Source: Bacteroidota bacterium
GTDB lineage: Bacteria > Bacteroidota > Bacteroidia > Cytophagales > Cyclobacteriaceae
Direction of reading: 5' to 3'
DNA length: 64,000 nt
Assembly: GCA_016178785.1 (NCBI GenBank)
Contig: JACOSO010000062.1
Coordinates: forward strand, 1 to 64,000
Position 1 is the first letter of the stretch, and each line of letters opens with the position of its first letter. A model generated the notes under the pieces. It saw only the letters and a list, made by a program, of their open reading frames with translations, was not told the DNA's origin and ran no database searches. Shown here piece after piece: positions 1 through 64,000 of the stretch. A program made the position numbers and the translations under genes.

Positions 1-1280
1 AGCTCCCGTTGGTGATCGTCCACCGTAACGTGGCGCTGTTCCCGGCCGCAAGGCCTGTCACTGTGCTCGTGTTCGAAGTAGGGGTGGTGATCGTCACCGC
101 TCCGCTCACTACGCTCCACAACCCTGTGCCGGTCGTGGCCGCACTGCCCGCCAAAGTGAAGCTTCCATTATTGCACTGTACTATATCGGAGCCCGCGATC
201 AGCCCGCTCGGGGCGGCCGAGGAATAATTCGTTAACACTACATCATCAGTGCTTGGGGTACAGACCCCGCTGCTGATCGTCCACCTCAATGTGACGCTGC
301 TGCCCGCAATCAAACCAGTGACCGTGCTGTTATTCGAGCCAGGAGTTGTGATTACAGCTCCGTTCGGTGCCCCAACGATCGTCCACAGCCCGCTACCCAC
401 AGTCGGATTGTTCCCTGCTAAAGTGAACGACCCGTTGTTACACTGATCTTGGTCCAGCCCTGCATTCGATACTGTGGGTAATGGATCAACAGTAATAGTA
501 AAAGACTGCGGGCTACCGGTACATGTACCATAGCTAGGTGTGACCTGAATGGTTGCAATTTTTGAAGCAGCTCCAGCGTTAAAACCTGCAAACGATGCGA
601 TGTTTCCCGAACCACTGGCGCTCAATCCTATTGTTGCATCAGAATTAGTCCAATCAAAAGATGTTGCTGTCCCGGCAAAATTAATGGCTGCAACTGCCGC
701 TCCATGACATACCGCCTGATTTGAAACAGCTCCCACACTTGGTGTCGGGTCAACTGTAATCGTAAATGTCTGAGTACCGCCTGAACAGGTTCCATATTTT
801 GGAGTTACAACAATAGTTGCAACCACCGAGGACACTCCAGGATTAGTTGCTGTAAATGATATATTGCCTGTTCCACTAGCAGCAAGACCAATTGATGCGT
901 CACTATTTGTCCAATCAAAACTTGTCGCTGTTCCCGAAAAGGAAATTGCACCCGTTGCAGCACCATTACAGTACTCCTGGTCTCCGGGATTGGATGATGT
1001 GGGTGTAGGATTTACAGTGATCGTAAAATTCTGCGTAGTTCCAGAGCACGTTGCGTTATTAGGGGTAACAACAACAGTGGCCACGAGAGGCGATGTTCCC
1101 GGGTTTGACACAACAAAGGGGGTAATATCTCCCACCCCGCTTGCCGCTAATCCAATTGTGGTGTTATTATTAGTCCATGTATAAGATGTTCCCGTGCCTG
1201 TAAAGTTAATTGCTGCCGTAGTGGCACCTGTGCATATGACTATATCGGATGGATCATTAACAGTGGGACTAGCAACAACT
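1..1280 (-). repeat. PKD/Ig-like module array, about 261-264 bp period
   Basis: Equivalent positions recur at about 14 and 275 (261 bp) and at about 484, 748 and 1009 (264 and 261 bp). Each unit encodes an Ig-fold-like module of 87-88 residues. The two leftmost units share QCNNGSFTLAG-type and STVTGL-type phrases. The next three share FDWTNSDA-type phrases. The array continues past the left edge. Confidence 0.75.
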
Positions 1281-4200
1281 GTCATTGTGATAGCTGAACT
1301 GGTACCGCTGCAACCTCCCGATACTGTTACAATAACATCTACCTGGTCGGCATTAGCGAGCGTTGCAGAGTTGTAAATATTTGAAGCCCCGTTCTGAACT
1401 GATCCACCATTAACTCTGAAATCATAGTTCGCCCCACCCGAAGGCGTAGCTGTAAATCTTACATTAGTGCCAGCACAAATTGTATTGTCCGCATCATCGC
1501 TCACTATACTAGCCGTAAAACTTGAAAAAATAGTTAGCGTCACTACAGTTGCCGTGCTTCGGCATCCGCCAGTAGTTTGAGTAATATAAACGGTAGTTGA
1601 TCCCGCACTTGCGCTGCTAAATCCTAACTCAGCAGCTGTAGGATTTGCAGGATCAACAGTTGAAAGTGTTGAGGTCAATCCTGCATCACTATACCATTGA
1701 AGTGCTGTTCCCGTAGCTGTGGGAGGCGTGATCGTTGCCCCAATACAATAACTATTAACAGGAAAGGATACTGAAGGTGCTGCAGGAGGACTTGAAACTG
1801 TAATGGTTGTATTGTCAGTGTTCGTAATGCCATTGCCATCTGTAACTGTAACCGTGTAGACCGTTGTAGAGGTTGGAGATGCAGTTGGATTGGGAACATT
1901 AGTAGCGCTTAATCCCGTAGACGGAGACCACGAATAAATCAATGTAGGGTCGCCAGAAGCCGTAGTTCCTAATGCCACCGAATTCCCTGAGCATATCGAT
2001 ACCCCCCCGCCTGTAATGCTAGCCGATGGATTAGCCCCTGTGATGCCTGTGAAAACAGAAGTAAGCCCAGAAGTAAGGGATGCCCCGGTTGCATTCAGTG
2101 TACTTGCACCGAGCGCTGAGAACTTAACCCAGGGATTGGAAGTCTGATTAAAAGCTCCACTTAGTTGAGCCGCTTTTATGGATGTTTCTGTGCCTACCAC
2201 ATCGCTGGCAATATCATATGTACCTGTAATTGATGCGATGCAACTCGTGACACCGGTTTGAGTAATGTTCCAGTAACGGGTTAAATAATTTACAGCGCTG
2301 ACATTTGAAGAATGTTTAGCATCGGCAACTGACGCACTCAGCGAATAAGTGGCTCCAATACTTCCCGAAGTAACTGTCACATCAACCGGAGAATAAAATG
2401 TGTTGTCACCAATTGGAAACGTGAATAGGGAATTTATCGAGGTCAGTACTTTTATTAATTTCCCAGTGCTGCTGGCAATTATTCTTTTTGCTGATGTGGC
2501 TCCGGAAATCGCCCCCGATGAACCTATTGTTAAATCATTTGATCCTATATCTATGTTTCCAGCACTTAGTGTCAAAGTACCGTTCACGGTGGTACTGCCG
2601 GCCAGTAATGCATCTCCACTTGACTGGGCAATAATCAAATCATGGTAAGTACCTGTATTGATAGTTTGAGAAGAGCCATTAAATGTTACTGAGTTGCCAG
2701 AATTACTTGCGTTAATGGATGAAACAGCAGACGATCCTGTGATTACCAATGTAGCATTTGGCGCCTGGGTGAAATTGCCCGTCCCAATCAAAGCATTTGT
2801 CACTGTAAGACTATTGTTATTGGTAAGTGAAATGCCTGTGACGGTCACGTTCGGAATAGAGAATGTTCCTGTCAGCGATTGCGAATTTGTATTGAATGTA
2901 TGAACTCCTGAACCGGCTGTAAATGTGCCACCGCTTCTGGATATGCCTCCTCGGAAGATAACATCCGAATTGCCTGAATTATTCCATGTAGCACCAGCAG
3001 AAAGTGTGATCAGTCCTTCAAAAGTTTTAGTGCCTGTTGAAGACGTTATCGATAGATTACCACTGGCACCTCCGCCTATTTGAGTAAGGCCTGTGACTGT
3101 AAAATCAGAACCCGCAATCGACAGAGCAGATCCGTCACCTATGGAAAGATTTCCGTTAACAGAAATCGTTCCTGATGATCCGCTAAAGGAGCCTCCTCCG
3201 GATACTGTTAACCCTCCATTAAATGTCTGGACTGCTGTCGAAGCCAAATAAGATCCACCACTCACTGTAGTTAGGCCAGTAACCGTACTCGCCAATCCAT
3301 TCGCGTCAAAGCTGCCTGATGAATTAGTGAAAGTTCCTCCAACAGTTAAAGCGCTGGTAAACAATTGCAGTGTGCCTGCACCTGTATGGGAAATGTTATT
3401 GAAGGAAGTGCCTACGGAATTTATTGTTTGGGTGCCGGCTGCTTTTATAAAGGTTACTGTATTCGCTGCAGGAGCAAACGCACCTCCCGTCTTTGACCAA
3501 TTTCCGGAGACACTAAACACTCCGGATGGCGCTGTAAGCGTGCCACTCGTCACGTTAACGTCAGTAGTTGTTACAGCTCCGGTTGACCCGGTAAACGCAG
3601 CTCCCGATATAGTCAATCCTCCATCGAATGATTGAAGTGAAGTCGATGCCAGGTAACTCCCTCCGCTTAACGTAGTCAGACCCGTAACCGTGTGGGTCAG
3701 CGCATTCGCGTCAAAAGTGCCCGAAGAATTTGAAAACGTTCCAGCAGTAGTCAATGCGCTAACTGACAATTGCAACGTACCTGCTCCAGTGTGGGATATG
3801 TTGTTGAATGAAACCCCGCCTGAATTTAAAGTTTGTGTGCCTGCCGCCTTGGTAAAGGTCACGGTGTTCGATCCCGGAGTGAACGTACCTCCGGTTTCTA
3901 GCCAATTGCCTGAAACACTAAATATGCCTGAAGGAGCAGTAAGTGTGCCGCTGTTCAAGGTTACATCACCAGCGGTTACGGCCCCGGTGGATCCGGCAAA
4001 CGTACCACCCGATATCGTTAAACCACCATTGAATGTCTGTAAAGCAATGGATGGCAGGTAACTTCCTGCGCTCAAAGTAGCCAGCCCCGTAACTGTGTGA
4101 GCCAACGTATTCGCGTCAAATGTTCCTGAAGCGTTAGTGAATGTTCCTGCTGTGGTCAGAGCACTTACCGATAATTGCAAAGTGCCTGCCCCGGTATGGG

Positions 4201-5887
4201 ATATATTGTTGAATGATGATCCTCCTGAATTTAAAGTTTGTGTGCCAGCCGCCTTAGTAAAGGTTACGGTATTCAATCCTGGAGTGAATGTACCCCCCGT
4301 CTTTGACCAATTACCTGAAACATTGAAGACTCCTGATGGAGCAGTCAGTGTTCCGCTGCTGAATGTAACATCGGTAGTCGTTACGGCTCCGGTGGATCCG
4401 GTAAACGTACCTCCTGAGATAGTCAACCCTCCATTGAAAGTCTGTAAGGCGGTTGATGCCAAGTATGTTCCATTACCAGTAGTTAAACCGGTAATTGTGT
4501 TGGTCTGGGTATTCGCATCGAAAGTTCCTGCGGTGATTATTAAAGTACCTCCTATTGATGTGGACGTACCCAATGAAACGGTGTTTCCAGGATTATTAAT
4601 AGTAACATTATTCGGAGTATTCTGAGTCAATCCGTTTCCGACTGCCTGATTGCCCGTTCCGTTGTAGATATAGTTTGCGCCTGCTGTGTAAGTTCTGGTT
4701 CCGGTTACTTGAATATTCCCTGTGGCACCCGCTGTAGTAATACCATTTGCAGATGTTACTCCAAGTGTAGCGCCCGAGCTTAAAGTGAAAGTGCCACTAC
4801 TTCCACTGCTGATCACTGTGCCTGCGGCAGCCATCTGAAGTGTAGCACCTGAATTGACCGTGAAGTTAATTCCGCCAGAAAGGGTTCCTCCCGAAGTAAA
4901 TGTCTGAGTTCCCGCTCCATTAAAAGTTATTGAGCCGGTACCAGCAGCAGCCGATACTGTTCCTGTAGTGTGTGTAAAATTACCACCCACATTTAAATTG
5001 CCTGTTGCCCCTGCAATCGTACACAAACTGTAGGTTCCGGTACCTGACCAACTAAAATTACCGGTAACTGTAGCAGCCGCAGTAGATGTCGCATTTGATC
5101 TCGTATTGAAGTTAGCAGTGCCCGACTCGCTAAAATTTCCTGTTACATTGAGTGCAGCCGCCCCTGTGTTTGTTTTTAGAGTAAAGGTTCCTGCGGTCAG
5201 ATTAAAATTTCCACCTACATTGAGAGTACCTGCGCCCGTACTGTTGACAATGATAAAAACGGAATTGCCTGAATGATTGTAATTACCGGTAACATTTATC
5301 GTTCTGATAGCAGCTGAGTTTGTAACTCTAAGTTGTTGCCCGTTCGTGTTCTGAATTGAAAAATCTCCTGCGATGACTGGGGTAGCATTGAATGTCAAAC
5401 CGGCAGTTTGCACGCAATTCCAAATCAGATGGCCAAAAGTCTGACCAAAGCCTGCAGCTGGAAAAGTGTTTGTTGCCCCCGTAATCGAGCACGTAGAAGT
5501 TGCACCCCATGTTGCCGTAGGAATTGTACCTCCGTTTTGATTGTGAATGTATGTTCCGCCAGAATTAACGGTGTTTGGTGGCGTGGTAGCGGTGAGCGCA
5601 TTGGTGGCAGTTATGGTACCACCGCTATTAATGATAAACGTATTAACATTGCTGGCCACATTTACCGTTATGTTGTGGCCATTTAATATGGTGACATTGT
5701 CATTTGCATCGGGCACTCCATCTCCATCGACACCAGAGACTAGAGTCCAACTCCCAGCGGCATTCCAGTTGCCGGTTGCCGCAGAGTTAAAATTTCCTTG
5801 TCCGAATGAGAATTGAAAGCTTAAAGCAAGAAAAGCCGCCAAAAGCAGCTTATATGGAATAACATATAAACGGTGATGATTTCCCAA
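1..5887 (-). CDS. Giant secreted repeat protein (adhesin-like), C-terminus beyond the window
   Basis: The reading frame is open from 5887 to the left edge, about 1,960 codons, with no stop in the stretches I read codon by codon. No ATG lies near the N-terminus. A TTG at 5887 gives MGNHHRLYVIPYK followed by a hydrophobic segment ending SFGQG, a convincing signal peptide. After a G8/T9SS-style start (GNWNAAGSWT) comes a long Gly/Ser/Thr-rich beta-helix-like region. It contains 135-residue repeats (about 3300-4520), then Ig/PKD-like modules of about 87 residues with recurring phrases such as SFDWTNSDATIGL and QCNNGSFTLAG (about 1-1300). Proteins of this build in Bacteroidota are usually exported by T9SS and act as adhesins or gliding proteins. 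The sorting domain would lie outside the window. It is the last gene of a probable operon with the lipoprotein, barrel and NTPase genes upstream. The exact start is uncertain. Confidence 0.8.
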   Translation of the reverse strand, partial: MGNHHRLYVIPYKLLLAAFLALSFQFSFGQGNFNSAATGNWNAAGSWTLVSGVDGDGVPDANDNVTILNGHNITVNVASNVNTFIINSGGTITATNALTATTPPNTVNSGGTYIHNQNGGTIPTATWGATSTCSITGATNTFPAAGFGQTFGHLIWNCVQTAGLTFNATPVIAGDFSIQNTNGQQLRVTNSAAIRTINVTGNYNHSGNSVFIIVNSTGAGTLNVGGNFNLTAGTFTLKTNTGAAALNVTGNFSESGTANFNTRSNATSTAAATVTGNFSWSGTGTYSLCTIAGATGNLNVGGNFTHTTGTVSAAAGTGSITFNGAGTQTFTSGGTLSGGINFTVNSGATLQMAAAGTVISSGSSGTFTLSSGATLGVTSANGITTAGATGNIQVTGTRTYTAGANYIYNGTGNQAVGNGLTQNTPNNVTINNPGNTVSLGTSTSIGGTLIITAGTFDANTQTNTITGLTTGNGTYLASTALQTFNGGLTISGGTFTGSTGAVTTTDVTFSSGTLTAPSGVFNVSGNWSKTGGTFTPGLNTVTFTKAAGTQTLNSGGSSFNNISHTGAGTLQLSVSALTTAGTFTNASGTFDANTLAHTVTGLATLSAGSYLPSIALQTFNGGLTISGGTFAGSTGAVTAGDVTLNSGTLTAPSGIFSVSGNWLETGGTFTPGSNTVTFTKAAGTQTLNSGGVSFNNISHTGAGTLQLSVSALTTAGTFSNSSGTFDANALTHTVTGLTTLSGGSYLASTSLQSFDGGLTISGAAFTGSTGAVTTTDVNVTSGTLTAPSGVFSVSGNWSKTGGAFAPAANTVTFIKAAGTQTINSVGTSFNNISHTGAGTLQLFTSALTVGGTFTNSSGSFDANGLASTVTGLTTVSGGSYLASTAVQTFNGGLTVSGGGSFSGSSGTISVNGNLSIGDGSALSIAGSDFTVTGLTQIGGGASGNLSITSSTGTKTFEGLITLSAGATWNNSGNSDVIFRGGISRSGGTFTAGSGVHTFNTNSQSLTGTFSIPNVTVTGISLTNNNSLTVTNALIGTGNFTQAPNATLVITGSSAVSSINASNSGNSVTFNGSSQTINTGTYHDLIIAQSSGDALLAGSTTVNGTLTLSAGNIDIGSNDLTIGSSGAISGATSAKRIIASSTGKLIKVLTSINSLFTFPIGDNTFYSPVDVTVTSGSIGATYSLSASVADAKHSSNVSAVNYLTRYWNITQTGVTSCIASITGTYDIASDVVGTETSIKAAQLSGAFNQTSNPWVKFSALGASTLNATGASLTSGLTSVFTGITGANPSASITGGGVSICSGNSVALGTTASGDPTLIYSWSPSTGLSATNVPNPTASPTSTTVYTVTVTDGNGITNTDNTTITVSSPPAAPSVSFPVNSYCIGATITPPTATGTALQWYSDAGLTSTLSTVDPANPTAAELGFSSASAGSTTVYITQTTGGCRSTATVVTLTIFSSFTASIVSDDADNTICAGTNVRFTATPSGGANYDFRVNGGSVQNGASNIYNSATLANADQVDVIVTVSGGCSGTSSAITMTVVASPTVNDPSDIVICTGATTAAINFTGTGTSYTWTNNNTTIGLAASGVGDITPFVVSNPGTSPLVATVVVTPNNATCSGTTQNFTITVNPTPTSSNPGDQEYCNGAATGAISFSGTATSFDWTNSDASIGLAASGTGNISFTATNPGVSSVVATIVVTPKYGTCSGGTQTFTITVDPTPSVGAVSNQAVCHGAAVAAINFAGTATSFDWTNSDATIGLSASGSGNIASFAGFNAGAASKIATIQVTPSYGTCTGSPQSFTITVDPLPTVSNAGLDQDQCNNGSFTLAGNNPTVGSGLWTIVGAPNGAVITTPGSNNSTVTGLIAGSSVTLRWTISSGVCTPSTDDVVLTNYSSAAPSGLIAGSDIVQCNNGSFTLAGSAATTGTGLWSVVSGAVTITTPTSNTSTVTGLAAGNSATLRWTITNGS
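3300..4520 (-). repeat. Three tandem 405-bp (135-residue) repeats plus a partial copy inside the giant gene
   Basis: The anchor cgtcaaa recurs at 3304, 3709 and 4114, exactly 405 bp apart, and a related sequence follows about 402 bp later near 4516. Each unit encodes variants of TGLTTLSGGSY, LQTFNGGLTISGGTF, GNWSKTGGTFTPGSNTVTF and AGTLQLS. Units are diverged but in register, so they are in-frame protein repeats, not a DNA satellite. Confidence 0.85.
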
Positions 5888-5974
5888 AGTAATGCAGATT
5901 AAATCCAAGCCAACTAACCTAAAATTTAAATAATAATATACCTCCAAAAGTAACCCCTTTCAAAGCCCTATATC

Positions 5975-7252
5975 CTAATCTGAAAGTCCACCTGCCGAAT
6001 TAAGCTTCATTAGTGCGATTTTAAATTGTTCAGGAGGGTTGCCTAGTTGAATAGTTCCCAGTACCATAATGTGACCATCTGGCAATTCGGCTACCGCTGC
6101 TGCTGTATCTTCTCCATCTCCGCCCAAAGTCACAGGATTGTCCCAGGCCTTTTGAAGCGTGACATCAAGCTTAAGCAAGATCATATCACTCGTTCCTGCT
6201 GTATTGTAAGAATTTGCAAGAACAAAATAACCTGAACCGGAATTACAGGCTGTGGCATAGTGAACCGGGCCCTTTTCTGGCAATGAATTCAAATAGCTAA
6301 ATTGGATATCATCAATCGGATTAGGTCCAAATTTTAAATCGTCAAATCTTATCTTGATTACTTTAAGACTAAGATTCTGGTTGGTCTTGTCAACCAATAC
6401 CCCTGTTAAAAGGTAGCCGCCCAAGGTGGCTTTTATAACACTGGTCATGGTTTCGTCAGAACCATTAACAACATAGGTAGAACTGGATGATGCTCCAATT
6501 GGCTGAGCTTTCGAGTTGAGTCCGAAACCCCAAAGGTCTAAGTCAAAACTGGGGGGACTTGGGCCGTCAGTTGAGCCAAAAAAATATATAGTATCCCTTA
6601 AGGTTTGAAACCCTTTCGCAGCTAAGTTGAAGTTACCCTGTCCTGAGGCTGGAATCCATGCGTTCGATGTCAATCGCTGTTTGAAGTTAATGTCAGTGCG
6701 CAAATGCATCGCAAGCTGTTGGTGAGTAGTTGCCCCAACGTAATCTGTATAGCCAGATACCAAAAAACCTCCATCATTTAAAACAGTCAATGACTTAGCC
6801 CATTCGTTTTTAGGCGTAGGGCTTAACTGCGGATCAATCTGCAGCACCGCACTTTGTATTGTATCCCCGGTCATCGTGAAGCGGATTAATTGTACATCTA
6901 CATTATTAGTAGACGTAGATAGCTTGTTTGCCACCACCACTAATGTTCCGTTCGTCAGCGCAAAATCCTGGGCAGTCATTTCGGTATTGTTCTTACCATA
7001 AGTTGTTTGCCAAATGAGATTTCCACGGGCATCTGCTTTGGCTAAATAGACTTGTTGACTCGCACTGATCGATGTTCTGGAATTCCCAAGAATAAAAAAT
7101 GTACCATCAGCATTTACAATCAGCCCTACTGCTTGCTGATTTCCCTCTCCCCCAAAATATTTAACAAAATAGTTTTTATCCGGAGGCTTGATGCTTGATG
7201 GTGTGTCACAAGCCAGAATCAAAAAAATAAATATTATGGAATACCTCTTCAT
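5975..7252 (-). CDS. Predicted lipoprotein with beta-propeller-like repeats
   Basis: The 425-residue product starts MKRYSIIFIFLILAC, a lipoprotein signal with the acylated Cys at residue 15, so it is probably anchored in a membrane. The mature part has repeated strands of the kind NADGTFFILGNS and LPDGHIMVLGT, about one every 50-60 residues and often preceded by GGxGxD-like turns. This fits a beta-propeller or delta-60-like fold. I recognise no catalytic motif. Its ATG overlaps the stop of the barrel gene by 4 bp, which indicates translational coupling. The next gene downstream is the giant surface protein, 87 bp away. A role in assembling or displaying that protein is an inference from position only. 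Confidence 0.75.
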   Translation of the reverse strand: MKRYSIIFIFLILACDTPSSIKPPDKNYFVKYFGGEGNQQAVGLIVNADGTFFILGNSRTSISASQQVYLAKADARGNLIWQTTYGKNNTEMTAQDFALTNGTLVVVANKLSTSTNNVDVQLIRFTMTGDTIQSAVLQIDPQLSPTPKNEWAKSLTVLNDGGFLVSGYTDYVGATTHQQLAMHLRTDINFKQRLTSNAWIPASGQGNFNLAAKGFQTLRDTIYFFGSTDGPSPPSFDLDLWGFGLNSKAQPIGASSSSTYVVNGSDETMTSVIKATLGGYLLTGVLVDKTNQNLSLKVIKIRFDDLKFGPNPIDDIQFSYLNSLPEKGPVHYATACNSGSGYFVLANSYNTAGTSDMILLKLDVTLQKAWDNPVTLGGDGEDTAAAVAELPDGHIMVLGTIQLGNPPEQFKIALMKLNSAGGLSD

Positions 7253-8349
7253 TTTTTTCTACTCTTCTTTAATCCCAATTTTTGTAATATCCCAGCAACG
7301 GCTGGCTTCCTTTTACGCGGATCATACAGCGGCTTTATATACCCAATCGTGAAAGAAAGATTATCCAATCTGAATAAATCCGATGCGTACGGGTAGTCGG
7401 CCAATAACTTATCGAATTGTCCGTTGCTGTCAGTGTAGGTATTCTTTGCTATGTTATTCAATCCCATGAGGTATCTAACATCTACAAACAAAAAGTTTTT
7501 AGCCACCTTATACTTTGCCCCCCCGCCTATCACAACTGACCTGTTGAAGAAATTTCTTTTATAAGTAATGGGAACATCTGGTCCCTGCGACACTTGTTGC
7601 ACTCCTGTGCTTGGTGAATTAAAGTCAATGGCCTCTGCCGACAGTTTTGCCCCCAAGAGAAGATTTGCAGAAATACCCGCGTACACGAAAGGTCTGACCC
7701 TGCCTGAATCATCTGAGTATTTTACGAACACTGGTATGTCAATCCAATCCTGTTTTTCAATAAAGGTGTTTTTCATACCTGCATCTGCATTGCTCAAATT
7801 GACCTTGAACAACCTCCGAGAATAGCCAAGCCCAAAGCAGATACTCCAGCGTTCGTTAAGGTTCCAATCAAGAGCCCCGCCCAACTGATATCCAATCTTA
7901 TAAACATTTTCATCATTGGTTGGCGAAGCGATGGTGTTAATCGAATAAATGGTCCGGGGCAGTGAAGTGTTAATCCCTGCTCTGAAACTCGGAGTAAACA
8001 CAGGAGTAGTTGTGAATTTTTTACTGAGGTAATAAACATCAACCGGATCTCGTGAGGGATTTGTTACAAATTCAGGATCTGCTGTGAGCAGCTGCAGGTA
8101 ACTGTTTTCCGCAGCTATCGGATCATTTAAGATCAAATAGGATTGGGTGAGCAAAAGATACGAACGTACTTTTTGCTCCTTCGAAAAGCCGTTATCCAGG
8201 CAAGGCTTGAGAATACCGGGTAGGTTATAAAATCGTCCCGCATCAAATTCAGCGCTGGCTTGATTCAGGGTTTGCTCACAGTCTGCGCTTTGACTTAAGC
8301 CGGCTGTTGAGAGTAAGACAAGAAATAGAAATGATATAAATCGCACCAT
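7249..8349 (-). CDS. TPR-like plus outer-membrane beta-barrel protein (PorT-like fold)
   Basis: The 366-residue protein has a signal peptide (about residues 1-19, ending GLSQ). Residues 20-110 are helical and TPR-like (AGRFYNLPGILKPCL, SYLLLTQSYLILN). From about residue 120 there are alternating amphipathic strands with aromatic girdles (GYQLGGALDWNL, RWSICFGLGYSRRLF, VDVRYLMGLNN) ending in LSFTIGYIKPLYD, typical of the Bacteroidota outer-membrane barrel family that includes PorT. A Lys/Arg-rich tail of about 25 residues follows. Such an N-terminal TPR-like module is common in Bacteroidota barrels associated with surface complexes. Its start overlaps the stop of the NTPase gene by 1 bp and its end overlaps the lipoprotein start by 4 bp. 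Confidence 0.8.
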   Translation of the reverse strand: MVRFISFLFLVLLSTAGLSQSADCEQTLNQASAEFDAGRFYNLPGILKPCLDNGFSKEQKVRSYLLLTQSYLILNDPIAAENSYLQLLTADPEFVTNPSRDPVDVYYLSKKFTTTPVFTPSFRAGINTSLPRTIYSINTIASPTNDENVYKIGYQLGGALDWNLNERWSICFGLGYSRRLFKVNLSNADAGMKNTFIEKQDWIDIPVFVKYSDDSGRVRPFVYAGISANLLLGAKLSAEAIDFNSPSTGVQQVSQGPDVPITYKRNFFNRSVVIGGGAKYKVAKNFLFVDVRYLMGLNNIAKNTYTDSNGQFDKLLADYPYASDLFRLDNLSFTIGYIKPLYDPRKRKPAVAGILQKLGLKKSRKK

Positions 8350-11300
8350 CAGTTGTTATTTAGTGATGGCAGATTGGAACAAGTTTGCTCGTACGGAAGA
8401 TCGTTGCCAACATAAATGCCCCATTCTTCAACAGTCATATTGCGTGACAACTTCGAGCAAATTTGATCAGCGAGAGTTTTAGGATCGGTAGGCCAAATCC
8501 TGATTTCTCCGTTATTGCAAGAAGCCAACAGATGATCAGAATTCTTAGAGAAGGCCAGTTTCCAAACATATCCATTATTGTTGTCCATTACAATGGGCAA
8601 GTCATTAACGTGATCAACCACCCACATTTGGAGTTTACGATCAAGGCCTGCACTGGCCAATAACAATCCATCATGACTGAACTCAAGATCAGAAATTGCT
8701 GCCCTGTGCCCGCCCAATTCTTTCTCCACTTTCATAGCGTTGATGTCAAACAATTTCACCGTGCCTCTTCTTTCTTTTATTAGTTCAACTCCATAAGCAA
8801 CGGTAAGTTTTTTAGGATGGAAAGCCACTGAAAGTATTCGATTGGGTGACTCATCCCTTAATTCCTTATAAGAGTAATCGTTCAAATTCACGAGAACCAG
8901 TTTACCAGAGGTAGAACCTGCCACAAGAAATTTTCCATTTGTGCTTATGTCGATTGATCTTATATCGAAAGGGAGAGAAAGTATCTGTTTGCTGCTGCCG
9001 GTCAGTTGATTTGTAAGGCGCAAGGTCTTGTCGGAGGATGATGAGATGAAGCCAGAATTATCCGGAAGGAATTTGATGTCGGTGACCAAACCCGTGTGCC
9101 CTGAAACAATGACCGGAGACTTGCCGGGTTCTTCCAAGTTGAAAATCTCGACATAACTTGAATCACTTCCGTTGACTAAATATTTCTCATCAATGCTCAG
9201 CGCTAGCACGCGGTTGGGAAAATTCTTTTCGTTTAAAAGTTTATCTGCCTTTTGTGAAACATAATCACCCTGAAAAATACGACCATCGTTTCCGGTGACG
9301 AAAAAAGTTGATGAAACATTGGATGTGGTCACTGCAAACATTTTATTCTTGAAATTTCCAGGAATTTTCACAATATTATAATTGATACCCATTAGTTTAG
9401 TCAAGGCATAATAGAGGCCTCTGAAAACGTAAGGGTCATTTTTTTTTCCTCCGTTTTGCCTGTGATACACATATCCCTGAAGGGCAGTAGAGCCAGCCAA
9501 ATCTTTGTCATCAATCCCTTCTGATTTAGCTTCCAATGACTGAGCAATGGAAAGCATCAAACGATTGTCAGATATCGCCTTTAAACTATCTGCCCGCTTC
9601 GATTCCATAGTAGCAATGTTGGACTGCAGCTCAGCGTTCTCTTTTTGAAAGACTGCCTCAGTAAAATTCTTTTCGGCCAGTTTTCTGAGGCTGTCGGCTC
9701 TAAAAATTTGATGACCCAATTCTTTATTTGATTGCTCCAAAAGATCACGCTGCCTTTCTATTTGAGATTGGTTGCGAATGACTTCCTGTGATTTTTTTTC
9801 AGCGATGTCTCTTTGTTCTCGTGCTTCTTTACTCAACTGCTCTGCCTTGTCTTTTTGCGCATTGGCGATAATCAGGTTCTGCTCTGCGGCTATACTGTTG
9901 ATCAATCCGTAAAAGAAAAAACCAATAGCTACCATCAGGAAAAGAGCCAACACCAAGTTTGTGGCCCGTGCTCTGCGCAGCATTCTTCGCTGGAGCATTT
10001 CCTGATTTTTGAGCTCGGCCTCATAAGTGATTCGGCTGGTGTCCAGAAAGACAATGGCTCGCTCAAAAGCAACATCATAACGTTGGGCCCACGCCCGAGT
10101 GGGGCGTTGTTTTTTCTGCCAGTTGAGTGCCAATTGCAAATCGGGTGGCCGCCACAAACTTGTGCGCCCAATCTGGTACATGGCAGCAGCATCTGAAACC
10201 CGCTTGTACATCTGTGCGGATTCAAACTCTTCCTCCACCCAAGATGAAAGCCTTGTCCAGATCCGCATCAAGCTTTCGTGAGAGAGTTCGATCACGGACT
10301 CTGCACTGAGCGCAACACTGGCTCCAGGCATCAAAAAAGAGCGACCTGGCCGTCTGAAATTATCAACCACATCTATCACCTCTTTCTCCTGCGCATTGGT
10401 AAGCTCGGCTATCAACCCTACTTTGGCCGGCCTTCTTAGTCCTTGATTATTATCTAGATTTCGTTCGGTTATGGTTTTGAAAAGAATCTCAGCAATTTCT
10501 TTCTGGCGGGGGCTTAATTCTTCAAAGGCTTCATTCGCATGCAATGACAGCGCCTGATCTATCTTCCCAATGGAATTATAATGCCTGATATCAATGGGTT
10601 CGTTTGCATCATGATTGTTTTGCCAGTATTCCCAAGTGCGCATCATGGCGTGCTGAAGAATCGGGAGCTGATCCTGGTTGTCACCAATATCGCTCAACAA
10701 TCGTTTTACAAGCCTTGATGAAATTTTTGCACCACTCACGGCAACCGGCCCTTCAATCGCCATACGCTTTTGTTCGCGAGTCATTTGGGGAACCAGGTAA
10801 TTGCTCGCGTTGATCATTTCGGTGAGCCCCGGAAACTCAGCACAGTCTCCAATAAAGTCGGAGCGCATATTCAAAGAGATGTAAATAGGCACTCTTCTTT
10901 GTGAAACTGCACGAAGGATCAGGTTTACGTAAGCAGTAGCCTCATCAACATATTCCTCACTTGCGTTTTCCGAATACCTGAAGAGTTCTTCGAATTGATC
11001 GAACAAGAGAAAAATATTTTCGTTCTCGTCTTTCTGAACAAATCGAATTAATTCAATCAACCCATCCGGGCCACTTCTAAGTACGGAACTGATAATCGCA
11101 CGATGTATATGCTTGTCTTCTTCTTCAATTCGTTCTGACTGAATCAAAAAATGAAGAATAGATTCCGTTAGGTTATTTATAGGCGAATTTCCCGGGCGAG
11201 TGGTGAGGATGCTCCAGAATGGACCCGTCTCAGTCGTGAATCCCCCATAAAGAACGGGAAGCAACCCGCAATACATTAAGCTCGATTTACCACTTCCTGA

Positions 11301-11507
11301 ATAGCCCATCACGGTGATTGATCGATGGGCGGATAGTTTCAACAATATATCATCCACCTGACCTTCGCGCCCAAAGAATAGGTAACACTCCTCCATAGTG
11401 AAGGCGCGTAACCCAGGAAATGGGTTAATATCAAGCTGTGCTTCTGAGAAGTTATTTTCAGAAACCGACTCTTCTGTCATGCCAACTTTGACAGGTAAAT
11501 TGGACAT
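8349..11507 (-). CDS. Membrane-anchored STAND NTPase with coiled coil and WD40 propeller
   Basis: The 1,052-residue protein begins with an nSTAND1-like NTPase domain. NPFPGLRAF is at about 28-36, the Walker A motif GYSGSGKSS at 68-76, the Walker B stretch LLFDQFEELF near 167-176, then LPILQHAMMRTWEYW and LSHESLMRIWTRL, all hallmarks of this family. A single transmembrane helix lies at about 516-538, followed by a charged coiled coil of roughly 120 residues (540-665) and then WD40 repeats to the end. STAND proteins are signal-gated switches. Here the sensor-like propeller appears to be on the opposite side of the membrane from the NTPase. It is the first gene of a tightly packed unit with a barrel, a lipoprotein and the giant surface protein. 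The ligand and output are unknown. Confidence 0.85.
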   Translation of the reverse strand: MSNLPVKVGMTEESVSENNFSEAQLDINPFPGLRAFTMEECYLFFGREGQVDDILLKLSAHRSITVMGYSGSGKSSLMYCGLLPVLYGGFTTETGPFWSILTTRPGNSPINNLTESILHFLIQSERIEEEDKHIHRAIISSVLRSGPDGLIELIRFVQKDENENIFLLFDQFEELFRYSENASEEYVDEATAYVNLILRAVSQRRVPIYISLNMRSDFIGDCAEFPGLTEMINASNYLVPQMTREQKRMAIEGPVAVSGAKISSRLVKRLLSDIGDNQDQLPILQHAMMRTWEYWQNNHDANEPIDIRHYNSIGKIDQALSLHANEAFEELSPRQKEIAEILFKTITERNLDNNQGLRRPAKVGLIAELTNAQEKEVIDVVDNFRRPGRSFLMPGASVALSAESVIELSHESLMRIWTRLSSWVEEEFESAQMYKRVSDAAAMYQIGRTSLWRPPDLQLALNWQKKQRPTRAWAQRYDVAFERAIVFLDTSRITYEAELKNQEMLQRRMLRRARATNLVLALFLMVAIGFFFYGLINSIAAEQNLIIANAQKDKAEQLSKEAREQRDIAEKKSQEVIRNQSQIERQRDLLEQSNKELGHQIFRADSLRKLAEKNFTEAVFQKENAELQSNIATMESKRADSLKAISDNRLMLSIAQSLEAKSEGIDDKDLAGSTALQGYVYHRQNGGKKNDPYVFRGLYYALTKLMGINYNIVKIPGNFKNKMFAVTTSNVSSTFFVTGNDGRIFQGDYVSQKADKLLNEKNFPNRVLALSIDEKYLVNGSDSSYVEIFNLEEPGKSPVIVSGHTGLVTDIKFLPDNSGFISSSSDKTLRLTNQLTGSSKQILSLPFDIRSIDISTNGKFLVAGSTSGKLVLVNLNDYSYKELRDESPNRILSVAFHPKKLTVAYGVELIKERRGTVKLFDINAMKVEKELGGHRAAISDLEFSHDGLLLASAGLDRKLQMWVVDHVNDLPIVMDNNNGYVWKLAFSKNSDHLLASCNNGEIRIWPTDPKTLADQICSKLSRNMTVEEWGIYVGNDLPYEQTCSNLPSLNNN

Positions 11508-11625
11508 CGGATAAATTAAAAGTATCTATTTGTTAGTTGAAGTCTACATAGACAGGTAAACTCACAACATCCAAAAAATCAAAGATATAAATACTCAGTT
11601 TAAAAACTTAATATACGCATCAAAT

Positions 11626-14600
11626 TCAAATAAACTGCAAAAACTTGTCCGTAAGCTTTACATGGTCGGACAATATCTCATAGAATTGGTCTTTGTTGAT
11701 CTTTAACAATGTAGAGTCTTCCTTGCCAACCAATAAATTGGTATTAATAAAGCCTGGCGCAGAAAGCATCTCCCCAACAAACTGACCTTTATGAAAATCC
11801 TTAACATACCGGCTATTCTCGAAATACTGCACTGATCCGCTGTAAAGAATATAAAAGTCGTTGTTCAATCGCTCATCTACCGATAAATATTCGCCGGATG
11901 ATAGCTTTTGTTCTTTAGAAATATCCGCAAGGTACGAAAGGATCAGGCCGGGGATCCCGTAAAACACGCTTATGCTTTGGAAAAAAATTATTTTCTCGTA
12001 CAACATCAGCTTATGACCCGGCACATCTTTCAGCACCGCTCGGTCGAGCCAGCGTTTTTGGATTTCTTCAAGCCGGGGGGCATTGGCAAAATAATGCCCT
12101 GGATCTATTTGATGGAGAGACCAGCCTGCCACCTCGCGAATCAACCGATCGGGGTTGAAAAGCTGCGCTATAAGGTCCAATTTAAAGTCTGCAATTTTCT
12201 GAATACCTATCTGATGAATCACGGTGGCTTTTGTCCAACGATTGGTTTGAGTAAAATCGCGATTGACCAAAAATTTCAATGACAACTTGGCGTCAAGGCT
12301 TACTCGTGGGAAAAATACTTCGAGTCTTTTAATTTTTTCGCTGTCACTTAAATCGTCAAGTACGGGAATCACTCTCATTTTCAATTGCTCAGAAAGAAAA
12401 ACATCAAGCAGCTCAACCGCATAAGTTGTTCCCTCTGATGTTCCACTCTCAATATTTTCTTTCACCAGTTGAATTGACCTTGTATCGTATAACATGGCCA
12501 GCAGCATGTAAATGTGCTCTATGTCATGGCTTATCTCCTGACGAAGGGCGAGTCTTACTTGGTCACTTGGTTGGCCTTCGCCTAATTCGCGGATAGCCCC
12601 CAGATTCCAGGTCAAGTCAGCGATATCGGTTTCTATGGCATATTTGATGCGTGTAACCTGTGCTATGCCGGCCTTAAATCCGCATTCGCCCAATGAGAGA
12701 AGCACCTGAGACACGACAACCTTGTCAGGATAATCAATCTTGTTCCATAACAGCTCCTTCGCTCTGGTTCCCCCAATGCGCCCAAGCACTTGCACGATAC
12801 GCAACATAATTTGCGTGTTCTGGCCTGATCGATAAAAACTACTATCCAAATAATTCAGCGCAGCAATACCCATCAGTACAAGTGAGTTCATGGCAAGATT
12901 GGAGTATTGCGGATGGTTAAGGTTTTCTATCACCGCATTGATTACTTCACCATTAAATTTTTTTGCAGAAGTAGCCAAAGCGGTTTTTCTCACCTTAGGG
13001 TCTGCATCATTCAAAAGCTCAATAAGAAAAGAAGTACTCTCGCTTGAAGACGAATGCAGAAGCAATTCAGCTGAATAGTGGCGATCACCAGCGTCAGTTG
13101 AACGAGCCAATTTTTGAATCCTCAACTTAGTGATTTCCCCACCGCTTCTCAGCACCTGCTCCAGGTCTATCCCTGTCAGAATATTCTTTCCATCACGATT
13201 GGTATTTTTACCGATTCGGATGACATAATTCTCTGAAACGGAAAGCCCCTTCATCTCATTCATTCTTCTCTGAGCATAGTCTTGCGCCTCTTCCTGGCGG
13301 TTTTTCATCAGCGCATTTACCCATGCGCTCACCTTTGATGGATTAAGTTTTTCCAAAAGCTTGAATGAAAAGATTGCCTTCGAAGTTTTTCTGTCGGTCA
13401 GTTGCGATTCTAACGTTGTTGTGATTTGTGCAAAGCCGACCTCCAATTTGTCTTCATGAAATTCTGAGCTTTCCAACTTGGACCGGATTTTACTCCGATA
13501 CCCTTGATGCAAATTCCGAACAAGCGTGATGTAAACTGCCCCAAGGCCAAGAACCATTATAGGTATCCATACTATTTTGAAAAACAAGAACTGGCTAAAT
13601 GCAAATACGATGAGACCTGCTATGAACCTGCCTGATTCATTGATTACTCCTTCAATTTTGGACTGAATTCCAAACCGGTAGCGGCTGTCGAGAGGAATGA
13701 ACATAAGTTTGTAAACCGGATTTTCAAGAGAATCGCGAAGCATGCTATTGAACAATCGAGTTAGTGCGACAAAAAGGAAGAAAAAAAGAAACGCCTGACC
13801 CGAATCAACTGAAAATCCAAAAATGGCACTTGAGAGGACAGAGCAAAATGCAAAAATGCAAGTGACCACAGGCAATATGAAAAGGGAAACCCGCAAACCA
13901 TATGTGCTTATCAACCGGTCGTTGACAAACGTTTGCATCACCAAACTCAGCAAATAGATCGTACCATTAAAATAACCAATGAAGTTTGTCAAATCGCGCT
14001 GAACCGGGTACTGCCGATTAAGCAAGGTTTGAAATGAGTATTGATTGAAAATAAAGGTGACCATGGATGTAACCAGAAACCACGCCAGCAGCACAATGTA
14101 TTTATCCTTAAACATTCTACGAAACCTTGTCTCTTGTTTCAAAGAGACATCCATTTTCTTGGTAATGGTAAATTTTGTTGCAATCGCAATCACAAAGGCG
14201 AGCGCTCCTATTATGCTCAAATTGCAAATGACTAAGTAGTCACTTGTGTTCTTAAAAAAGCCCGTGGTAAGAGGAACAAAAAAATTGGCTGCAATAATGG
14301 CGATCAATTGACCGGTATCGATCCAACCGATGATTCGCTTAGACTGCTTAAAGTTGAAGAGTCTTCCAAAAATGCCCCAGTAGCACAACAGCAATATTGC
14401 CGTGGTGGGCCCGGTAAGGCAGTACATCAGAAAAAGCACATCATTATGCTGTGCGGGATCGCCAAAACGATACAAATAATAAACAACCGAAGTTATAGAC
14501 AAGATTACGGCAAGACTACTGATGGTAAGCGCAATGAAGCGAATGCGGTTCTGGAAGTAAGTAAAAATAAGGGTCGAAAAAATTCCAAAAATACCGGAGT

Positions 14601-14772
14601 ACAAAAAAGCCTCATTAAGCCTATTGCTCATCTGGTTAAGGAAAAGAGACTCAGCAGTTACTTGGAAAGTAGCTATGAAAATCCCAAAAAAGAAACCCGT
14701 ACCCAACATTAAGCCTACTTGGTTGCGCTCTTCCGGATTCGGGCTTAAAAAATCAAAAGGGTGTTTTTTCAC
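11626..14772 (-). CDS. Npt/MFS-like transporter fused to HEAT repeats and a cyclic-nucleotide-binding domain
   Basis: The 1,048-residue protein has about twelve transmembrane helices in residues 1-420, resembling the ATP/ADP (NTP/NDP) exchange transporter fold. A HEAT-like helical repeat region follows (about 540-890, for example LNDADPKVRKTALATSA and DRLIREVAGWSLHQI). The C-terminal segment (about 920-1045) has the pattern of a cyclic-nucleotide-binding beta roll (DFYILYSGSVQYFEN, then GQFVGEM). Such three-part proteins occur in Bacteroidota. Transport of nucleotides is suggested by the family but not shown here, and a general MFS-type permease is possible. The gene lies 118 bp upstream of the NTPase gene on the same strand and 76 bp downstream of dCMP deaminase. 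Confidence 0.75.
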   Translation of the reverse strand: MKKHPFDFLSPNPEERNQVGLMLGTGFFFGIFIATFQVTAESLFLNQMSNRLNEAFLYSGIFGIFSTLIFTYFQNRIRFIALTISSLAVILSITSVVYYLYRFGDPAQHNDVLFLMYCLTGPTTAILLLCYWGIFGRLFNFKQSKRIIGWIDTGQLIAIIAANFFVPLTTGFFKNTSDYLVICNLSIIGALAFVIAIATKFTITKKMDVSLKQETRFRRMFKDKYIVLLAWFLVTSMVTFIFNQYSFQTLLNRQYPVQRDLTNFIGYFNGTIYLLSLVMQTFVNDRLISTYGLRVSLFILPVVTCIFAFCSVLSSAIFGFSVDSGQAFLFFFLFVALTRLFNSMLRDSLENPVYKLMFIPLDSRYRFGIQSKIEGVINESGRFIAGLIVFAFSQFLFFKIVWIPIMVLGLGAVYITLVRNLHQGYRSKIRSKLESSEFHEDKLEVGFAQITTTLESQLTDRKTSKAIFSFKLLEKLNPSKVSAWVNALMKNRQEEAQDYAQRRMNEMKGLSVSENYVIRIGKNTNRDGKNILTGIDLEQVLRSGGEITKLRIQKLARSTDAGDRHYSAELLLHSSSSESTSFLIELLNDADPKVRKTALATSAKKFNGEVINAVIENLNHPQYSNLAMNSLVLMGIAALNYLDSSFYRSGQNTQIMLRIVQVLGRIGGTRAKELLWNKIDYPDKVVVSQVLLSLGECGFKAGIAQVTRIKYAIETDIADLTWNLGAIRELGEGQPSDQVRLALRQEISHDIEHIYMLLAMLYDTRSIQLVKENIESGTSEGTTYAVELLDVFLSEQLKMRVIPVLDDLSDSEKIKRLEVFFPRVSLDAKLSLKFLVNRDFTQTNRWTKATVIHQIGIQKIADFKLDLIAQLFNPDRLIREVAGWSLHQIDPGHYFANAPRLEEIQKRWLDRAVLKDVPGHKLMLYEKIIFFQSISVFYGIPGLILSYLADISKEQKLSSGEYLSVDERLNNDFYILYSGSVQYFENSRYVKDFHKGQFVGEMLSAPGFINTNLLVGKEDSTLLKINKDQFYEILSDHVKLTDKFLQFI

Positions 14773-14848
14773 GCTATGAAATTAGGGCATTACGAGAGAA
14801 TAGAAAAGCTTTCGATCCAAAAATACCTGGAAATGGCATATGCTATTA

Positions 14849-15334
14849 TCAGATCATGTGGGTCACATTGTCGAGCTTGCCTTCGTATTTTTTGCATTCT
14901 ATCCCAAAGGTCTTTAAGAAATCAACACCTTCATCAGAAGCAATGCCCTTGTATTCGGCATACGAGTTGAAATAAATAACTTGATTGATTCCCATACTAT
15001 AAATTATCCTCGCACAAGCCAGGCATGGCGAAAGCGTAACATACAAAGTCGCTCCTTCAACCGAGGTTTTGTTCTTCACCGCATAGAGAATAGCATTTTG
15101 CTCAGCATGAATGGCAAGAGAGCAGCTCCCTTTAGAGTCGCGCGGACACCCCTCGGCCGGCCATTGCTCATCGCAATTGTGAGTACCACTGGGCGGGCCA
15201 TTATATCCGATGGAAATGATGCGCGTGTCTTTAGTAAGCACGGCACCCACATGCCGCCTGATGCAGTGTGAACGTTTGGCGAGGTTGACCGCCAACTCCA
15301 TATATATGTCGTCAAAAGCAGGGCGTACTGTCAT
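14849..15334 (-). CDS. dCMP deaminase (ComEB-like)
   Basis: The 161-residue protein carries the zinc site of cytidine/deoxycytidylate deaminases: HAEQNAI (His76, catalytic Glu78) and SPCLACARII (Cys104, Cys107). Around them are the usual family features, RSHCIRRHVGAVL near the N-terminus and the substrate-loop sequence GYNGPPSGTHNC. It would convert dCMP to dUMP for thymidylate synthesis in the cytoplasm. Length is normal for the family. A box matching the Bacteroidota -7 element lies about 22 bp upstream of the ATG on the same strand. Confidence 0.93.
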   Translation of the reverse strand: MTVRPAFDDIYMELAVNLAKRSHCIRRHVGAVLTKDTRIISIGYNGPPSGTHNCDEQWPAEGCPRDSKGSCSLAIHAEQNAILYAVKNKTSVEGATLYVTLSPCLACARIIYSMGINQVIYFNSYAEYKGIASDEGVDFLKTFGIECKKYEGKLDNVTHMI

Positions 15335-15356
15335 TCAATATCAATTTGAAAACTTT

Positions 15357-15364
15357 CAAAAGTA
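15357..15364 (-). promoter_or_regulatory. Probable -7 promoter box for dCMP deaminase
   Basis: Read on the minus strand this is TACTTTTG, an exact match to the Bacteroidota -7 consensus TAnnTTTG, 22 bp before the ATG at 15334. No clear -33 TTTG stands at the ideal spacing, so confidence is moderate. Confidence 0.45.
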
Positions 15365-15410
15365 GCGAATGAATTCAATTCCCTATATTTCGCGGATCAA
15401 AATTGGCATC

Positions 15411-15955
15411 ATGAGAAGTTCGATTTTTGCTTCTGGACTAATTGTAATTTGCTCATTCACTGCTGCAGCTCAAGAAGCGCTGAAGCCACGCTCTAGTCCT
15501 TTGGCAATTGCCTCAATTCGTTACAAAGACGCTTATTTGAAAATCGTTTATTCACAACCTCAGAAACGCGGTCGTGAAATTTTTGGGGGGCTTATTCCTT
15601 TCGGAGACGTGTGGCGCCTGGGCGCAAACGAAGCAACAGAAATCACCCTGACGCAGGACCTTTTGGTTAACAATACTCAACTCAAAGCAGGAACCTATTC
15701 TTTGTTTTCCATTCCCGGCAAGGAAAATGGACCATCATTTTCAACCGAGACCTTGGCCAATGGGGTGCCTACAATTACAATCAAAAAATGGACGTGATGA
15801 GATTTGACATACCGGTAAAATCCATTCCGGAAAATGTAGTTTACGAACCCTTTACCATTCGCATTGATCAGAAGACAGATACTGCTGAAATATTTTTCCT
15901 TTGGGATAAAACCCAGGTCAGTTTTTCCATTCAATTCATCGAACTCAAACCATGA
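15411..15955 (+). pseudogene. DUF2911 family secreted protein, one-base frameshift
   Basis: The first part reads MRSSIFASGLIVICSFTAAAQ (signal peptide, start chosen at 15411 rather than an in-frame ATG at 15369). It continues with DUF2911 hallmarks: RGREIFGGLIPFGDVWRLGANEAT and KAGTYSLFSIPGKEN. The frame then ends early at 15797. Shifting frame at about 15725-15730 restores the family's continuation WTIIFNRDLGQWGAYNYN and runs to a stop at 15953-15955 (ending SIQFIELKP). One base is missing after a run of four A's. This may be a genuine lesion or a sequencing error. The family is a periplasmic or secreted protein of unknown function. The restored stop overlaps the next ATG, so the two genes were coupled. 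Confidence 0.8.
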
Positions 15956-16464
15956 CTCAACGCTTTGTCTTTCTTTTTTTAGTAGCTGCAACTTATAGTG
16001 TTCAAGGCCAAGATGTGAATGAACTTGCACGGAGAAACGGATTCAAAGACATCAAACTTGGAAGCTCTGTAGACAGTGTGAAAGGAGCGCGGTTTCAAAA
16101 AGATTTTACTGAACTTAAAGAGTTTGAAGCCAAACTCTACGCAGTAAAAAATCCCTCCTATGAAAAAATCGGTGACGCAGACGTGAAAAGTGTAGAGCTG
16201 AAAGTGTACAAAGGCTTGATCTACGAAATCATTGTGACCACTCCAAAAGACCCCCGCATCATGCGAGGACTTGAGAAATCGTATGGCAAAGCAACTTATA
16301 ATTTGCGCACTGAAACTTACTCGTGGCGCGCGCCAGACCAAATAAGCCTGGTTTATAAAGGCCATCACAAAGAAGTGAAACTAATTTACAAATCGCACCC
16401 GGTGATCAAGATCATGTATGCCGACAAAAAGAAGAAGATTGAGGAGATAGCAGATGATTTTTGA
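15952..16464 (+). CDS. Hypothetical secreted protein
   Basis: The 170-residue product has a signal peptide (MTQRFVFLFLVAATYSVQGQ) and a mature part of alternating short strands and charged helices, with FKDIKLGSSVDSVKG near the start and many Lys residues. The phrase IKLGSSVDSV resembles small periplasmic lipocalin-like or BamE-like proteins, but I cannot name a family. Its ATG overlaps the restored stop of the DUF2911 gene (ATGA), so the pair was probably one operon. It is followed by a good terminator hairpin. Confidence 0.65.
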   Translation: MTQRFVFLFLVAATYSVQGQDVNELARRNGFKDIKLGSSVDSVKGARFQKDFTELKEFEAKLYAVKNPSYEKIGDADVKSVELKVYKGLIYEIIVTTPKDPRIMRGLEKSYGKATYNLRTETYSWRAPDQISLVYKGHHKEVKLIYKSHPVIKIMYADKKKKIEEIADDF

Positions 16465-16467
16465 TGC

Positions 16468-16510
16468 GCCTGCGTGCTGAAGTTCTTCGGTGTGCAAGAC
16501 GCAGGCTTTT
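16468..16510 (+). terminator. Rho-independent terminator
   Basis: An 8-bp perfect stem, gcctgcgt (16468-16475) with acgcaggc (16499-16506), is followed by tttt. It sits just after the stop at 16464. Confidence 0.6.
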
Positions 16511-16754
16511 GAAATAATTCATAAGCACAATTAAAATTACATCTTGACGGCTTTTTTCGACATTCCATTTGGAAAAGAAACCTTTTACAGCCTCTTTTGC
16601 CCAAAATTTGTACTTTGCGCAAAATAAAAATGTCTTTGTCGGCTGGTCAATTTTGGAAGAGTGCAGTTGATCCATTTCTTCGCCACCGAACTAAGCCTTT
16701 ATTTTAAGAACTGATTTTTTAACAATAAACCAGCCACGGGCAGGACGAATACAA

Positions 16755-17393
16755 ATGCTGTTAGAATTGTTGCCAAAAGAATTAAGCCCTGAAACGATTA
16801 TCCACATCGGTGGCGTTGCTTTATTGCTAACCGTAGTCTTTTTTGAGACCGGCATATTTTTCGGCTTTTTTCTTCCCGGTGACTCCCTTTTATTCACTGC
16901 AGGAATCATGTGTGATGGCCCTTATCTGTCCCTTCCGCCAACCGAATTGATCCCTTTGCTGATCATCGCTGCAACACTCGGCACTGCCGCGGGTTTTTTC
17001 TTCGGACGATGGACCGGTGATTTTTTCAGCCACAGAAAAGAAAATCTCTTTTACCGGAAAAAGTATGTTGATCTTACTCAGGAATATTTTCAGAAGTACG
17101 GAATGATGGCCTTTGTCTTTGGTAGATTTATTCCGATTGTTCGAACATTCCTCCCTATCCTTGCGGGAATTGCAAGAATTGATGCCAAGAAGTTTTGGAT
17201 TTATAATCTTCTTGGCGCCACCTTGTGGGTGGTGACGGTAGTAACAGCTGGATATTGGCTAGGACGCAGATTCGAACACTTAAAAGACAACATCGGATTG
17301 ATTGCATTAATAATGATCTTCATCTCGATGCTTCCTCTGGCAATTTCAGTTTTAAAAAAACAAATGATAACACGTCAGGAAAAAGCTAAATGA
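16755..17393 (+). CDS. DedA family (VTT domain) membrane protein
   Basis: The 212-residue protein shows the DedA signatures ETGIFFGFFLPGDSLLFTAG in the first third and GRFIPIVRTFLPILAG in the second. There are four to six hydrophobic segments. DedA proteins act in undecaprenyl-phosphate and phospholipid recycling and support proton-motive-force homeostasis in the inner membrane. The gene stands alone, about 290 bp after the previous gene, in a spacer holding the terminator and an AT-rich probable promoter region (gtactttgc near 16610). Confidence 0.92.
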   Translation: MLLELLPKELSPETIIHIGGVALLLTVVFFETGIFFGFFLPGDSLLFTAGIMCDGPYLSLPPTELIPLLIIAATLGTAAGFFFGRWTGDFFSHRKENLFYRKKYVDLTQEYFQKYGMMAFVFGRFIPIVRTFLPILAGIARIDAKKFWIYNLLGATLWVVTVVTAGYWLGRRFEHLKDNIGLIALIMIFISMLPLAISVLKKQMITRQEKAK

Positions 17394-17646
17394 TTGATAA
17401 AAAAAATAATTGGCCTTCTCGTGTGACTTTTAGTGCCTTCGGCAATTATAAGTGCAGGTTTATGGCCAGATTTTATAAATTTTCAACTATCCCTTTTGCT
17501 ACCACTTGTAAGGGCAGCGCACCGAAAGTTGATTATTTGGCTTTTTATCTTGCATACAGTTGTGGATTTCACTTCTGCCTTGCATCTTTAGCCCCCTAAA
17601 AAGTTTTAAAATCCTTACTTTTAAACCATAACCTATACTTTAACTT
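17394..17646. other. Spacer with a possible decayed small membrane-protein ORF
   Basis: No intact gene is evident. On the plus strand, in the frame one base off an ATG at 17390, the sequence reads a short segment KKIIGLLV, then TGA, then LLVPSAIISAGLWPDF and LIIWLFILHTVVDF, ending at about 17591. This is strongly hydrophobic and could be the remnant of a small membrane protein with two lesions. It could also be chance. TACTTTTA near 17616 is one mismatch from a -7 box for the following exbB gene. Confidence 0.25.
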
Positions 17647-18471
17647 ATGAAAACTCAGTCCAAGTCCTCCTCTTCATTAGGCGATAGCTTAAAATCAGGT
17701 TTTGCCGCAGTGGTGATTCCCGTTGAAATTGCCCTTGCCATTGTCATCTATTTATTCGTGCTAGGTGACGGCTCAAATTTTGCAGGTGGCGATAATCACA
17801 ATCACCCCCTGCCGGGCAATTACCTCGGTATCGTTTTTAAAGGAGGTCCAATCGTGCCAATGCTTTTGTCTTTGTTGATGATGGTACTCACTTTCGGAAT
17901 TGAGCGTTTGCTTACAATCATGATGGCTCAGGGCAAGAGCAGCACTCAAACTTTTATCAGAAAGATCAAAAACTTGATGGCCGCCAACAATGTTGATCAG
18001 GCTGTAGCTGAGTGCGACAAGCAAAAAGGATCTGTTGCCAATGTGGTTAAGGCTGGACTCGCAAAATATTCTGAGCTTTCTAAAAACAATACTATTGAGG
18101 TTGATAAACGTGTACAGTTGATTCAAAAAGACATTGAAGAGACCACACAGCTCGAGATGCCGATGTTAGAGAAAAACCTGGTGATCATCGCAACAATCGC
18201 TTCTATTGCTACTTTACTAGGTCTGCTGGGAACGGTGTTGGGTATGATCAAATCGTTTGCGGCCCTTGCAACTGCGGGCGCACCAGATTCAGTAGCGTTG
18301 GCAAACGGTATCTCCGAGGCATTGATCAACACAGCTTTGGGTATCGGTACATCAGCTATCGCGATTATCCTCTATAACTTCTTTACCAGCAAAATCGATG
18401 CACTCACGTATGGTATTGATGAAGCAGGATTTAGCATTATTCAAAATTTCACTGGACAGGCAAAAGCCTAA
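17647..18471 (+). CDS. exbB: ExbB/TolQ/MotA-type proton channel subunit
   Basis: The 274-residue protein has three membrane segments. The cytoplasmic loop lies between the second (PMLLSLLMMVLTFGIERLL) and third. The conserved LEKNLVIIATIASIATLLGLLGTVLGMI and the C-terminal ISEALINTALGIGTSAIAII are the MotA/TolQ/ExbB family core. The family forms the inner-membrane proton channel that drives TonB. It opens a seven-gene run with two ExbD subunits, TonB, a small membrane protein, a phosphate-binding-like lipoprotein and a TPR protein. The N-terminal extension with a first helix and a His-rich loop (GDNHNHPLPG) is common in Bacteroidota versions. Confidence 0.93.
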   Translation: MKTQSKSSSSLGDSLKSGFAAVVIPVEIALAIVIYLFVLGDGSNFAGGDNHNHPLPGNYLGIVFKGGPIVPMLLSLLMMVLTFGIERLLTIMMAQGKSSTQTFIRKIKNLMAANNVDQAVAECDKQKGSVANVVKAGLAKYSELSKNNTIEVDKRVQLIQKDIEETTQLEMPMLEKNLVIIATIASIATLLGLLGTVLGMIKSFAALATAGAPDSVALANGISEALINTALGIGTSAIAIILYNFFTSKIDALTYGIDEAGFSIIQNFTGQAKA

Positions 18472-18488
18472 TTTTAAACTGAATTGAT

Positions 18489-19115
18489 ATGTCAAAAGTA
18501 AAGATGCACCGAAGCACGCCCTCCATCGATATGACTCCGATGGTGGATTTGGCTTTCTTGCTCGTTACGTTCTTCATGCTCACTGCTACGGCTACACCAG
18601 ATGAGCCGGTGCAAGTAAGCATTCCATCTTCGGTGTCAGATATTCCGATTCCCGAAAGGGATATGATCACAATCGGCATTAGCAAGGACAATAAAGTCTT
18701 CTTCAATGTTGATGGTCAATTTACCAGGGCAGAAATGCTTCGGAATATCGGGCAAGCGTACAATATCTCTTTTACTCCGGAAGAAGAACATGATTTTGCT
18801 GTAATGGCAAGTTTTGGAATTCCTATTGGAAGTCTGAAGGAATTCCTTTCAATGCCTCGAGAACAGCGAAAAGAGCTAGTACAGCCTGGAATCCCGTGTG
18901 ATTCTCTTCATAATGAGCTTGGTGATTGGGTGAATCAAGCTCGGATTGCCAGTCGCAACAGAGCACGAATTGCGATTAAAGGTGATGGGGATGCTACGTA
19001 TCCGGTTGTGAAGAAAGTAATCAACACGTTCCTTGATCGCAAAGTGAACCGGTTTAACCTGATTACAGGTGACGAGAAGGCACCGGCTGAAATGGCACCA
19101 AAGAAATCGTCTTAA
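18489..19115 (+). CDS. exbD: ExbD/TolR family protein, first copy
   Basis: The 208-residue protein has a short cytoplasmic N-terminus with the diagnostic STPSIDMTPMVDLAFLLVTFFML, whose membrane Asp in MVDLAF is the proton-carrying residue. A periplasmic domain follows. It is longer than usual (about 140 residues is typical), with an inserted segment (about 75-130) containing EEEHDFAVMASFGIPIG. The last part (ARIAIKGDGDATYPVVKKVIN) is the standard ExbD periplasmic fold. It lies 17 bp after exbB and would pair with it. Confidence 0.92.
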   Translation: MSKVKMHRSTPSIDMTPMVDLAFLLVTFFMLTATATPDEPVQVSIPSSVSDIPIPERDMITIGISKDNKVFFNVDGQFTRAEMLRNIGQAYNISFTPEEEHDFAVMASFGIPIGSLKEFLSMPREQRKELVQPGIPCDSLHNELGDWVNQARIASRNRARIAIKGDGDATYPVVKKVINTFLDRKVNRFNLITGDEKAPAEMAPKKSS

Positions 19116-19138
19116 GTAAAATTTAAAAAAGAAATAAC

Positions 19139-19657
19139 ATGGCAGAAATACAAGGCGGTGGCGGTGGTGGCCATAAGAAAGGCGGGAAAGTCAGGAGTAA
19201 GAAAACCTCCACCAGAATAGACATGACCCCTATGGTGGACTTAGCATTCTTGTTGCTTACTTTCTTCATTTTAACCACCACACTATCAAAGCCTCAGACC
19301 ATGGAAATCACCATGCCTGAGAAACTTAAAAAAGAGGACGTACAAACTGAGGTGAATGAGAAAAAGGTCTTAACCTGTGTACTTGGATCTGATGACAAAG
19401 TGTATTGGTATATTGGTATAACCGAACCGCAGGCTAAGAAAGCTGATTTTTCTAAAGATGGCATTCGTAAAGTGCTGTTACAGAAAAATGCGGAGATCAG
19501 AGAAATGATTGTGTTAATCAAGGCATCAGATGAGTCCAAGTATAAAAACATGGTTGACATTCTTGACGAGATGACTATTTGTAACATTAAGCGGTACGCT
19601 ATTGTTGATATCACCTCGGCCGATAAAGACATTGTTAAAGAAGCATCTCAAATATGA
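19139..19657 (+). CDS. exbD: ExbD/TolR family protein, second copy
   Basis: The 172-residue protein begins with a Gly/Lys-rich stretch (IQGGGGGGHKKGGK) and then the ExbD core TRIDMTPMVDLAFLLLTFFILT, with the membrane Asp retained. The periplasmic end has MIVLIKASDESKYKNMVDILDEM. Two different ExbD proteins next to one ExbB suggest a mixed ExbD dimer, a common arrangement in Bacteroidota. Its stop overlaps the tonB start by 4 bp. Confidence 0.93.
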   Translation: MAEIQGGGGGGHKKGGKVRSKKTSTRIDMTPMVDLAFLLLTFFILTTTLSKPQTMEITMPEKLKKEDVQTEVNEKKVLTCVLGSDDKVYWYIGITEPQAKKADFSKDGIRKVLLQKNAEIREMIVLIKASDESKYKNMVDILDEMTICNIKRYAIVDITSADKDIVKEASQI

Positions 19658-20448
19658 GCACCGAAGCAACACCGAAGAAGTGGGAAGACATAGTCTTCGA
19701 AAACCGAAACAAGGCTTACGGAGCCTACTTCATCCGTAAGATTTACTCCAAGCATGTAGTACTTTCAGCCGTGCTTGCGTTTGTCGTTATGGGCTTTGCG
19801 TTGGCTTATCCATCCATTGCAAACCTTTTGAAAAGTGATGATGATTTGGACAAAAAACCTAAAAAGATTACTAAGGTTTCATTAGAGCAACCACCACCAA
19901 TATCACCTGATCAGCCACCACCACCCGATATTCCTCCGCCACCGGTAAAAACGATCATCAAGTTCTTACCGCCTAAAGTGACAGAGAAAGAAGTAATAGA
20001 GGAAGAGAAAATGCCGACAATTGATGAGATCAAGAAAAATGAGACTGGCTCGGAAAATATTGAAGGTACAGGTGAAGTAGTTTTTGATGAACCTGTTCAA
20101 GAAGTAGTGAAAGACGAAGGCGATGGTAACAAGATTTTCAATTTTGTAGAACAGTCAGCTGAGTTTGTTGGAGGTATGGCAGCACTCTCAAAATGGTTGG
20201 AGAGAAATTTGAAATATCCACCATCTGCGAGAAGAATGGGCTTGGAAGGAAAGGTATCGGTAAAGTTTGTAATCGAACCGGATGGTACCATTTCAAATGT
20301 TGACTTGTTAAAAGGATTTGATGGCGCTTGCGATAAAGAGGCTATGCGTGTTGTATCCGCCATGCCGAAATGGAAGCCAGGCAAACAAGGAGGTAGAGCT
20401 GTGCGACAAGCCTACGTACTGCCGGTCGGCTTTAAGTTGTCGGAATAA
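19654..20448 (+). CDS. tonB: TonB energy transducer
   Basis: The 264-residue protein has a cytoplasmic N-terminus with the Bacteroidota signature VFENRNKAYGAYFIRK, one membrane helix (about 33-55) and a Pro-rich periplasmic spacer (PPPISPDQPPPPDIPPPP). An acidic stretch follows, then a C-terminal TonB domain (YPPSARRMGLEGKVSVKFVI, then WKPGKQGGRAVRQAYVLPV). It couples the proton channel to outer-membrane receptors. A terminator hairpin follows directly after the stop. Confidence 0.94.
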   Translation: MSTEATPKKWEDIVFENRNKAYGAYFIRKIYSKHVVLSAVLAFVVMGFALAYPSIANLLKSDDDLDKKPKKITKVSLEQPPPISPDQPPPPDIPPPPVKTIIKFLPPKVTEKEVIEEEKMPTIDEIKKNETGSENIEGTGEVVFDEPVQEVVKDEGDGNKIFNFVEQSAEFVGGMAALSKWLERNLKYPPSARRMGLEGKVSVKFVIEPDGTISNVDLLKGFDGACDKEAMRVVSAMPKWKPGKQGGRAVRQAYVLPVGFKLSE

Positions 20449-20455
20449 AAAAACG

Positions 20456-20480
20456 AAACTCCTGCTCCGGCAGGAGTTTT
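20456..20480 (+). terminator. Rho-independent terminator after tonB
   Basis: The stem aaactcctg (20456-20464) pairs with caggagttt around a ctccgg-type loop and ends in a T-run. It lies between the tonB stop (20448) and the next ATG (20494). The downstream genes may therefore be partly uncoupled from exbB-tonB. Confidence 0.65.
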
Positions 20481-20493
20481 ACTTTAAACCTAT

Positions 20494-20694
20494 ATGAAAT
20501 CTGTTACAAAATATTTTGCGCTTTTCATGAGCTTGATCTACCTCATGATTGGCGCTGTGATGCTGGGAGGTTCACCCTTATTCGATAACATCCCAAGAAA
20601 ATATACTTTGATCATGGGAAGCATCATGATCGTCTACGGGTTGTTTCGCGGATATCGCGTCTATCAAAAGTATTTCACAAGCCATGAAAATTAA
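20494..20694 (+). CDS. Small two-helix membrane protein
   Basis: The 66-residue product is almost entirely two hydrophobic helices (FALFMSLIYLMIGAVMLGG and YTLIMGSIMIVYGLFRGY) with a short basic tail. I do not recognise a named family. Small proteins of this look are regularly found between tonB and the pstS-like gene in Bacteroidota. Its stop overlaps the start of the next gene by 11 bp, indicating coupled translation. Confidence 0.7.
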   Translation: MKSVTKYFALFMSLIYLMIGAVMLGGSPLFDNIPRKYTLIMGSIMIVYGLFRGYRVYQKYFTSHEN

Positions 20695-21625
20695 GGTACT
20701 GATTTTACTATTCGTTTTGGTTGTCGCCTGCCGCGATCGCGATAAGAGCGGCAAAATCTTAGATACTCCAACTACAGGCGAAATCACCATTAGTGTAGAT
20801 GAATCATTGAAACCATTGTTTCAAGCTGAAATTGATGGATTTGAAGGACTGTATCACTACGCTCATATTAAAGCCAAATACGTTTCTGAAAACGCTGCCA
20901 TCGAAGATCTTTTAAAAGACAGCGTGCGATTGGCCATTGTCACGCGCAAACTCTATCCTCAGGAAAAACAAAAACTTGATTCAATTAAAATTCCAGGCGC
21001 ACAAATTTTAGTGGCAAGGGAGGCGATAGCCCTCATCGTTCACAAGGACAATCCTGACAGTCTGATCGCATGGAATCAGGTAACAGACATTTTAAAAGGA
21101 AACATCAGCGAATGGAAACAACTTTTTCCGCCCTCAAAACTCGGTGAACTTCAACTGGTCTTTGATAGTCCTCAATCAGGGATTATCCGATACCTCACAG
21201 ATACTTTAGGTCTAACCACTCTTCCAGCATTTTGTTTCGCGGCATCCACCAATGAGGAAGTATTTGCTCACGTGTCAAAGACAAAAAATGCAATTGGTCT
21301 AATTGGCCTGAGCTGGATCAGCGACAAAGACGATCCTTCGGCCAATCAATTTCTGAAAAACATAAAAGTAATGGGCATCTCAACAGATGATGACTATCTC
21401 AAACCTTACAAGGCTTACATCGCGATGAAAAAATATCCATTGTCGCGTGAAGTTTACATCATTAGCAGAGAGGCGAGAACCGGACTTGGTAGCGGCTTCA
21501 TCGCTTATGTTGCAAGCGATAAAGGCCAGCGCATTGTACTCAAGTCGGGCTTAGTGCCTGCCACAGCGCCAGTGCGCTTGGTTGAAATAAAGAGAGAGCC
21601 AATACAAAAAATTACCACAAAATAA
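20684..21625 (+). CDS. PstS-like substrate-binding lipoprotein
   Basis: The 313-residue protein has a lipoprotein signal (MKIKVLILLFVLVVAC, Cys16). The mature part resembles phosphate-binding PstS: ITISVDESLKPLFQAEIDGF, RLAIVTRKLYPQEKQ, a central DSPQSGIIRYL and the C-terminal GLGSGFIAYVASDKGQRIVL. No pst permease genes are nearby. In this cluster the protein lies between TonB and a TPR protein and may supply phosphate or a signal to TonB-dependent uptake. That link is inferred from position. Confidence 0.85.
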   Translation: MKIKVLILLFVLVVACRDRDKSGKILDTPTTGEITISVDESLKPLFQAEIDGFEGLYHYAHIKAKYVSENAAIEDLLKDSVRLAIVTRKLYPQEKQKLDSIKIPGAQILVAREAIALIVHKDNPDSLIAWNQVTDILKGNISEWKQLFPPSKLGELQLVFDSPQSGIIRYLTDTLGLTTLPAFCFAASTNEEVFAHVSKTKNAIGLIGLSWISDKDDPSANQFLKNIKVMGISTDDDYLKPYKAYIAMKKYPLSREVYIISREARTGLGSGFIAYVASDKGQRIVLKSGLVPATAPVRLVEIKREPIQKITTK

Positions 21626-21775
21626 CTGGCACGGTTTTTCCGAGTTAAAGCTCCAAAAGCGGGAGAATAATGAAAATTGGAGGTATTCTAACATAGATGG
21701 AAATGAATGCCTTGGAAAATCGAATACGCTGTAGTTTCTTTAAGCTCCAATTGATAAAATTTGAATTTTAAGTCT

Positions 21776-23437
21776 ATGAAAAAATTAATTGATCTAATGA
21801 AGTCGTACGGCAAAGTGGGATTAACGACTGCTTTCTGTCTAGGAGCTGTTCTTTCTATTGCACAAGATGCCGAGATCAAAGCTGCACAGCAGTTGCTCAA
21901 CAAAGACAAAAAGAAGGCCGCAATAGAAGAATTGCAAAAAGCGATAACTACCTACCCTACCGCTGCAAAGCTATATTACTATTTGGGCCACACCCAGCTA
22001 TTGGCAGGCGACAAGGCAGCAGCAAAAGCCTCTTTTGATAAAGGTGTTTCTTCTGACCCAAAAGAACCTTTGAACTATGTTGGAGTAGGCCATATTCTTA
22101 TGCTCGAAAAAAATGTAACTCAAGCTAAAGTTCAGTTCGAGAAGGCCATTAGTCTCGGTAAAAAAAATGTGGCTTCATTTAACGCGATAGGCGAAGCATA
22201 CTTGGTAGATAAAAACCACCAAAAAGACGCTTTGGCTATGTTGGAGCGCGCAAAAGGGATTGACGAAAACAACGCGCAAACTTATTTGCTTATTGGCGAT
22301 GCCCACGCACCAGTAATGGGACAAGGGGGCTTGAGTGCAAGCGCCTATGAACGTGCAGGTGAACTTGACCTTAAGCTTGCTGTCGCTGAATTTAAGTTAG
22401 GAGAACTCTTCATGAACACCAACATGCCTGTGGCTGAGGAGCACTACAAAAAGGCTGTACAGATTGATCCCGACTTTGCGGAAGCACATCGCGAATTAGG
22501 CGAGCTTTACTACAAGAAGAAAGATGGTCCAAATGCAGCAAAATATTATAAAGCCTACCTTGACCTTACAGACAGCCCGGATAAAGATGATCGCTTCCGC
22601 TACGCATTCTTTTTGTTCATGGCGAAAGATTTTGATAACGCTAACAAAGAATTTGAGGAATTGGCTAAAAAAACTGATGTTTCTTCACTTGTGCTGAAAT
22701 TCTACGCTCAGTCCTTGCTTAAGGCAGGTAACCTTGCCAAATGTCAGGAAGTGTACGAGAAGTATCTGAAACACCCTGACACCAAAGTGGATGCTGATGA
22801 TTACAACAATTACTCTGATTTGTTAATCGGACAAGGAAAAGATTCGTTAGGGATGAATGCCTTGGAAAAAAGTATCTCAATAGATCAAAATCAAAATGAT
22901 ATTCTTCAGAAATTGATCAAATATTATTTCGATAAGAAGAATTACATCCAGGCAGAAAGGGTATGCCGCACTTCAATCAAGGTTCGTAAAACACCATTCA
23001 CTAACGATTATTTTACCTTAGGGCGCTCATTATATCTTCAAAAGAAATATGCTAATGCTGACAGTGCCTTTGCAAAAGTAATTGAGCTTCAGCCAAAATA
23101 CACGTTTGGCTATCTGTGGTCAGCTCGTTCCAAAGCGGCACAAGATGGCGATCTAAGTGATCCAAAAGCAAAAATCGAATGGCTGGCTAAGCCATATTAT
23201 GAAAAATTGATTGAGGTAGCCGAGCCAACAAAGGACAAAAACAAAAGCGATTTGATAACAGCCTATCAGTATATGGCAGGATATCATCTTTTCAACCAGG
23301 AAACCCCGAAAGGAAAAGAGTATTTGAACAAAATACTTGAACTTGATCCCGAAAATGCTGACGTAAAACAGGCTCTTAAAGAAATCAATAACCCTCAGCC
23401 GCAGCAAAAGCCCAAGCCAAAGCCAAGAAGTAAGTAA
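21776..23437 (+). CDS. TPR-repeat protein of the ExbBD-TonB cluster
   Basis: The 553-residue protein starts at ATG 21776 (an in-frame TTG at 21761 is less likely). It has an N-terminal hydrophobic signal (GLTTAFCLGAVLSIAQ). The rest is tetratricopeptide repeats (AKLYYYLGHTQLLAGDKAAA, DFAEAHRELGELYYKKKD, and others), ending in a Gln/Pro/Lys tail. It is probably a periplasmic scaffold. It is the last gene before a long terminator-like hairpin. Confidence 0.88.
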   Translation: MKKLIDLMKSYGKVGLTTAFCLGAVLSIAQDAEIKAAQQLLNKDKKKAAIEELQKAITTYPTAAKLYYYLGHTQLLAGDKAAAKASFDKGVSSDPKEPLNYVGVGHILMLEKNVTQAKVQFEKAISLGKKNVASFNAIGEAYLVDKNHQKDALAMLERAKGIDENNAQTYLLIGDAHAPVMGQGGLSASAYERAGELDLKLAVAEFKLGELFMNTNMPVAEEHYKKAVQIDPDFAEAHRELGELYYKKKDGPNAAKYYKAYLDLTDSPDKDDRFRYAFFLFMAKDFDNANKEFEELAKKTDVSSLVLKFYAQSLLKAGNLAKCQEVYEKYLKHPDTKVDADDYNNYSDLLIGQGKDSLGMNALEKSISIDQNQNDILQKLIKYYFDKKNYIQAERVCRTSIKVRKTPFTNDYFTLGRSLYLQKKYANADSAFAKVIELQPKYTFGYLWSARSKAAQDGDLSDPKAKIEWLAKPYYEKLIEVAEPTKDKNKSDLITAYQYMAGYHLFNQETPKGKEYLNKILELDPENADVKQALKEINNPQPQQKPKPKPRSK

Positions 23438-23455
23438 AATTGAGCACCGCCTTTT

Positions 23456-23512
23456 AAGGGCAGGGAAAGTCCAAAATAAAATATGGCACTTCTCCCTGCC
23501 CTTGTTATTTTT
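23456..23512 (+). terminator. Terminator-like long hairpin
   Basis: Perfect arms aagggcaggga (23456-23466) and tccctgccctt (23493-23503) are followed by a T-rich tail. It closes the exbB-to-TPR run before the second exbB gene. Confidence 0.6.
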
Positions 23513-23594
23513 ACAGGATGATAAAGTTGAATCGCAATCCCTGAGCAACTTTTTCGTTAAGTCAACTTTGATGTTAGTTTTTAAATTCGAAATA

Positions 23595-24245
23595 ATGATT
23601 CTCCAAATCGCGGCACCTCCTCAAGACGAACTCACCTTCATTGAACTGATAATGAAAGGTGGCATTGTGATGATTCCTATTTTGCTACTTTCAGTCGCAG
23701 CGATTTACGTGGCTGTTGAGCGTTACTTGTATTTACGTTCTGCGCTCAGCCGTGATAACAATTTCATCTCAAAAATCATGCGGTCGCTTTCGTCAGGAAA
23801 TATTGCTGAGGCTAAACGCTATGCTCAAGACGATGACTCGGCTACCGGAAAAATTATTTCAGCCGGCCTCGACAGTATCGGTCGCCCAATGAGGGAAATA
23901 GAATCATTGATGGAATCGGCAACCAATATTGAGGTTGCAATGATGGAGCGAAACACTGGCTATCTGGGAATCATTGCGGGTATTGCACCTATGCTTGGAT
24001 TTATAGGGACAATAGTCGGCATCATCCACATATTTTATAACATTTCCCTTACTGACAACCTCAGCATTGGAGCCATCTCGGGAGGCTTGTACGAAAAGAT
24101 GATCACCAGTGGAACTGGTCTTGGTGTGGGCATCATTGCATACGTTGCCTATCACCTATTACAGTTACGCATTGGCCGGTTTACGCTTCAAATTCAAAAA
24201 GATGTATTTGAGTTCCTTCGTTCACTGCAAGTTCCCGCGAAATGA
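23595..24245 (+). CDS. Second ExbB/TolQ/MotA-type proton channel subunit
   Basis: The start is placed at ATG 23595 (216 residues, MILQIAAPPQDELTFIEL). The longer frame from TTG 23502 adds an unconvincing N-terminus. The three membrane helices and core sequences GYLGIIAGIAPMLGFIGTIV and GLYEKMITSGTGLGVGIIAY are characteristic. With the ExbD gene that overlaps it by 4 bp it makes a second, separate ExbBD motor next to the first cluster, of the TolQ/TolR-like short type. Confidence 0.9.
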   Translation: MILQIAAPPQDELTFIELIMKGGIVMIPILLLSVAAIYVAVERYLYLRSALSRDNNFISKIMRSLSSGNIAEAKRYAQDDDSATGKIISAGLDSIGRPMREIESLMESATNIEVAMMERNTGYLGIIAGIAPMLGFIGTIVGIIHIFYNISLTDNLSIGAISGGLYEKMITSGTGLGVGIIAYVAYHLLQLRIGRFTLQIQKDVFEFLRSLQVPAK

Positions 24246-24637
24246 AAATTAAGAGAAGGCATCAGTTCGCTGCTGAAGTAGCAACTTCTTCCATGAATGA
24301 CATCATGTTCTTTCTGTTGTTGTTCTTCCTGATCATTTCCACGATAGCAAACCCGAATGTCATTAAAGTGCTTTTGCCCAAATCAAGCGAGACACAATCA
24401 CTTAACAAGAAGACAATTCTGCTCACTGTAACAAAGACAAAAGAATTTTACATCAATAACAAAGCCGTTCCGCTGGGTCAACTGGAGCAAGAACTCCTCA
24501 AAGCGACAAAAGGATTGGAACAGCCTACCATAGTGCTTCATATTCCTCGCGATTTAGAAATCCAGGATCTCGTTGATGTTCTCAAGATCGGTGTGAAAAA
24601 TAAAATCAAGGTCGTGCTCGCCACTGAGCGGAAGTAA
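24242..24637 (+). CDS. ExbD/TolR family protein, third copy
   Basis: The 131-residue protein is a compact ExbD/TolR: N-terminal AEVATSSMNDIMFFLLLFFLI, with the membrane Asp in NDIMFF, then a periplasmic domain ending VLKIGVKNKIKVVLATE. Its ATG overlaps the stop of the preceding exbB-like gene. It is shorter and more TolR-like than the two ExbD copies upstream. Confidence 0.92.
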   Translation: MKIKRRHQFAAEVATSSMNDIMFFLLLFFLIISTIANPNVIKVLLPKSSETQSLNKKTILLTVTKTKEFYINNKAVPLGQLEQELLKATKGLEQPTIVLHIPRDLEIQDLVDVLKIGVKNKIKVVLATERK

Positions 24638-24669
24638 TTCGTTCTGGCTTCAAGATTTGATTGCTCAGA

Positions 24670-25389
24670 TTATTGCAAATGATTCTTTTCAATAAAATCG
24701 CGAAAAGGCTTCTTGTATGAATCGCTGATCGGTAATGCTGCAGTACCGATATGCACTTCGTTTTTCTGGATGGAATCAATTGCGCCTAACGCAACAATGA
24801 AGGAATTATGAATGCGAATGAATTGCTCAGAAGGCAATTGGTCTTCCAGTGTCTTAAGCCGCTGAAGGCTGACAATTTTTTGCTGACGCGTGTGGATTGT
24901 TACATAATCCTTCAACCCTTCGATGTATAAAATATCCTCCCACTTCACCTTCACCAACTTTGTTCCATCCTTCACAAATATGAAAGGTTGGGATGGTGAC
25001 GGAATCACTTTTTCAGTTGGGGCCTGCGGCTGCTGCAATCGCGAGCTTACTTTATCAACCGCTTGAAGAAAGCGCTGAAAAGTTATAGGCTTGAGTAAAT
25101 AATCCACTACATCGAGCTCATAACTTTCAAGAGCATATTCTGAATAGGCTGTGGTCAAAACTACAAGCGGCCTTTTTTTCATGATCTTCAAAAGAGAAAT
25201 GCCGGTGATCTCAGGCATCTGAATATCCAGAAAAAGTAAGTCAACTTGATTTGCCTTGAGCACTTCCATCGCGGCAACCGGACTTGAACAGACATCGACT
25301 AACTTCAAAGAGGGAACTTTTGAGACATAATCTTTCAGAAGGCTTCGCGCCAATGGTTCATCATCAACGATCACACACGAGATGCTCAC
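24670..25389 (-). CDS. LytTR-family response regulator
   Basis: The 239-residue protein has a receiver domain (VIVDDEPLAR, phospho-acceptor Asp55 in LLFLDIQMPE, conserved Lys in YLLKPI). It is joined by a linker to a LytTR DNA-binding domain (FVKDGTKLVKVKWEDILYIE, FIRIHNSFIV). It overlaps the histidine kinase gene by 4 bp and forms a LytS/LytR-type pair. The pair is convergent with exbD and divergent from the TonB-dependent receptor gene, which could be its target (inference). Confidence 0.94.
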   Translation of the reverse strand: MSISCVIVDDEPLARSLLKDYVSKVPSLKLVDVCSSPVAAMEVLKANQVDLLFLDIQMPEITGISLLKIMKKRPLVVLTTAYSEYALESYELDVVDYLLKPITFQRFLQAVDKVSSRLQQPQAPTEKVIPSPSQPFIFVKDGTKLVKVKWEDILYIEGLKDYVTIHTRQQKIVSLQRLKTLEDQLPSEQFIRIHNSFIVALGAIDSIQKNEVHIGTAALPISDSYKKPFRDFIEKNHLQ

Positions 25390-26420
25390 AAGCTTAGTTT
25401 GAGTTGCACAAAATAACGATCTGACTGATCATCGGTTATTAAATTATATTTTTCCGGGTAACTCAATTCAAGTCTTCTTTTTAAATTTTGCAATCCAATT
25501 CCTGATTTTTCTTTACTCTCTACCACTGCTTTCAATTTACTGTTCTCTACAGTATAAGTGCACTCGTTATTCTCAACCCTGATATTGATCTTCACCCATG
25601 AGTCAACATTGTTTGTGCTGATGCCATGCTTAAATGCATTCTCAAGAAATGTAATAAAGATCAATGGAGTAATCAACTTGTTTTCAGTCTCGCCCTCCAC
25701 AACAAAATCAATAGGCACTTCATTATTCAATCTCAACCGTTCAAGGCTGATATAGTTTTGCATGTACTCGATTTCTTTGGATAACAGCACTTGTTGGTAA
25801 TTTGAATCGTAGATCATGTAACGCATCATCTGCGAAAGCTTAGCAATCACTTCCGTAGTATTGGATGATTGACTGTAAGCGAGGTAGTACAAATTATTGA
25901 GCGTATTGAAAAGAAAGTGCGGATTGATCTGCGCCTTCAAAAATTTCAGTTCGTTCATCAGCTTGTCATTCTCCATCTGTTTACGTTTCGCTTCCAACTC
26001 AAACCATCCCGTAGCGAAGCGAAGCATCCCCACAAAAATGGTAATGAGCAAAGTATCGAACGAAAGCTGAACCACATAAAAGTTGGTGTAATAATAGCGT
26101 TCGTGGATATCAAACGATTCCATTACCGACCGCTGCATCTGCACCCGCGCGAAGATTAAAATCGCGAAGGGGATAACGAATTCTAAAAAATATTTCCACG
26201 CTTTTTGATGTTTAAGGTAACGCGGTAGCAAAACAAAATAATTGAAATACGTCACCAACATGGCAAATGAAAGTTGCATCGAAAGTGAAAGCGAGAGTCG
26301 CGTAAGGCTTATTTCTCTTCCCGGGCGTGAGCTGATAGCATAGGCATAGAATGAAACGTAAAAGCACCAAAACGACAGATGCAATAAAAAGACACGATTG
26401 CGTTGAAAAAAACTTGCCAT
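25386..26420 (-). CDS. LytS-like sensor histidine kinase
   Basis: The 344-residue protein has four membrane helices in the first 140 residues, a short coiled linker, and a His-kinase domain of the Bacteroidota type with LKAQINPHFLFNTLNNLYYL (phospho-acceptor His about residue 168). The ATP-site motifs TFLENAFKHGI and GIGLQNLKRRL follow. No periplasmic sensor domain is visible, so sensing probably occurs within the membrane. It is the partner of the LytTR regulator whose gene it overlaps. Confidence 0.93.
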   Translation of the reverse strand: MASFFQRNRVFLLHLSFWCFYVSFYAYAISSRPGREISLTRLSLSLSMQLSFAMLVTYFNYFVLLPRYLKHQKAWKYFLEFVIPFAILIFARVQMQRSVMESFDIHERYYYTNFYVVQLSFDTLLITIFVGMLRFATGWFELEAKRKQMENDKLMNELKFLKAQINPHFLFNTLNNLYYLAYSQSSNTTEVIAKLSQMMRYMIYDSNYQQVLLSKEIEYMQNYISLERLRLNNEVPIDFVVEGETENKLITPLIFITFLENAFKHGISTNNVDSWVKINIRVENNECTYTVENSKLKAVVESKEKSGIGLQNLKRRLELSYPEKYNLITDDQSDRYFVQLKLSL

Positions 26421-26683
26421 ATAATTTTACTAACGTTCGATTCGCTGCCAAGGTAACCGTTCCTGTAATTCTTGTACTCTGACATCTAATTTTTTAGACA
26501 CAATGCACAACTTTTTCGATGGACCCATGCATCTCCGGGATGGTTGAGAGTGTCGATAGTATTGCCGAGATGTCGAGCATTCAATGTCTTCCGTCTAAAA
26601 ACACAAAAAAAAGAAAACCATTTGCGCTTTTTTGCAGTATAAAGGCATTGACCAAGAAACGGAACATTATTATCCTTGAACAA

Positions 26684-29578
26684 ATGAAATTATTAGCTGT
26701 TGTTTTTTTTGCACTAGTCTCCGCAAGCGCGTTGGCACAACCTCTTGCACCTGCCGATCACGGCAAAATATCGGGTGTTGTCCTCGACTCAATCAATAGC
26801 GCTGCTGTAGAATTCGCCAACGTGGCTTTGCTCGATGCAACTTCCAAAAAACCGGTGAACGGAAATATATGCGATGACAAGGGTAAATTCGAAATCACCA
26901 AAATCCCAGTTGGGAGTTACTTTATTTCAGTCTCTTTCATTGGATACAATACTAAAAATATTAAAGTACAATTGACGGATAAGAACAATGACATCGACCT
27001 TGGCAATATAACGCTGAGTCCATCTGTAACAATGTTAAAAGCAGTAGAGGTTGTTGGACAGAGGCAGTTAGTTGAGGAAAAAGTAGATCGATTGGTGTAT
27101 AATGCCGAGAATGATGCAACGGCAAAAGGTGGAGATGCTACTGACGTATTGCGAAGGGTTCCTTTGTTGACAGTCGATCTGGATGGAAACGTCTCACTTC
27201 GCGGAAGCCAAAATATTAAAGTGCTCATCAACAACAAGCCCTCCACCATTACCGCAAGCAGTATTTCAGATGCTCTCAAACAAATTCCCGCTGACCAAAT
27301 AAAAACAGTAGAAGTAATCACATCCCCTTCGGCAAAATATGACGCGGAAGGAACGGCAGGTATCATTAACATCATTACCAAGAAAAATACGTTGGAAGGA
27401 TTGACAATGAATATCAACAGCAGTTCCGGATTTCGTGGTTCGAATCTTGGACTGCAAGGTGGTTATCGAAAAGGAAAACTTGGATTGACTTTGGGAGGAT
27501 TTGGCCGCGCTCAGTACAACACTCCTGGAAAGTTTTCTAATAATCAGTTTACGTTCAGAAATGATACGACTAACACAACTGTGCAATCCGCATCTACGCG
27601 CCAGCAAAATATTTTTGGAAATTATACTTTAGGGATGGATTATGACATCGACAAAAATAACTCACTCACGGGCTCACTAAGATTCGGAATTCGCGATGGT
27701 CATAGCTACCAAGACGGTCTTTCATCTTTATCTTATATCAATGACGCATCTACCAATTACATAGATTCATTAACAAACTCGTCATTAAAAAATATTAGTA
27801 CACTAAACACCTCTCATTCAGTTGACGCCAGCTTGAATTATACCCATCTTTTCGCGAAGCAAAATCGTGAATTCAACCTTTTGACTTTGTACAGCCAAAG
27901 CGATGGACAAAATAATGTAGTCACCAATACAACAAGTTCCACTGATCCTACTACTACAGCATTCCTCAGGAACATCAACCCGACAAAGAACTCAGAGGCT
28001 ACTTTGCAAGCCGATTACCAAACTCCAATTGGTGATAATCAATTGTTTGAAATTGGGGTCAAAGACATTGCACGCAAAGCCACAAGCAATGGTACTTATG
28101 AGCAAGCAGCCTCTGATGGCGTGTACGCTCCTTACTCTGGCGGCCTTTATAAGTCCAATGCTCTTGACTACACTCAAAATATCACCGCTGGCTATGCCTC
28201 TTACTCGCTGAGTACCGCTAAAAAATATTCACTAAAAGCAGGAGTTCGGTATGAGAACACCACCGTTTCAGCGACCACTTCTTCAGGACCTTTTTCAACG
28301 ACATATGACGTGGTAGTGCCTAGCCTTAACATCTCGAAGCGTCTTGATGACGGAAGCATGATTAAGGCTTCTTACAATCGAAGAATTCAACGACCCTCTA
28401 TTCAGAATTTGAATCCTAACCTTGTGGTATCTAATCCTAAAAGTACTTCAAATGGAGATCCGACATTGAGCCCTGAGTATACTAACAATTACGAATTGTC
28501 TTATAACAAGTTCATCAAAGGAACGACCATCAATTTTTCAACCTTCATGCGCAATACTGATAACGCCATTACTCAAGTGCGAGATACGCAGGCAAATGGC
28601 GTGGTGCACACTACGTATAAAAACATTGGGATTCAAGATGCTTATGGAGTAAGCATTTTCGCCAACGTTAACATCTCTAATAAATTTTCACTAAGCGGTG
28701 GTTCTGACGCCTATTATGCCGTCCTTAAAAACCCCGCAACTTCGACTTCTGACATTTACGCTGGAAGTAACAACGGATGGGTATTCAATGCGCGCATGTT
28801 TGGCAGTTATAGCATAACCAAAGGTTGGGGATTACAATTCTTCGGATTCTATCGCGGACGCCAGGTAACACTACAAGGATATCAGGGTGCCTTTCGAATC
28901 TACAGCTTAAGCATCCAAAAAGAATTCAATGAGAAAAGAGGCAGCATTGGTTTAGGAGCAGAAAATTTTGCGACTCCTTCCATTACCGTTAAATCTTCAA
29001 GTGTGTCGCCCATTTTGAATCAGCAAAGCGCTAACACATTTTACAATTTTAATTTTAAAGTCACATTCAACTATCGCATTGGCAAGCTTACCATGAGTCA
29101 GCCTAAGAAGAGCAAGATGTCGATCAACAACGATGACTTGAAAGACAATAATGGAGGAGGTGATGATGCTGGTGGACAAGTAGGCGGACAAATGGGTGGC
29201 GGTGGCCAGCGAGGTGGTGTTCAGGGTGGACAAAAAAACCTAAAGATGACTGCAGCCGATCCTGCAAAAGTGATTGATGCCGGAGGCATATGGAATTACG
29301 CGGTAGAGTCACCGCAGGGAGGTGGCGGAAAATTGGTGATCAAGAAAGATGGAGCTAACTATTCCGGAACTATTATAAGCAATCGAAATAATAAGGAAGT
29401 TGCGCTCTCGTCAGTGACCGTTAATGGAAATGAAATCAATATTACCTATGATGTTTCTTTCAATGGAAATACAATGAGTTTCACCATCAAAGGAACGATT
29501 AAAGATGATGATCTTAATGGCAATATGAGCGTGGGTCAATTCGGTACATTTCCGATCAATGCAAAGAGAGAAAAATAA
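26684..29578 (+). CDS. TonB-dependent receptor-like outer-membrane protein with extra C-terminal domain
   Basis: The start is set at ATG 26684 (964 residues, signal MKLLAVVFFALVSASALAQ). The frame opens earlier but the upstream part looks non-coding. A carboxypeptidase-regulatory-like domain comes first (about 28-110), then a plug (VDVLRRVPLLTVDLDGNVS-like, IEVITSPSAKYDAEGTAGI-like sequences) and a beta barrel of the Bacteroidota outer-membrane family. After the barrel (about residue 800) come a Gly-rich linker (DDAGGQVGGQMGGGGQ) and a beta-rich domain of about 100 residues (KLVIKKDGANYSGTI to FPINAKREK). Substrate unknown. Preceded by the divergent LytS/LytTR pair. Confidence 0.88.
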   Translation: MKLLAVVFFALVSASALAQPLAPADHGKISGVVLDSINSAAVEFANVALLDATSKKPVNGNICDDKGKFEITKIPVGSYFISVSFIGYNTKNIKVQLTDKNNDIDLGNITLSPSVTMLKAVEVVGQRQLVEEKVDRLVYNAENDATAKGGDATDVLRRVPLLTVDLDGNVSLRGSQNIKVLINNKPSTITASSISDALKQIPADQIKTVEVITSPSAKYDAEGTAGIINIITKKNTLEGLTMNINSSSGFRGSNLGLQGGYRKGKLGLTLGGFGRAQYNTPGKFSNNQFTFRNDTTNTTVQSASTRQQNIFGNYTLGMDYDIDKNNSLTGSLRFGIRDGHSYQDGLSSLSYINDASTNYIDSLTNSSLKNISTLNTSHSVDASLNYTHLFAKQNREFNLLTLYSQSDGQNNVVTNTTSSTDPTTTAFLRNINPTKNSEATLQADYQTPIGDNQLFEIGVKDIARKATSNGTYEQAASDGVYAPYSGGLYKSNALDYTQNITAGYASYSLSTAKKYSLKAGVRYENTTVSATTSSGPFSTTYDVVVPSLNISKRLDDGSMIKASYNRRIQRPSIQNLNPNLVVSNPKSTSNGDPTLSPEYTNNYELSYNKFIKGTTINFSTFMRNTDNAITQVRDTQANGVVHTTYKNIGIQDAYGVSIFANVNISNKFSLSGGSDAYYAVLKNPATSTSDIYAGSNNGWVFNARMFGSYSITKGWGLQFFGFYRGRQVTLQGYQGAFRIYSLSIQKEFNEKRGSIGLGAENFATPSITVKSSSVSPILNQQSANTFYNFNFKVTFNYRIGKLTMSQPKKSKMSINNDDLKDNNGGGDDAGGQVGGQMGGGGQRGGVQGGQKNLKMTAADPAKVIDAGGIWNYAVESPQGGGGKLVIKKDGANYSGTIISNRNNKEVALSSVTVNGNEINITYDVSFNGNTMSFTIKGTIKDDDLNGNMSVGQFGTFPINAKREK

Positions 29579-29659
29579 AAATATTCCGCAGGTGATGATT
29601 TGAAAGCTGCAAACTGAAGGTAAGGGAGGTTTGGAATATCTAAGGTTTGTGGCTTTCTT

Positions 29660-30835
29660 TTATTCCTCTACAGAGGACGAAGGAATGAAATTTGGATAAA
29701 TGGCCAAATGCTTTTTCTTTATCACGTCAAAAATCATCTCACGAAAAGCTCTTATATTTTCTTTTTTGGTGGCAGAAATGAAAACCACATGGTCAAAACC
29801 ATGCTGACGATAATAGCCCTGAAGGGCATTCAAATCTACCGGCCCATCTTCATTTTTAAGAAGATCAATTTTATTTAAAACAAGAATCGTTGGAATGTTT
29901 CCTGCCCCGATTTCTACCAATGTATTCTTTACTACTTCGATTTGATTATCATGAAATAGATGAGCGCAGTCAACTATATGAAGAAGTAAATCTGCTTCGC
30001 GCACTTCATCAAGAGTTGACTTAAAAGATTCAATTAAATGATGCGGAAGTTTGCGTATAAATCCAACCGTGTCAGAAAGTAAGAATGGAATGCCGTCAAT
30101 CACTACTTTGCGCACGGTAGCATCTACAGTTGCAAACAACTTGTTCTCCGCCTTTACATCTGCCTTCGAGAGCAAATTCATGAGGGTGCTTTTGCCAACG
30201 TTGGTATATCCAACCAAAGCTACGCGCACCATTCCACTTCGGGATTTACGCTGAGTTTGTCTTTGTTTGTCAATTTTTTTTAAGTCTTCCTTCAATTGCG
30301 AAATCTGGTTGCGCACGATCCTTCGGTCTGTCTCGATTTCTTTTTCACCTGCCCCGCCACGCGTGCCTGTCCCACCTCGTTGGCGCTCAAGGTGAGTCCA
30401 CATGCGCGTGAGGCGTGGCAAAAGGTATTGGTTCATTGCCAACTCAACTTGGGTGCGCGCTTGAGCCGTTTGAGCCCGCATCAAAAAAATATCGAGGATC
30501 AAGAGCGAGCGGTCGTAGATCCGAACTGAGTATTCCTCTCCCCCATTTAATTCTTTCTCCAGATTGCGGAGTTGCGAAGGAGAAAGATCATCATCAAATA
30601 ATACATGACGAATATTGTGGTGCGTAACATGTTCCTTAATCTCTTGAAGCTTGCCCTTACCTACAAACGTACGCGAATCGGGAGCGGGAAGCTTCTGAGA
30701 AAATCGTTCAATTACTTTAATACCAATTGTTTCGGCTAAAAAAGCTAGTTCATCTAAGTGCTCCTGCATTTCTTCGGGTCGGGTCTTTGGCGTGCCCAAG
30801 GAAACGAGAACAGCAAGATTTAAAGGTTTATTCAT
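29660..30835 (-). CDS. hflX: Ribosome-associated GTPase HflX
   Basis: The 391-residue protein has the HflX N-terminal domain (ELAFLAETIGIKVIE, SRTFVGKGKLQEI, VLFDDDLSPSQLRNLE) and the central GGTGTRGGAGEKEIETDRR. The G domain carries G1 GYTNVGKST, G2 TVDATVRKV, G3 DTVGFIRKLP and G4 NKIDLL. HflX binds the 50S ribosome and splits stalled ribosomes under stress. Full length for the family. Confidence 0.97.
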   Translation of the reverse strand: MNKPLNLAVLVSLGTPKTRPEEMQEHLDELAFLAETIGIKVIERFSQKLPAPDSRTFVGKGKLQEIKEHVTHHNIRHVLFDDDLSPSQLRNLEKELNGGEEYSVRIYDRSLLILDIFLMRAQTAQARTQVELAMNQYLLPRLTRMWTHLERQRGGTGTRGGAGEKEIETDRRIVRNQISQLKEDLKKIDKQRQTQRKSRSGMVRVALVGYTNVGKSTLMNLLSKADVKAENKLFATVDATVRKVVIDGIPFLLSDTVGFIRKLPHHLIESFKSTLDEVREADLLLHIVDCAHLFHDNQIEVVKNTLVEIGAGNIPTILVLNKIDLLKNEDGPVDLNALQGYYRQHGFDHVVFISATKKENIRAFREMIFDVIKKKHLAIYPNFIPSSSVEE

Positions 30836-30842
30836 AGGGTTG

Positions 30843-30873
30843 CAAACTTATCTGAAAGTTGCTTCATGCCAAA
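30843..30873 (-). promoter_or_regulatory. Promoter of hflX (TTTG-N19-TAAGTTTG)
   Basis: On the minus strand TTTG (30873-30870) is followed after exactly 19 bp by TAAGTTTG (30850-30843), a full match to the Bacteroidota -33/-7 pair. The -7 box ends only 7 bp before the hflX ATG (30835), so the transcript would be leaderless or nearly so. Confidence 0.6.
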
Positions 30874-30886
30874 GGTTACTTTTTCC

Positions 30887-30894
30887 TACTTTTG
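30887..30894 (+). promoter_or_regulatory. -7 promoter box for the exopolysaccharide cluster
   Basis: TACTTTTG matches TAnnTTTG exactly and points toward the glycosyltransferase gene, giving a leader of about 80 nt. It is divergent from and close to the hflX promoter. Confidence 0.5.
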
Positions 30895-30982
30895 CAGAAT
30901 GTAACACTGTATTTGGGTGATTTTAACCCATTTAAAAACCTAAACCTTAGCCATGTCAAAGGCGGGCATAGTTGGCAAAAGA

Positions 30983-32095
30983 ATGAGAATAGCAATTGTA
31001 TTGAACACCTCCTGGAATATTTACAATTTCAGGATGAATTTTGTTAAGGCTCTCTTGGCAGAGGGCCATGAGGTGCATACCATAGCTCCTAATGACGATT
31101 ATACTCATTTTCTTACCGAATCAGGCTGCGTTCATCATGATTTGAAGATGGATAGTCGCGGGGCCAATCCTATAAAGGATTCACTTCTTATTTTTGAATT
31201 GATCGGAAAGTACCGCGCAGTAAAACCCGATGTGATTCTTCACTATACCATCAAACCCAATGTTTATGGAACTCTTGCAGCAGCCCTGCTTGGGATTCCT
31301 TCAATCAATAATGTATGTGGTTTGGGCACAATATTCTTAAAAAAGAACTTGGTTTCATCGGTGGCAATTGCGCTGTATAAGTTGGCGTTTCGTTTTCCGA
31401 AAAAAGTGTTCTTTCAGAATCCGGATGACCGCGCACTTTTCATAGATAATAAACTTGTCGAACCGAATATCACAGACGTACTTCCTGGATCGGGAATTGA
31501 CCTAAAATACTTTACCCCTGCTGATTTTTCTCGAAACAAGAAATTCACATTTCTTTTGGTCTCAAGACTCATTACCGACAAAGGTATACTTGAATATATT
31601 AATGCTATCAAACAACTAAAATCTGAAGGAGTACAGGCTCATTTTCAGTTGCTGGGCGCAAAAGACCCTTATCACAAGCGAGGGATAAACTTGAAGGTAA
31701 TCGATGAATGGATTCGCTCGGGCACTGTGGAATATTTAGGATCAACCAAAGATGTGCGGCCATTTATTAAGCAGGCAGACTGTATAGTGCTCCCCTCGTA
31801 CCGAGAAGGTACACCACGCACGCTGCTCGAAGCAGCCAGCATTGCCAAGCCGATTATTGCCACCGATGTGCCGGGATGCCATCATGTAGTAACTCACAAT
31901 CACAACGGGCTGCTCTGCAAGATCAAGGACGCAAATGACTTGGCTTACAAGATGAAGTCGCTCATGTGTTTCAGCGATGAAGCATTGCGGACCATGGGGC
32001 TAAATGGTCGAAAAAAAGTCGAAAGAGAATTTGAAGAAGCAATAGTCATTAATAAATATTTGGGTGCGCTTCGGGCCTTGCCCCTGACCCAATGA
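30983..32095 (+). CDS. GT4-type glycosyltransferase
   Basis: The start is placed at ATG 30983 (370 residues, MRIAIVLNTSWNIYNFR). An upstream ATG at 30953 is possible. The sequence has the GT-B layout of family 4 transferases: N-terminal Rossmann half (NFVKALLAEGHEVHTIAPND), then LLVSRLITDKGILEYINAI and the nucleotide-sugar site VLPSYREGTPRTLLEAASIAKP (EX7E type). Similar enzymes add sugars to undecaprenyl-linked intermediates. It opens a short cluster with Wza-, Wzc- and CpsB-like genes, so capsule or exopolysaccharide synthesis is the likely role. The donor sugar cannot be told. Confidence 0.88.
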   Translation: MRIAIVLNTSWNIYNFRMNFVKALLAEGHEVHTIAPNDDYTHFLTESGCVHHDLKMDSRGANPIKDSLLIFELIGKYRAVKPDVILHYTIKPNVYGTLAAALLGIPSINNVCGLGTIFLKKNLVSSVAIALYKLAFRFPKKVFFQNPDDRALFIDNKLVEPNITDVLPGSGIDLKYFTPADFSRNKKFTFLLVSRLITDKGILEYINAIKQLKSEGVQAHFQLLGAKDPYHKRGINLKVIDEWIRSGTVEYLGSTKDVRPFIKQADCIVLPSYREGTPRTLLEAASIAKPIIATDVPGCHHVVTHNHNGLLCKIKDANDLAYKMKSLMCFSDEALRTMGLNGRKKVEREFEEAIVINKYLGALRALPLTQ

Positions 32096-32183
32096 CATGC
32101 GCTGAAGTTTATTCTTAGCAAGCGTAGTCAGCTTTATGTTCACGAAAAATCGTAATTTCACATCCTACTTTTAAACCTAAATT

Positions 32184-32954
32184 GTGCGAAATTCATATTC
32201 GTTACTCCCATTGACTATTCTGTTCTGTTCTTGTGCTTCGTATAAACAAAACATTATGTTTAGGCCAACAGGAGATCATATGCCTGAGGCAATCAAAAAA
32301 GAAGCAATTGCCACGGAAAAGAACTATGTGATTCAAAAAAATGACCTGCTGAAACTTGATATTTTCTCCAACAATGGCGAGCGGCTAGTTGACCCTAACC
32401 CCGAGATGACAGGTGCCACTGCAAAAGGCAATGGGCAATCCTCTCAACAACAATCAGACGAGCAAACTTCTTATCTGGTAGACCTCAATGGCTTGGCGAA
32501 ACTCCCAATGATTGGTGAACTTAAGTTAGAAGGTCTCACGTTACGCCAAGCGGAAGAGATTGTTCAAAAGGAGTATTCAAAATTTTTCAAAGAGCCGTTT
32601 GTAAAGATGTCTTATTCGAATAAACGAGTGATTGTGTTGGGCGCTCCGGGCGGACAGGTGATTCCACTAATGAATCAAAATGTAACCGTGGTAGAAGTTC
32701 TTGCCCTTGCAAGAGGGGTAGATAATTTGGCTAAGGCTCACAATATTCGCCTCATCAGGGGCACACATGTTTACCAAATTGATTTCAGTACTATTCAAGG
32801 CTATAATGAAGGCAACATGATTGTGGAGCCTGGGGATGTAGTTTATGTGGAACCAATACGCAGGCCGCTTACGGAAGCCTTACGCGATAATTACATTTTT
32901 GTTTATCCCCTCATTACGATTGTCACAGTTATTATTGCCAACAAACTCAAATAA
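32184..32954 (+). CDS. Polysaccharide export outer-membrane lipoprotein (Wza-like)
   Basis: Translation starts at GTG 32184 and gives 256 residues. The N-terminus LTILFCSCASYK is a lipoprotein signal. The body has the polysaccharide export domain (NYVIQKNDLLKLDIFSNNG, LVDLNGLAKLPMIGELKLEGLTLRQAEEIVQKEY) and a SLBB-like segment (VIVLGAPGGQVIPL). A final hydrophobic stretch (FVYPLITIVTVIIANKLK) crosses or enters the membrane. It forms the export pore with the Wzc-like kinase encoded 6 bp downstream. Confidence 0.9.
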   Translation: MRNSYSLLPLTILFCSCASYKQNIMFRPTGDHMPEAIKKEAIATEKNYVIQKNDLLKLDIFSNNGERLVDPNPEMTGATAKGNGQSSQQQSDEQTSYLVDLNGLAKLPMIGELKLEGLTLRQAEEIVQKEYSKFFKEPFVKMSYSNKRVIVLGAPGGQVIPLMNQNVTVVEVLALARGVDNLAKAHNIRLIRGTHVYQIDFSTIQGYNEGNMIVEPGDVVYVEPIRRPLTEALRDNYIFVYPLITIVTVIIANKLK

Positions 32955-32960
32955 CATTCT

Positions 32961-35282
32961 TTGAAAGACACTACTGACAAATTGCCCAGCAACGCACAAG
33001 ATTCCATTGACATGGAAAAACTCAGCGCGGTTACCGGGAGAAACAAATGGTGGATCTTCATTATCTTTCTTGTATGTAACGGAGCTGCTTACCTTACGAC
33101 CCGTTGGACAAAGGATATCTTCGAGTCAGCTTCTGAATTAAAGCTTGATATTAAAAGGGATGCAACCGAACTTGGAATCAAAGAGTTTGTACAAGATCCA
33201 AATCGCGACATAATTTCCGGTGAAATTGAGCAAATCAAATCAAGCCTTTTTTTGAACAAGATTATTGATTCTCTCAATCTCACGGTTGGCTACTTCAGCG
33301 AAGGAAATGTTTTGATCAACGAGTTGTACACACAAGCACCTTTTGAAGTTAAGCTTATAAAAGCAAGGAGAGATATTCAAGACGTTCCGATCTACTTCAC
33401 ACCATTGGATTTAAATTCTTTTAGTCTCAAAGTTGGATCAAAGGGTCAAAAAATAACTGCGAATTATGGCGTCATCGTTTCAGTGAACGGCAGTGAATTT
33501 GTTGTCATCAATTCTAACAAGCTTACAGAAAAAGACGGGAACGATTTTTATTTTGTCATCAACAGCCGCGAAAGATTGGTTTCCTATCTTTCTAAAAACA
33601 CTTTAGTTGAACCTCTGAATTTCAATGCCAACGCCATTCGCATCTCATTCAAGGACAATAATGCTCAAAAGGCGGTTGACATCGTGAACAAAATTGATTC
33701 GGTTTACATTGGCTACAGCAACGAACAAAAAAACCTGGCGAATAAACAAAAGATCGATTGGCTCAATCACGAATTAGCTCAACTAGAAAAACGAATGGAG
33801 GGGTTTGAAACTTACTTTGAAGAATTCACCCTTACTAACAAAACCAGTGATGCCAGCGCGGATATGAAACGCACGATCGGCTTGATTAATCGGTATGATT
33901 CACAACGCTATACATTGAATAAGCGCATTATTGAAATCAGTGGATTGATTGATGGACTTGTATCGGAAAAAAGACAGTCGTACTCGTTTCAATATTCATT
34001 CCTCCCAGAGTACATTAACAAAAGGCTCGAAGCATTATCAACCCTTACCCATGAGCGCGATAAGCTTTCATTGTCCTACAATGAAAATACACTTGCCTTT
34101 AGACAAAAGGAAAAAGATGTCGCATTATTGAAGGATCAGGTTTTTGGTCAATTGACTGCGTTGAAAGAAGCATGGATGAAATCGTTGAGTGAAGTAGTCA
34201 AAGAGAAGTTAAAACTTGAAAAAGAGTTTATGTCAATGCCCGACAAAAACACCAGGTTTTCGAAAAACCAAAGGTTCTATAATCTCTTTACTGAGTTTTA
34301 TCTTTCGATGATGCAATCTAAAGCACAATTTGAAATTGCAAAAGCAGGAAGTACTTCTGATTTTAAAATTCTTTCTGCCGCTTCTATACCAAGTGGCCCA
34401 ATATCGCAGAGAAAGTTATTAATCCACGGAATCGGGTTGGCAGCATCAATTGCATTGGCGTTTTTCTTTATTGGCTTTGCCTACATCCTCGACAACAAAG
34501 TGACGAGCGTCAGGGAAATAGACCAGGCTCTCGATATGCCGGTACTTGGAATCATTCCCGCGACTCGTTACACTATGAACAAAGGAATTCTTGTTCAGGA
34601 TAATCCCCGGTCAATGGCGAGTGAAGCTATTCGGTCCCTGCGCACAAATCTTGATTTCTTTACTTCGGGTGGCACCAAAAAAATCATCACGATATCATCG
34701 TCAATTTCTGGCGAGGGGAAATCTTTCCTGGCGAAAAATTTAGGAGGTGTGCTGGCCATGTCAAACAAGAAAGTTGCATTGCTCGATCTTGATATGCGCA
34801 AAGCTAAATTGTCTGAAGCAGGAAATGGACAAGCTTCAACCAAGGGGTTAAGTACTGTGCTTATCAATAAAAACAGTTGGCGCGACTGTATTCAAAAAAC
34901 GCCAATCGAAAATCTTGATTTCATTCCATCAGGCCCTCTCCCGCCAAATCCATCGGAGTTGTTGGTCAACGGTGAATTTTCAGTACTACTCAATGATCTA
35001 CAGCAAGAATACGATTTTATTTTGCTAGACACTCCTCCAGCAGGTTTAGTGACTGATGCTATTATGGCCATGCGCAAATCCGACTTGTCGATTTTTGTGG
35101 TGCGGGCAAATTATTCAAAAAAAGAATTCTTGAGAAGCATCGATCGAATCATTACAGTCAATAAGCTGAGTAACTGTGCCATCGTATTAAATGCTTTACC
35201 TCAATCCGACAAGCTTTACGGCTATGGATATTATGAGGATTACACGGAAAGAAAAAAGTGGTGGAAATTTTCTAAAAGCTAA
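32961..35282 (+). CDS. Polysaccharide co-polymerase / BY-kinase (Wzc-like)
   Basis: The 773-residue protein starts at TTG 32961 (an in-frame ATG at 33012 is an alternative). It has a Wzz domain bounded by two membrane helices (about 32-48 and 493-510) with a long coiled region between. The cytoplasmic tyrosine-kinase domain has Walker A SISGEGKSFLAKNL (about 579-592), Walker A-prime VALLDLDMRKAK and Walker B FILLDTPPAG. A Tyr cluster at the C-terminus (YGYGYYEDYTERKKWW) is the autophosphorylation tail. It regulates chain length and export. The CpsB-like phosphatase gene directly follows. Confidence 0.94.
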   Translation: MKDTTDKLPSNAQDSIDMEKLSAVTGRNKWWIFIIFLVCNGAAYLTTRWTKDIFESASELKLDIKRDATELGIKEFVQDPNRDIISGEIEQIKSSLFLNKIIDSLNLTVGYFSEGNVLINELYTQAPFEVKLIKARRDIQDVPIYFTPLDLNSFSLKVGSKGQKITANYGVIVSVNGSEFVVINSNKLTEKDGNDFYFVINSRERLVSYLSKNTLVEPLNFNANAIRISFKDNNAQKAVDIVNKIDSVYIGYSNEQKNLANKQKIDWLNHELAQLEKRMEGFETYFEEFTLTNKTSDASADMKRTIGLINRYDSQRYTLNKRIIEISGLIDGLVSEKRQSYSFQYSFLPEYINKRLEALSTLTHERDKLSLSYNENTLAFRQKEKDVALLKDQVFGQLTALKEAWMKSLSEVVKEKLKLEKEFMSMPDKNTRFSKNQRFYNLFTEFYLSMMQSKAQFEIAKAGSTSDFKILSAASIPSGPISQRKLLIHGIGLAASIALAFFFIGFAYILDNKVTSVREIDQALDMPVLGIIPATRYTMNKGILVQDNPRSMASEAIRSLRTNLDFFTSGGTKKIITISSSISGEGKSFLAKNLGGVLAMSNKKVALLDLDMRKAKLSEAGNGQASTKGLSTVLINKNSWRDCIQKTPIENLDFIPSGPLPPNPSELLVNGEFSVLLNDLQQEYDFILLDTPPAGLVTDAIMAMRKSDLSIFVVRANYSKKEFLRSIDRIITVNKLSNCAIVLNALPQSDKLYGYGYYEDYTERKKWWKFSKS

Positions 35283-36005
35283 GTGTTTTCATTTTTTTTT
35301 AAGAAAGAGAAAATCAACCCGTTCCCTCTCAGGACGGATATTCATTCACATCTCATTCCAGGCATTGATGATGGCGTTACCAGCTTTGAAAATGCTCGTG
35401 AAGTAATCCTCAAGTTGCAAGAGTCCGGCTACAAAAAACTAATTACCACACCTCACATCATCAGTGATACTTACAAAAATACACCCGAAATTATTTTAAA
35501 TGGATTAAGGGAACTCAATCTTTTTTTACTTCAGAACAACATTGATATCAAAATTGAGGCAGCAGCAGAGTACTACCTCGACACTTGGCTTATCAGCGAA
35601 GTCAATGACGGAAATCTGCTACTCACGTTTGCTGATAAATACCTTCTTTTCGAAATGAACTACATCACCGAGCCGTATCAACTAAATGATTTCATCTTTT
35701 CACTAACAACAAAAGGCTATAGACCCGTGCTTGCCCATCCGGAGCGTTATCAGTTCATGACATTGGAAAAGGCTGAAGATCTTCGCGATCGTGGAGTACT
35801 TTTGCAATTGAATATTCTTTCATTAATTGGTTTCTACTCCAAACCCGTTCAATCAATGGCAAATAAGTTAGTTAACAATCGTTTGGTCGATTTTCTCGGA
35901 AGCGATTGTCATAACCTTCGCCAGGCTTCATTGATCCCTGAGGCGTTTAAAAATAAATATTTAAAAAAAGTATTGAACCTTCCACTCCATAACAACCTGC
36001 TTTAA
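35283..36005 (+). CDS. CpsB/CapC-like tyrosine-protein phosphatase (PHP fold)
   Basis: The 240-residue protein starts at GTG 35283, immediately after the kinase stop. The metal-binding pattern is TDIHSHLIPGIDDG at the N-terminus, TTPHI, then VLAHPERY and a final GSDCHN, typical of PHP-type phosphatases. It would remove phosphate from the tyrosine tail of the Wzc-like kinase and reset polysaccharide assembly. Full length. Confidence 0.93.
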   Translation: MFSFFFKKEKINPFPLRTDIHSHLIPGIDDGVTSFENAREVILKLQESGYKKLITTPHIISDTYKNTPEIILNGLRELNLFLLQNNIDIKIEAAAEYYLDTWLISEVNDGNLLLTFADKYLLFEMNYITEPYQLNDFIFSLTTKGYRPVLAHPERYQFMTLEKAEDLRDRGVLLQLNILSLIGFYSKPVQSMANKLVNNRLVDFLGSDCHNLRQASLIPEAFKNKYLKKVLNLPLHNNLL

Positions 36006-36009
36006 TGCT

Positions 36010-37002
36010 ATGATCGCTGTAACGGGTGCTAACGGACTACTCGGTAATTTCATCTTAAAAAAATTCATTGATGAAAAAAAAACTACTGTTGGTTTAAAGC
36101 GGGCAAGCAGCGATTTATCTTTTGTTGATGACAACCTCAAAAACATAGAGTGGAGAAATGCCGATGTGAATGACAGCAATTCACTAATGGATGCGTTCAA
36201 AAATGTTGATACAGTTATTCATGCTGCAGCCGTTGTTTCATTCGATCCCCGAGCAAAAGAGAGGATTTATGCCACTAATGTTGGGGGCACAAGAAATGTA
36301 GTGAATACTTGTTTGCTGTTGGGAATCCCTCGTTTGATTCTTGTCAGTTCGGTAGCAGCACTCGGACGCAAAAAAGGTCAAACACAAATCAATGAAGACA
36401 ATCAATGGATAGAAGGCGATTTGAATTCAGATTACGCCAAATCAAAATATCTTTCTGAGTTGGAAGTGTATCGAGGGCAGGAAGAAGGACTGAATATTTC
36501 GATTGTCAATCCATCGGTAATACTCGCACCTGCTGATATCAACAAAAGCAGCGCCCAAGTTTTCAAGTACGTTAAGAAAGAAAGACTCTTTTATGTTGAT
36601 GGTGAGATCAATTATGTTGATGCTCGCGATGTGGCCGAAATAATTTTCAAGCTTTATCTAAATAATATTCACGGAGAGAAATTTATTGCCAGTGCGGGGC
36701 ATGTCAGCTTAAAGAATTTGATGAACGAAATTGCATTTCGGTTCCATAAAAAAAATCCTTCCATAAAAATCAGTCCCAGTCTTCTTCAGGCAGCCGCCTG
36801 GCTTGAAGAAATTCGGTGCAGGTTAACAGGCTCGGAAGCCTTGATCAGCCGTCAATCTGTAAAAATGCCCAAAGAAAAATTTGCTTATCAAAATCAAAAA
36901 TCAATCGATCGATTGCAAATGGCCTATCGACCTTTATCTGAAACGTTGGATTGGTGCTGCGACCACTACAATAAGGCATTTACTACAAACAAACATCAAT
37001 AG
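36010..37002 (+). CDS. NAD-dependent epimerase/dehydratase (extended SDR)
   Basis: The 330-residue protein begins with the nucleotide-binding motif MIAVTGANGLLGNFI (GxxGxxG). It continues with DTVIHAAAVVSF, VSSVAALG and the catalytic YAKSK motif, all standard for extended short-chain dehydrogenases. The N-terminal half resembles dihydroflavonol reductase-like and sugar-nucleotide enzymes. It lies 4 bp after the phosphatase gene, which suggests a sugar-nucleotide role for the polysaccharide, though the substrate is not determined. Confidence 0.85.
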   Translation: MIAVTGANGLLGNFILKKFIDEKKTTVGLKRASSDLSFVDDNLKNIEWRNADVNDSNSLMDAFKNVDTVIHAAAVVSFDPRAKERIYATNVGGTRNVVNTCLLLGIPRLILVSSVAALGRKKGQTQINEDNQWIEGDLNSDYAKSKYLSELEVYRGQEEGLNISIVNPSVILAPADINKSSAQVFKYVKKERLFYVDGEINYVDARDVAEIIFKLYLNNIHGEKFIASAGHVSLKNLMNEIAFRFHKKNPSIKISPSLLQAAAWLEEIRCRLTGSEALISRQSVKMPKEKFAYQNQKSIDRLQMAYRPLSETLDWCCDHYNKAFTTNKHQ

Positions 37003-37048
37003 CAAGGTTGACATCCATTTATTAATCACCGATTTTTGCAGGGTGAGA

Positions 37049-37067
37049 GCGTACATTTTTTGTACGC
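37049..37067 (+). promoter_or_regulatory. Inverted repeat upstream of the TPR gene
   Basis: Perfect 6-bp arms gcgtac and gtacgc flank a 7-base AT loop. A second short inverted repeat (cctaa/ttagg) follows near 37078-37089. They could be an operator or a transcript hairpin before the gene at 37104. No assignment is possible. Confidence 0.3.
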
Positions 37068-37103
37068 GGAATTTTTACCTAATTTAGGCAAACCTTTCGC
37101 CCG

Positions 37104-38516
37104 ATGGCCCACGAATTTAGAAAGAGAGAAGAAGAGGAAGAGTTAATCAAGCGGTACGAAGAGAATCTCCGAAAAAACACGCCCTGCTTTTACGACATCG
37201 ACAGCTATGAGATCATCATTGATCATTACATGGCGGGTTCGAAATTCAAAAAAGCATTGGTTGCAGTGAATGCCGCAATAGATCAGTTCCCATTCTCTAC
37301 CGAATTGCTTACTATAAAAGCGCAAGTGCTTTCGCATTTGAAAGAATACGATGAGGCCTTGTCATTACTTGAAACAGCTAAAAATCTTCACCCTAACGAT
37401 CTCGAAATTTATTTGTCGATTGGATCAGTTCATTCCCTTCGTGGTCAACACGCTGATGCCATCGCAGTTTATGAAGAGGCATTGACATTCGCCAGTGAAG
37501 AAGAATACGATGAACTTTACTACAACATTGGCCTTTCTTACCAAAGTCTGGAAGATTACAACAAAGCCATAGAGTTTTATAAAAAATCAATTGAGGTAAA
37601 TCTCGGGCACGAAGGCTCACTTTACGAACTCGCCTTTTGTTTGGACATTGTTGGTCAGTTGGAGAACAGCCTTGAGTATTACAAAAAATTTATTGATGAA
37701 GATCCGTACTCAGCCGCGGCATGGTACAACCTTGGCATTGTTTGCAACAAACTTGAACGTTTTGAAGAAGCCATTGAAGCGTATGGATTTGCATTGGCGA
37801 TAGACGAGAATTTTGCTTCAGCCCACTTCAACATGGGCAACTCGAACATGAACCTCGAGAAGTTCACGGAGGCGCTGGAAGAGTTTAAAAAGACAATAGA
37901 GATTGAAGGTCCAAGTCCTGAAGTATATTGTTGCATTGGCGCAGCCTATGAAAATTTGAATCACTACGATCTGGGTTTGAAATATTTCCAAAAAGCGATG
38001 AAGCTTGATCCGCTTTATGATGAAGCAATATTTGGTGCCGGAAGTTGTTTAGAGAAACAAGAGAAGTGGTATCAGGCCTTGCATTTTTTCAACAAAGCAA
38101 TAAAGATCAGTAACGATAACTCTGAGTATTGGAAAGCCGCTGCTCATGCTGAATATAAAATAGGAAATATTATTTCAAGCATAAGCGCTTACGAAGAAGC
38201 AAGTATTCTCGGCCCAAGCGACAAAGAAATTTGGCTCAACTGGTCTTTCATTTATTACGAGCAAGGAGAGCACGAAAAAGCAGCTGAAGTTTTATTGCAA
38301 GGCATGGAAGAGATTCCTCATGAACCGGAATTTTTTTATCGGATGACTGCCTACTTGATTGAAGCAGGGAAATTTAAAGAAGCCATGCACTATCTTGAGA
38401 ACGGACTCATTCTAAATTTTGATGGTCACTCGCAGTTATTCGATTTCTTTCCAAAACCCGAAACACAAAAAGCCTTATTCAAACTTATCGAACAGTACCG
38501 AAAAGAAAATCCCTAA
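37104..38516 (+). CDS. TPR-repeat protein
   Basis: The 470-residue protein has no signal peptide. It starts with an acidic and basic stretch (RKREEEEELIKRYEENLRK), followed by about ten tetratricopeptide repeats (AAWYNLGIVCNKLERFEEAIEAYG and similar), so it is a cytoplasmic interaction scaffold. Its stop overlaps the start of the phosphosulfolactate synthase gene by one base. Partners are unknown. Confidence 0.9.
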   Translation: MAHEFRKREEEEELIKRYEENLRKNTPCFYDIDSYEIIIDHYMAGSKFKKALVAVNAAIDQFPFSTELLTIKAQVLSHLKEYDEALSLLETAKNLHPNDLEIYLSIGSVHSLRGQHADAIAVYEEALTFASEEEYDELYYNIGLSYQSLEDYNKAIEFYKKSIEVNLGHEGSLYELAFCLDIVGQLENSLEYYKKFIDEDPYSAAAWYNLGIVCNKLERFEEAIEAYGFALAIDENFASAHFNMGNSNMNLEKFTEALEEFKKTIEIEGPSPEVYCCIGAAYENLNHYDLGLKYFQKAMKLDPLYDEAIFGAGSCLEKQEKWYQALHFFNKAIKISNDNSEYWKAAAHAEYKIGNIISSISAYEEASILGPSDKEIWLNWSFIYYEQGEHEKAAEVLLQGMEEIPHEPEFFYRMTAYLIEAGKFKEAMHYLENGLILNFDGHSQLFDFFPKPETQKALFKLIEQYRKENP

Positions 38517-39319
38517 TGAACTACATTTTAAAAAATCTACCTGAGCGCACTTCAAAGCCCAGACAAACTGGTTTTACTATGGCCATGGACAAAGGCTTGA
38601 GCGTGCGCGAAGCTGAAGACTTCATGAGCATTGCAGGTGATCATGTTGATATTGTAAAACTAGGTTGGGGCACTTCTTATGTTACACCCAACTTGAAAGA
38701 TAAACTCAAAGTCTACAAAGATGCTGGCGTGCCTTGCTACTTTGGCGGAACACTCTTTGAAGCATTCATTATCCGTGATCAGTTTGATGACTACAGAAAA
38801 ATTCTCGACAAGTACGAAATGTCATTTGCCGAAATTTCTGATGGATCAATTGACCTGGAGCACGACAAAAAGCTAGAGTACGTTAACAAACTTTCAAAGC
38901 AAGTAACTGTTTTGAGCGAAGTTGGATCAAAAGATGCAGACAAAATCATTCCTCCATACAAGTGGATAGAGCTGATGCAAAAAGAATTAGATGCAGGTGC
39001 CTGGAAAGTCATTGGGGAAGCCCGTGAAAGTGGAAACGTTGGTTTGTTCAGATCCTCCGGTGAAGTGCGTTCCGGCTTAGTACAGGAAATTCTTACTAAA
39101 ATTCCATTTGAAAAAATTATTTGGGAGGCTCCCCAAAAGGCGCAACAAGTTTGGTTCATTCAATTGCTAGGTGCAAATGTGAATCTCGGAAACATTGCTC
39201 CAAATGAAGTTATTCCGTTGGAAACAATTCGCCTTGGACTGCGTGGCGACACGTTTTTACATTTTCTCGGAATCGAACGAAAAAAAGATAAAAGCGCGCC
39301 TCCATTTCACGCGGATTAG
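38516..39319 (+). CDS. Phosphosulfolactate synthase family protein (ComA-like)
   Basis: The 267-residue protein has the ComA signatures GFTMAMDKGLSVREAEDFM, HVDIVKLGWGTSYV, CYFGGTLFEAF and FAEISDGSI, then WKVIGEARESG near the C-terminal end. The family adds sulfite to phosphoenolpyruvate to make phosphosulfolactate. In methanogens this feeds coenzyme M. In Bacteroidota a link to sulfonates such as sulfonolipid headgroups has been considered, but the real product here is unproven. It is a (beta/alpha)8-type protein of normal length. Confidence 0.9.
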   Translation: MNYILKNLPERTSKPRQTGFTMAMDKGLSVREAEDFMSIAGDHVDIVKLGWGTSYVTPNLKDKLKVYKDAGVPCYFGGTLFEAFIIRDQFDDYRKILDKYEMSFAEISDGSIDLEHDKKLEYVNKLSKQVTVLSEVGSKDADKIIPPYKWIELMQKELDAGAWKVIGEARESGNVGLFRSSGEVRSGLVQEILTKIPFEKIIWEAPQKAQQVWFIQLLGANVNLGNIAPNEVIPLETIRLGLRGDTFLHFLGIERKKDKSAPPFHAD

Positions 39320-39416
39320 GCCTTATCAACAATTTTTAATTATCTGGTTATTAATAATTTGAGTATTTTTACATACTAAAACATTACTCAAGTCCTGAAT
39401 ATTATTACCAACGCAT

Positions 39417-39424
39417 TAGCTTTG
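39417..39424 (+). promoter_or_regulatory. -7 promoter box before aroE
   Basis: TAGCTTTG is an exact match to TAnnTTTG, in a 184-bp spacer, about 80 bp before the chosen aroE start. No perfect -33 box was found. Confidence 0.4.
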
Positions 39425-39503
39425 CGAGCCTCGTTCAAAATTTAGCGGGATGATTGCCGTGAAGGCAAAATTTTTTCGGCTATTGTTCACTAACAAAAAT
39501 AAA

Positions 39504-40247
39504 ATGGAAAAGAAATTTGGCCTAATCGGATCAACAGTTAGTCATTCATTTTCAAAATCCTATTTCGATGAAAAATTCTTCCGCGAAGGACTGCGCGATT
39601 GTCACTATGATCTTTACGCACTCAACTCGGTAGACGAATTGAAAAACCTGCTGGCCGATAATCCAGAGCTCTGTGGATTGAACGTAACCATCCCATACAA
39701 AGAGAAAGTAATTAAACTTTTGAGTGACATTGATACTGCCGCAAAAAATATTGGAGCGGTGAATGTGATCAAAATTCAAAACGGAAAATTAAAAGGCTTC
39801 AATACCGATAGTGATGCATTTTATGAAACTTTGGAAAAGTGGTTTCCTAATATCAAAAATGCAAAAGCTCTTGTACTCGGCACAGGTGGTTCATCAAAAG
39901 CTGTGCAGCAAGCATTAAGAAAATTGGGAATTGCATTTGAACTTGTCTCTCGCGAAAGTGGAAAAGGTGATCATACTTATGAAAGCCTAGAGAAAAACAA
40001 AAATATTATTTCTGGAGTGAACCTGATCATTAACACTACTCCGTTGGGCATGTCTCCAGACACAAACAACTTCCCCCCCATTGATTACGACTTGATCACC
40101 CCTCAGCACTACATTTACGATCTCATTTACAACCCTGCGCGCACTCTGTTCATACAAAAAGCCGACATGCGCGGAGCCAACGTAAAAAATGGGTTGGAAA
40201 TGTTGCAGTTTCAAGCTGAAAAAGCTTGGGCCATTTGGAACAACTGA
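39504..40247 (+). CDS. aroE: Shikimate dehydrogenase
   Basis: The start is placed at ATG 39504 (247 residues, MEKKFGLIGSTVSHSFSKSY). The frame opens earlier at 39450 but the extension does not fit the family. Shikimate-binding residues are seen in SHSFSKSY and NVTIPYKEKV, with the cofactor motif VLGTGGSSKAV and the C-terminal NGLEMLQFQAEKAWAIW. It reduces 3-dehydroshikimate to shikimate in aromatic amino-acid synthesis. Confidence 0.95.
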   Translation: MEKKFGLIGSTVSHSFSKSYFDEKFFREGLRDCHYDLYALNSVDELKNLLADNPELCGLNVTIPYKEKVIKLLSDIDTAAKNIGAVNVIKIQNGKLKGFNTDSDAFYETLEKWFPNIKNAKALVLGTGGSSKAVQQALRKLGIAFELVSRESGKGDHTYESLEKNKNIISGVNLIINTTPLGMSPDTNNFPPIDYDLITPQHYIYDLIYNPARTLFIQKADMRGANVKNGLEMLQFQAEKAWAIWNN

Positions 40248-40330
40248 TTTCTGTTAATCGTTAATTGTTATTCGTTAATAGTTGGAGCAACCCCTATTAA
40301 CCTTTAGCGATTAACTATTAACTTTCCCGA

Positions 40331-42355
40331 ATGGATTTTAAACTCTCAAGCGAGTACGTTCCTACTGGCGATCAACCTAACGCAATCAAGCAATTAGTCA
40401 AAGGCATCGAAGACGGTGAACTGCATCAAACACTTCTTGGTGTAACAGGTTCAGGAAAAACTTTTACAGTTGCCAATCTGGTAGCGCAAACCAACCGACC
40501 CACGTTGGTGCTCAGTCATAATAAGACTTTGGCGGCTCAACTCTACGGTGAATTCAAACAATTTTTTCCGGAGAATGCAGTCGAGTATTTTATTTCCTAT
40601 TACGATTATTATCAACCCGAGGCGTACATTCCATCTTCCAATCTCTACATCGAAAAAGATTTGTCCATCAATGAGGAGATTGAAAAACTAAGGCTAAGTG
40701 CCACCGCTTCACTGCTTACGGGCAGGCGCGATGTGATTGTTGTGGCTTCAGTGAGTTGCATTTATGGTATTGGAAACCCCGAAGAGTTTGGTAAAAACAG
40801 AATCGAATTGGGCGTAGGGCAAATCGTTCCTCGCAATAAGCTCTTGTTTGCGTTGGTTGACATCTTGTATAGCCGAACAGAGGCTGAGTTCAAGCGGGGA
40901 ACTTTTCGGGTAAAGGGCGATACCGTTGATATCTTTCTTGCTTACGCGGATTATGCAGTTCGTTTTTATTTTTTTGGCGATGAGATAGAAGCCATTCAAT
41001 CGATCGAGCCATCCACCGGAAAAAAAATAGCCGATGAAAAAAGAGTGACCATTTTCCCTGCTAACCTCTTTGTGACGGGAAAAGAATTGCTGAATCTTGC
41101 TATCCGCGAAATTCAGGATGACATGGTATTGCAGGTGCAGATGTACGAGCAAGAAAGAAAATTTTTAGAAGCGAAAAGGTTGAAAGAGCGAACCGAGTTT
41201 GATCTGGAAATGATGCGTGAGCTCGGTTATTGCAGCGGCATTGAAAATTATTCACGGTACTTTGATCGAAGAAAAGCAGGTGCGCGTCCATTCTGCTTGC
41301 TCGATTATTTTCCCAATGACTATTTAATGATCATTGACGAGAGTCATGCAACAATTCCACAAATACGTGCAATGTGGGGCGGTGATCGATCGCGCAAAGT
41401 CAATCTTGTGGATTACGGCTTTCGCTTGCCCTCCGCCATGGACAATCGGCCACTCACGTTTAATGAATTCGAATCGATGGTGAAACAAACTGTTTATGTG
41501 AGCGCTACTCCATCGGAATATGAATTAAGAAAATCAGAAGGGATTGTGGTAGAGCAATTAATCCGACCTACAGGTTTGCTGGATCCTGAAATCGATGTGC
41601 GTCCCAGTAAAAATCAGATTGATGATTTACTCGAAGAGATTGACGAGCGCGTCAAGAAAAAAGAGCGAGTGTTGGTAACTACACTCACTAAACGAATGGC
41701 GGAAGAACTTACCAAATTTTTAGAGCGAGCTTCCGTGAAGTGCCGTTATTTGCATAGCGAAATACATACGCTCGATCGCGTGGAGATTTTAAGAGACCTT
41801 CGTCTGGGTGTGTTTGATGTACTGGTAGGCGTGAACCTGCTCCGTGAGGGATTGGATTTACCGGAAGTTTCTTTAGTGGCAATAATGGACGCAGACAGGG
41901 AGGGTTTCTTACGCAATGTTCGTTCACTCGTTCAGACGATTGGTCGAGCAGCGCGAAACGAAAACGGCCGCGTAATTATGTATGCTGATAAAGTTACTGA
42001 CTCTATGCAGGTGGCCATTGACGAAACCAATCGCAGAAGGAAAGTTCAGATTGATTATAATTTAGCAAATGGAATTACGCCACGCACTATTCTTAAATCG
42101 AAAGAGGCTATTATGGGGCAGACTACAGTAGCCGACTCTAAACGATCGATCAAAAAATATTACATTGAAGACGAAGAAAAATCGTTGGCAGCTGATCCTG
42201 TGATGGCCTATCTCTCAAAAGAGGAATTGACTAAGATGATTGACCAGGCAAAGAAAGCAATGGAGAAAGCCGCAAAGGATATGGAGTTTATGGAGGCGGC
42301 ACGACTGCGCGATGAATATCTGGCGTTACAAAAGTTAGTGGAAACCAAAAAGTAG
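40331..42355 (+). CDS. uvrB: Excinuclease ABC subunit B
   Basis: The 674-residue protein has Walker A GVTGSGKT (37-44), the DNA-gripping hairpin YYDYYQPEAY, DESH and the helicase motifs through IGRAARNENGRV. The C-terminal UVR motif (EKAAKDMEFMEAARLRDEY) binds UvrA/UvrC. It is the damage-verifying helicase-like subunit in nucleotide excision repair. Full length and intact. Confidence 0.98.
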   Translation: MDFKLSSEYVPTGDQPNAIKQLVKGIEDGELHQTLLGVTGSGKTFTVANLVAQTNRPTLVLSHNKTLAAQLYGEFKQFFPENAVEYFISYYDYYQPEAYIPSSNLYIEKDLSINEEIEKLRLSATASLLTGRRDVIVVASVSCIYGIGNPEEFGKNRIELGVGQIVPRNKLLFALVDILYSRTEAEFKRGTFRVKGDTVDIFLAYADYAVRFYFFGDEIEAIQSIEPSTGKKIADEKRVTIFPANLFVTGKELLNLAIREIQDDMVLQVQMYEQERKFLEAKRLKERTEFDLEMMRELGYCSGIENYSRYFDRRKAGARPFCLLDYFPNDYLMIIDESHATIPQIRAMWGGDRSRKVNLVDYGFRLPSAMDNRPLTFNEFESMVKQTVYVSATPSEYELRKSEGIVVEQLIRPTGLLDPEIDVRPSKNQIDDLLEEIDERVKKKERVLVTTLTKRMAEELTKFLERASVKCRYLHSEIHTLDRVEILRDLRLGVFDVLVGVNLLREGLDLPEVSLVAIMDADREGFLRNVRSLVQTIGRAARNENGRVIMYADKVTDSMQVAIDETNRRRKVQIDYNLANGITPRTILKSKEAIMGQTTVADSKRSIKKYYIEDEEKSLAADPVMAYLSKEELTKMIDQAKKAMEKAAKDMEFMEAARLRDEYLALQKLVETKK

Positions 42356-42452
42356 GCATTGGGAATTAGGCATTAGGCACAGGGCATTAGCTGATATTTA
42401 AAATCAAAATCGCTATTCGTAAATCGAAATTCATGATTCAAAGTTCAAAATT
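42356..42452. repeat. Intergenic low-complexity words
   Basis: The spacer is built from near-repeats (gcattgggaattaggcatta and similar, then attcaaagttcaaaat). The same words recur in other spacers of the window at 45876-45894 and 47674-47697. No gene is seen. Confidence 0.5.
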
Positions 42453-43478
42453 ATGAAGAGGTCTTTGCTTTCAATTTCTCTATTAATTTCATTTCAAATT
42501 TCCTTTGGCCAATTCCAATGGAAAAATATTTCTGTCGATACTAAATCTTCCTTTCGAGCACTTTCAGTTGTCGATGATAAGGTAGCTTGGGTTGGTGGAT
42601 CAATAGGCACGATCGGTCGTACTCGCGATGGAGGAAAAACTTTTTCATTCAAACAGGTAAATGGTTTTGAAACTCTTGATTTTCGCTCTGTGTATGCTTT
42701 TGATTCTTTAAATGTAGTTATCGCGAATGCTGGCTCGCCTTCTTTTATCTTTCATACTACTGATGGCGGAAAAAATTGGAAGCAAGTTTACCGCAATGAT
42801 GCAAAAGAAGCCTTCATCGATGGCATCGATTTCTGGAACGACAAAAAAGGAATGATCTATGGCGATCCGATAAACGGAAAAATGCTGTTAATCTCTACAA
42901 ATGATGGAGGAATAACCTGGAGCGAAGTTCATGAAAGTCAACGACCGATTTTAAAGGAGGGAGAAGCTTCATTCGCGGCAAGCGGTACTGGTATCCGCTG
43001 TTTTGATAAAAAGAAAATCACAATTACCACTGGCGGAAAAATTTCCCGCCTCTGGACCTCGAATGACAGTGGCGAGACCTGGTCTGTTTCTGATTTGCCA
43101 ATTATTCAAGGCATTGAAAGTGCCGGAGCATTCTCTTCCGTATTTTGGAATAAGAAAGGAGTTGTTGTAGGAGGTGATTATAAAAACGATTTACAAACCG
43201 GTCAACATGTTTACCTCACGCTGGACAAAGGCAAAAGTTGGAACCTGCCCATCCGGCCAACACGTGGATTACGAGAAGCTGTAGAGTCCCTGGGCGATGA
43301 TTATCTCGTTGCTGTAGGACCTCAGGGTGCAGATCAGTCCAACGATGGCGGTATGATTTGGGTGATTCTTTCTGATGAAAAAGGTTTCCATACTATTCGC
43401 AAAGCGAGGGAGGGTTCACTCATCATGGCAGCTGGAAATGGAAAAATTGCTGTGATTACAAAAAAAACAAAACCATAA
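42453..43478 (+). CDS. Ycf48/BNR-repeat beta-propeller protein, secreted
   Basis: The 341-residue protein has a signal peptide (SLLISFQISFGQ). The mature chain has repeated propeller blades with BNR-type turns: RDGGKTFSF, HTTDGGKNWKQV, STNDGGITWSEV, TSNDSGETWSV, TLDKGKSWNL. This family includes Ycf48-like assembly factors and sialidase-like propellers. No catalytic residues can be assigned, so an extracytoplasmic binding role is all that can be said. Confidence 0.85.
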   Translation: MKRSLLSISLLISFQISFGQFQWKNISVDTKSSFRALSVVDDKVAWVGGSIGTIGRTRDGGKTFSFKQVNGFETLDFRSVYAFDSLNVVIANAGSPSFIFHTTDGGKNWKQVYRNDAKEAFIDGIDFWNDKKGMIYGDPINGKMLLISTNDGGITWSEVHESQRPILKEGEASFAASGTGIRCFDKKKITITTGGKISRLWTSNDSGETWSVSDLPIIQGIESAGAFSSVFWNKKGVVVGGDYKNDLQTGQHVYLTLDKGKSWNLPIRPTRGLREAVESLGDDYLVAVGPQGADQSNDGGMIWVILSDEKGFHTIRKAREGSLIMAAGNGKIAVITKKTKP

Positions 43479-43582
43479 TTTAAACTTGGAAATCACATCT
43501 CCTATTTTACCCATCGGCATTTTGGCGGTTTTATTTTCTTACGCTTAGTCCAATCTATTAATTTGCTTTCACAAATCTGACT

Positions 43583-44005
43583 ATGAAAATCATTTTTACT
43601 CTACTTGTTTGCTCCATTGCATTCGCTGCTCGAGCGCAAAGTACGCGCGATATCATGCTTGGTGGCGGTGTTGATCTTTTAAAGACAGATAACCGCTCAT
43701 TGCTTAATAAAGCTCAACTTGGCTTCGAAGGAAATTATTTTATCAAGAGACGAGTGTCGCTTGGGATTGGCGCAGAACTCTGGACAAACAATCAAAAAAG
43801 TTCATTTGTACTCGGCACGCGACTATATGCTAATGATAAAGTTTTCTTTCGTTTTCGAGGGCTCATTGGAGCCAATGATCTTTCCATCGGTATGGGCTAC
43901 TCAAAACCCATCGATAAAAACCTGCGTCTCGAGGGAATGGGTGATTATTATCTGAACGGCTCCGCATTTGCGTTGAGAGTTGGCCTTGGATATGTTCTGA
44001 GGTAG
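43583..44005 (+). CDS. Small outer-membrane beta-barrel-like protein
   Basis: The 140-residue protein has a signal peptide (MKIIFTLLVCSIAFAARAQ) and a mature part of about eight amphipathic strands (GFEGNYFIKRRVSLGIGAEL, FFRFRGLIGAND) ending in a typical terminal strand FALRVGLGYVLR. This suggests a small eight-stranded barrel of the Bacteroidota OMP type. No specific function is recognised. It is followed by a bidirectional terminator. Confidence 0.7.
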   Translation: MKIIFTLLVCSIAFAARAQSTRDIMLGGGVDLLKTDNRSLLNKAQLGFEGNYFIKRRVSLGIGAELWTNNQKSSFVLGTRLYANDKVFFRFRGLIGANDLSIGMGYSKPIDKNLRLEGMGDYYLNGSAFALRVGLGYVLR

Positions 44006-44061
44006 AACTCGTCAAAAGGAACTTGATCTGCGAACAAAGCTGTGATTCGAATTATCACTAT

Positions 44062-44092
44062 AAAAAAACCCAAGCTCACACTTGGGTCTTTT
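44062..44092. terminator. Bidirectional terminator between the barrel gene and SWIB gene
   Basis: The stem acccaag (44068-44074) with cttgggt (44081-44087) has an A-run before and a T-run after, so it works on both strands. It separates two convergent genes. Confidence 0.75.
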
Positions 44093-44112
44093 GCGACAAG
44101 CACAACAAGGAA

Positions 44113-44445
44113 TTACTTCACATGTGAGCTTACCACTTTAGCAAGTTCAAACATAGAAATTTGATTTTTGCCATTGAAAACTACTTTCAGTTTTGCATCG
44201 GCATTAATCATACGTCTGTTCTTCTGGTCTTGAAGTTTGTTCTTCTTGATGTAATCCCAGATTTTCTTGATGATCTCCGTTCTTGGTAGAGGCTTGCTTC
44301 CTACTACCTCAGCTAAGCTCGCGCTTGGAGTAAGGGCCGCCATGAAGGCTGCGTTTGGCTTTCTCTTTACCTTTTTCGGAGCGGCCTTCTTGGCCACTTT
44401 CTTCACTGCTTTTTTTGCAGCTTTCTTAGTTGCTTTTTTTGCCAT
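44113..44445 (-). CDS. SWIB/MDM2-domain protein with Lys/Ala-rich histone-like tail
   Basis: The 110-residue protein has an N-terminal basic tail of about 30 residues (KKATKKAAKKAVKKVAKKAA) like histone H1-type tails. A SWIB domain follows (ALTPSASLAEVVGSKPLPRTEIIKKIWDYIKK, NADAKLKVVFNGKNQISMFELAKVV). Similar bacterial proteins in Bacteroidota and Chlamydiae are thought to act on DNA topology or the nucleoid. A monocistronic gene with its own terminator. Confidence 0.93.
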   Translation of the reverse strand: MAKKATKKAAKKAVKKVAKKAAPKKVKRKPNAAFMAALTPSASLAEVVGSKPLPRTEIIKKIWDYIKKNKLQDQKNRRMINADAKLKVVFNGKNQISMFELAKVVSSHVK

Positions 44446-44597
44446 AGCTATTTATGGGTTATGTGGTTGTTAATTAACGCGGAAATATACTACCCTTCTT
44501 TAACAATGCACTAACATTTTATCAAAAAAAGCATTTTTCTCCTATGAAAACGGTAGATCGTCACATCATTAAACCATCTGCTATCTTGTAACAAAAC

Positions 44598-44815
44598 CAG
44601 CTCATAGAAGGAAAAGACTGCAACGGCAACATTCTTAACGAGGCCGATTCAGTATTGCTCATCAAGGATTTAAAAGTGAAAAGGTTCGACATTGAATCTA
44701 AAGCGCGGCACAGTTTTAAAGAAAATCCCGTCTCACCGATAACGAAGATGAAATCGATTGCCGAATTAATGGGCAAGGTGTCGTCCTTCGCACTGAATTT
44801 CAGAAGAAAATGTAG
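44598..44815 (+). pseudogene. PhnA/YjdM-type protein, two frameshifts
   Basis: Three frames of one short region join into a single PhnA/YjdM C-terminal domain. Frame one reads KDCNGNILNEADSVLLIKDL, frame two GSTLNLKRGTVLKKI and frame three IRLTDNEDEIDCRINGQG, ending VVLRTEFQKKM and stop at 44813-44815. Two single-base insertions are needed to explain the shifts, one in an A-run near 44680 and one in a C-run near 44728. The N-terminal zinc ribbon of the longer family members is absent, which matches the short type seen in Bacteroidota. Function unknown; the phosphonate link in its name is not established. Confidence 0.7.
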
Positions 44816-44828
44816 TCGTAACTTTGAA

Positions 44829-45353
44829 TTACAAACTCAAAATGGCTGAATAAATAGTTGCACTATCATAAGTTGATGGAGCCTCTTCTACCTTGATAAT
44901 TGAAGTAAATCCAGTCGCCTCTCCGGCTTCTAATAATTTCCGAAAGCCAATTGGATAAGGAACCCAGGCATTAGACTTTGTTCGTTCATACTCAACAATG
45001 ACAAGTCTTCCTATTGGCGACAATTTAATCCTAAGTGCCAACAAAAAATCTGTCTGAGCGCTCACATAATGCAGTGCATTGGCCATTAAAATACCGTCAA
45101 TGTTCCCGTCCAAGTCCATCGAAACAAAATTTCCTGAAAGAGTTTGCAATGAAACAGATTTAAAATCCCATTTAATGGATTTTAATGCGTTGGCATTCTG
45201 ATCAATGGCTAAGATTGAACTATTCGATGGAAGTACAGACCCCAGTGCACGCGTGAAAAAACCGTCACCCGCTCCAAGGTCAACCCAATATTGTGGTGAG
45301 TTTGATTTTGGAATTCCCTTTTCTATTAAACGAATGGCTATAGAAAGTTCCAT
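44829..45353 (-). CDS. Class I SAM-dependent methyltransferase
   Basis: The 174-residue protein has motif I VDLGAGDGFFTRALG, an acidic residue after the second strand (ILAIDQNANAL), and the later motif DGILMANALHYVSAQTDFLL. It is a Rossmann-fold methyltransferase, short for its class, with no evident substrate-specific domain. It lies 5 bp after the SnoaL-like gene and is the last of three small genes in a row. It converges with the decayed PhnA gene. Confidence 0.85.
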   Translation of the reverse strand: MELSIAIRLIEKGIPKSNSPQYWVDLGAGDGFFTRALGSVLPSNSSILAIDQNANALKSIKWDFKSVSLQTLSGNFVSMDLDGNIDGILMANALHYVSAQTDFLLALRIKLSPIGRLVIVEYERTKSNAWVPYPIGFRKLLEAGEATGFTSIIKVEEAPSTYDSATIYSAILSL

Positions 45354-45358
45354 TGCAA

Positions 45359-45721
45359 TTACTGATGAAACACACTCGACTTCACGATCAAGCCGCCTTT
45401 GATTTCCAGCATCTCGCCCACATAAAGGTCTTCCTCTCCTTCCACATGCCGAATGTATTCCATAAACACACGATCGTCTTGCGATGTCAGGCGGATAACT
45501 TCATAATGCAACGTTGGTAATCGATCAAATGCATCTTGCCACCAAGATCGAAGTGCTTTTTTGCCTTTGATCAATCCATTCGTCTCAGGATGTCTTACTT
45601 TCAACTTCGGACTGAAGTGTTCTGCGTTGTCATGATAAAGCGAAAGTAGCCTCTCAAGATTCTTATCGTTGAATGCTTTAAACCAATTAAGAGCGATCCC
45701 ATTTAATTCAGTCGAACTCAT
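45359..45721 (-). CDS. SnoaL/NTF2-like protein
   Basis: The start is placed at ATG 45721 (120 residues, MSSTELNGIALNWFKAFNDKN). A longer form from 45751 is unlikely. The cone-shaped NTF2 fold is indicated by WFKAFNDKNLERLLSLYHDNAEHFSP and the strands HYEVIRLTSQDDRVFMEYIRH. Enzymes and binders share this fold, so no reaction is proposed. The gene begins 2 bp after the stop of a 48-codon gene. Confidence 0.88.
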   Translation of the reverse strand: MSSTELNGIALNWFKAFNDKNLERLLSLYHDNAEHFSPKLKVRHPETNGLIKGKKALRSWWQDAFDRLPTLHYEVIRLTSQDDRVFMEYIRHVEGEEDLYVGEMLEIKGGLIVKSSVFHQ

Positions 45722-45723
45722 AT

Positions 45724-45870
45724 TTATTCGATTGCATGAATGGTGACCCAATAGCGATAGGCAACAAGTGCTTTATCTAACTTAGAGAGTTTTGTAATGT
45801 CACGTTTGCTGTAACGGGGCATGATCAGTTTGTTCAATTTGGCTAAAAAATGAAAGGCTATTTTTTTCAT
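45724..45870 (-). CDS. Conserved small protein, 48 residues
   Basis: Read from ATG 45870 the frame gives MKKIAFHFLAKLNKLIMPRY, continuing with basic and aromatic residues (ALVAYRYWVTIHAIE at the end) and stopping at 45724. The pattern of a short N-terminal hydrophobic stretch, a basic middle and a conserved ARYW-like patch is one I associate with a family of small proteins in Bacteroidota, but no function is known to me. It stands 2 bp upstream of the SnoaL-like gene in an apparent operon. The length is too small for routine gene finders. Confidence 0.7.
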   Translation of the reverse strand: MKKIAFHFLAKLNKLIMPRYSKRDITKLSKLDKALVAYRYWVTIHAIE

Positions 45871-45943
45871 ATTGAATTAATTCAAAGTTCAAAAAATTTG
45901 CTCTGCTCTATTTGACAATTCTCTCAACTGAATTGAATGGCTT

Positions 45944-46948
45944 TCATTTATTTAAGAAAACAAGCCAGTCTAACAGCCTATTTGCGTAACCCCACTCATT
46001 ATCAAACCAGGCCATCAATCGAAGGTGTTGACTAGTGACTTTGGTGAGTTGACCATCAATCGTGCTCGAGTGAGAGTTGTTAAGAATATCCGTTGAAACG
46101 ATTGGGTCATACGTGATGTCAATAATATTTTTTAACTCGGCTCGTGAACCTTTCTCTATTAACGAATTAATCGTCTGAGTATTCACTGATTTCTTCAACA
46201 CCAACGATATGCCAGCAATCGCTCCACAAGGCACGGGCACCCGAGTAGACATTGATTCTATTTTGTCTTGCAATTCAGGAAAGATATTTTCCAAAACAGG
46301 TTTGATGTTTACTTCAAAGGGAATGATCGAATGAGCAGCCGCACGTCCTCTGCGCAAGCCTTTGTAAGGTTTGTCGATCAATTCTTGTCGGGTAGTATAT
46401 CCCTGAATGACATTCACATGAACCGAATCGACTCCGAAGTTTTCTTTCATTAAATGAATAATTGGAGCGACACAATTGATGGTACAATCTCCGGGAGAAA
46501 TAATTAAAGCTTCTTTTATTTGAGCTTGATTTACTCCAATTACTTTAGTTGGGATGTCTTTACTGAAAGTGGTGAGCAGCACTCGCTTTGCCCCACTCGT
46601 CAAATGATGAGATGCCTCTGATGAATGGGTGAAAAGACCGGTCGCTTCAATTATCGCGTCAATTGAAAAATTTTTCCACGGTAGATTTTTGATTTCATTT
46701 TGCTGCAAATAAAAAATCTCATGATCATCGATGCTAAAACCATTTGGAGTGGGAATAATTTCGCAAGGAAAAGTCCCTCGAATAGAGTCGTACTTTAAAA
46801 GGTAAATCAAATTTTCTTTCGACATGATATCGTTCACGGCAATCAGGTTTTTGATCAGTCCTTTTTGGTGAAGAAGCCGAACGAGTGTTCGACCAATTCG
46901 CCCCATTCCGTTGATCGCCAATCGTGCGGATAAATTTTCCATAAACAT
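45944..46948 (-). CDS. GAPDH-like protein with altered active-site residues
   Basis: The 334-residue protein keeps the overall GAPDH fold: NGMGRIGRTLVR for NAD binding, AVNDI, FDNEWGYANRL and the nucleophile Cys155. However the usual SCTTN motif reads DCTIN (Ser to Asp and second Thr to Ile). The catalytic-His segment that normally reads VHAYT is IQGYT, so the general base appears to be Gln182. The loop that normally contains STTGAAKA (Thr-Gly binding the substrate phosphate) is PFEVNIKP. The protein is thus a divergent homologue, not an ordinary glycolytic enzyme. It stands as a single gene on the minus strand between SOD and the small-protein operon. Confidence 0.85.
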   Translation of the reverse strand: MFMENLSARLAINGMGRIGRTLVRLLHQKGLIKNLIAVNDIMSKENLIYLLKYDSIRGTFPCEIIPTPNGFSIDDHEIFYLQQNEIKNLPWKNFSIDAIIEATGLFTHSSEASHHLTSGAKRVLLTTFSKDIPTKVIGVNQAQIKEALIISPGDCTINCVAPIIHLMKENFGVDSVHVNVIQGYTTRQELIDKPYKGLRRGRAAAHSIIPFEVNIKPVLENIFPELQDKIESMSTRVPVPCGAIAGISLVLKKSVNTQTINSLIEKGSRAELKNIIDITYDPIVSTDILNNSHSSTIDGQLTKVTSQHLRLMAWFDNEWGYANRLLDWLVFLNK

Positions 46949-46955
46949 ATTCAGA

Positions 46956-46989
46956 ACAAAAACAAAAGGCTGTCGGTTGAGACAGCCTC
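46956..46989 (-). terminator. Terminator after the SOD gene
   Basis: Stem aggctgtc with gacagcct (46967-46974 and 46981-46988) is followed on the minus strand by a T-rich run. It lies 26 bp beyond the SOD stop. Confidence 0.65.
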
Positions 46990-47014
46990 TTGAATATTTT
47001 AACTTAACTTACCA

Positions 47015-47617
47015 TTATTTTGCAAACCGTTTTGCTACTTCATTCCAGTTTACCACATTCCAAAATGCAGTTACATAATCAGGTCTCCGGTTTTGATAAT
47101 TCAAATAATAAGCGTGCTCCCAAACATCAAGTCCGAGAACAGGCGTTCCTTTCACCTCGGCAACATCCATCAACGGATTGTCTTGATTAGGTGTTGAGGT
47201 AATTGCCAGTTTACCTGAACCGTCTTTGATTAGCCAGGCCCAACCTGAACCAAAACGACCCGTTGCAGCTGCAGCAAATTTGGTTTTGAACTCATCAAAA
47301 TTCCCGAAAGCAGAATTGATCGCATCGCCAAGAGCACCCGAAGGAGCACCACCTGCATTCGCGCTCATGATTGTCCAGAATAAGCTGTGGTTATAATGTC
47401 CGCCACCGTTGTTGCGAACAGGTGCAGGGTATTTTGAAATATTCTTGCATATTTCTTCAATGCTTAAATTTTCTTCAGGTTTGCCGGCAATAGCATTGTT
47501 GAGATTAGTTACATAAGCATTGTGATGTTTGCCGTGATGAATCTCCATTGTGCGAGCATCGATGTGTGGCTCCAACGCATTGAATGCATAAGGAAGCGCG
47601 GGAAGTGTAAAGGCCAT
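47015..47617 (-). CDS. Iron/manganese superoxide dismutase
   Basis: The start is placed at ATG 47617 (200 residues, [20 protein letters not shown]). The frame opens earlier but that extension does not belong to the family. Metal ligands are His27 in MEIHHGKHH, the His in [10 protein letters not shown] and the Asp/His in [30 protein letters not shown] is the family signature near the second half. It converts superoxide to peroxide in the cytoplasm. It is followed by a good terminator. Confidence 0.96.
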
Positions 47618-47649
47618 ATTGATTTTTTTTGTTTGATGTTTAATTTCGA

Positions 47650-47752
47650 TTGACAAATATAACTCATATTCGAAATTCAAAGTTCAAAGTTCAAAAGTGA
47701 AACTATTTCAAGTCATATTCAATTTTGAATTTTAAATCCTGAATTTTGAATC
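47650..47752. repeat. Intergenic AT-rich repeat words
   Basis: The spacer contains attcaaagttcaaagttc and related words (47674-47697), with similar text in other spacers (42436-42450, 45876-45894). No gene is seen. Confidence 0.5.
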
Positions 47753-49214
47753 AGGTCCCCTTTCTCGCCAATTCCCCCAGCGTCTCAATCCCCTCTTCTA
47801 CCCGATCATTCCATGGCAAGCCATAAGTCAAGCGTAAATAATTTTGAAATTGCCCTTGGGTTGAAAAAATGTGCCCTGGTGCAATACCGATGTTGTACTT
47901 CAACGCACGCTTGTGCAATTTGTACGCGTCTATCTTTTTGTTCATCTCCACCCACAATGCAAAGCCACCTTGAGGCCTGGTGATGCGCGTGTCTTCAGGG
48001 AAATATTCGGCCACAGCTTGTGCGTATCTCAAATATTGAGTGTGCAATGCTTTTCGCAAATGACGAAGATGCAGTTCATATCTTCCGTTCTGTAAAAAAT
48101 GTGCGATAGCTGTCTGCGCCAACGTGTTGGTTGAAACATTGTTCATCCGCTTTCTGCGAATGGATTTTTCCTTGAATTTCCCCGGCACAGCCCACCCAAT
48201 GCGGTAGCCAGGAGCAAGTGATTTTGAAAATGATCCGCATTGCAGAACCATTCCTCTCTTGTCAAACGCTTTGCATGTAGTTGGTCTCTTCTTGCCGAAG
48301 AATAGCTCTCCGTAAATATCGTCTTCAATCAGCGGGATATCTTTTTTTGAGAGCATCTCCACGAGCCGTTTTTTGTTTTCATCGGGCATGCATGAACCGA
48401 TCGGATTGTTGAAGTTGGTAACGAACAGGCACACTTTGATATTAAACCGGTCAATTGATTGCTCAAGGTAATCTAAGTCGACACCAGTCTCAGGGCTTGT
48501 TGGCACTTCCACTACTTTCAAGCCAAGGTTTTCCATGGCGCGAAAAATTCCAAAGTAAGTTGGGCTCTCGATTGCTACCGCATCCCCGGGTTGGGTGGTA
48601 GCCATCAGACAAAGATTGAGGGCCTCCATACAGCCCGCAGTCACTACCACATCATCTTCACTCAAAGCTCCGCCCCAATTAAATGAAAGCCGGGCAATTT
48701 GTTTTCTTAATTCAGGATTGCCTTGCACGTGCTCATATTGAATGCAGCTATCCTTTGAAGATCGAATGGCATGCATCACAGACTTATTTAGTTTAGCTGT
48801 GGGCAGCAATGAATGATCTGGTGCGGCCATGGAAAATTGCACAAGCTTATCTGAACGCAGATCGCTGTAAATACTCGAGATCATATCATCCAGCGTAACG
48901 GGCACAACTTCATCGCAAGGCTCACAACACTTGGGCAGCGACAGCCCATGACGCGGAGAAAATTTCACATAGTATCCCGATTGGGGCCGAGCTTCAATCA
49001 ATCCTTTTGCTTCGAGATGATAATATGCCTGAAATGCCGTGCTCAAGCTGATGTCTTGCTCTTTGCTTAGGGCACGCACCGACAAAAGTTTGTCTCCAAC
49101 CTTCATCGCACCGTTTTCAATCAATCTCCCAATCCGATCTGCCACGGTGGTGTACTTGTGATCGCGAGGAACAAATTTTTTTGCTCTCTTTTTTGTTAAC
49201 GTCAGCATAGTCAA
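47751..49214 (-). CDS. MocR/GntR-family regulator with aminotransferase domain
   Basis: The 487-residue protein has a winged-helix GntR domain at the N-terminus (YTTVADRIGRLIENGAMKVG, LSVRALSKEQDISLSTAFQA). A linker leads to a class I aminotransferase-like domain. The PLP-binding lysine is in CGSFSKSLAPGYRIGW (about residue 330). MocR regulators use PLP or a related amine as ligand to control transport or amino-acid and vitamin genes. The start is at 49214; inverted and direct repeats lie just upstream (49195-49250), which could be its own operator. Confidence 0.92.
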   Translation of the reverse strand: MTMLTLTKKRAKKFVPRDHKYTTVADRIGRLIENGAMKVGDKLLSVRALSKEQDISLSTAFQAYYHLEAKGLIEARPQSGYYVKFSPRHGLSLPKCCEPCDEVVPVTLDDMISSIYSDLRSDKLVQFSMAAPDHSLLPTAKLNKSVMHAIRSSKDSCIQYEHVQGNPELRKQIARLSFNWGGALSEDDVVVTAGCMEALNLCLMATTQPGDAVAIESPTYFGIFRAMENLGLKVVEVPTSPETGVDLDYLEQSIDRFNIKVCLFVTNFNNPIGSCMPDENKKRLVEMLSKKDIPLIEDDIYGELFFGKKRPTTCKAFDKRGMVLQCGSFSKSLAPGYRIGWAVPGKFKEKSIRRKRMNNVSTNTLAQTAIAHFLQNGRYELHLRHLRKALHTQYLRYAQAVAEYFPEDTRITRPQGGFALWVEMNKKIDAYKLHKRALKYNIGIAPGHIFSTQGQFQNYLRLTYGLPWNDRVEEGIETLGELARKGT

Positions 49215-49385
49215 AGTTTTTATACCAAACTGATATGGTTAACGTAAAAGTAACTGATCTGGTCGAAATTAAAAAAAATGAAACTGTTATTTTACTGATC
49301 CGTTTGTGAACTTTGTGCAGATTAAATGAGCAAGAAGCAGGTTGAAATTGAATATCAAAATGAAATCCTTTGAGAAATAATTGAA

Positions 49386-50138
49386 ATGAAAAATACTTTA
49401 CTCGCATTCTCATTGCTGGCTTTCTTCGTGAATGGATACGGTTTCAGTCCTACTGACAGTATCAAATCCATAAAAAAGGAGCCGCGATCTAAAAGCACTC
49501 TTACTGTACGAACTCATAATGCGGGCTACTTCGCCTTTACAACAAGAATTATCAGTACTAACCCGGCTTTGGATTTCTTTTACACTTACGATCGCAAGCA
49601 ATGGGGCTTCATGGCGTTCAAAGCTTTTGACCTTTACGATCATGAGACCCCCAATAATTTCATGCTGATGATGTTTCGAAAAAGCTTTCGTCTCAACAAC
49701 AGGCTTACGATCACTCCACATGTGGGCACTATTCTGGAGCAAAACAATTCTATTGCCGATAAGGGCTCTGATATCTCTTCGATTGTCATTACTTCCTATA
49801 AAATTTCGAACTGCTTAACGATCGACTATACTGCGATTTTAGGGAGCCTTGTGCTTGAGCCGATCAATCGGGATTGGTTCAACCGATTCAGGGTTTTGTA
49901 TTCAAAAAAACATTGGGACGTGACCGTTCAGGCTTGTCACAACAACAAAGTAATTGATCACGACAATTCTGAATATTTTTCTACGGGGGTCCACCTATTT
50001 TATAATCGGGTGAAAATATCTGATCACTTCCTCATGGGAGCTGGAGCATCAGGTTTAGTGATGGCTTATTCCAATACTCCTTCTGCATATCCTAAGACGA
50101 ATGGCATTTTCTTTACCCTTGTGGGATACATTCACTAG
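49386..50138 (+). CDS. Hypothetical secreted or outer-membrane protein
   Basis: The 250-residue product has a signal peptide (LAFSLLAFFVNGYGF). The mature sequence has many aromatic, amphipathic strands (FAFTTRIISTNPALDFFYTY, LTITPHVGTILEQ, KHWDVTVQACHN) and ends with GIFFTLVGYIH. This resembles an outer-membrane barrel, but I recognise no family. It is transcribed divergently from the MocR regulator gene and could be its target (inference). Confidence 0.65.
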   Translation: MKNTLLAFSLLAFFVNGYGFSPTDSIKSIKKEPRSKSTLTVRTHNAGYFAFTTRIISTNPALDFFYTYDRKQWGFMAFKAFDLYDHETPNNFMLMMFRKSFRLNNRLTITPHVGTILEQNNSIADKGSDISSIVITSYKISNCLTIDYTAILGSLVLEPINRDWFNRFRVLYSKKHWDVTVQACHNNKVIDHDNSEYFSTGVHLFYNRVKISDHFLMGAGASGLVMAYSNTPSAYPKTNGIFFTLVGYIH

Positions 50139-50278
50139 GCACAGCAGTATGGAATGGTGATGGCCATTGAAGAAATGGTGAGCGTACAAAAATGGCCACA
50201 GAAGAAAATACCTATATGGCTGTGCCTGCCATTTTTAAAGTCCAGACGTTGAGGTATGAATAGTTGAATTATTTCATT

Positions 50279-50962
50279 CTACTTATCAATCTCTGACTGA
50301 AGTTTCTCAAGCAACTCAATGCTCCTGGGAAGAGACGTGTAAATCAATCCCGTACGAACAATAGTTGCTCTCTTTTGGCTGTGAATCAGTTCATTCATTA
50401 ATGTTCCACGCTGTTGAATTGCCTTAAAAATTCTTTTCTGGTCGAACGGAGTTTTGTATTCCAGCTCATCAAAGGTGAGTACATCAATTAATTCGGAAGT
50501 GTATATTCCTAAGTCACGATCATTCTGTTCTTGGAGAAGGGCATTGTCGCTGTAATAGCTAATAATCAGCAATTTCAATTCATTATTGCGGATGAGTTTA
50601 AAATTCCCAGTAAACTTAAGCTCTTCGTAAACAGCTGTGATGAAATTTGGTCTAATTAGCATAATCACATCTGTGATCAGGTCACCAAATTTTTCGTTAT
50701 CAATGGTCGCTGAAGAATTCGACAGCGCAATCAACTCGCTTATGGCATTGATTTTTGAATATATCCGTTGAATTTCAGTTCTAATAAGAGCAGTATCAGA
50801 TTGAACAGAATTGCGAAGATTGATGAGGTATTCCTTTTCAGTTTTACGCTCTTGAATTGACTCTCTGTAATTATCAACTGCTAAAGCAGAGAGCACACCG
50901 ACAATAATCAGAACAAGCTGAATGAAGAACTCGTAGAATTTTTTACCATTTCCAGCAAGCAC
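50279..50962 (-). CDS. DUF6090-like single-helix membrane protein
   Basis: The 227-residue protein starts with GTG at 50962. A short N-terminal basic patch is followed by a transmembrane helix (FFIQLVLIIVGVLSALAVDNY). A helical extracytoplasmic or cytoplasmic domain follows, with ERKTEKEYLINLRNSVQSD and FNAVYEELKFTGNF-like motifs, as in Bacteroidota proteins of the DUF6090 type. Function unknown. It begins 3 bp after the cupin stop, so the two are co-transcribed. Confidence 0.75.
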   Translation of the reverse strand: MLAGNGKKFYEFFIQLVLIIVGVLSALAVDNYRESIQERKTEKEYLINLRNSVQSDTALIRTEIQRIYSKINAISELIALSNSSATIDNEKFGDLITDVIMLIRPNFITAVYEELKFTGNFKLIRNNELKLLIISYYSDNALLQEQNDRDLGIYTSELIDVLTFDELEYKTPFDQKRIFKAIQQRGTLMNELIHSQKRATIVRTGLIYTSLPRSIELLEKLQSEIDK

Positions 50963-50965
50963 GTG

Positions 50966-51313
50966 CTAACTTTTTTTCTTGACCTCCACCAGCTGGCATT
51001 TCACCTGCCCCATGCCGCTGTTTACTACCATGTGGGTTTCAGCCGGACTCCAAAAAGTAGTTCCTGCTTTTATTTTCTTAGTGGAAACTTTTCCATCGGG
51101 TGTAGTGATTGTGACGCTTGCATCCGAAAGCATAACGGTGAGGTGAGCCGGGTGACTGTGCTTACCCGCCCCACAAACATCTTTGCCCGGTTTACTATCA
51201 AACTCATACACCTTAACGTTATCGTTGTCTAAAACAACTTTTCCGTCTGAAGTTGACTGCGCAAACAAAAGTCGACTACCGAGCATCATGCATGCGATTA
51301 GAGTAGTTTTCAT
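50966..51313 (-). CDS. Secreted small cupin protein
   Basis: The 115-residue protein has a signal peptide (MKTTLIACMMLGSRLLFAQ) and one cupin barrel with GAGKHSHPAHLTVMLSD and AGTTFWSPAETHMVVNSG. These contain the His residues that would bind a metal. The substrate is unknown. It is first in a two-gene unit with the DUF6090-like gene and lies divergent to paaA. Confidence 0.85.
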   Translation of the reverse strand: MKTTLIACMMLGSRLLFAQSTSDGKVVLDNDNVKVYEFDSKPGKDVCGAGKHSHPAHLTVMLSDASVTITTPDGKVSTKKIKAGTTFWSPAETHMVVNSGMGQVKCQLVEVKKKS

Positions 51314-51363
51314 AGGGCAATTCAGTTTGAAAGCTAATATAATACAAAATCAATTTTGAACCC

Positions 51364-51407
51364 AGAGAACGTGGGTTTTCCTACAAAAAACCAATTCCCA
51401 CTTCTCT
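51364..51407 (+). promoter_or_regulatory. Inverted repeat in the cupin/paaA divergent spacer
   Basis: Arms agagaacgtggg (51364-51375) and cccacttctct (51397-51407) nearly match. It could be an operator for paaA or a terminator-like element. Confidence 0.35.
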
Positions 51408-51417
51408 GCCAGTTTAT

Positions 51418-51425
51418 TAACTTTG
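51418..51425 (+). promoter_or_regulatory. -7 promoter box of paaA
   Basis: TAACTTTG matches TAnnTTTG exactly, 21 bp before the paaA ATG. No perfect -33 box was identified. Confidence 0.5.
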
Positions 51426-51446
51426 TAATTCTAAAATCGACTGATC

Positions 51447-52433
51447 ATGTACGGAGGTGGAAATACATTCGAGGGAATAAAGACAGATAGCATTGCACAG
51501 GAAGACCCGCAACAACTGGCGGCTTTTGAAGCCCGTATTGCGAGGGGTGAAAAAATTGAGCCCATGGACTGGATGCCGCAACTTTACAGAAAGCAGCTCA
51601 TCCGCATGATCGAGCAGCATGCTCACAGCGAAATCATCGGAGCATTGCCGGAAGGAACATGGATCACACGTGCACCTGGTTTCAAACGTAAAATGTCTTT
51701 GATGGCCAAGGTTCAAGATGAAGTAGGCCATGCACAATTGCTTTACAGCGCTGCCGAAACTCTTGGCAAGCCTCGCGAGCAAATGATCGATGATCTCATC
51801 AATGGCAAATCAAAATATTCTAACATATTTAATTACCCCACTTTTACTTGGGCAGATTGCTGTTTCATTTCATGGCTTGTAGATGCAGGAGCAATTGTAA
51901 ATCAATTGGCAAACGCAAAAGGAAGCTATGGTCCTTATTGCCGTGCACTTGATCGCATCTGTGCAGAAGAATCTTTTCACTTGAAGTACGGACATCATTG
52001 TGTTATTTACCTCGCCAGTGGCACACAAAAGCAGCGCGACATGTTTCAGGAAGCAATCAACCGCTGGTGGCCACCGATGATGCACTTCTTCGGACCGAGC
52101 GATAAAATTTCTGCACACACTGAAATACTCATGCGCTGGAAAGTGAAGATGGGTACTAACGATGACATGCGTAATCAATTTCTTGACATGTACGTGCCAA
52201 AAATCTGGGAGCTTGGATTCACTATTCCTGATCCTTTGTTAAAGAAAAACCCTGAAACCGGTAAATGGAACTACACCGAGCCCGACTGGGAAGAATTCAA
52301 GCGCGTGATCAATGGCGATGGCCCTTGCAACAAAGAAAGATTGGAAGTACGCAGAATTGCCGAAGAGCGCGGCCGCTGGGTACGCGAGGCTCTGAAAGTC
52401 CCTTCAGCCGAATATGTAATGCCACTTGCTTAA
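51447..52433 (+). CDS. paaA: Ring-1,2-phenylacetyl-CoA epoxidase subunit PaaA
   Basis: The 328-residue protein is the catalytic di-iron subunit: the metal-binding Glu/His pairs are visible in [11 protein letters not shown] and [12 protein letters not shown], with a conserved [19 protein letters not shown]-like start. It epoxidises phenylacetyl-CoA in the aerobic phenylacetate pathway. In most genomes paaB follows directly; here the next paa gene lies about 4 kb downstream, beyond the cassette-like insert. No lesion is visible in paaA. Confidence 0.96.
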
Positions 52434-52456
52434 CTCTCGTGACTGGAATAAGGAAT

Positions 52457-52488
52457 ACACGCAATGCTTATAGCAAGACGTTGTGTGT
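52457..52488 (+). repeat. Compact attC-like palindrome, left junction
   Basis: Outer arms acacgcaa (52457-52464) and ttgtgtgt (52481-52488) pair with one mismatch. Inner arms tgct (52465-52468) and agca (52472-52475) flank a tat loop. The right arm overlaps a GTT-type core (acgttgtgt). It lies 18 bp before the first cassette gene. Confidence 0.45.
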
Positions 52489-52505
52489 CATTGTTGCATT
52501 GAGAT

Positions 52506-52937
52506 ATGAGTAAACGGACAATTACTGGACTATTGATTGGTGGCGAACTGGTTATAGGGGCACTACTTGGACGTGCTTACATTAGTCAATACAGTTTTCT
52601 GACATCAACGCAGTCTCTTGGACAATTTTTCGCGACAGTGATTCTAATTTACTCTGCGACAGTGTTTTCGCTCGGAACAATTAACTTAAGGCTAATTAAA
52701 AAATCAGAAACAAAGATTATAATACGTTGCATTGTGACTTCATTGGCACTTGGGACAATTTTCGCGGTACCAATTTTAATTTTGAATTATGAGACGGTCG
52801 ACAATTTGGACTTTTGGGACCTAAGCCCATTTGTTGTAATTCTTATTGGACTGGTAATTGGGTTTAATTTTCAAGTCTTAAGGGCAAACTCAGTAAGCAA
52901 CAACGCCACACAATCGAGTAGGCGGCCTCGCCAGTAG
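52506..52937 (+). CDS. Cassette-borne hypothetical membrane protein
   Basis: The 143-residue protein has four hydrophobic helices (ITGLLIGGELVIGALLG, FFATVILIYSATVFSLG, CIVTSLALGTIFAVPILIL, PFVVILIGLVIGF) and a polar C-terminus. I recognise no family. The reading frame crosses the boundary into the group II intron and stops at a TAG within intron domain VI, so the last roughly ten residues are intron-encoded. The natural C-terminus would be different in the intron-free form. Confidence 0.6.
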   Translation: MSKRTITGLLIGGELVIGALLGRAYISQYSFLTSTQSLGQFFATVILIYSATVFSLGTINLRLIKKSETKIIIRCIVTSLALGTIFAVPILILNYETVDNLDFWDLSPFVVILIGLVIGFNFQVLRANSVSNNATQSSRRPRQ

Positions 52938-54779
52938 AAACTGACGAGGTGCGCCTCTCACACCACTGTACGTACGGGTCGCGTATACAGCGGTTCATTA
53001 AGTTGTGGAGCTACTTTCTCGTAATAAAAGAGCAAGGATTCATAGCCTCTTTTGATCAACCGCTCCAAGGTAATGGTCGTGGTCATCATCGGGCTTTGGG
53101 CTACTGCCCATCCACCCATTCGTGTCCTGCTCCATGCATAGGCTTGACCTCGAGGAACACCGAGGCGAATAAAATTCTTCATTCTCCTGTCAGCTTTCTT
53201 CCAGTCTTCCCAGATGCAGTACCTTAATCGGTTGCGCAGCCAACTGTCGAGCTCCCTGAGTTTGCTTTGTATATTTCCCATACGGAAATAGTTGAGCCAA
53301 CCTCGTTGGATTTCTTTCAGCTTGGCGATGCGTTCATCGAAGGTACTTGGTGCGGTTTTCCTGGTGATGGATTTCAAACTTCGCTTTAAGGCTTGCCAAC
53401 TTTTGTCGTTGACCACCAATTGGTATTTGCCCGTGTCGCCTTTCTGGTATGTGGGCACAAAGTTGTAACCCAGTATGTTAAAGTGTACGGGTTTGCGGAT
53501 GCCACTTTTCTCCCGGTTGATGGGCAGCTTCAATTTGTTCTTTAGGAACAAGTAGATACTGTTGCCCACCTTGCGGGCGGTGGATTTACTTTTGGTGTAG
53601 ACACTAAAGTCATCCGCGTAGCGTACATAGCGATGTCCTTGCTTCTCCAGTTCTTTATCCAGTTCATGGAGCATGATATTGGATAGCAACGGACTTAACG
53701 GGCTGCCTTGCGCAACGCCTTTTCTTCGTTTGACCAATCGTCCCTTTATTACTATTGGGGCTCTTAGCCATTTACGAATGAGGCGTAAGGTTAAAGGACA
53801 TTTCACCTTGCCGTACAGCAGTTGCAACAGAATACAATGGTCCACTTCATCAAAGAAGTTCTTCAGGTCTATGTCCACGATGTGATCATAGCCTTCATGG
53901 ATGTTCTTCTGCGCTTGCTGCACCGCTTGGTGTGCATTACGGTTCGGTCGGAAGCCGTAGCTGTGTTCGGTAAACTCCAATTCAAATTTTGGACTCATCA
54001 CTTGGCTAACCGCTTGTTGTAACAAACGATCCGTTACGGTAGGGATTCCAAGAAGCCGAACCTTCCCGTTGCTCTTTGGTATTTCTACCCCTAAGATGGC
54101 TTGAGGTAAATAGCTCCCATTGCATACGGCCGTCACGATCTTATCCTGTTTTTGTTCAGGTGCTCTATCAGTGATCTTACAGTCATACCATCCACGCCTG
54201 CCGAACCTTGGTTCGACATCACTTGCTGATACGCCTTGCGCATGTTCTTTCGGCTAACTACTTTTTCAATCATCTTACTACTACTTTGTTTCTCTGTTCC
54301 GCTTATCATAAGGCTTCCCGATAACTATCGGGATCCTTACAGCATTTGGAACAACTCAATGTTTGGCCCTTCATTGGTTTGTGAGTCCTCCGATTCTTTC
54401 CATCGGCTCGTTGCTGCCAACTACTATGACCTCTGCTGACTTCTCCTCGATGTACTCGACATCAGGAGACCTCCCCAGGTAAGAGCATATTCCCTGCCTG
54501 CCGGTAGGCAAGCTTCTTCCGATCCCTGCGGTATCTACTCCATGAACTTTATTGGTCAGGGACGTTGTGAAGATGTGCTCACTTATCCACTTCATGCAGC
54601 CTCGGTATACCGTTCCTGTTCGTCAGTACCGGAGTTTGTAGTCTCGCTTCCTTCAGTGTATGCTTCACAGCAAACCACCTTGCGACTTACTATCAGGCTT
54701 TACCAACTTGCCTGTGAGAGACTCCCACTCTCTGGAATATCCAAGGTATCTTCGATACCTTTGCTCATGCTGGGCGCAC
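52913..54779 (-). mobile_element. Group II intron, about 1.87 kb
   Basis: The 5' end reads GTGCGCCCAGCATGAGC on the minus strand (starting at 54779), the typical start of bacterial group II introns. The 3' end has a domain V hairpin (52963-52996, with arms ccgctgta and tacagtgg on the minus strand) that overlaps the end of the RT gene, and a domain VI hairpin (52926-52949) before the end ctactcgat at about 52913. Domain I-III RNA occupies 54274-54779. It interrupts an attC-like site and is oriented opposite to the cassette genes. Confidence 0.8.
52958..54273 (-). pseudogene. ltrA: Group II intron reverse transcriptase/maturase, one frameshift
   Basis: The first part reads MIEKVVSRKNMRKAYQQVMS and MTVRSLIEHLNKN, from ATG 54273. 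It then stops; the next frame continues with VTAVCNGSYLPQAILGVEIP from about 54145. One missing base in a CC/GG pair near 54146 explains it. The rest is complete: GFRPNRNAHQAVQQAQ, AQGSPLSPLLSNIML, the catalytic YADD, and the maturase X domain (IQRGWLNYFRMGN). No HNH endonuclease domain is present. The C-terminal coding end overlaps intron domain V. Confidence 0.85.
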
Positions 54780-54955
54780 ACAATGTGCATATTCAATTTG
54801 GCGGGTTCGGTGTCCTCATTAAGTTTCGGTTTCTTTATTTATTTAAATTGTGTCGTGGGACAGGGCGCAACTGGTCGGTCTTGGCATTCCGCTTCGTTTC
54901 ATTGCCAAGCCCTCCTATTCCCGCCCGCCACAAACCCCAACGTTGGGATTAGGCT
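54780..54955 (+). repeat. attC-like element, right part (interrupted by the intron)
   Basis: Joined with 52898-52912 across the intron, it forms a long imperfect palindrome: caacgccacac on the left, then atttggcggg and cccgccc arms, with a gcaactg word and a 12-bp palindrome cccaacgttggg (54936-54947 region). The site ends in an acgttggg core before the Lgt gene. No coding gene is seen in 54780-54985. Confidence 0.5.
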
Positions 54956-54985
54956 TAAAAGCGGGACAAAAAAAATTAAACTGAA

Positions 54986-55846
54986 ATGGGAATAGATTTC
55001 ATTCATTGGAATATTGATCCTGAGATTATTAACATAATAGGTTTCTCATTGAGATATTATGGGATCTTGTTTGCAGGCGGAATAATGCTCTGCACTTTTA
55101 TTTTGAAATGGATTTTTAAAAATGAAAATATCTCATTGGGCAAATTAGATACACTCACTATCTATGGAGTGGTCGGAATTTTTGTAGGGATGAGATTAGG
55201 TCACTGCTTATTTTATGACCCATCATATTATTTCAATCATCCGTTGGAAATGCTTTTACCTATCCAACTAACAGATACCGGAGAATACAAATTCACAGGT
55301 TATCAAGGCTTGGCAAGTCATGGAGGGGCTGTCGGATTAATTATTGCCCTGATTCTTTATTCAAAGAAAACACAAGAGTCAATAATAAACACAGTTGATT
55401 TGATTGGAGTGGTTGCACCTTTAGGTGGTTGTTTTATAAGACTCGGTAACCTAATGAATTCTGAAGTGATTGGGTTTCCTACGAATGTTCCCTGGGCTTT
55501 TATTTTTGAACGTGACGACAATTTGCCGAGACATCCAACACAGCTATATGAAGCCATTTCTTATCTATCGATTTTCTTGCTGACTTTCTATTTATACAAA
55601 ACGAATCGACCCAAATTAAAAAATGGGTTCTTTTTTGGGATATCAACTTCATTAATATTCATAGCACGATTTTTTATTGAATTTGTAAAAGAAAGACAAG
55701 TTCCATTTGAAGAACAAATGCAGCTTGACATGGGACAATTATTGAGTATTCCGTTTATCTTAGTTGGGTTGGGGTTTGCCATTTATGGACTATTGAAAAC
55801 AAAAAGGGATAAACAGGAAAATGAGTTATTGACAACATTTGACTAA
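54986..55846 (+). CDS. lgt: Prolipoprotein diacylglyceryl transferase, cassette-borne copy
   Basis: The 286-residue protein has seven hydrophobic helices and the Lgt signature motifs: ASHGGAVGL (catalytic His region), GCFIRLGNLMNSEVIG (the RxGNxxNxE motif), RHPTQLYEA, and a final region ending in EFVKERQ. It would attach diacylglycerol to the lipoprotein Cys. All key residues are present, so it is probably functional. Its position between attC-like sites suggests a mobile second copy, although whether another lgt exists in the genome is not visible here. Confidence 0.9.
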   Translation: MGIDFIHWNIDPEIINIIGFSLRYYGILFAGGIMLCTFILKWIFKNENISLGKLDTLTIYGVVGIFVGMRLGHCLFYDPSYYFNHPLEMLLPIQLTDTGEYKFTGYQGLASHGGAVGLIIALILYSKKTQESIINTVDLIGVVAPLGGCFIRLGNLMNSEVIGFPTNVPWAFIFERDDNLPRHPTQLYEAISYLSIFLLTFYLYKTNRPKLKNGFFFGISTSLIFIARFFIEFVKERQVPFEEQMQLDMGQLLSIPFILVGLGFAIYGLLKTKRDKQENELLTTFD

Positions 55847-55852
55847 TGCCCT

Positions 55853-55983
55853 ACGCCAACAAAAGCTAAATACAATTGCTGGGTGAAGTGTTTAATTTAA
55901 GTTTTATCTTCGTCAATAATTTGGTCACGAGGACAGGACGAGGTTTCAAACACCCGCAACTGCGTTTAGCCAGACGTTAGCCT
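55853..55983 (+). repeat. attC-like site after lgt, about 131 bp
   Basis: Left arm words gccaac (55855-55860), gctaaa (55865-55870) and caattgctgggtg (55873-55885) pair with right arm words cacccgcaactg (55951-55962), tttagcc (55965-55971) and gttagcc (55976-55982), with bulged bases. The right end is a GTTAGCC core, six of seven bases like the integron GTTRRRY consensus. Confidence 0.6.
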
Positions 55984-56015
55984 CCTTCAAAAAATCACAT
56001 TAGAAATAAATAATT

Positions 56016-56258
56016 TCAATTTCCCCAATACGGTCCCATCAACAATTGAATTTCTTTCCAGATGGCGCGGAGGGCATCGGTGGGCGAGTCGTATAAACTT
56101 TTCAGGTATTTTAATGTGCTGCTGTCCTCAGGAAGTTCTCCTTGAAACCATTTAAGTATATCATCAGCAAGCAACATCAATTCATTGCTATAGTATTTCG
56201 GGTAATATCTCGAAAGCCAGTCGGTTGCCAGCAAAAGATCAAGGTATTTCATATACAA
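56016..56258 (-). CDS. Hypothetical small protein, 80 residues
   Basis: The product (MYMKYLDLLLATDWLSRYYP, ending LMGPYWGN) is helical, with many Tyr, Trp and Leu residues and no signal peptide. I do not recognise the family. It lies on the opposite strand to its neighbours, between the last attC-like site and paaB, and could be the remaining part of the flank or a further cassette cargo in reverse. Confidence 0.5.
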   Translation of the reverse strand: MYMKYLDLLLATDWLSRYYPKYYSNELMLLADDILKWFQGELPEDSSTLKYLKSLYDSPTDALRAIWKEIQLLMGPYWGN

Positions 56259-56355
56259 TTATATCTCTAAAGTCAACAAAGTAACCTGCTATTCTGTTCC
56301 TGCTCGCAAGAAAATGAAACGTGGATTGCACCCTATTCAAACGGCAGTAAACTGA

Positions 56356-56363
56356 TATATTTG
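56356..56363 (+). promoter_or_regulatory. -7 promoter box of paaB
   Basis: TATATTTG matches TAnnTTTG exactly, 22 bp before the TTG start of paaB at 56386. The distance to the start is almost the same as for the paaA box, so both halves of the split operon appear to have their own promoter. Confidence 0.5.
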
Positions 56364-56385
56364 CGGTTGCATAAAATAAAGAATT

Positions 56386-57003
56386 TTGAAGTCACTCGAT
56401 CCACGTGTTACCCGCCTCCCGCAAGTTGGGGAAGTGAAACCGAAAAGACCCTTAGATCAATTTGGTACTTTTGAAGTTTTCGTTCAGCCGAAAGAAGGCA
56501 AACCTTTTCAACATGAGGGCCCTGTACACGCACCGAATTTGGAGATGGCTTATATTTTGGCAAAAGAAACATTTACACGGAGATTTACCTGTACTTCAAT
56601 TTATGTAGTTGACACTCGTGACGTGTTAGTCTCACCAACGACTGAAGGAAATCAAAGTGCATACGAGTTAATTACAGCAAAGCCTGCCGGATCTCAAAAA
56701 AAGATTTTTGAAATTTATCAGCTTGCCAAGCGCGGAAAGCAACATGTGAATGCAGGGAGTGTAGAAGCCGACTCTCCCGAACAAGCGATGCTGCTGGCAA
56801 AGGATTTATTCAATGCAGGAAAAATAGTTTATAATGTGTGGGCGATTGAAAAAGATAAAATTCGCTTCACTACAACCGAAGAAAAAGATCTGTGGAACAC
56901 TTTACCCGAGAAAAAATTCCGCGATGCATCTGACTATAAAGGAGGAGATAAGTTGAAGGAGTTTTTAACTCGTTCCCAGTTGCCCGATACCGGTATTCAG
57001 TAA
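56386..57003 (+). CDS. paaB: Phenylacetyl-CoA epoxidase subunit PaaB, tandem form
   Basis: The 205-residue protein starts at TTG 56386. The family's usual length is about 95 residues. Here the first half (FGTFEVFVQPKEGKPFQHEG, MAYILAKETFTRRFT) is a PaaB domain, and the second half (IFEIYQLAKRGKQHVNAGSV, AMLLAKDLFNAGKIVYNVW) repeats the same pattern, so it is an internal duplication. PaaB bridges the epoxidase subcomplexes. It is first in the second half of the split operon. Confidence 0.88.
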   Translation: MKSLDPRVTRLPQVGEVKPKRPLDQFGTFEVFVQPKEGKPFQHEGPVHAPNLEMAYILAKETFTRRFTCTSIYVVDTRDVLVSPTTEGNQSAYELITAKPAGSQKKIFEIYQLAKRGKQHVNAGSVEADSPEQAMLLAKDLFNAGKIVYNVWAIEKDKIRFTTTEEKDLWNTLPEKKFRDASDYKGGDKLKEFLTRSQLPDTGIQ

Positions 57004-57038
57004 TTAGCCTCAGGTAACTCATTAAAAGAAAGAACATC

Positions 57039-57794
57039 ATGAACAACGAACCAGTCAAAGAACTCCTTTATAAGATCGCTGACGATCTGCTCATCCTCGG
57101 TCATCGTAACAGTGAGTGGACGGGATTCGGCCCGCTGCTGGAAGAAGACATTGCCTTTTCATCGATGGCGCAAGACAAAGTCGGGCAAAGCTATGCGATT
57201 TACCAGATGCTCAATAACCTTGGTGAGCAATCGCCCGATACGGTAGCATTCATGAGGAACGCCAATCAATTTCACAATTGCCAATTGGTCGAGCTTCCCA
57301 ACCAGGAATATGATTTCAGTTTGGTCCGCCATTTTTTATTCGATACAGCCGATGCACTGCGTTGGGAATTGCTTTCGCAATCTTCTTACGAGCCGCTCGC
57401 TCAACTCGCCAAAAAAATAAAAGGTGAACTGCGTTATCATACCATGCATGCCAATACGTGGATAAAGCAATTAGGTTCTGCAACAGAAGAAAGCATTTCA
57501 AGATTACAAAACTCTTTGCAAGCAGCCATGCCTTATGCACTTGGCATTTTTGAGGAGTCACCTTACGAGAAAGAGATCATTTCATCAAGGATATTCGCTG
57601 GCGAACAAGAATTGAAAAAACGGTGGTTGGCAAAAATTGAAGACGTGATCATCAAGACGCAACTTCAACTGCCTGATTCAAAAGTCATCATCCCGATTTA
57701 TGGCGGAAGAAGTGGTAAGCATACAGAGCATCTTCAACCATTACTCGATGAGATGAGCGAAGTGTTCCGGATCGACCCGACTGCGGAATGGTAA
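57039..57794 (+). CDS. paaC: Phenylacetyl-CoA epoxidase subunit PaaC
   Basis: The 251-residue protein is the structural partner of PaaA: HRNSEWTGFGPLLEEDIAFS, MAQDKVGQSYAIYQML and LRYHTMHANTWIKQLG are family motifs. PaaC lacks the complete di-iron site and serves as the assembly partner. No paaD or paaE follows; the next gene is queA. The missing subunits would have to be elsewhere. Confidence 0.94.
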   Translation: MNNEPVKELLYKIADDLLILGHRNSEWTGFGPLLEEDIAFSSMAQDKVGQSYAIYQMLNNLGEQSPDTVAFMRNANQFHNCQLVELPNQEYDFSLVRHFLFDTADALRWELLSQSSYEPLAQLAKKIKGELRYHTMHANTWIKQLGSATEESISRLQNSLQAAMPYALGIFEESPYEKEIISSRIFAGEQELKKRWLAKIEDVIIKTQLQLPDSKVIIPIYGGRSGKHTEHLQPLLDEMSEVFRIDPTAEW

Positions 57795-57863
57795 AGTTAG
57801 TTGTTAGTTATTCGTTAATAGTTGTTCGTGAAGTCACGCAAAAAATAAATAGAACAGTCGAAG

Positions 57864-59051
57864 TTGATCTCCATCCAAGATTATACTTACGAATTACCTG
57901 AAGGTCGAATCGCGCTTCATCCGCTAGCGGAGCGTGATCAGTCGAAGCTGCTGGTTTGCAAAGCTGGTGAAATTACTCACTCCAATTTTTCTAAGCTTGT
58001 TGACTTCATTCCAGAAAACTCAGTCCTGTTTTTTAATAACACGAAAGTTATCCCTGCTCGGTTGTTCTTTAAAAAGGACACAGGTGCTGTGATTGAAATC
58101 TTTCTTCTCAATCCGATTTGGCCATCACCTGTGGTTGCCCTTGCAATGAATGTTCAGGGAAAATGCAGGTGGCATTGCACCATCGGAAATCTGAAAAGGT
58201 GGACTTCAAATTCCAAATTGCAAGTCGCAAACGACAAACTCAAACTCTCAGCAGTATTAGTCGACAGAGAAAATGGTGTTGTTGAATTTGAATGGAACCT
58301 CCCGGTTTCTTTCTCAGAGGTAGTTCAAAAATTTGGAGCTATTCCCCTTCCACCCTACATCAAACGGAAAGCAGAAACTGAGGACAGTGAGCGTTATCAA
58401 ACTGTTTATTCAAAGGAAGACGGTGCTGTGGCAGCCCCGACTGCCGGACTGCATTTTACCGAAAAAGTATTCCACTCGTTGAAAAAGAAAAAAATCGAGG
58501 CAGAATATTTAACGCTCCATGTAAGTGCCGGCACTTTTCAGCCTGTGAAGGTTCAAAATGCGATGGAACACATCATGCATTCAGAGCAAATTGTAGTCAC
58601 ACGAAAAAACATTGAACAGCTTCTGGCAAAGAAAACAATTGTTGCTGTGGGTACAACTTCTTTGCGCACGCTCGAAAGCATTTACTGGTACGGAGTCAAA
58701 TTGGCATCCGATTCTAAAGCAGAATTTATGATAGACCAAAAAGATGCATACAAGCTTGAGCCGATAGATAAGGCGGAAGCCTTTAATTCCGTTTTAAAAA
58801 AAATGGATGGAGAAAAGACCGATCTGCTCATCGGAGAAACTTCGATTTACATTTTACCGGGTTATGATTTCAAGGTAGCCAATGCACTAATTACCAATTT
58901 CCATCAACCCGGTTCTACTCTGATTTTATTAGTTGCTGCCTTTGTTGGCGATGCATGGAAAGAAATTTACAGCGATGCACTTGGCAACGACTATCGCTTT
59001 TTAAGTTACGGTGATAGCTCTCTTCTATTCAAGTCAGGGCTTCCAAACTAG
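57864..59051 (+). CDS. queA: S-adenosylmethionine:tRNA ribosyltransferase-isomerase
   Basis: The 395-residue protein starts at TTG 57864. It has the QueA signatures YELPEGRIALHPLAERDQSKL, SVLFFNNTKVIPARL, APTAGLHFT, HVSAGTFQPV, VGTTSLRTLES and LITNFHQPGSTL. It transfers and isomerises the ribosyl group of SAM to preQ1 in tRNA, making epoxyqueuosine. Length is slightly longer than the 350 typical because of a middle insert. No lesion is visible. Confidence 0.96.
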   Translation: MISIQDYTYELPEGRIALHPLAERDQSKLLVCKAGEITHSNFSKLVDFIPENSVLFFNNTKVIPARLFFKKDTGAVIEIFLLNPIWPSPVVALAMNVQGKCRWHCTIGNLKRWTSNSKLQVANDKLKLSAVLVDRENGVVEFEWNLPVSFSEVVQKFGAIPLPPYIKRKAETEDSERYQTVYSKEDGAVAAPTAGLHFTEKVFHSLKKKKIEAEYLTLHVSAGTFQPVKVQNAMEHIMHSEQIVVTRKNIEQLLAKKTIVAVGTTSLRTLESIYWYGVKLASDSKAEFMIDQKDAYKLEPIDKAEAFNSVLKKMDGEKTDLLIGETSIYILPGYDFKVANALITNFHQPGSTLILLVAAFVGDAWKEIYSDALGNDYRFLSYGDSSLLFKSGLPN

Positions 59052-59084
59052 GCCCAAAAAGGTTTTCCATTTGGTTCTTTGTAT

Positions 59085-59092
59085 TACCTTTG
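59085..59092 (+). promoter_or_regulatory. -7 promoter box of the second giant gene
   Basis: TACCTTTG matches TAnnTTTG exactly, 37 bp before the ATG at 59130. The -33 region has only a poor match (TTTT). Confidence 0.5.
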
Positions 59093-59129
59093 AAGACTCT
59101 ATAGTAATCCACTCATTTGGCTTAATCTC

Positions 59130-62100
59130 ATGAAAAGCGGGACACCTCGGTTTGTTATCGTTACCAATTTCTTTATCCTTCTTAGTTTAGCATCATATGC
59201 GCAGCCGGCCAACGATAATTTTGCCGGTGCCACGGATATAACTTCACTAATTAACACGTGCTCATCAAATGCAGCCTATACCACGATCGCAGCAACTGCC
59301 GATCAAAGCAAAGGCTCCTGCTGGAGTAATGGCCCTAATTATAATGTCTGGTTTAAGTTTACTGCTACTGCTACAAGCTACATCAAAGTGCAGTTAAATG
59401 TGGGTGGAGCCTTGGGAACCTTGCAAAATCCCTTCGTTGCACTCTGGGATGCCTCACTTGTGCAACTCAATTGCCAGAATTATCAGGGAGCCTCCGTCAG
59501 TATCGAAACTGATTACTACGGTCTAACTGCAGGCCAGACGTATTATATTTCCGTGGACAACTATGTCGGTGCAGGCTATCGAGGAACCTTCTCTTTGTGT
59601 TTGAGTGATGTTGCAGACTATAATTATTTTGAAGGAGCTAGAGATGTCAACAGCCTTATTAATGGGTGTTCATCCAATGCTGCTTACACAACGTTGAATG
59701 CAACTGCAGACCGCTCAGCAGGCTCTTGCTGGAGTAACGGTCCCAACTACAACCGCTGGTTCAAGTTCACAGCCACTGCAACACAATACATCAAGGTACA
59801 GGTGAATGTGGGCGGAGCCTCAGGAACCTTGCAAAACCCTTTCGTAGCACTTTGGGATGCATCCCTCACTCAGCTCAACTGCCAGAACTATCAGGGAGCT
59901 TCGGTCAGTATTGAGACAGATTATTACGGACTGACAGCAGGCCAGACGTATTATATCTCCGTAGACAACTATGTGGGCACTGGCTATCGTGGCACGTTCT
60001 CTCTCTGCCTGAGCGATGTACCCGACTACAATTATTATGAAGGAGCCAAGGATGTCACAAGTTTAATCAACACTTGCTCTGCCAACGCGGCCTATACTAC
60101 GGTCAATGCAACGGCCGATCGAAGCAAGGGATCTTGTTGGAGCAATGGCCCCAACTACAACCGATGGTTCAAGTTCACTGCAACAGCTACACAATACATC
60201 AAGGTGCAAGTGAATGTAGGTGGTGTTGCGGGGACCTTGCAAAACCCTTTCATAGCACTATGGGATGCTTCGCTTACTCAGCTCAATTGTCAGAACTACC
60301 AGGGAGCATCAGTAAGTATTGAAACCGATTACTTTGGACTCACGGCAGGACAAACTTATTACATCTCCGTTGACAATTATGTGGGCACCGGCTACCGAGG
60401 CACCTTTTCTCTCTGCCTGAGCGATGTGCCAGACTATAATTATTATGAAGGAGCAAAGGATGTCACGGGCCTTATTAATGGATGTTCGTCCAATGCTGCT
60501 TACACCACATTAAATGCAACTGCCGATCGAAGTAAAGGTTCTTGCTGGAGCAATGGACCAAACTATAACCGGTGGTTCAAGTTCACAGCCACTGCGACAT
60601 CTTACATCAAGGTGCAAGTGAATGTGGGCGGAGCTTCAGGAACCTTGCAAAACCCTTTCGTAGCACTTTGGGATGCTTCCCTCACTCAGCTCAACTGCCA
60701 GAACTATCAGGGAGCTTCGGTCAGTATTGAGACAGATTACTATGGCCTCACTGCTGGTCAAACTTATTACATCTCCGTAGACAATTATGTGGGCACCGGC
60801 TATCGGGGCACCTTTTCTCTCTGCCTGAGCGATGTCCCTGATTATAACTTTTATGAAGGAGCCAAAGATATCTCAAGCATGATCAACACTTGCTCAGCCA
60901 ATGCTGCTTACACTACTCTTAATGCCACGGCCGACCGATCTGCAGGCTCTTGTTGGAGCAACGGGCCTAACTACAACCGCTGGTTTAAGTTCACGGCAAC
61001 GGTTACTAAGTATATCAAAGTACAAGTGAATGTAGGTGGTGCTTCGGGAACTTTACAAAATCCGTTCCTGACACTTTGGGATGCCTCTCTTGCTCAACTC
61101 AACTGTCAGAACTACCAGGGGGCTTCCGTGAGTATCGAGACCGACTACTATGGTCTCACCGCTGGTCAAACTTATTACATCTCCGTTGACAATTATGTGG
61201 GCACCGGCTACCGAGGCACCTTTTCTCTCTGCCTGAGCGATGTGCCCGACTACAATTATTATGAAGGGGCTAAAGATGTTACAAGTCTTATTAATGGATG
61301 TTCAGCTAATGCGGCTTACACCACGCTTAATGCCACGGCCGACCGCTCTGCGGGCTCTTGTTGGAGCAACGGTCCCAACTACAACCGTTGGTTCAAGTTC
61401 ACGGCAACAGCTACCAGCTACATCAAAGTACAAGTGAATGTTGGAGGGAGTAACGGTACTTTGCAAAACCCGTTCGTAGCACTTTGGGATGCCTCTCTTG
61501 CTCAACTCAACTGCCAGAATTATCAGGGGGCTTCTGTGAGTATCGAGACCGACTACTATGGCCTCACCGCTGGGCAAACTTACTACATCTCCGTTGACAA
61601 CTATGTGGGCACCGGCTACCGAGGCACCTTTTCTCTCTGCCTGAGCGATGTGCCTGACTACAATTATTATGAAGGGGCAACAGCTCTTACAGATCTCAAC
61701 AATTGGTGCTCAGCCAATGCAGCATACACGACATTAAATGCAACGGCCGATAAAAATAAAGGCTCTTGTTGGAGTAATGGGCCCAACTACAATCGCTGGT
61801 TCAAATTCACGGCATTAAATATTAGCACCACTATTCAGGTAAAAGTTGGAGGCGTTGAAGGAACAATGCAAAATCCGTTTGTTGCCTTGTGGGCTTCAAA
61901 TGGAACGACACAATTGGCCTGTACAAATTATGTCGGGGCATCAGTGGATATTTCCCTAACCTATAATTCTTTAACCATTGGCAACACCTATTTTATTTCC
62001 GTTGACAATTATGTTGGCACCGGTTATCGAGGTACGTTTACTTTGTGCGTAACAAATGTCAGTTCCAATGTATTTTATTCAAGAGCCGATGGCGATTGGA

Positions 62101-64000
62101 ACACACCCAGTACATGGTCAAATGTAACTTACGGAGGAGCGTCTGCTGCTACCGCGCCCGGAGCGGGCGATGTGACAAACATTCGCGACAATGTAATTAC
62201 AGTAACCTCAGCTGGCCAATGTGCGCAAGTGAATACTTCAACCAGTGCGGCAAATACTTCTCTAACGATTGACAATGCAACACTCACAGTAAATGGAAAA
62301 TTTGTAAATACCAACGCAACAAATAATTCTAACATTATTACTGTGCAAAATAATGGAATTCTTTCCGTAGCGAATGATTTTTCAGTTACCCGAAGTGGGG
62401 GTAATAGTAATACTCAATTTAACGTAACATCTGGAACGGTAAGTGTCGGTCAGGATATGAACTGGATCAGTACAAGCGGTACAGTTTCAAACAATTCTAT
62501 GACCCTGGACAATTCATCCTTGTTATCAGTGAGCCGCGATGTTAATCTTAATTATTCCGGAGGAATGAAGATAAGTCTCAATTTCAATACTTCGGCAGGT
62601 CTAAGCATTGGTCGCGATCTCAATTTCACTTCTTCTTCCGCAGGACAAACAGAAGCCATCTTTAATAACTCATCCTCGCTGAGTATCAAAAGAAATATTG
62701 TTAGGGGTGCCACCCCTTATGGAATGCTGACCTTCAACAATTCCTCCGCTCTCACTTTTAACGGAACAGCCAATCAACAAACTATAGCTGCATCAGCCGG
62801 ATCAGGTGGGGATGCTATTACTTACAAGAATGTGACATTCAACAACACGAGCGGTTTTGCCATCGATTGCACTATGGGCGGTGTCGCCACTGTTAACGGA
62901 TCACTTACGATGACACAAGGTGTGGTGCAAACAACTGCATCCAATTACATTGCTTTGGTAAATGCATGTACCACAACGATTGGCAGCACTTCCAGTTATG
63001 TTGATGGCCCCATGACCTACGAAGCAGCAACCAGTACCGCCAATACAATTCGAAATTTTCCTATAGGCAATAATGGAGCTTACCGGCCTCTGGTGCTAAC
63101 TGTAACTCATACCAACTCCAATCCTATTATTTACACGGCACAACATTTCTATTCGTCAGCGGCAGCCTTAGGTTATACCCTTGCTCCATCTACAGACAGA
63201 GTTTCTGGCGTACGATACTGGCAGGTGACCAGTTCAGACCAATCAAATCTATCTTCTGCAAAAGTAACGCTGTACTACGGATATGGAACCACCGATGGCG
63301 TGTCTGATCTTCCTAATCTAACCGTAGTAAAAACCGTGGGGGCAGGAACCACCTGGGTTGATATTGGTCAAACCAGCGCAACTGCTGAGCCAGGGAATAT
63401 TGTATCAGGTTCGTTTAGTTCATTTTGTACATTCACTCTGGCTAATCTTTCGGGAGGAACAAACTCATTGCCGGTGGAATTGCTAAGTTTTGAAGGCAAA
63501 CCTACATCTGGGGGTAATGAATTAACTTGGGCGACAGCTTCTGAGATTAATAATGATTATTTTACCTTGATGAAATCTGTCGATCGAATGGAATTTTACA
63601 CTCTTGCAAAAGTTCAAGGTGCCGGCACAAAACATTCTCCCTCTTTTTACAAACTGATAGACGAATACCCCACGGAAGGTATTTCATATTATAAGCTATT
63701 GCAAACCGATTTAGATGGGAAGAACAAGTTCTTGCAGACAATTGCTTTAGACTACAAAAATCATTACTTCACCGTATTCCCAAACCCGGTTAAGGAAGAA
63801 GATATCAAATTTTATTCCTCGTCCTCGGTTGACCAAAGTGCAACTATCGAATTACTCAGCAACCTGGGCAAGGTTGTGTATGCAAATGAATGGAAAAACC
63901 TTCCTACAACTAATCAGGTAACAACTATTAGAAATTCTTCCGGCTTTCCAGCAGGCTTGTACTTCATTAGAGTATCAGGCAAAAAGGGTTCGTTTTTCTG
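59130..64000 (+). CDS. Giant T9SS-secreted protein with seven 136-residue tandem repeats, C-terminus cut by the edge
   Basis: The frame opens at ATG 59130 (signal FFILLSLASYAQ) and remains open to 64000, about 1,623 codons. Both ends lie in the same frame. Residues about 26-977 are seven tandem 136-residue modules, each with GSCWSNGPNYN, WFKFTATAT, GTLQNPFVALWDASL and TYYISVDNYVG, resembling bacterial pre-peptidase C-terminal-type beta sandwiches with conserved Cys. A G8/beta-helix region follows (from about residue 980, WNTPSTWSNVTYGG). The end has PVELLSFEGKPTSGGNEL and a type A sorting domain (FPNPVKEEDIKFYSS, FPAGLYFIRVSG). T9SS would export and anchor it. The last few residues are missing. 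Confidence 0.9.
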   Translation, partial: MKSGTPRFVIVTNFFILLSLASYAQPANDNFAGATDITSLINTCSSNAAYTTIAATADQSKGSCWSNGPNYNVWFKFTATATSYIKVQLNVGGALGTLQNPFVALWDASLVQLNCQNYQGASVSIETDYYGLTAGQTYYISVDNYVGAGYRGTFSLCLSDVADYNYFEGARDVNSLINGCSSNAAYTTLNATADRSAGSCWSNGPNYNRWFKFTATATQYIKVQVNVGGASGTLQNPFVALWDASLTQLNCQNYQGASVSIETDYYGLTAGQTYYISVDNYVGTGYRGTFSLCLSDVPDYNYYEGAKDVTSLINTCSANAAYTTVNATADRSKGSCWSNGPNYNRWFKFTATATQYIKVQVNVGGVAGTLQNPFIALWDASLTQLNCQNYQGASVSIETDYFGLTAGQTYYISVDNYVGTGYRGTFSLCLSDVPDYNYYEGAKDVTGLINGCSSNAAYTTLNATADRSKGSCWSNGPNYNRWFKFTATATSYIKVQVNVGGASGTLQNPFVALWDASLTQLNCQNYQGASVSIETDYYGLTAGQTYYISVDNYVGTGYRGTFSLCLSDVPDYNFYEGAKDISSMINTCSANAAYTTLNATADRSAGSCWSNGPNYNRWFKFTATVTKYIKVQVNVGGASGTLQNPFLTLWDASLAQLNCQNYQGASVSIETDYYGLTAGQTYYISVDNYVGTGYRGTFSLCLSDVPDYNYYEGAKDVTSLINGCSANAAYTTLNATADRSAGSCWSNGPNYNRWFKFTATATSYIKVQVNVGGSNGTLQNPFVALWDASLAQLNCQNYQGASVSIETDYYGLTAGQTYYISVDNYVGTGYRGTFSLCLSDVPDYNYYEGATALTDLNNWCSANAAYTTLNATADKNKGSCWSNGPNYNRWFKFTALNISTTIQVKVGGVEGTMQNPFVALWASNGTTQLACTNYVGASVDISLTYNSLTIGNTYFISVDNYVGTGYRGTFTLCVTNVSSNVFYSRADGDWNTPSTWSNVTYGGASAATAPGAGDVTNIRDNVITVTSAGQCAQVNTSTSAANTSLTIDNATLTVNGKFVNTNATNNSNIITVQNNGILSVANDFSVTRSGGNSNTQFNVTSGTVSVGQDMNWISTSGTVSNNSMTLDNSSLLSVSRDVNLNYSGGMKISLNFNTSAGLSIGRDLNFTSSSAGQTEAIFNNSSSLSIKRNIVRGATPYGMLTFNNSSALTFNGTANQQTIAASAGSGGDAITYKNVTFNNTSGFAIDCTMGGVATVNGSLTMTQGVVQTTASNYIALVNACTTTIGSTSSYVDGPMTYEAATSTANTIRNFPIGNNGAYRPLVLTVTHTNSNPIIYTAQHFYSSAAALGYTLAPSTDRVSGVRYWQVTSSDQSNLSSAKVTLYYGYGTTDGVSDLPNLTVVKTVGAGTTWVDIGQTSATAEPGNIVSGSFSSFCTFTLANLSGGTNSLPVELLSFEGKPTSGGNELTWATASEINNDYFTLMKSVDRMEFYTLAKVQGAGTKHSPSFYKLIDEYPTEGISYYKLLQTDLDGKNKFLQTIALDYKNHYFTVFPNPVKEEDIKFYSSSSVDQSATIELLSNLGKVVYANEWKNLPTTNQVTTIRNSSGFPAGLYFIRVSGKKGSFF
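59205..62060 (+). repeat. Seven tandem 408-bp repeats
   Basis: The word ggctc(t/c)tg recurs at 59313, 59721, 60129, 60537, 60945, 61353 and 61761, always exactly 408 bp apart. Units two to six are almost identical in long stretches. The first is slightly different and the last clearly diverged, the usual pattern of an array growing in the middle. Confidence 0.92.

Follow-up and report, generated by a model that had tools for sequence, protein, structure and literature searches.

A group IIC intron has very probably entered an attC-like recombination site, by retro-insertion into its folded bottom strand, in the DNA analysed here, the first 64,000 nucleotides of contig JACOSO010000062.1 from a Cyclobacteriaceae genome (GCA_016178785.1), hereafter called the window. 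The preliminary description of this DNA had noticed an intron lying inside an attC-like site, an observation that we confirm, and had read it as a group IIC-attC intron, an interpretation that our analysis supports. IIC-attC introns, as far as the part of the literature consulted describes them, insert into the bottom strand of attC, at TTGT/T in the R'' box and antisense to the cassettes, and encode a reverse transcriptase (RT) without endonuclease (PMC7923331). Judged from its sequence, the window intron appears to work in the same way, and it belongs to a widespread family of Bacteroidota introns that mostly insert into attC-like hairpins. New here are this Bacteroidota intron clade, how commonly it uses attC-like sites, and the unusual type of recombinase that accompanies the host arrays; within the portion of the literature on such introns and on Bacteroidota integrons that was covered, we found no description of these introns or host arrays.

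The intron and the site it interrupts

The features discussed below are the following.

51447..52433, plus strand: paaA, left flank of the insertion (Pfam, gap comparison)
52506..52912, plus strand: cassette 1 reading frame, no Pfam match, running into the attC-like site and intron
52904..52912, plus strand: left piece, on the R'' side, of the interrupted attC-like site (placed by homologous uninterrupted sites)
52912..52912, minus strand: IBS3, T, first base of the 3' exon
52913..54779, minus strand: group IIC intron of 1,867 nt, both RNA ends present, with GTGCGCC start and CTACTCGAT end
52913..52995, minus strand: domains V and VI (RF00029 match and fold)
52958..54136, minus strand: main frame of the RT/maturase, with RT motifs including YADD, a maturase domain and no endonuclease domain seen
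54133..54273, minus strand: N-terminal part of the RT in another frame, stop-terminated (coordinates from the sequence)
54504..54674, minus strand: domain I core (RF02001 match)
54574..54576, minus strand: putative EBS1, ACA in the D1 loop GCACAUCU, pairing with exon TGT (from covariation)
54780..54783, minus strand: IBS1, TTGT, end of the 5' exon
54780..54950, plus strand: right piece of the interrupted attC-like site, with L'', VTS, a decayed L', and R' with CGTT at 54941-54944
54986..55846, plus strand: cassette 2, prolipoprotein diacylglyceryl transferase (Lgt; Pfam)
55854..55982, plus strand: second, intact attC-like site (attC scan, -18.0)
56386..57003, plus strand: right flank, taken to be paaB, partly from its position

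The intron interval 52913-54779 had been proposed earlier and is borne out by both ends: on the minus strand the RF00029 model of D5-D6 stops at 52913 (37.0 bits, E 3.8e-5, short of its gathering score of 40), GTGCGCC marks the 5' end at 54779, and those copies in relatives that extend to the 3' end share the same last intron base. Two further Rfam models, RF02001 (107.8 bits) and RF01998 (37.1 bits), match the intron above their gathering scores. RNA folding, suggested beforehand as a check, gave a D5-D6 structure of -45.4 kcal/mol (z -4.7) with a bulged, branch-point A at 52919 and the predicted ends, and the catalytic domains of a group II intron are thus present, including D5 and a D6 with bulged A. 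The intron had no match in the phage collection searched with it.

Once the intron is removed, the joined attC-like site reads ...CGCCACACA|ACAATGTGC... The preliminary description had the intron interval right, but its exon junction CACAC|ACAATG does not hold, since base 52912 (A) belongs to the left exon. In eight distinct homologous uninterrupted sites of related loci (matches starting no more than 5 bases from the junction; a ninth row is the window itself), an A stands directly before ACA(A/C)TGTGC. Homologous sites served to define the junction because neither a relative nor an empty copy of cassette 1 was found in the 57 other genomes searched. Both the TTGT at the 5' exon end (54780..54783, minus strand) and the antisense placement, with a minus-strand intron between plus-strand cassettes, were as first described, and on the attC bottom strand the junction TTGT/T falls within the R'' box.

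The restored palindrome itself stood in part. Its arms score -13.5 kcal/mol against a shuffle mean of -4.8, and none of 100 shuffles was as good; the L' arm has decayed relative to sister sites and most of its pairing is lost, so that the site is weaker than its intact neighbour at 55854-55982 (-13.5 versus -18.0). The two arms of the window site pair poorly, and a chimera formed by recombination between two intron copies was considered and rejected because both arms lie on one side of the intron. When attC-like sites were aligned (n=21, of which 20 come from a Cyclobacteriaceae MAG, G024, and from contig C71 of the window's own genome, and one from the window), 11 of 13 predicted pairs had compensatory changes on both sides. 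Another alignment of such sites suggests a nearly continuous L-box, in which case they may be without extrahelical bases.

Reverse transcriptase and intron phylogeny

The class C assignment proposed from the sequence agrees with the Rfam matches, with D5-D6 and its bulged A, with the similarity to the GsI-IIC RT and with trees. Among solved structures the nearest are the GsI-IIC RT (298 bits) and 7uim_D (274 bits), by name a group II intron RT/maturase and presumably the Eubacterium rectale IIC enzyme; LtrA scores 123 bits. In the main RT frame the Pfam matches are confined to RVT_1 and GIIM, with no endonuclease domain, as had been described. The enzyme is therefore nearest to those of class C and lacks an endonuclease domain, the trees holding few non-C outgroups. 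Phylogenetic placement of the RT had been named as a check, and the window RT falls among sequences most of which count as class C because their introns target terminators, in trees with few non-C references.

The window RT and 23 other Bacteroidota-type RTs form one clade (97/100) in a tree of 43 RTs; with six divergent congener RTs and one truncated row dropped, a tree of 36 RTs unites it with 22 others (100/100). Two rows inside this clade, from MAGs named Ignavibacteriaceae and Scytonema, may be misbinned contigs. The window intron could also be a direct member of the proteobacterial IIC-attC lineage, transferred horizontally to Bacteroidota and nothing new in kind. That reading, which we regard as possible although rather doubtful, accounts for the shared target rule and orientation, and a grouping of the Bacteroidota clade with the intron of an IMP-4 plasmid is not rejected (p-AU 0.116, with a single presumed IIC-attC reference and a long branch). 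This reference is an intron antisense to the blaIMP-4 cassette, whose own exon junction could not be located. Against it stand the long Bacteroidota branch (100/100), beside which the IMP-4 intron, the one presumed reference, does not fall, and the distance of proteobacterial plasmid RTs, the best of which are about 41% identical to the window RT among the matches listed.

In the window copy the RT gene is frame-broken near its N-terminus, and related genomes carry an intact gene of 438 residues. No other close copy of the intron was found in the same genome, and since the RT frame is broken as well, the window copy is probably immobile. The break itself is possibly an assembly error: in G024, which is of the same genus as the window genome and by its intron copies corresponds to the Cyclobacteriaceae MAG SSA6 (CP058703.1), 12 full copies are 99.0-100% identical, and in 8 of the 12 the longest open frame is not of 439-440 residues in spite of 99-100% DNA identity. 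All 12 full SSA6 copies are inserted at TGT/T, and in the SSA6 arrays the introns are likewise opposite in orientation to the cassettes. A further RT of the window's genome (C14:3303-3845) was rejected as a second copy of the intron, being 46% identical and giving no Rfam match above gathering scores. It sits at the end of a 3.9-kb contig (G000:C14, L013), which on our impression may be foreign to the genome.

Insertion targets and attC-like arrays in Bacteroidota

A scan for relatives, with one genome per species, returned 97 RT-relative stretches and, among the matches listed, 78 distinct loci, compiled without a filter for TGT. The GTGYGCC intron start is recognisable in 63 of these 78, and TGT precedes it in all 63; it is absent within range in the other 15. 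The intron end CTACTCGAT was found in 62 of the 78 and is followed by T in 60 and by G in 2, the latter being head-to-tail intron junctions. At these, in L061/L107 (G028:C79, JAHBUB010000080.1) at 3876 and in L108 at 1877, the sequence reads CTACTCGAT|GTGCGCC, the intron end directly joining an intron start, which reflects either two introns in tandem at a single site or repeats that misled the assembly. L107 also carries a second, spurious GTGTGCC farther upstream. The exon base at -4 is variable in the Bacteroidota clade and only TGT/T is kept.

For the attC test, an AACG core was sought with an arm able to pair with the 34 nt immediately preceding the junction, and the pairing was compared with 100 dinucleotide shuffles. 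Sites qualified with 120 nt or more of 5' exon, which gave 64 (59 loci among the matches listed, four plasmid copies and the window); as TGT was required when loci were chosen, the counts are not an independent test of TGT. At a threshold of no more than 1/100 shuffles 54 of the 64 are attC-like, and at no more than 5/100 the number is 56; L098, L107, L118, L119, L120, L138, L153 and L161 fail at 5/100. These rows are not independent, gut Bacteroidales L135, L136, L137, L139 and L140 sharing one site and seven rows coming from SSA6, so that fewer independent events are represented.

Comparison introns from plasmids behave differently: 10 of 13 were attC-tested (left out were L102, with no start found, L251, with no plausible start, and L259), and none of the 10 is attC-like at no more than 1/100, one being so at 2/100, whereas in 9 of the 10 a local hairpin reaches -10 kcal/mol or better, and in all 10 at least six of the last nine exon bases are T. 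This difference bears on whether the window intron is an ordinary terminator-targeting IIC intron that landed by chance in an attC-lookalike hairpin. Class C introns do usually insert at terminator motifs, according to the part of the source consulted (PMC4424553), and the window site is among the weaker attC matches. Its relatives, however, repeatedly occupy attC-like sites without a hairpin and T-tail (set medians of -3.0 kcal/mol for the local hairpin and 3 T in the last nine exon bases), and repeats matching the right part of the window site occur in 26 of the 58 genomes searched, its own included, so that we consider a chance landing highly improbable. Insertion directed at attC-like sites remains the preferred reading.

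Comparison of EBS1 with IBS1, another suggested check, showed ACA in the D1 loop facing exon TGT. Across 64 aligned introns the loop is CACA in 62 and CACC in 2, and both CACC introns lie on Adhaeribacter plasmids where GGT replaces TGT in the exon; for the remaining rows TGT had been required or checked at selection, so that their association with the loop is not an independent test. As loop and exon change together, this natural double change (ACC/GGT) supports the predicted EBS1-IBS1 pairing.

In the window, each cassette-like gene between paaA and paaB is followed by an attC-like palindrome. The cassettes have probably been inserted there, away from the recombinase on contig C71, because the paaA-paaB gap is 3,952 nt in the window, whereas in the 22 of 26 related loci with both genes it never exceeds 709 nt. 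For this comparison paaB was sought within the fetched 1.5-kb flank and minus-strand gaps were read from coordinates; paaB was out of reach in 4 of the 26, and for G001 and G003 none was found within 7.8-8.5 kb either. In the congener G001 (L220 / L245), where paaB is absent within ~8.5 kb, the sequence after paaA (GGCGTTGTGCG) resembles a cassette junction, and an attC scan after paaA there gave no site. Besides the cassette-borne lgt, the genome has a second lgt on contig C25.

Around 21 genes for recombinases of the C71 type, the attC scan found 62 attC-like sites in 163.7 kb, at 17 of the 21 loci, always on the recombinase's strand in every listed case; the remaining four loci, where none was found, are short and lie at the ends of contigs. 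Near 17 other tyrosine recombinases, hand-picked and presumed Xer-type by length, there was 1 site in 256.9 kb (1 of 17 loci). The 21 loci were chosen, similar matches at G008:C10, G011:C134, G013:C108 and G014:C20 being left out. Arrays of attC sites thus adjoin the recombinase, the arrangement expected of an integron, as far as the system is concerned; no recombinase match was found on C53, the contig of the window pair itself. A complete Chryseobacterium plasmid carries recombinase and antisense intron within 9 kb, with seven attC-like matches on the same strand as the recombinase and one on the opposite strand. Against this, scans of 19 kb in each of two plasmids, one of Persicobacter with recombinase and intron and one of Chryseobacterium oryzae with a related recombinase, gave no site.

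The IntI-specific insert of the catalytic domain is not present in the host recombinase, which in alignment has 21 residues where IntI4 has 64, with flanks aligning on both sides; the short spacing is common to all 21 recombinases aligned. TIGR02249 matches the recombinase in two pieces, with a gap at ~183-237, and stays below cut-off (211.5 versus 265 for the whole own protein); no match in 39 genomes, own included, reached that cut-off. The best NCBIfam model is XerA-like ("site-specific tyrosine recombinase/integron integrase"; 214 versus a cut-off of 220). The recombinase (L012 7451-8650, minus strand) has an extra N-terminal part of ~110 residues (1-110) without Pfam match, and a single-sequence structure prediction of the C71 protein, with mean pLDDT 39.8, was not used. 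In Acinetobacter baylyi pJAT2044 (L263, 2967-3632), a recombinase 52% identical to the Bacteroidota one over residues 157-389 stands beside tet(X3), a similarity that may hint at the origin of the tet(X3) region; an attC scan of that region gave no site.

The palindromes might instead be some other repeat, such as a transposon end or a REP-like or regulatory hairpin, an explanation that gains from the missing IntI insert of the nearby recombinase and from the fact that the recombination role rests on sequence. The R''/R' cores and compensatory L-box changes, together with the array layout and its co-orientation with a tyrosine recombinase, argue for recombination sites and make this explanation unlikely.

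Proposed mechanism and comparison with known systems

The intron's ends, its target and orientation, the covariation of EBS1 with IBS1 and the repeated use of attC-like sites in Bacteroidota are consistent with the following course. Intron RNA and RT would recognise the attC hairpin, much as a terminator hairpin guides other class C introns, and EBS1 (ACA) would pair with TGT at the hairpin foot, in the R'' box. Reverse-splicing between TGT and T of the attC bottom strand would leave the intron antisense to the cassettes. Priming of the cDNA by the replication fork is suggested by the RT lacking an endonuclease, this being the route given for endonuclease-less introns in the part of the source consulted (PMC4424553). 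The R'' box would then be split, and cassettes 1 and 2 would for that reason no longer be separable at the window site. The host attC sites are taken to be part of an integron-like system whose tyrosine recombinase lacks the IntI-specific insert; the window's two cassettes lie apart from that recombinase, between paaA and paaB.

More broadly, Bacteroidota may hold a phylum-wide integron-like system with XerA-like recombinases without IntI insert, including rAID, whose attC-like sites have been largely overlooked; on these a specialised intron clade would have come to target attC separately from the IIC-attC introns of Proteobacteria, its insertions being usable to map cryptic recombination sites. 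We put this forward tentatively, as quite conceivable yet short of an even chance. If it is true, such mapping could extend even to Bacteroides, Phocaeicola and Prevotella of the gut. Because it inserts at the hairpin foot with single-base precision, the intron reports, independently and at the level of sequence, the places at which attC-type hairpins fold, and the intron family marks little-described integron-like gene arrays in Bacteroidota. Processing of folded attC by recombinases without IntI insert becomes testable, as does gene acquisition by rAID and other Bacteroidota cassette arrays.

The closest known counterparts are the proteobacterial IIC-attC introns (S.ma.I2, Kl.pn.I3), which, in the material consulted, resemble the window intron in target, orientation and endonuclease-less RT. 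They differ in that the window RT belongs to a Bacteroidota clade of its own, ~41% identical at best to the plasmid RTs listed, in that the Bacteroidota host arrays are served by a recombinase without IntI insert, and in that the -4 exon base varies there. Terminator-targeting class C introns of Firmicutes, Pseudomonas and Enterobacterales plasmids resemble the window clade in their RTs and in having a hairpin upstream of where they insert, but they follow a strong hairpin and T-rich tail, whereas the Bacteroidota clade mostly follows attC-like hairpins.

In gut Bacteroidales, rAID clusters have, according to the part of the source consulted (PMC12247911), a tyrosine recombinase followed by short genes in the same orientation, with conserved motifs between the genes, a layout like that of the Bacteroidota host arrays. 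The recombinase of a rAID-like Parabacteroides distasonis plasmid is 46% identical to the host recombinase over residues 118-389, and at 7713-13844 of this plasmid (L265) co-oriented genes follow the recombinase, several of them annotated as T6SS immunity or SMI1/KNR4. Unlike rAID genes, the window cassettes encode no recognisable T6SS immunity proteins (Pfam gives Lgt or nothing), and the attC scan of the rAID-like Parabacteroides region, with its related recombinase, gave one weak site only (-14.6). With integrons and CALINs, finally, the Bacteroidota arrays share attC-like sites with R and L boxes, short cassettes and a position beside a tyrosine recombinase, and they depart from them in the missing IntI-specific insert of this recombinase and in its co-orientation with the array.
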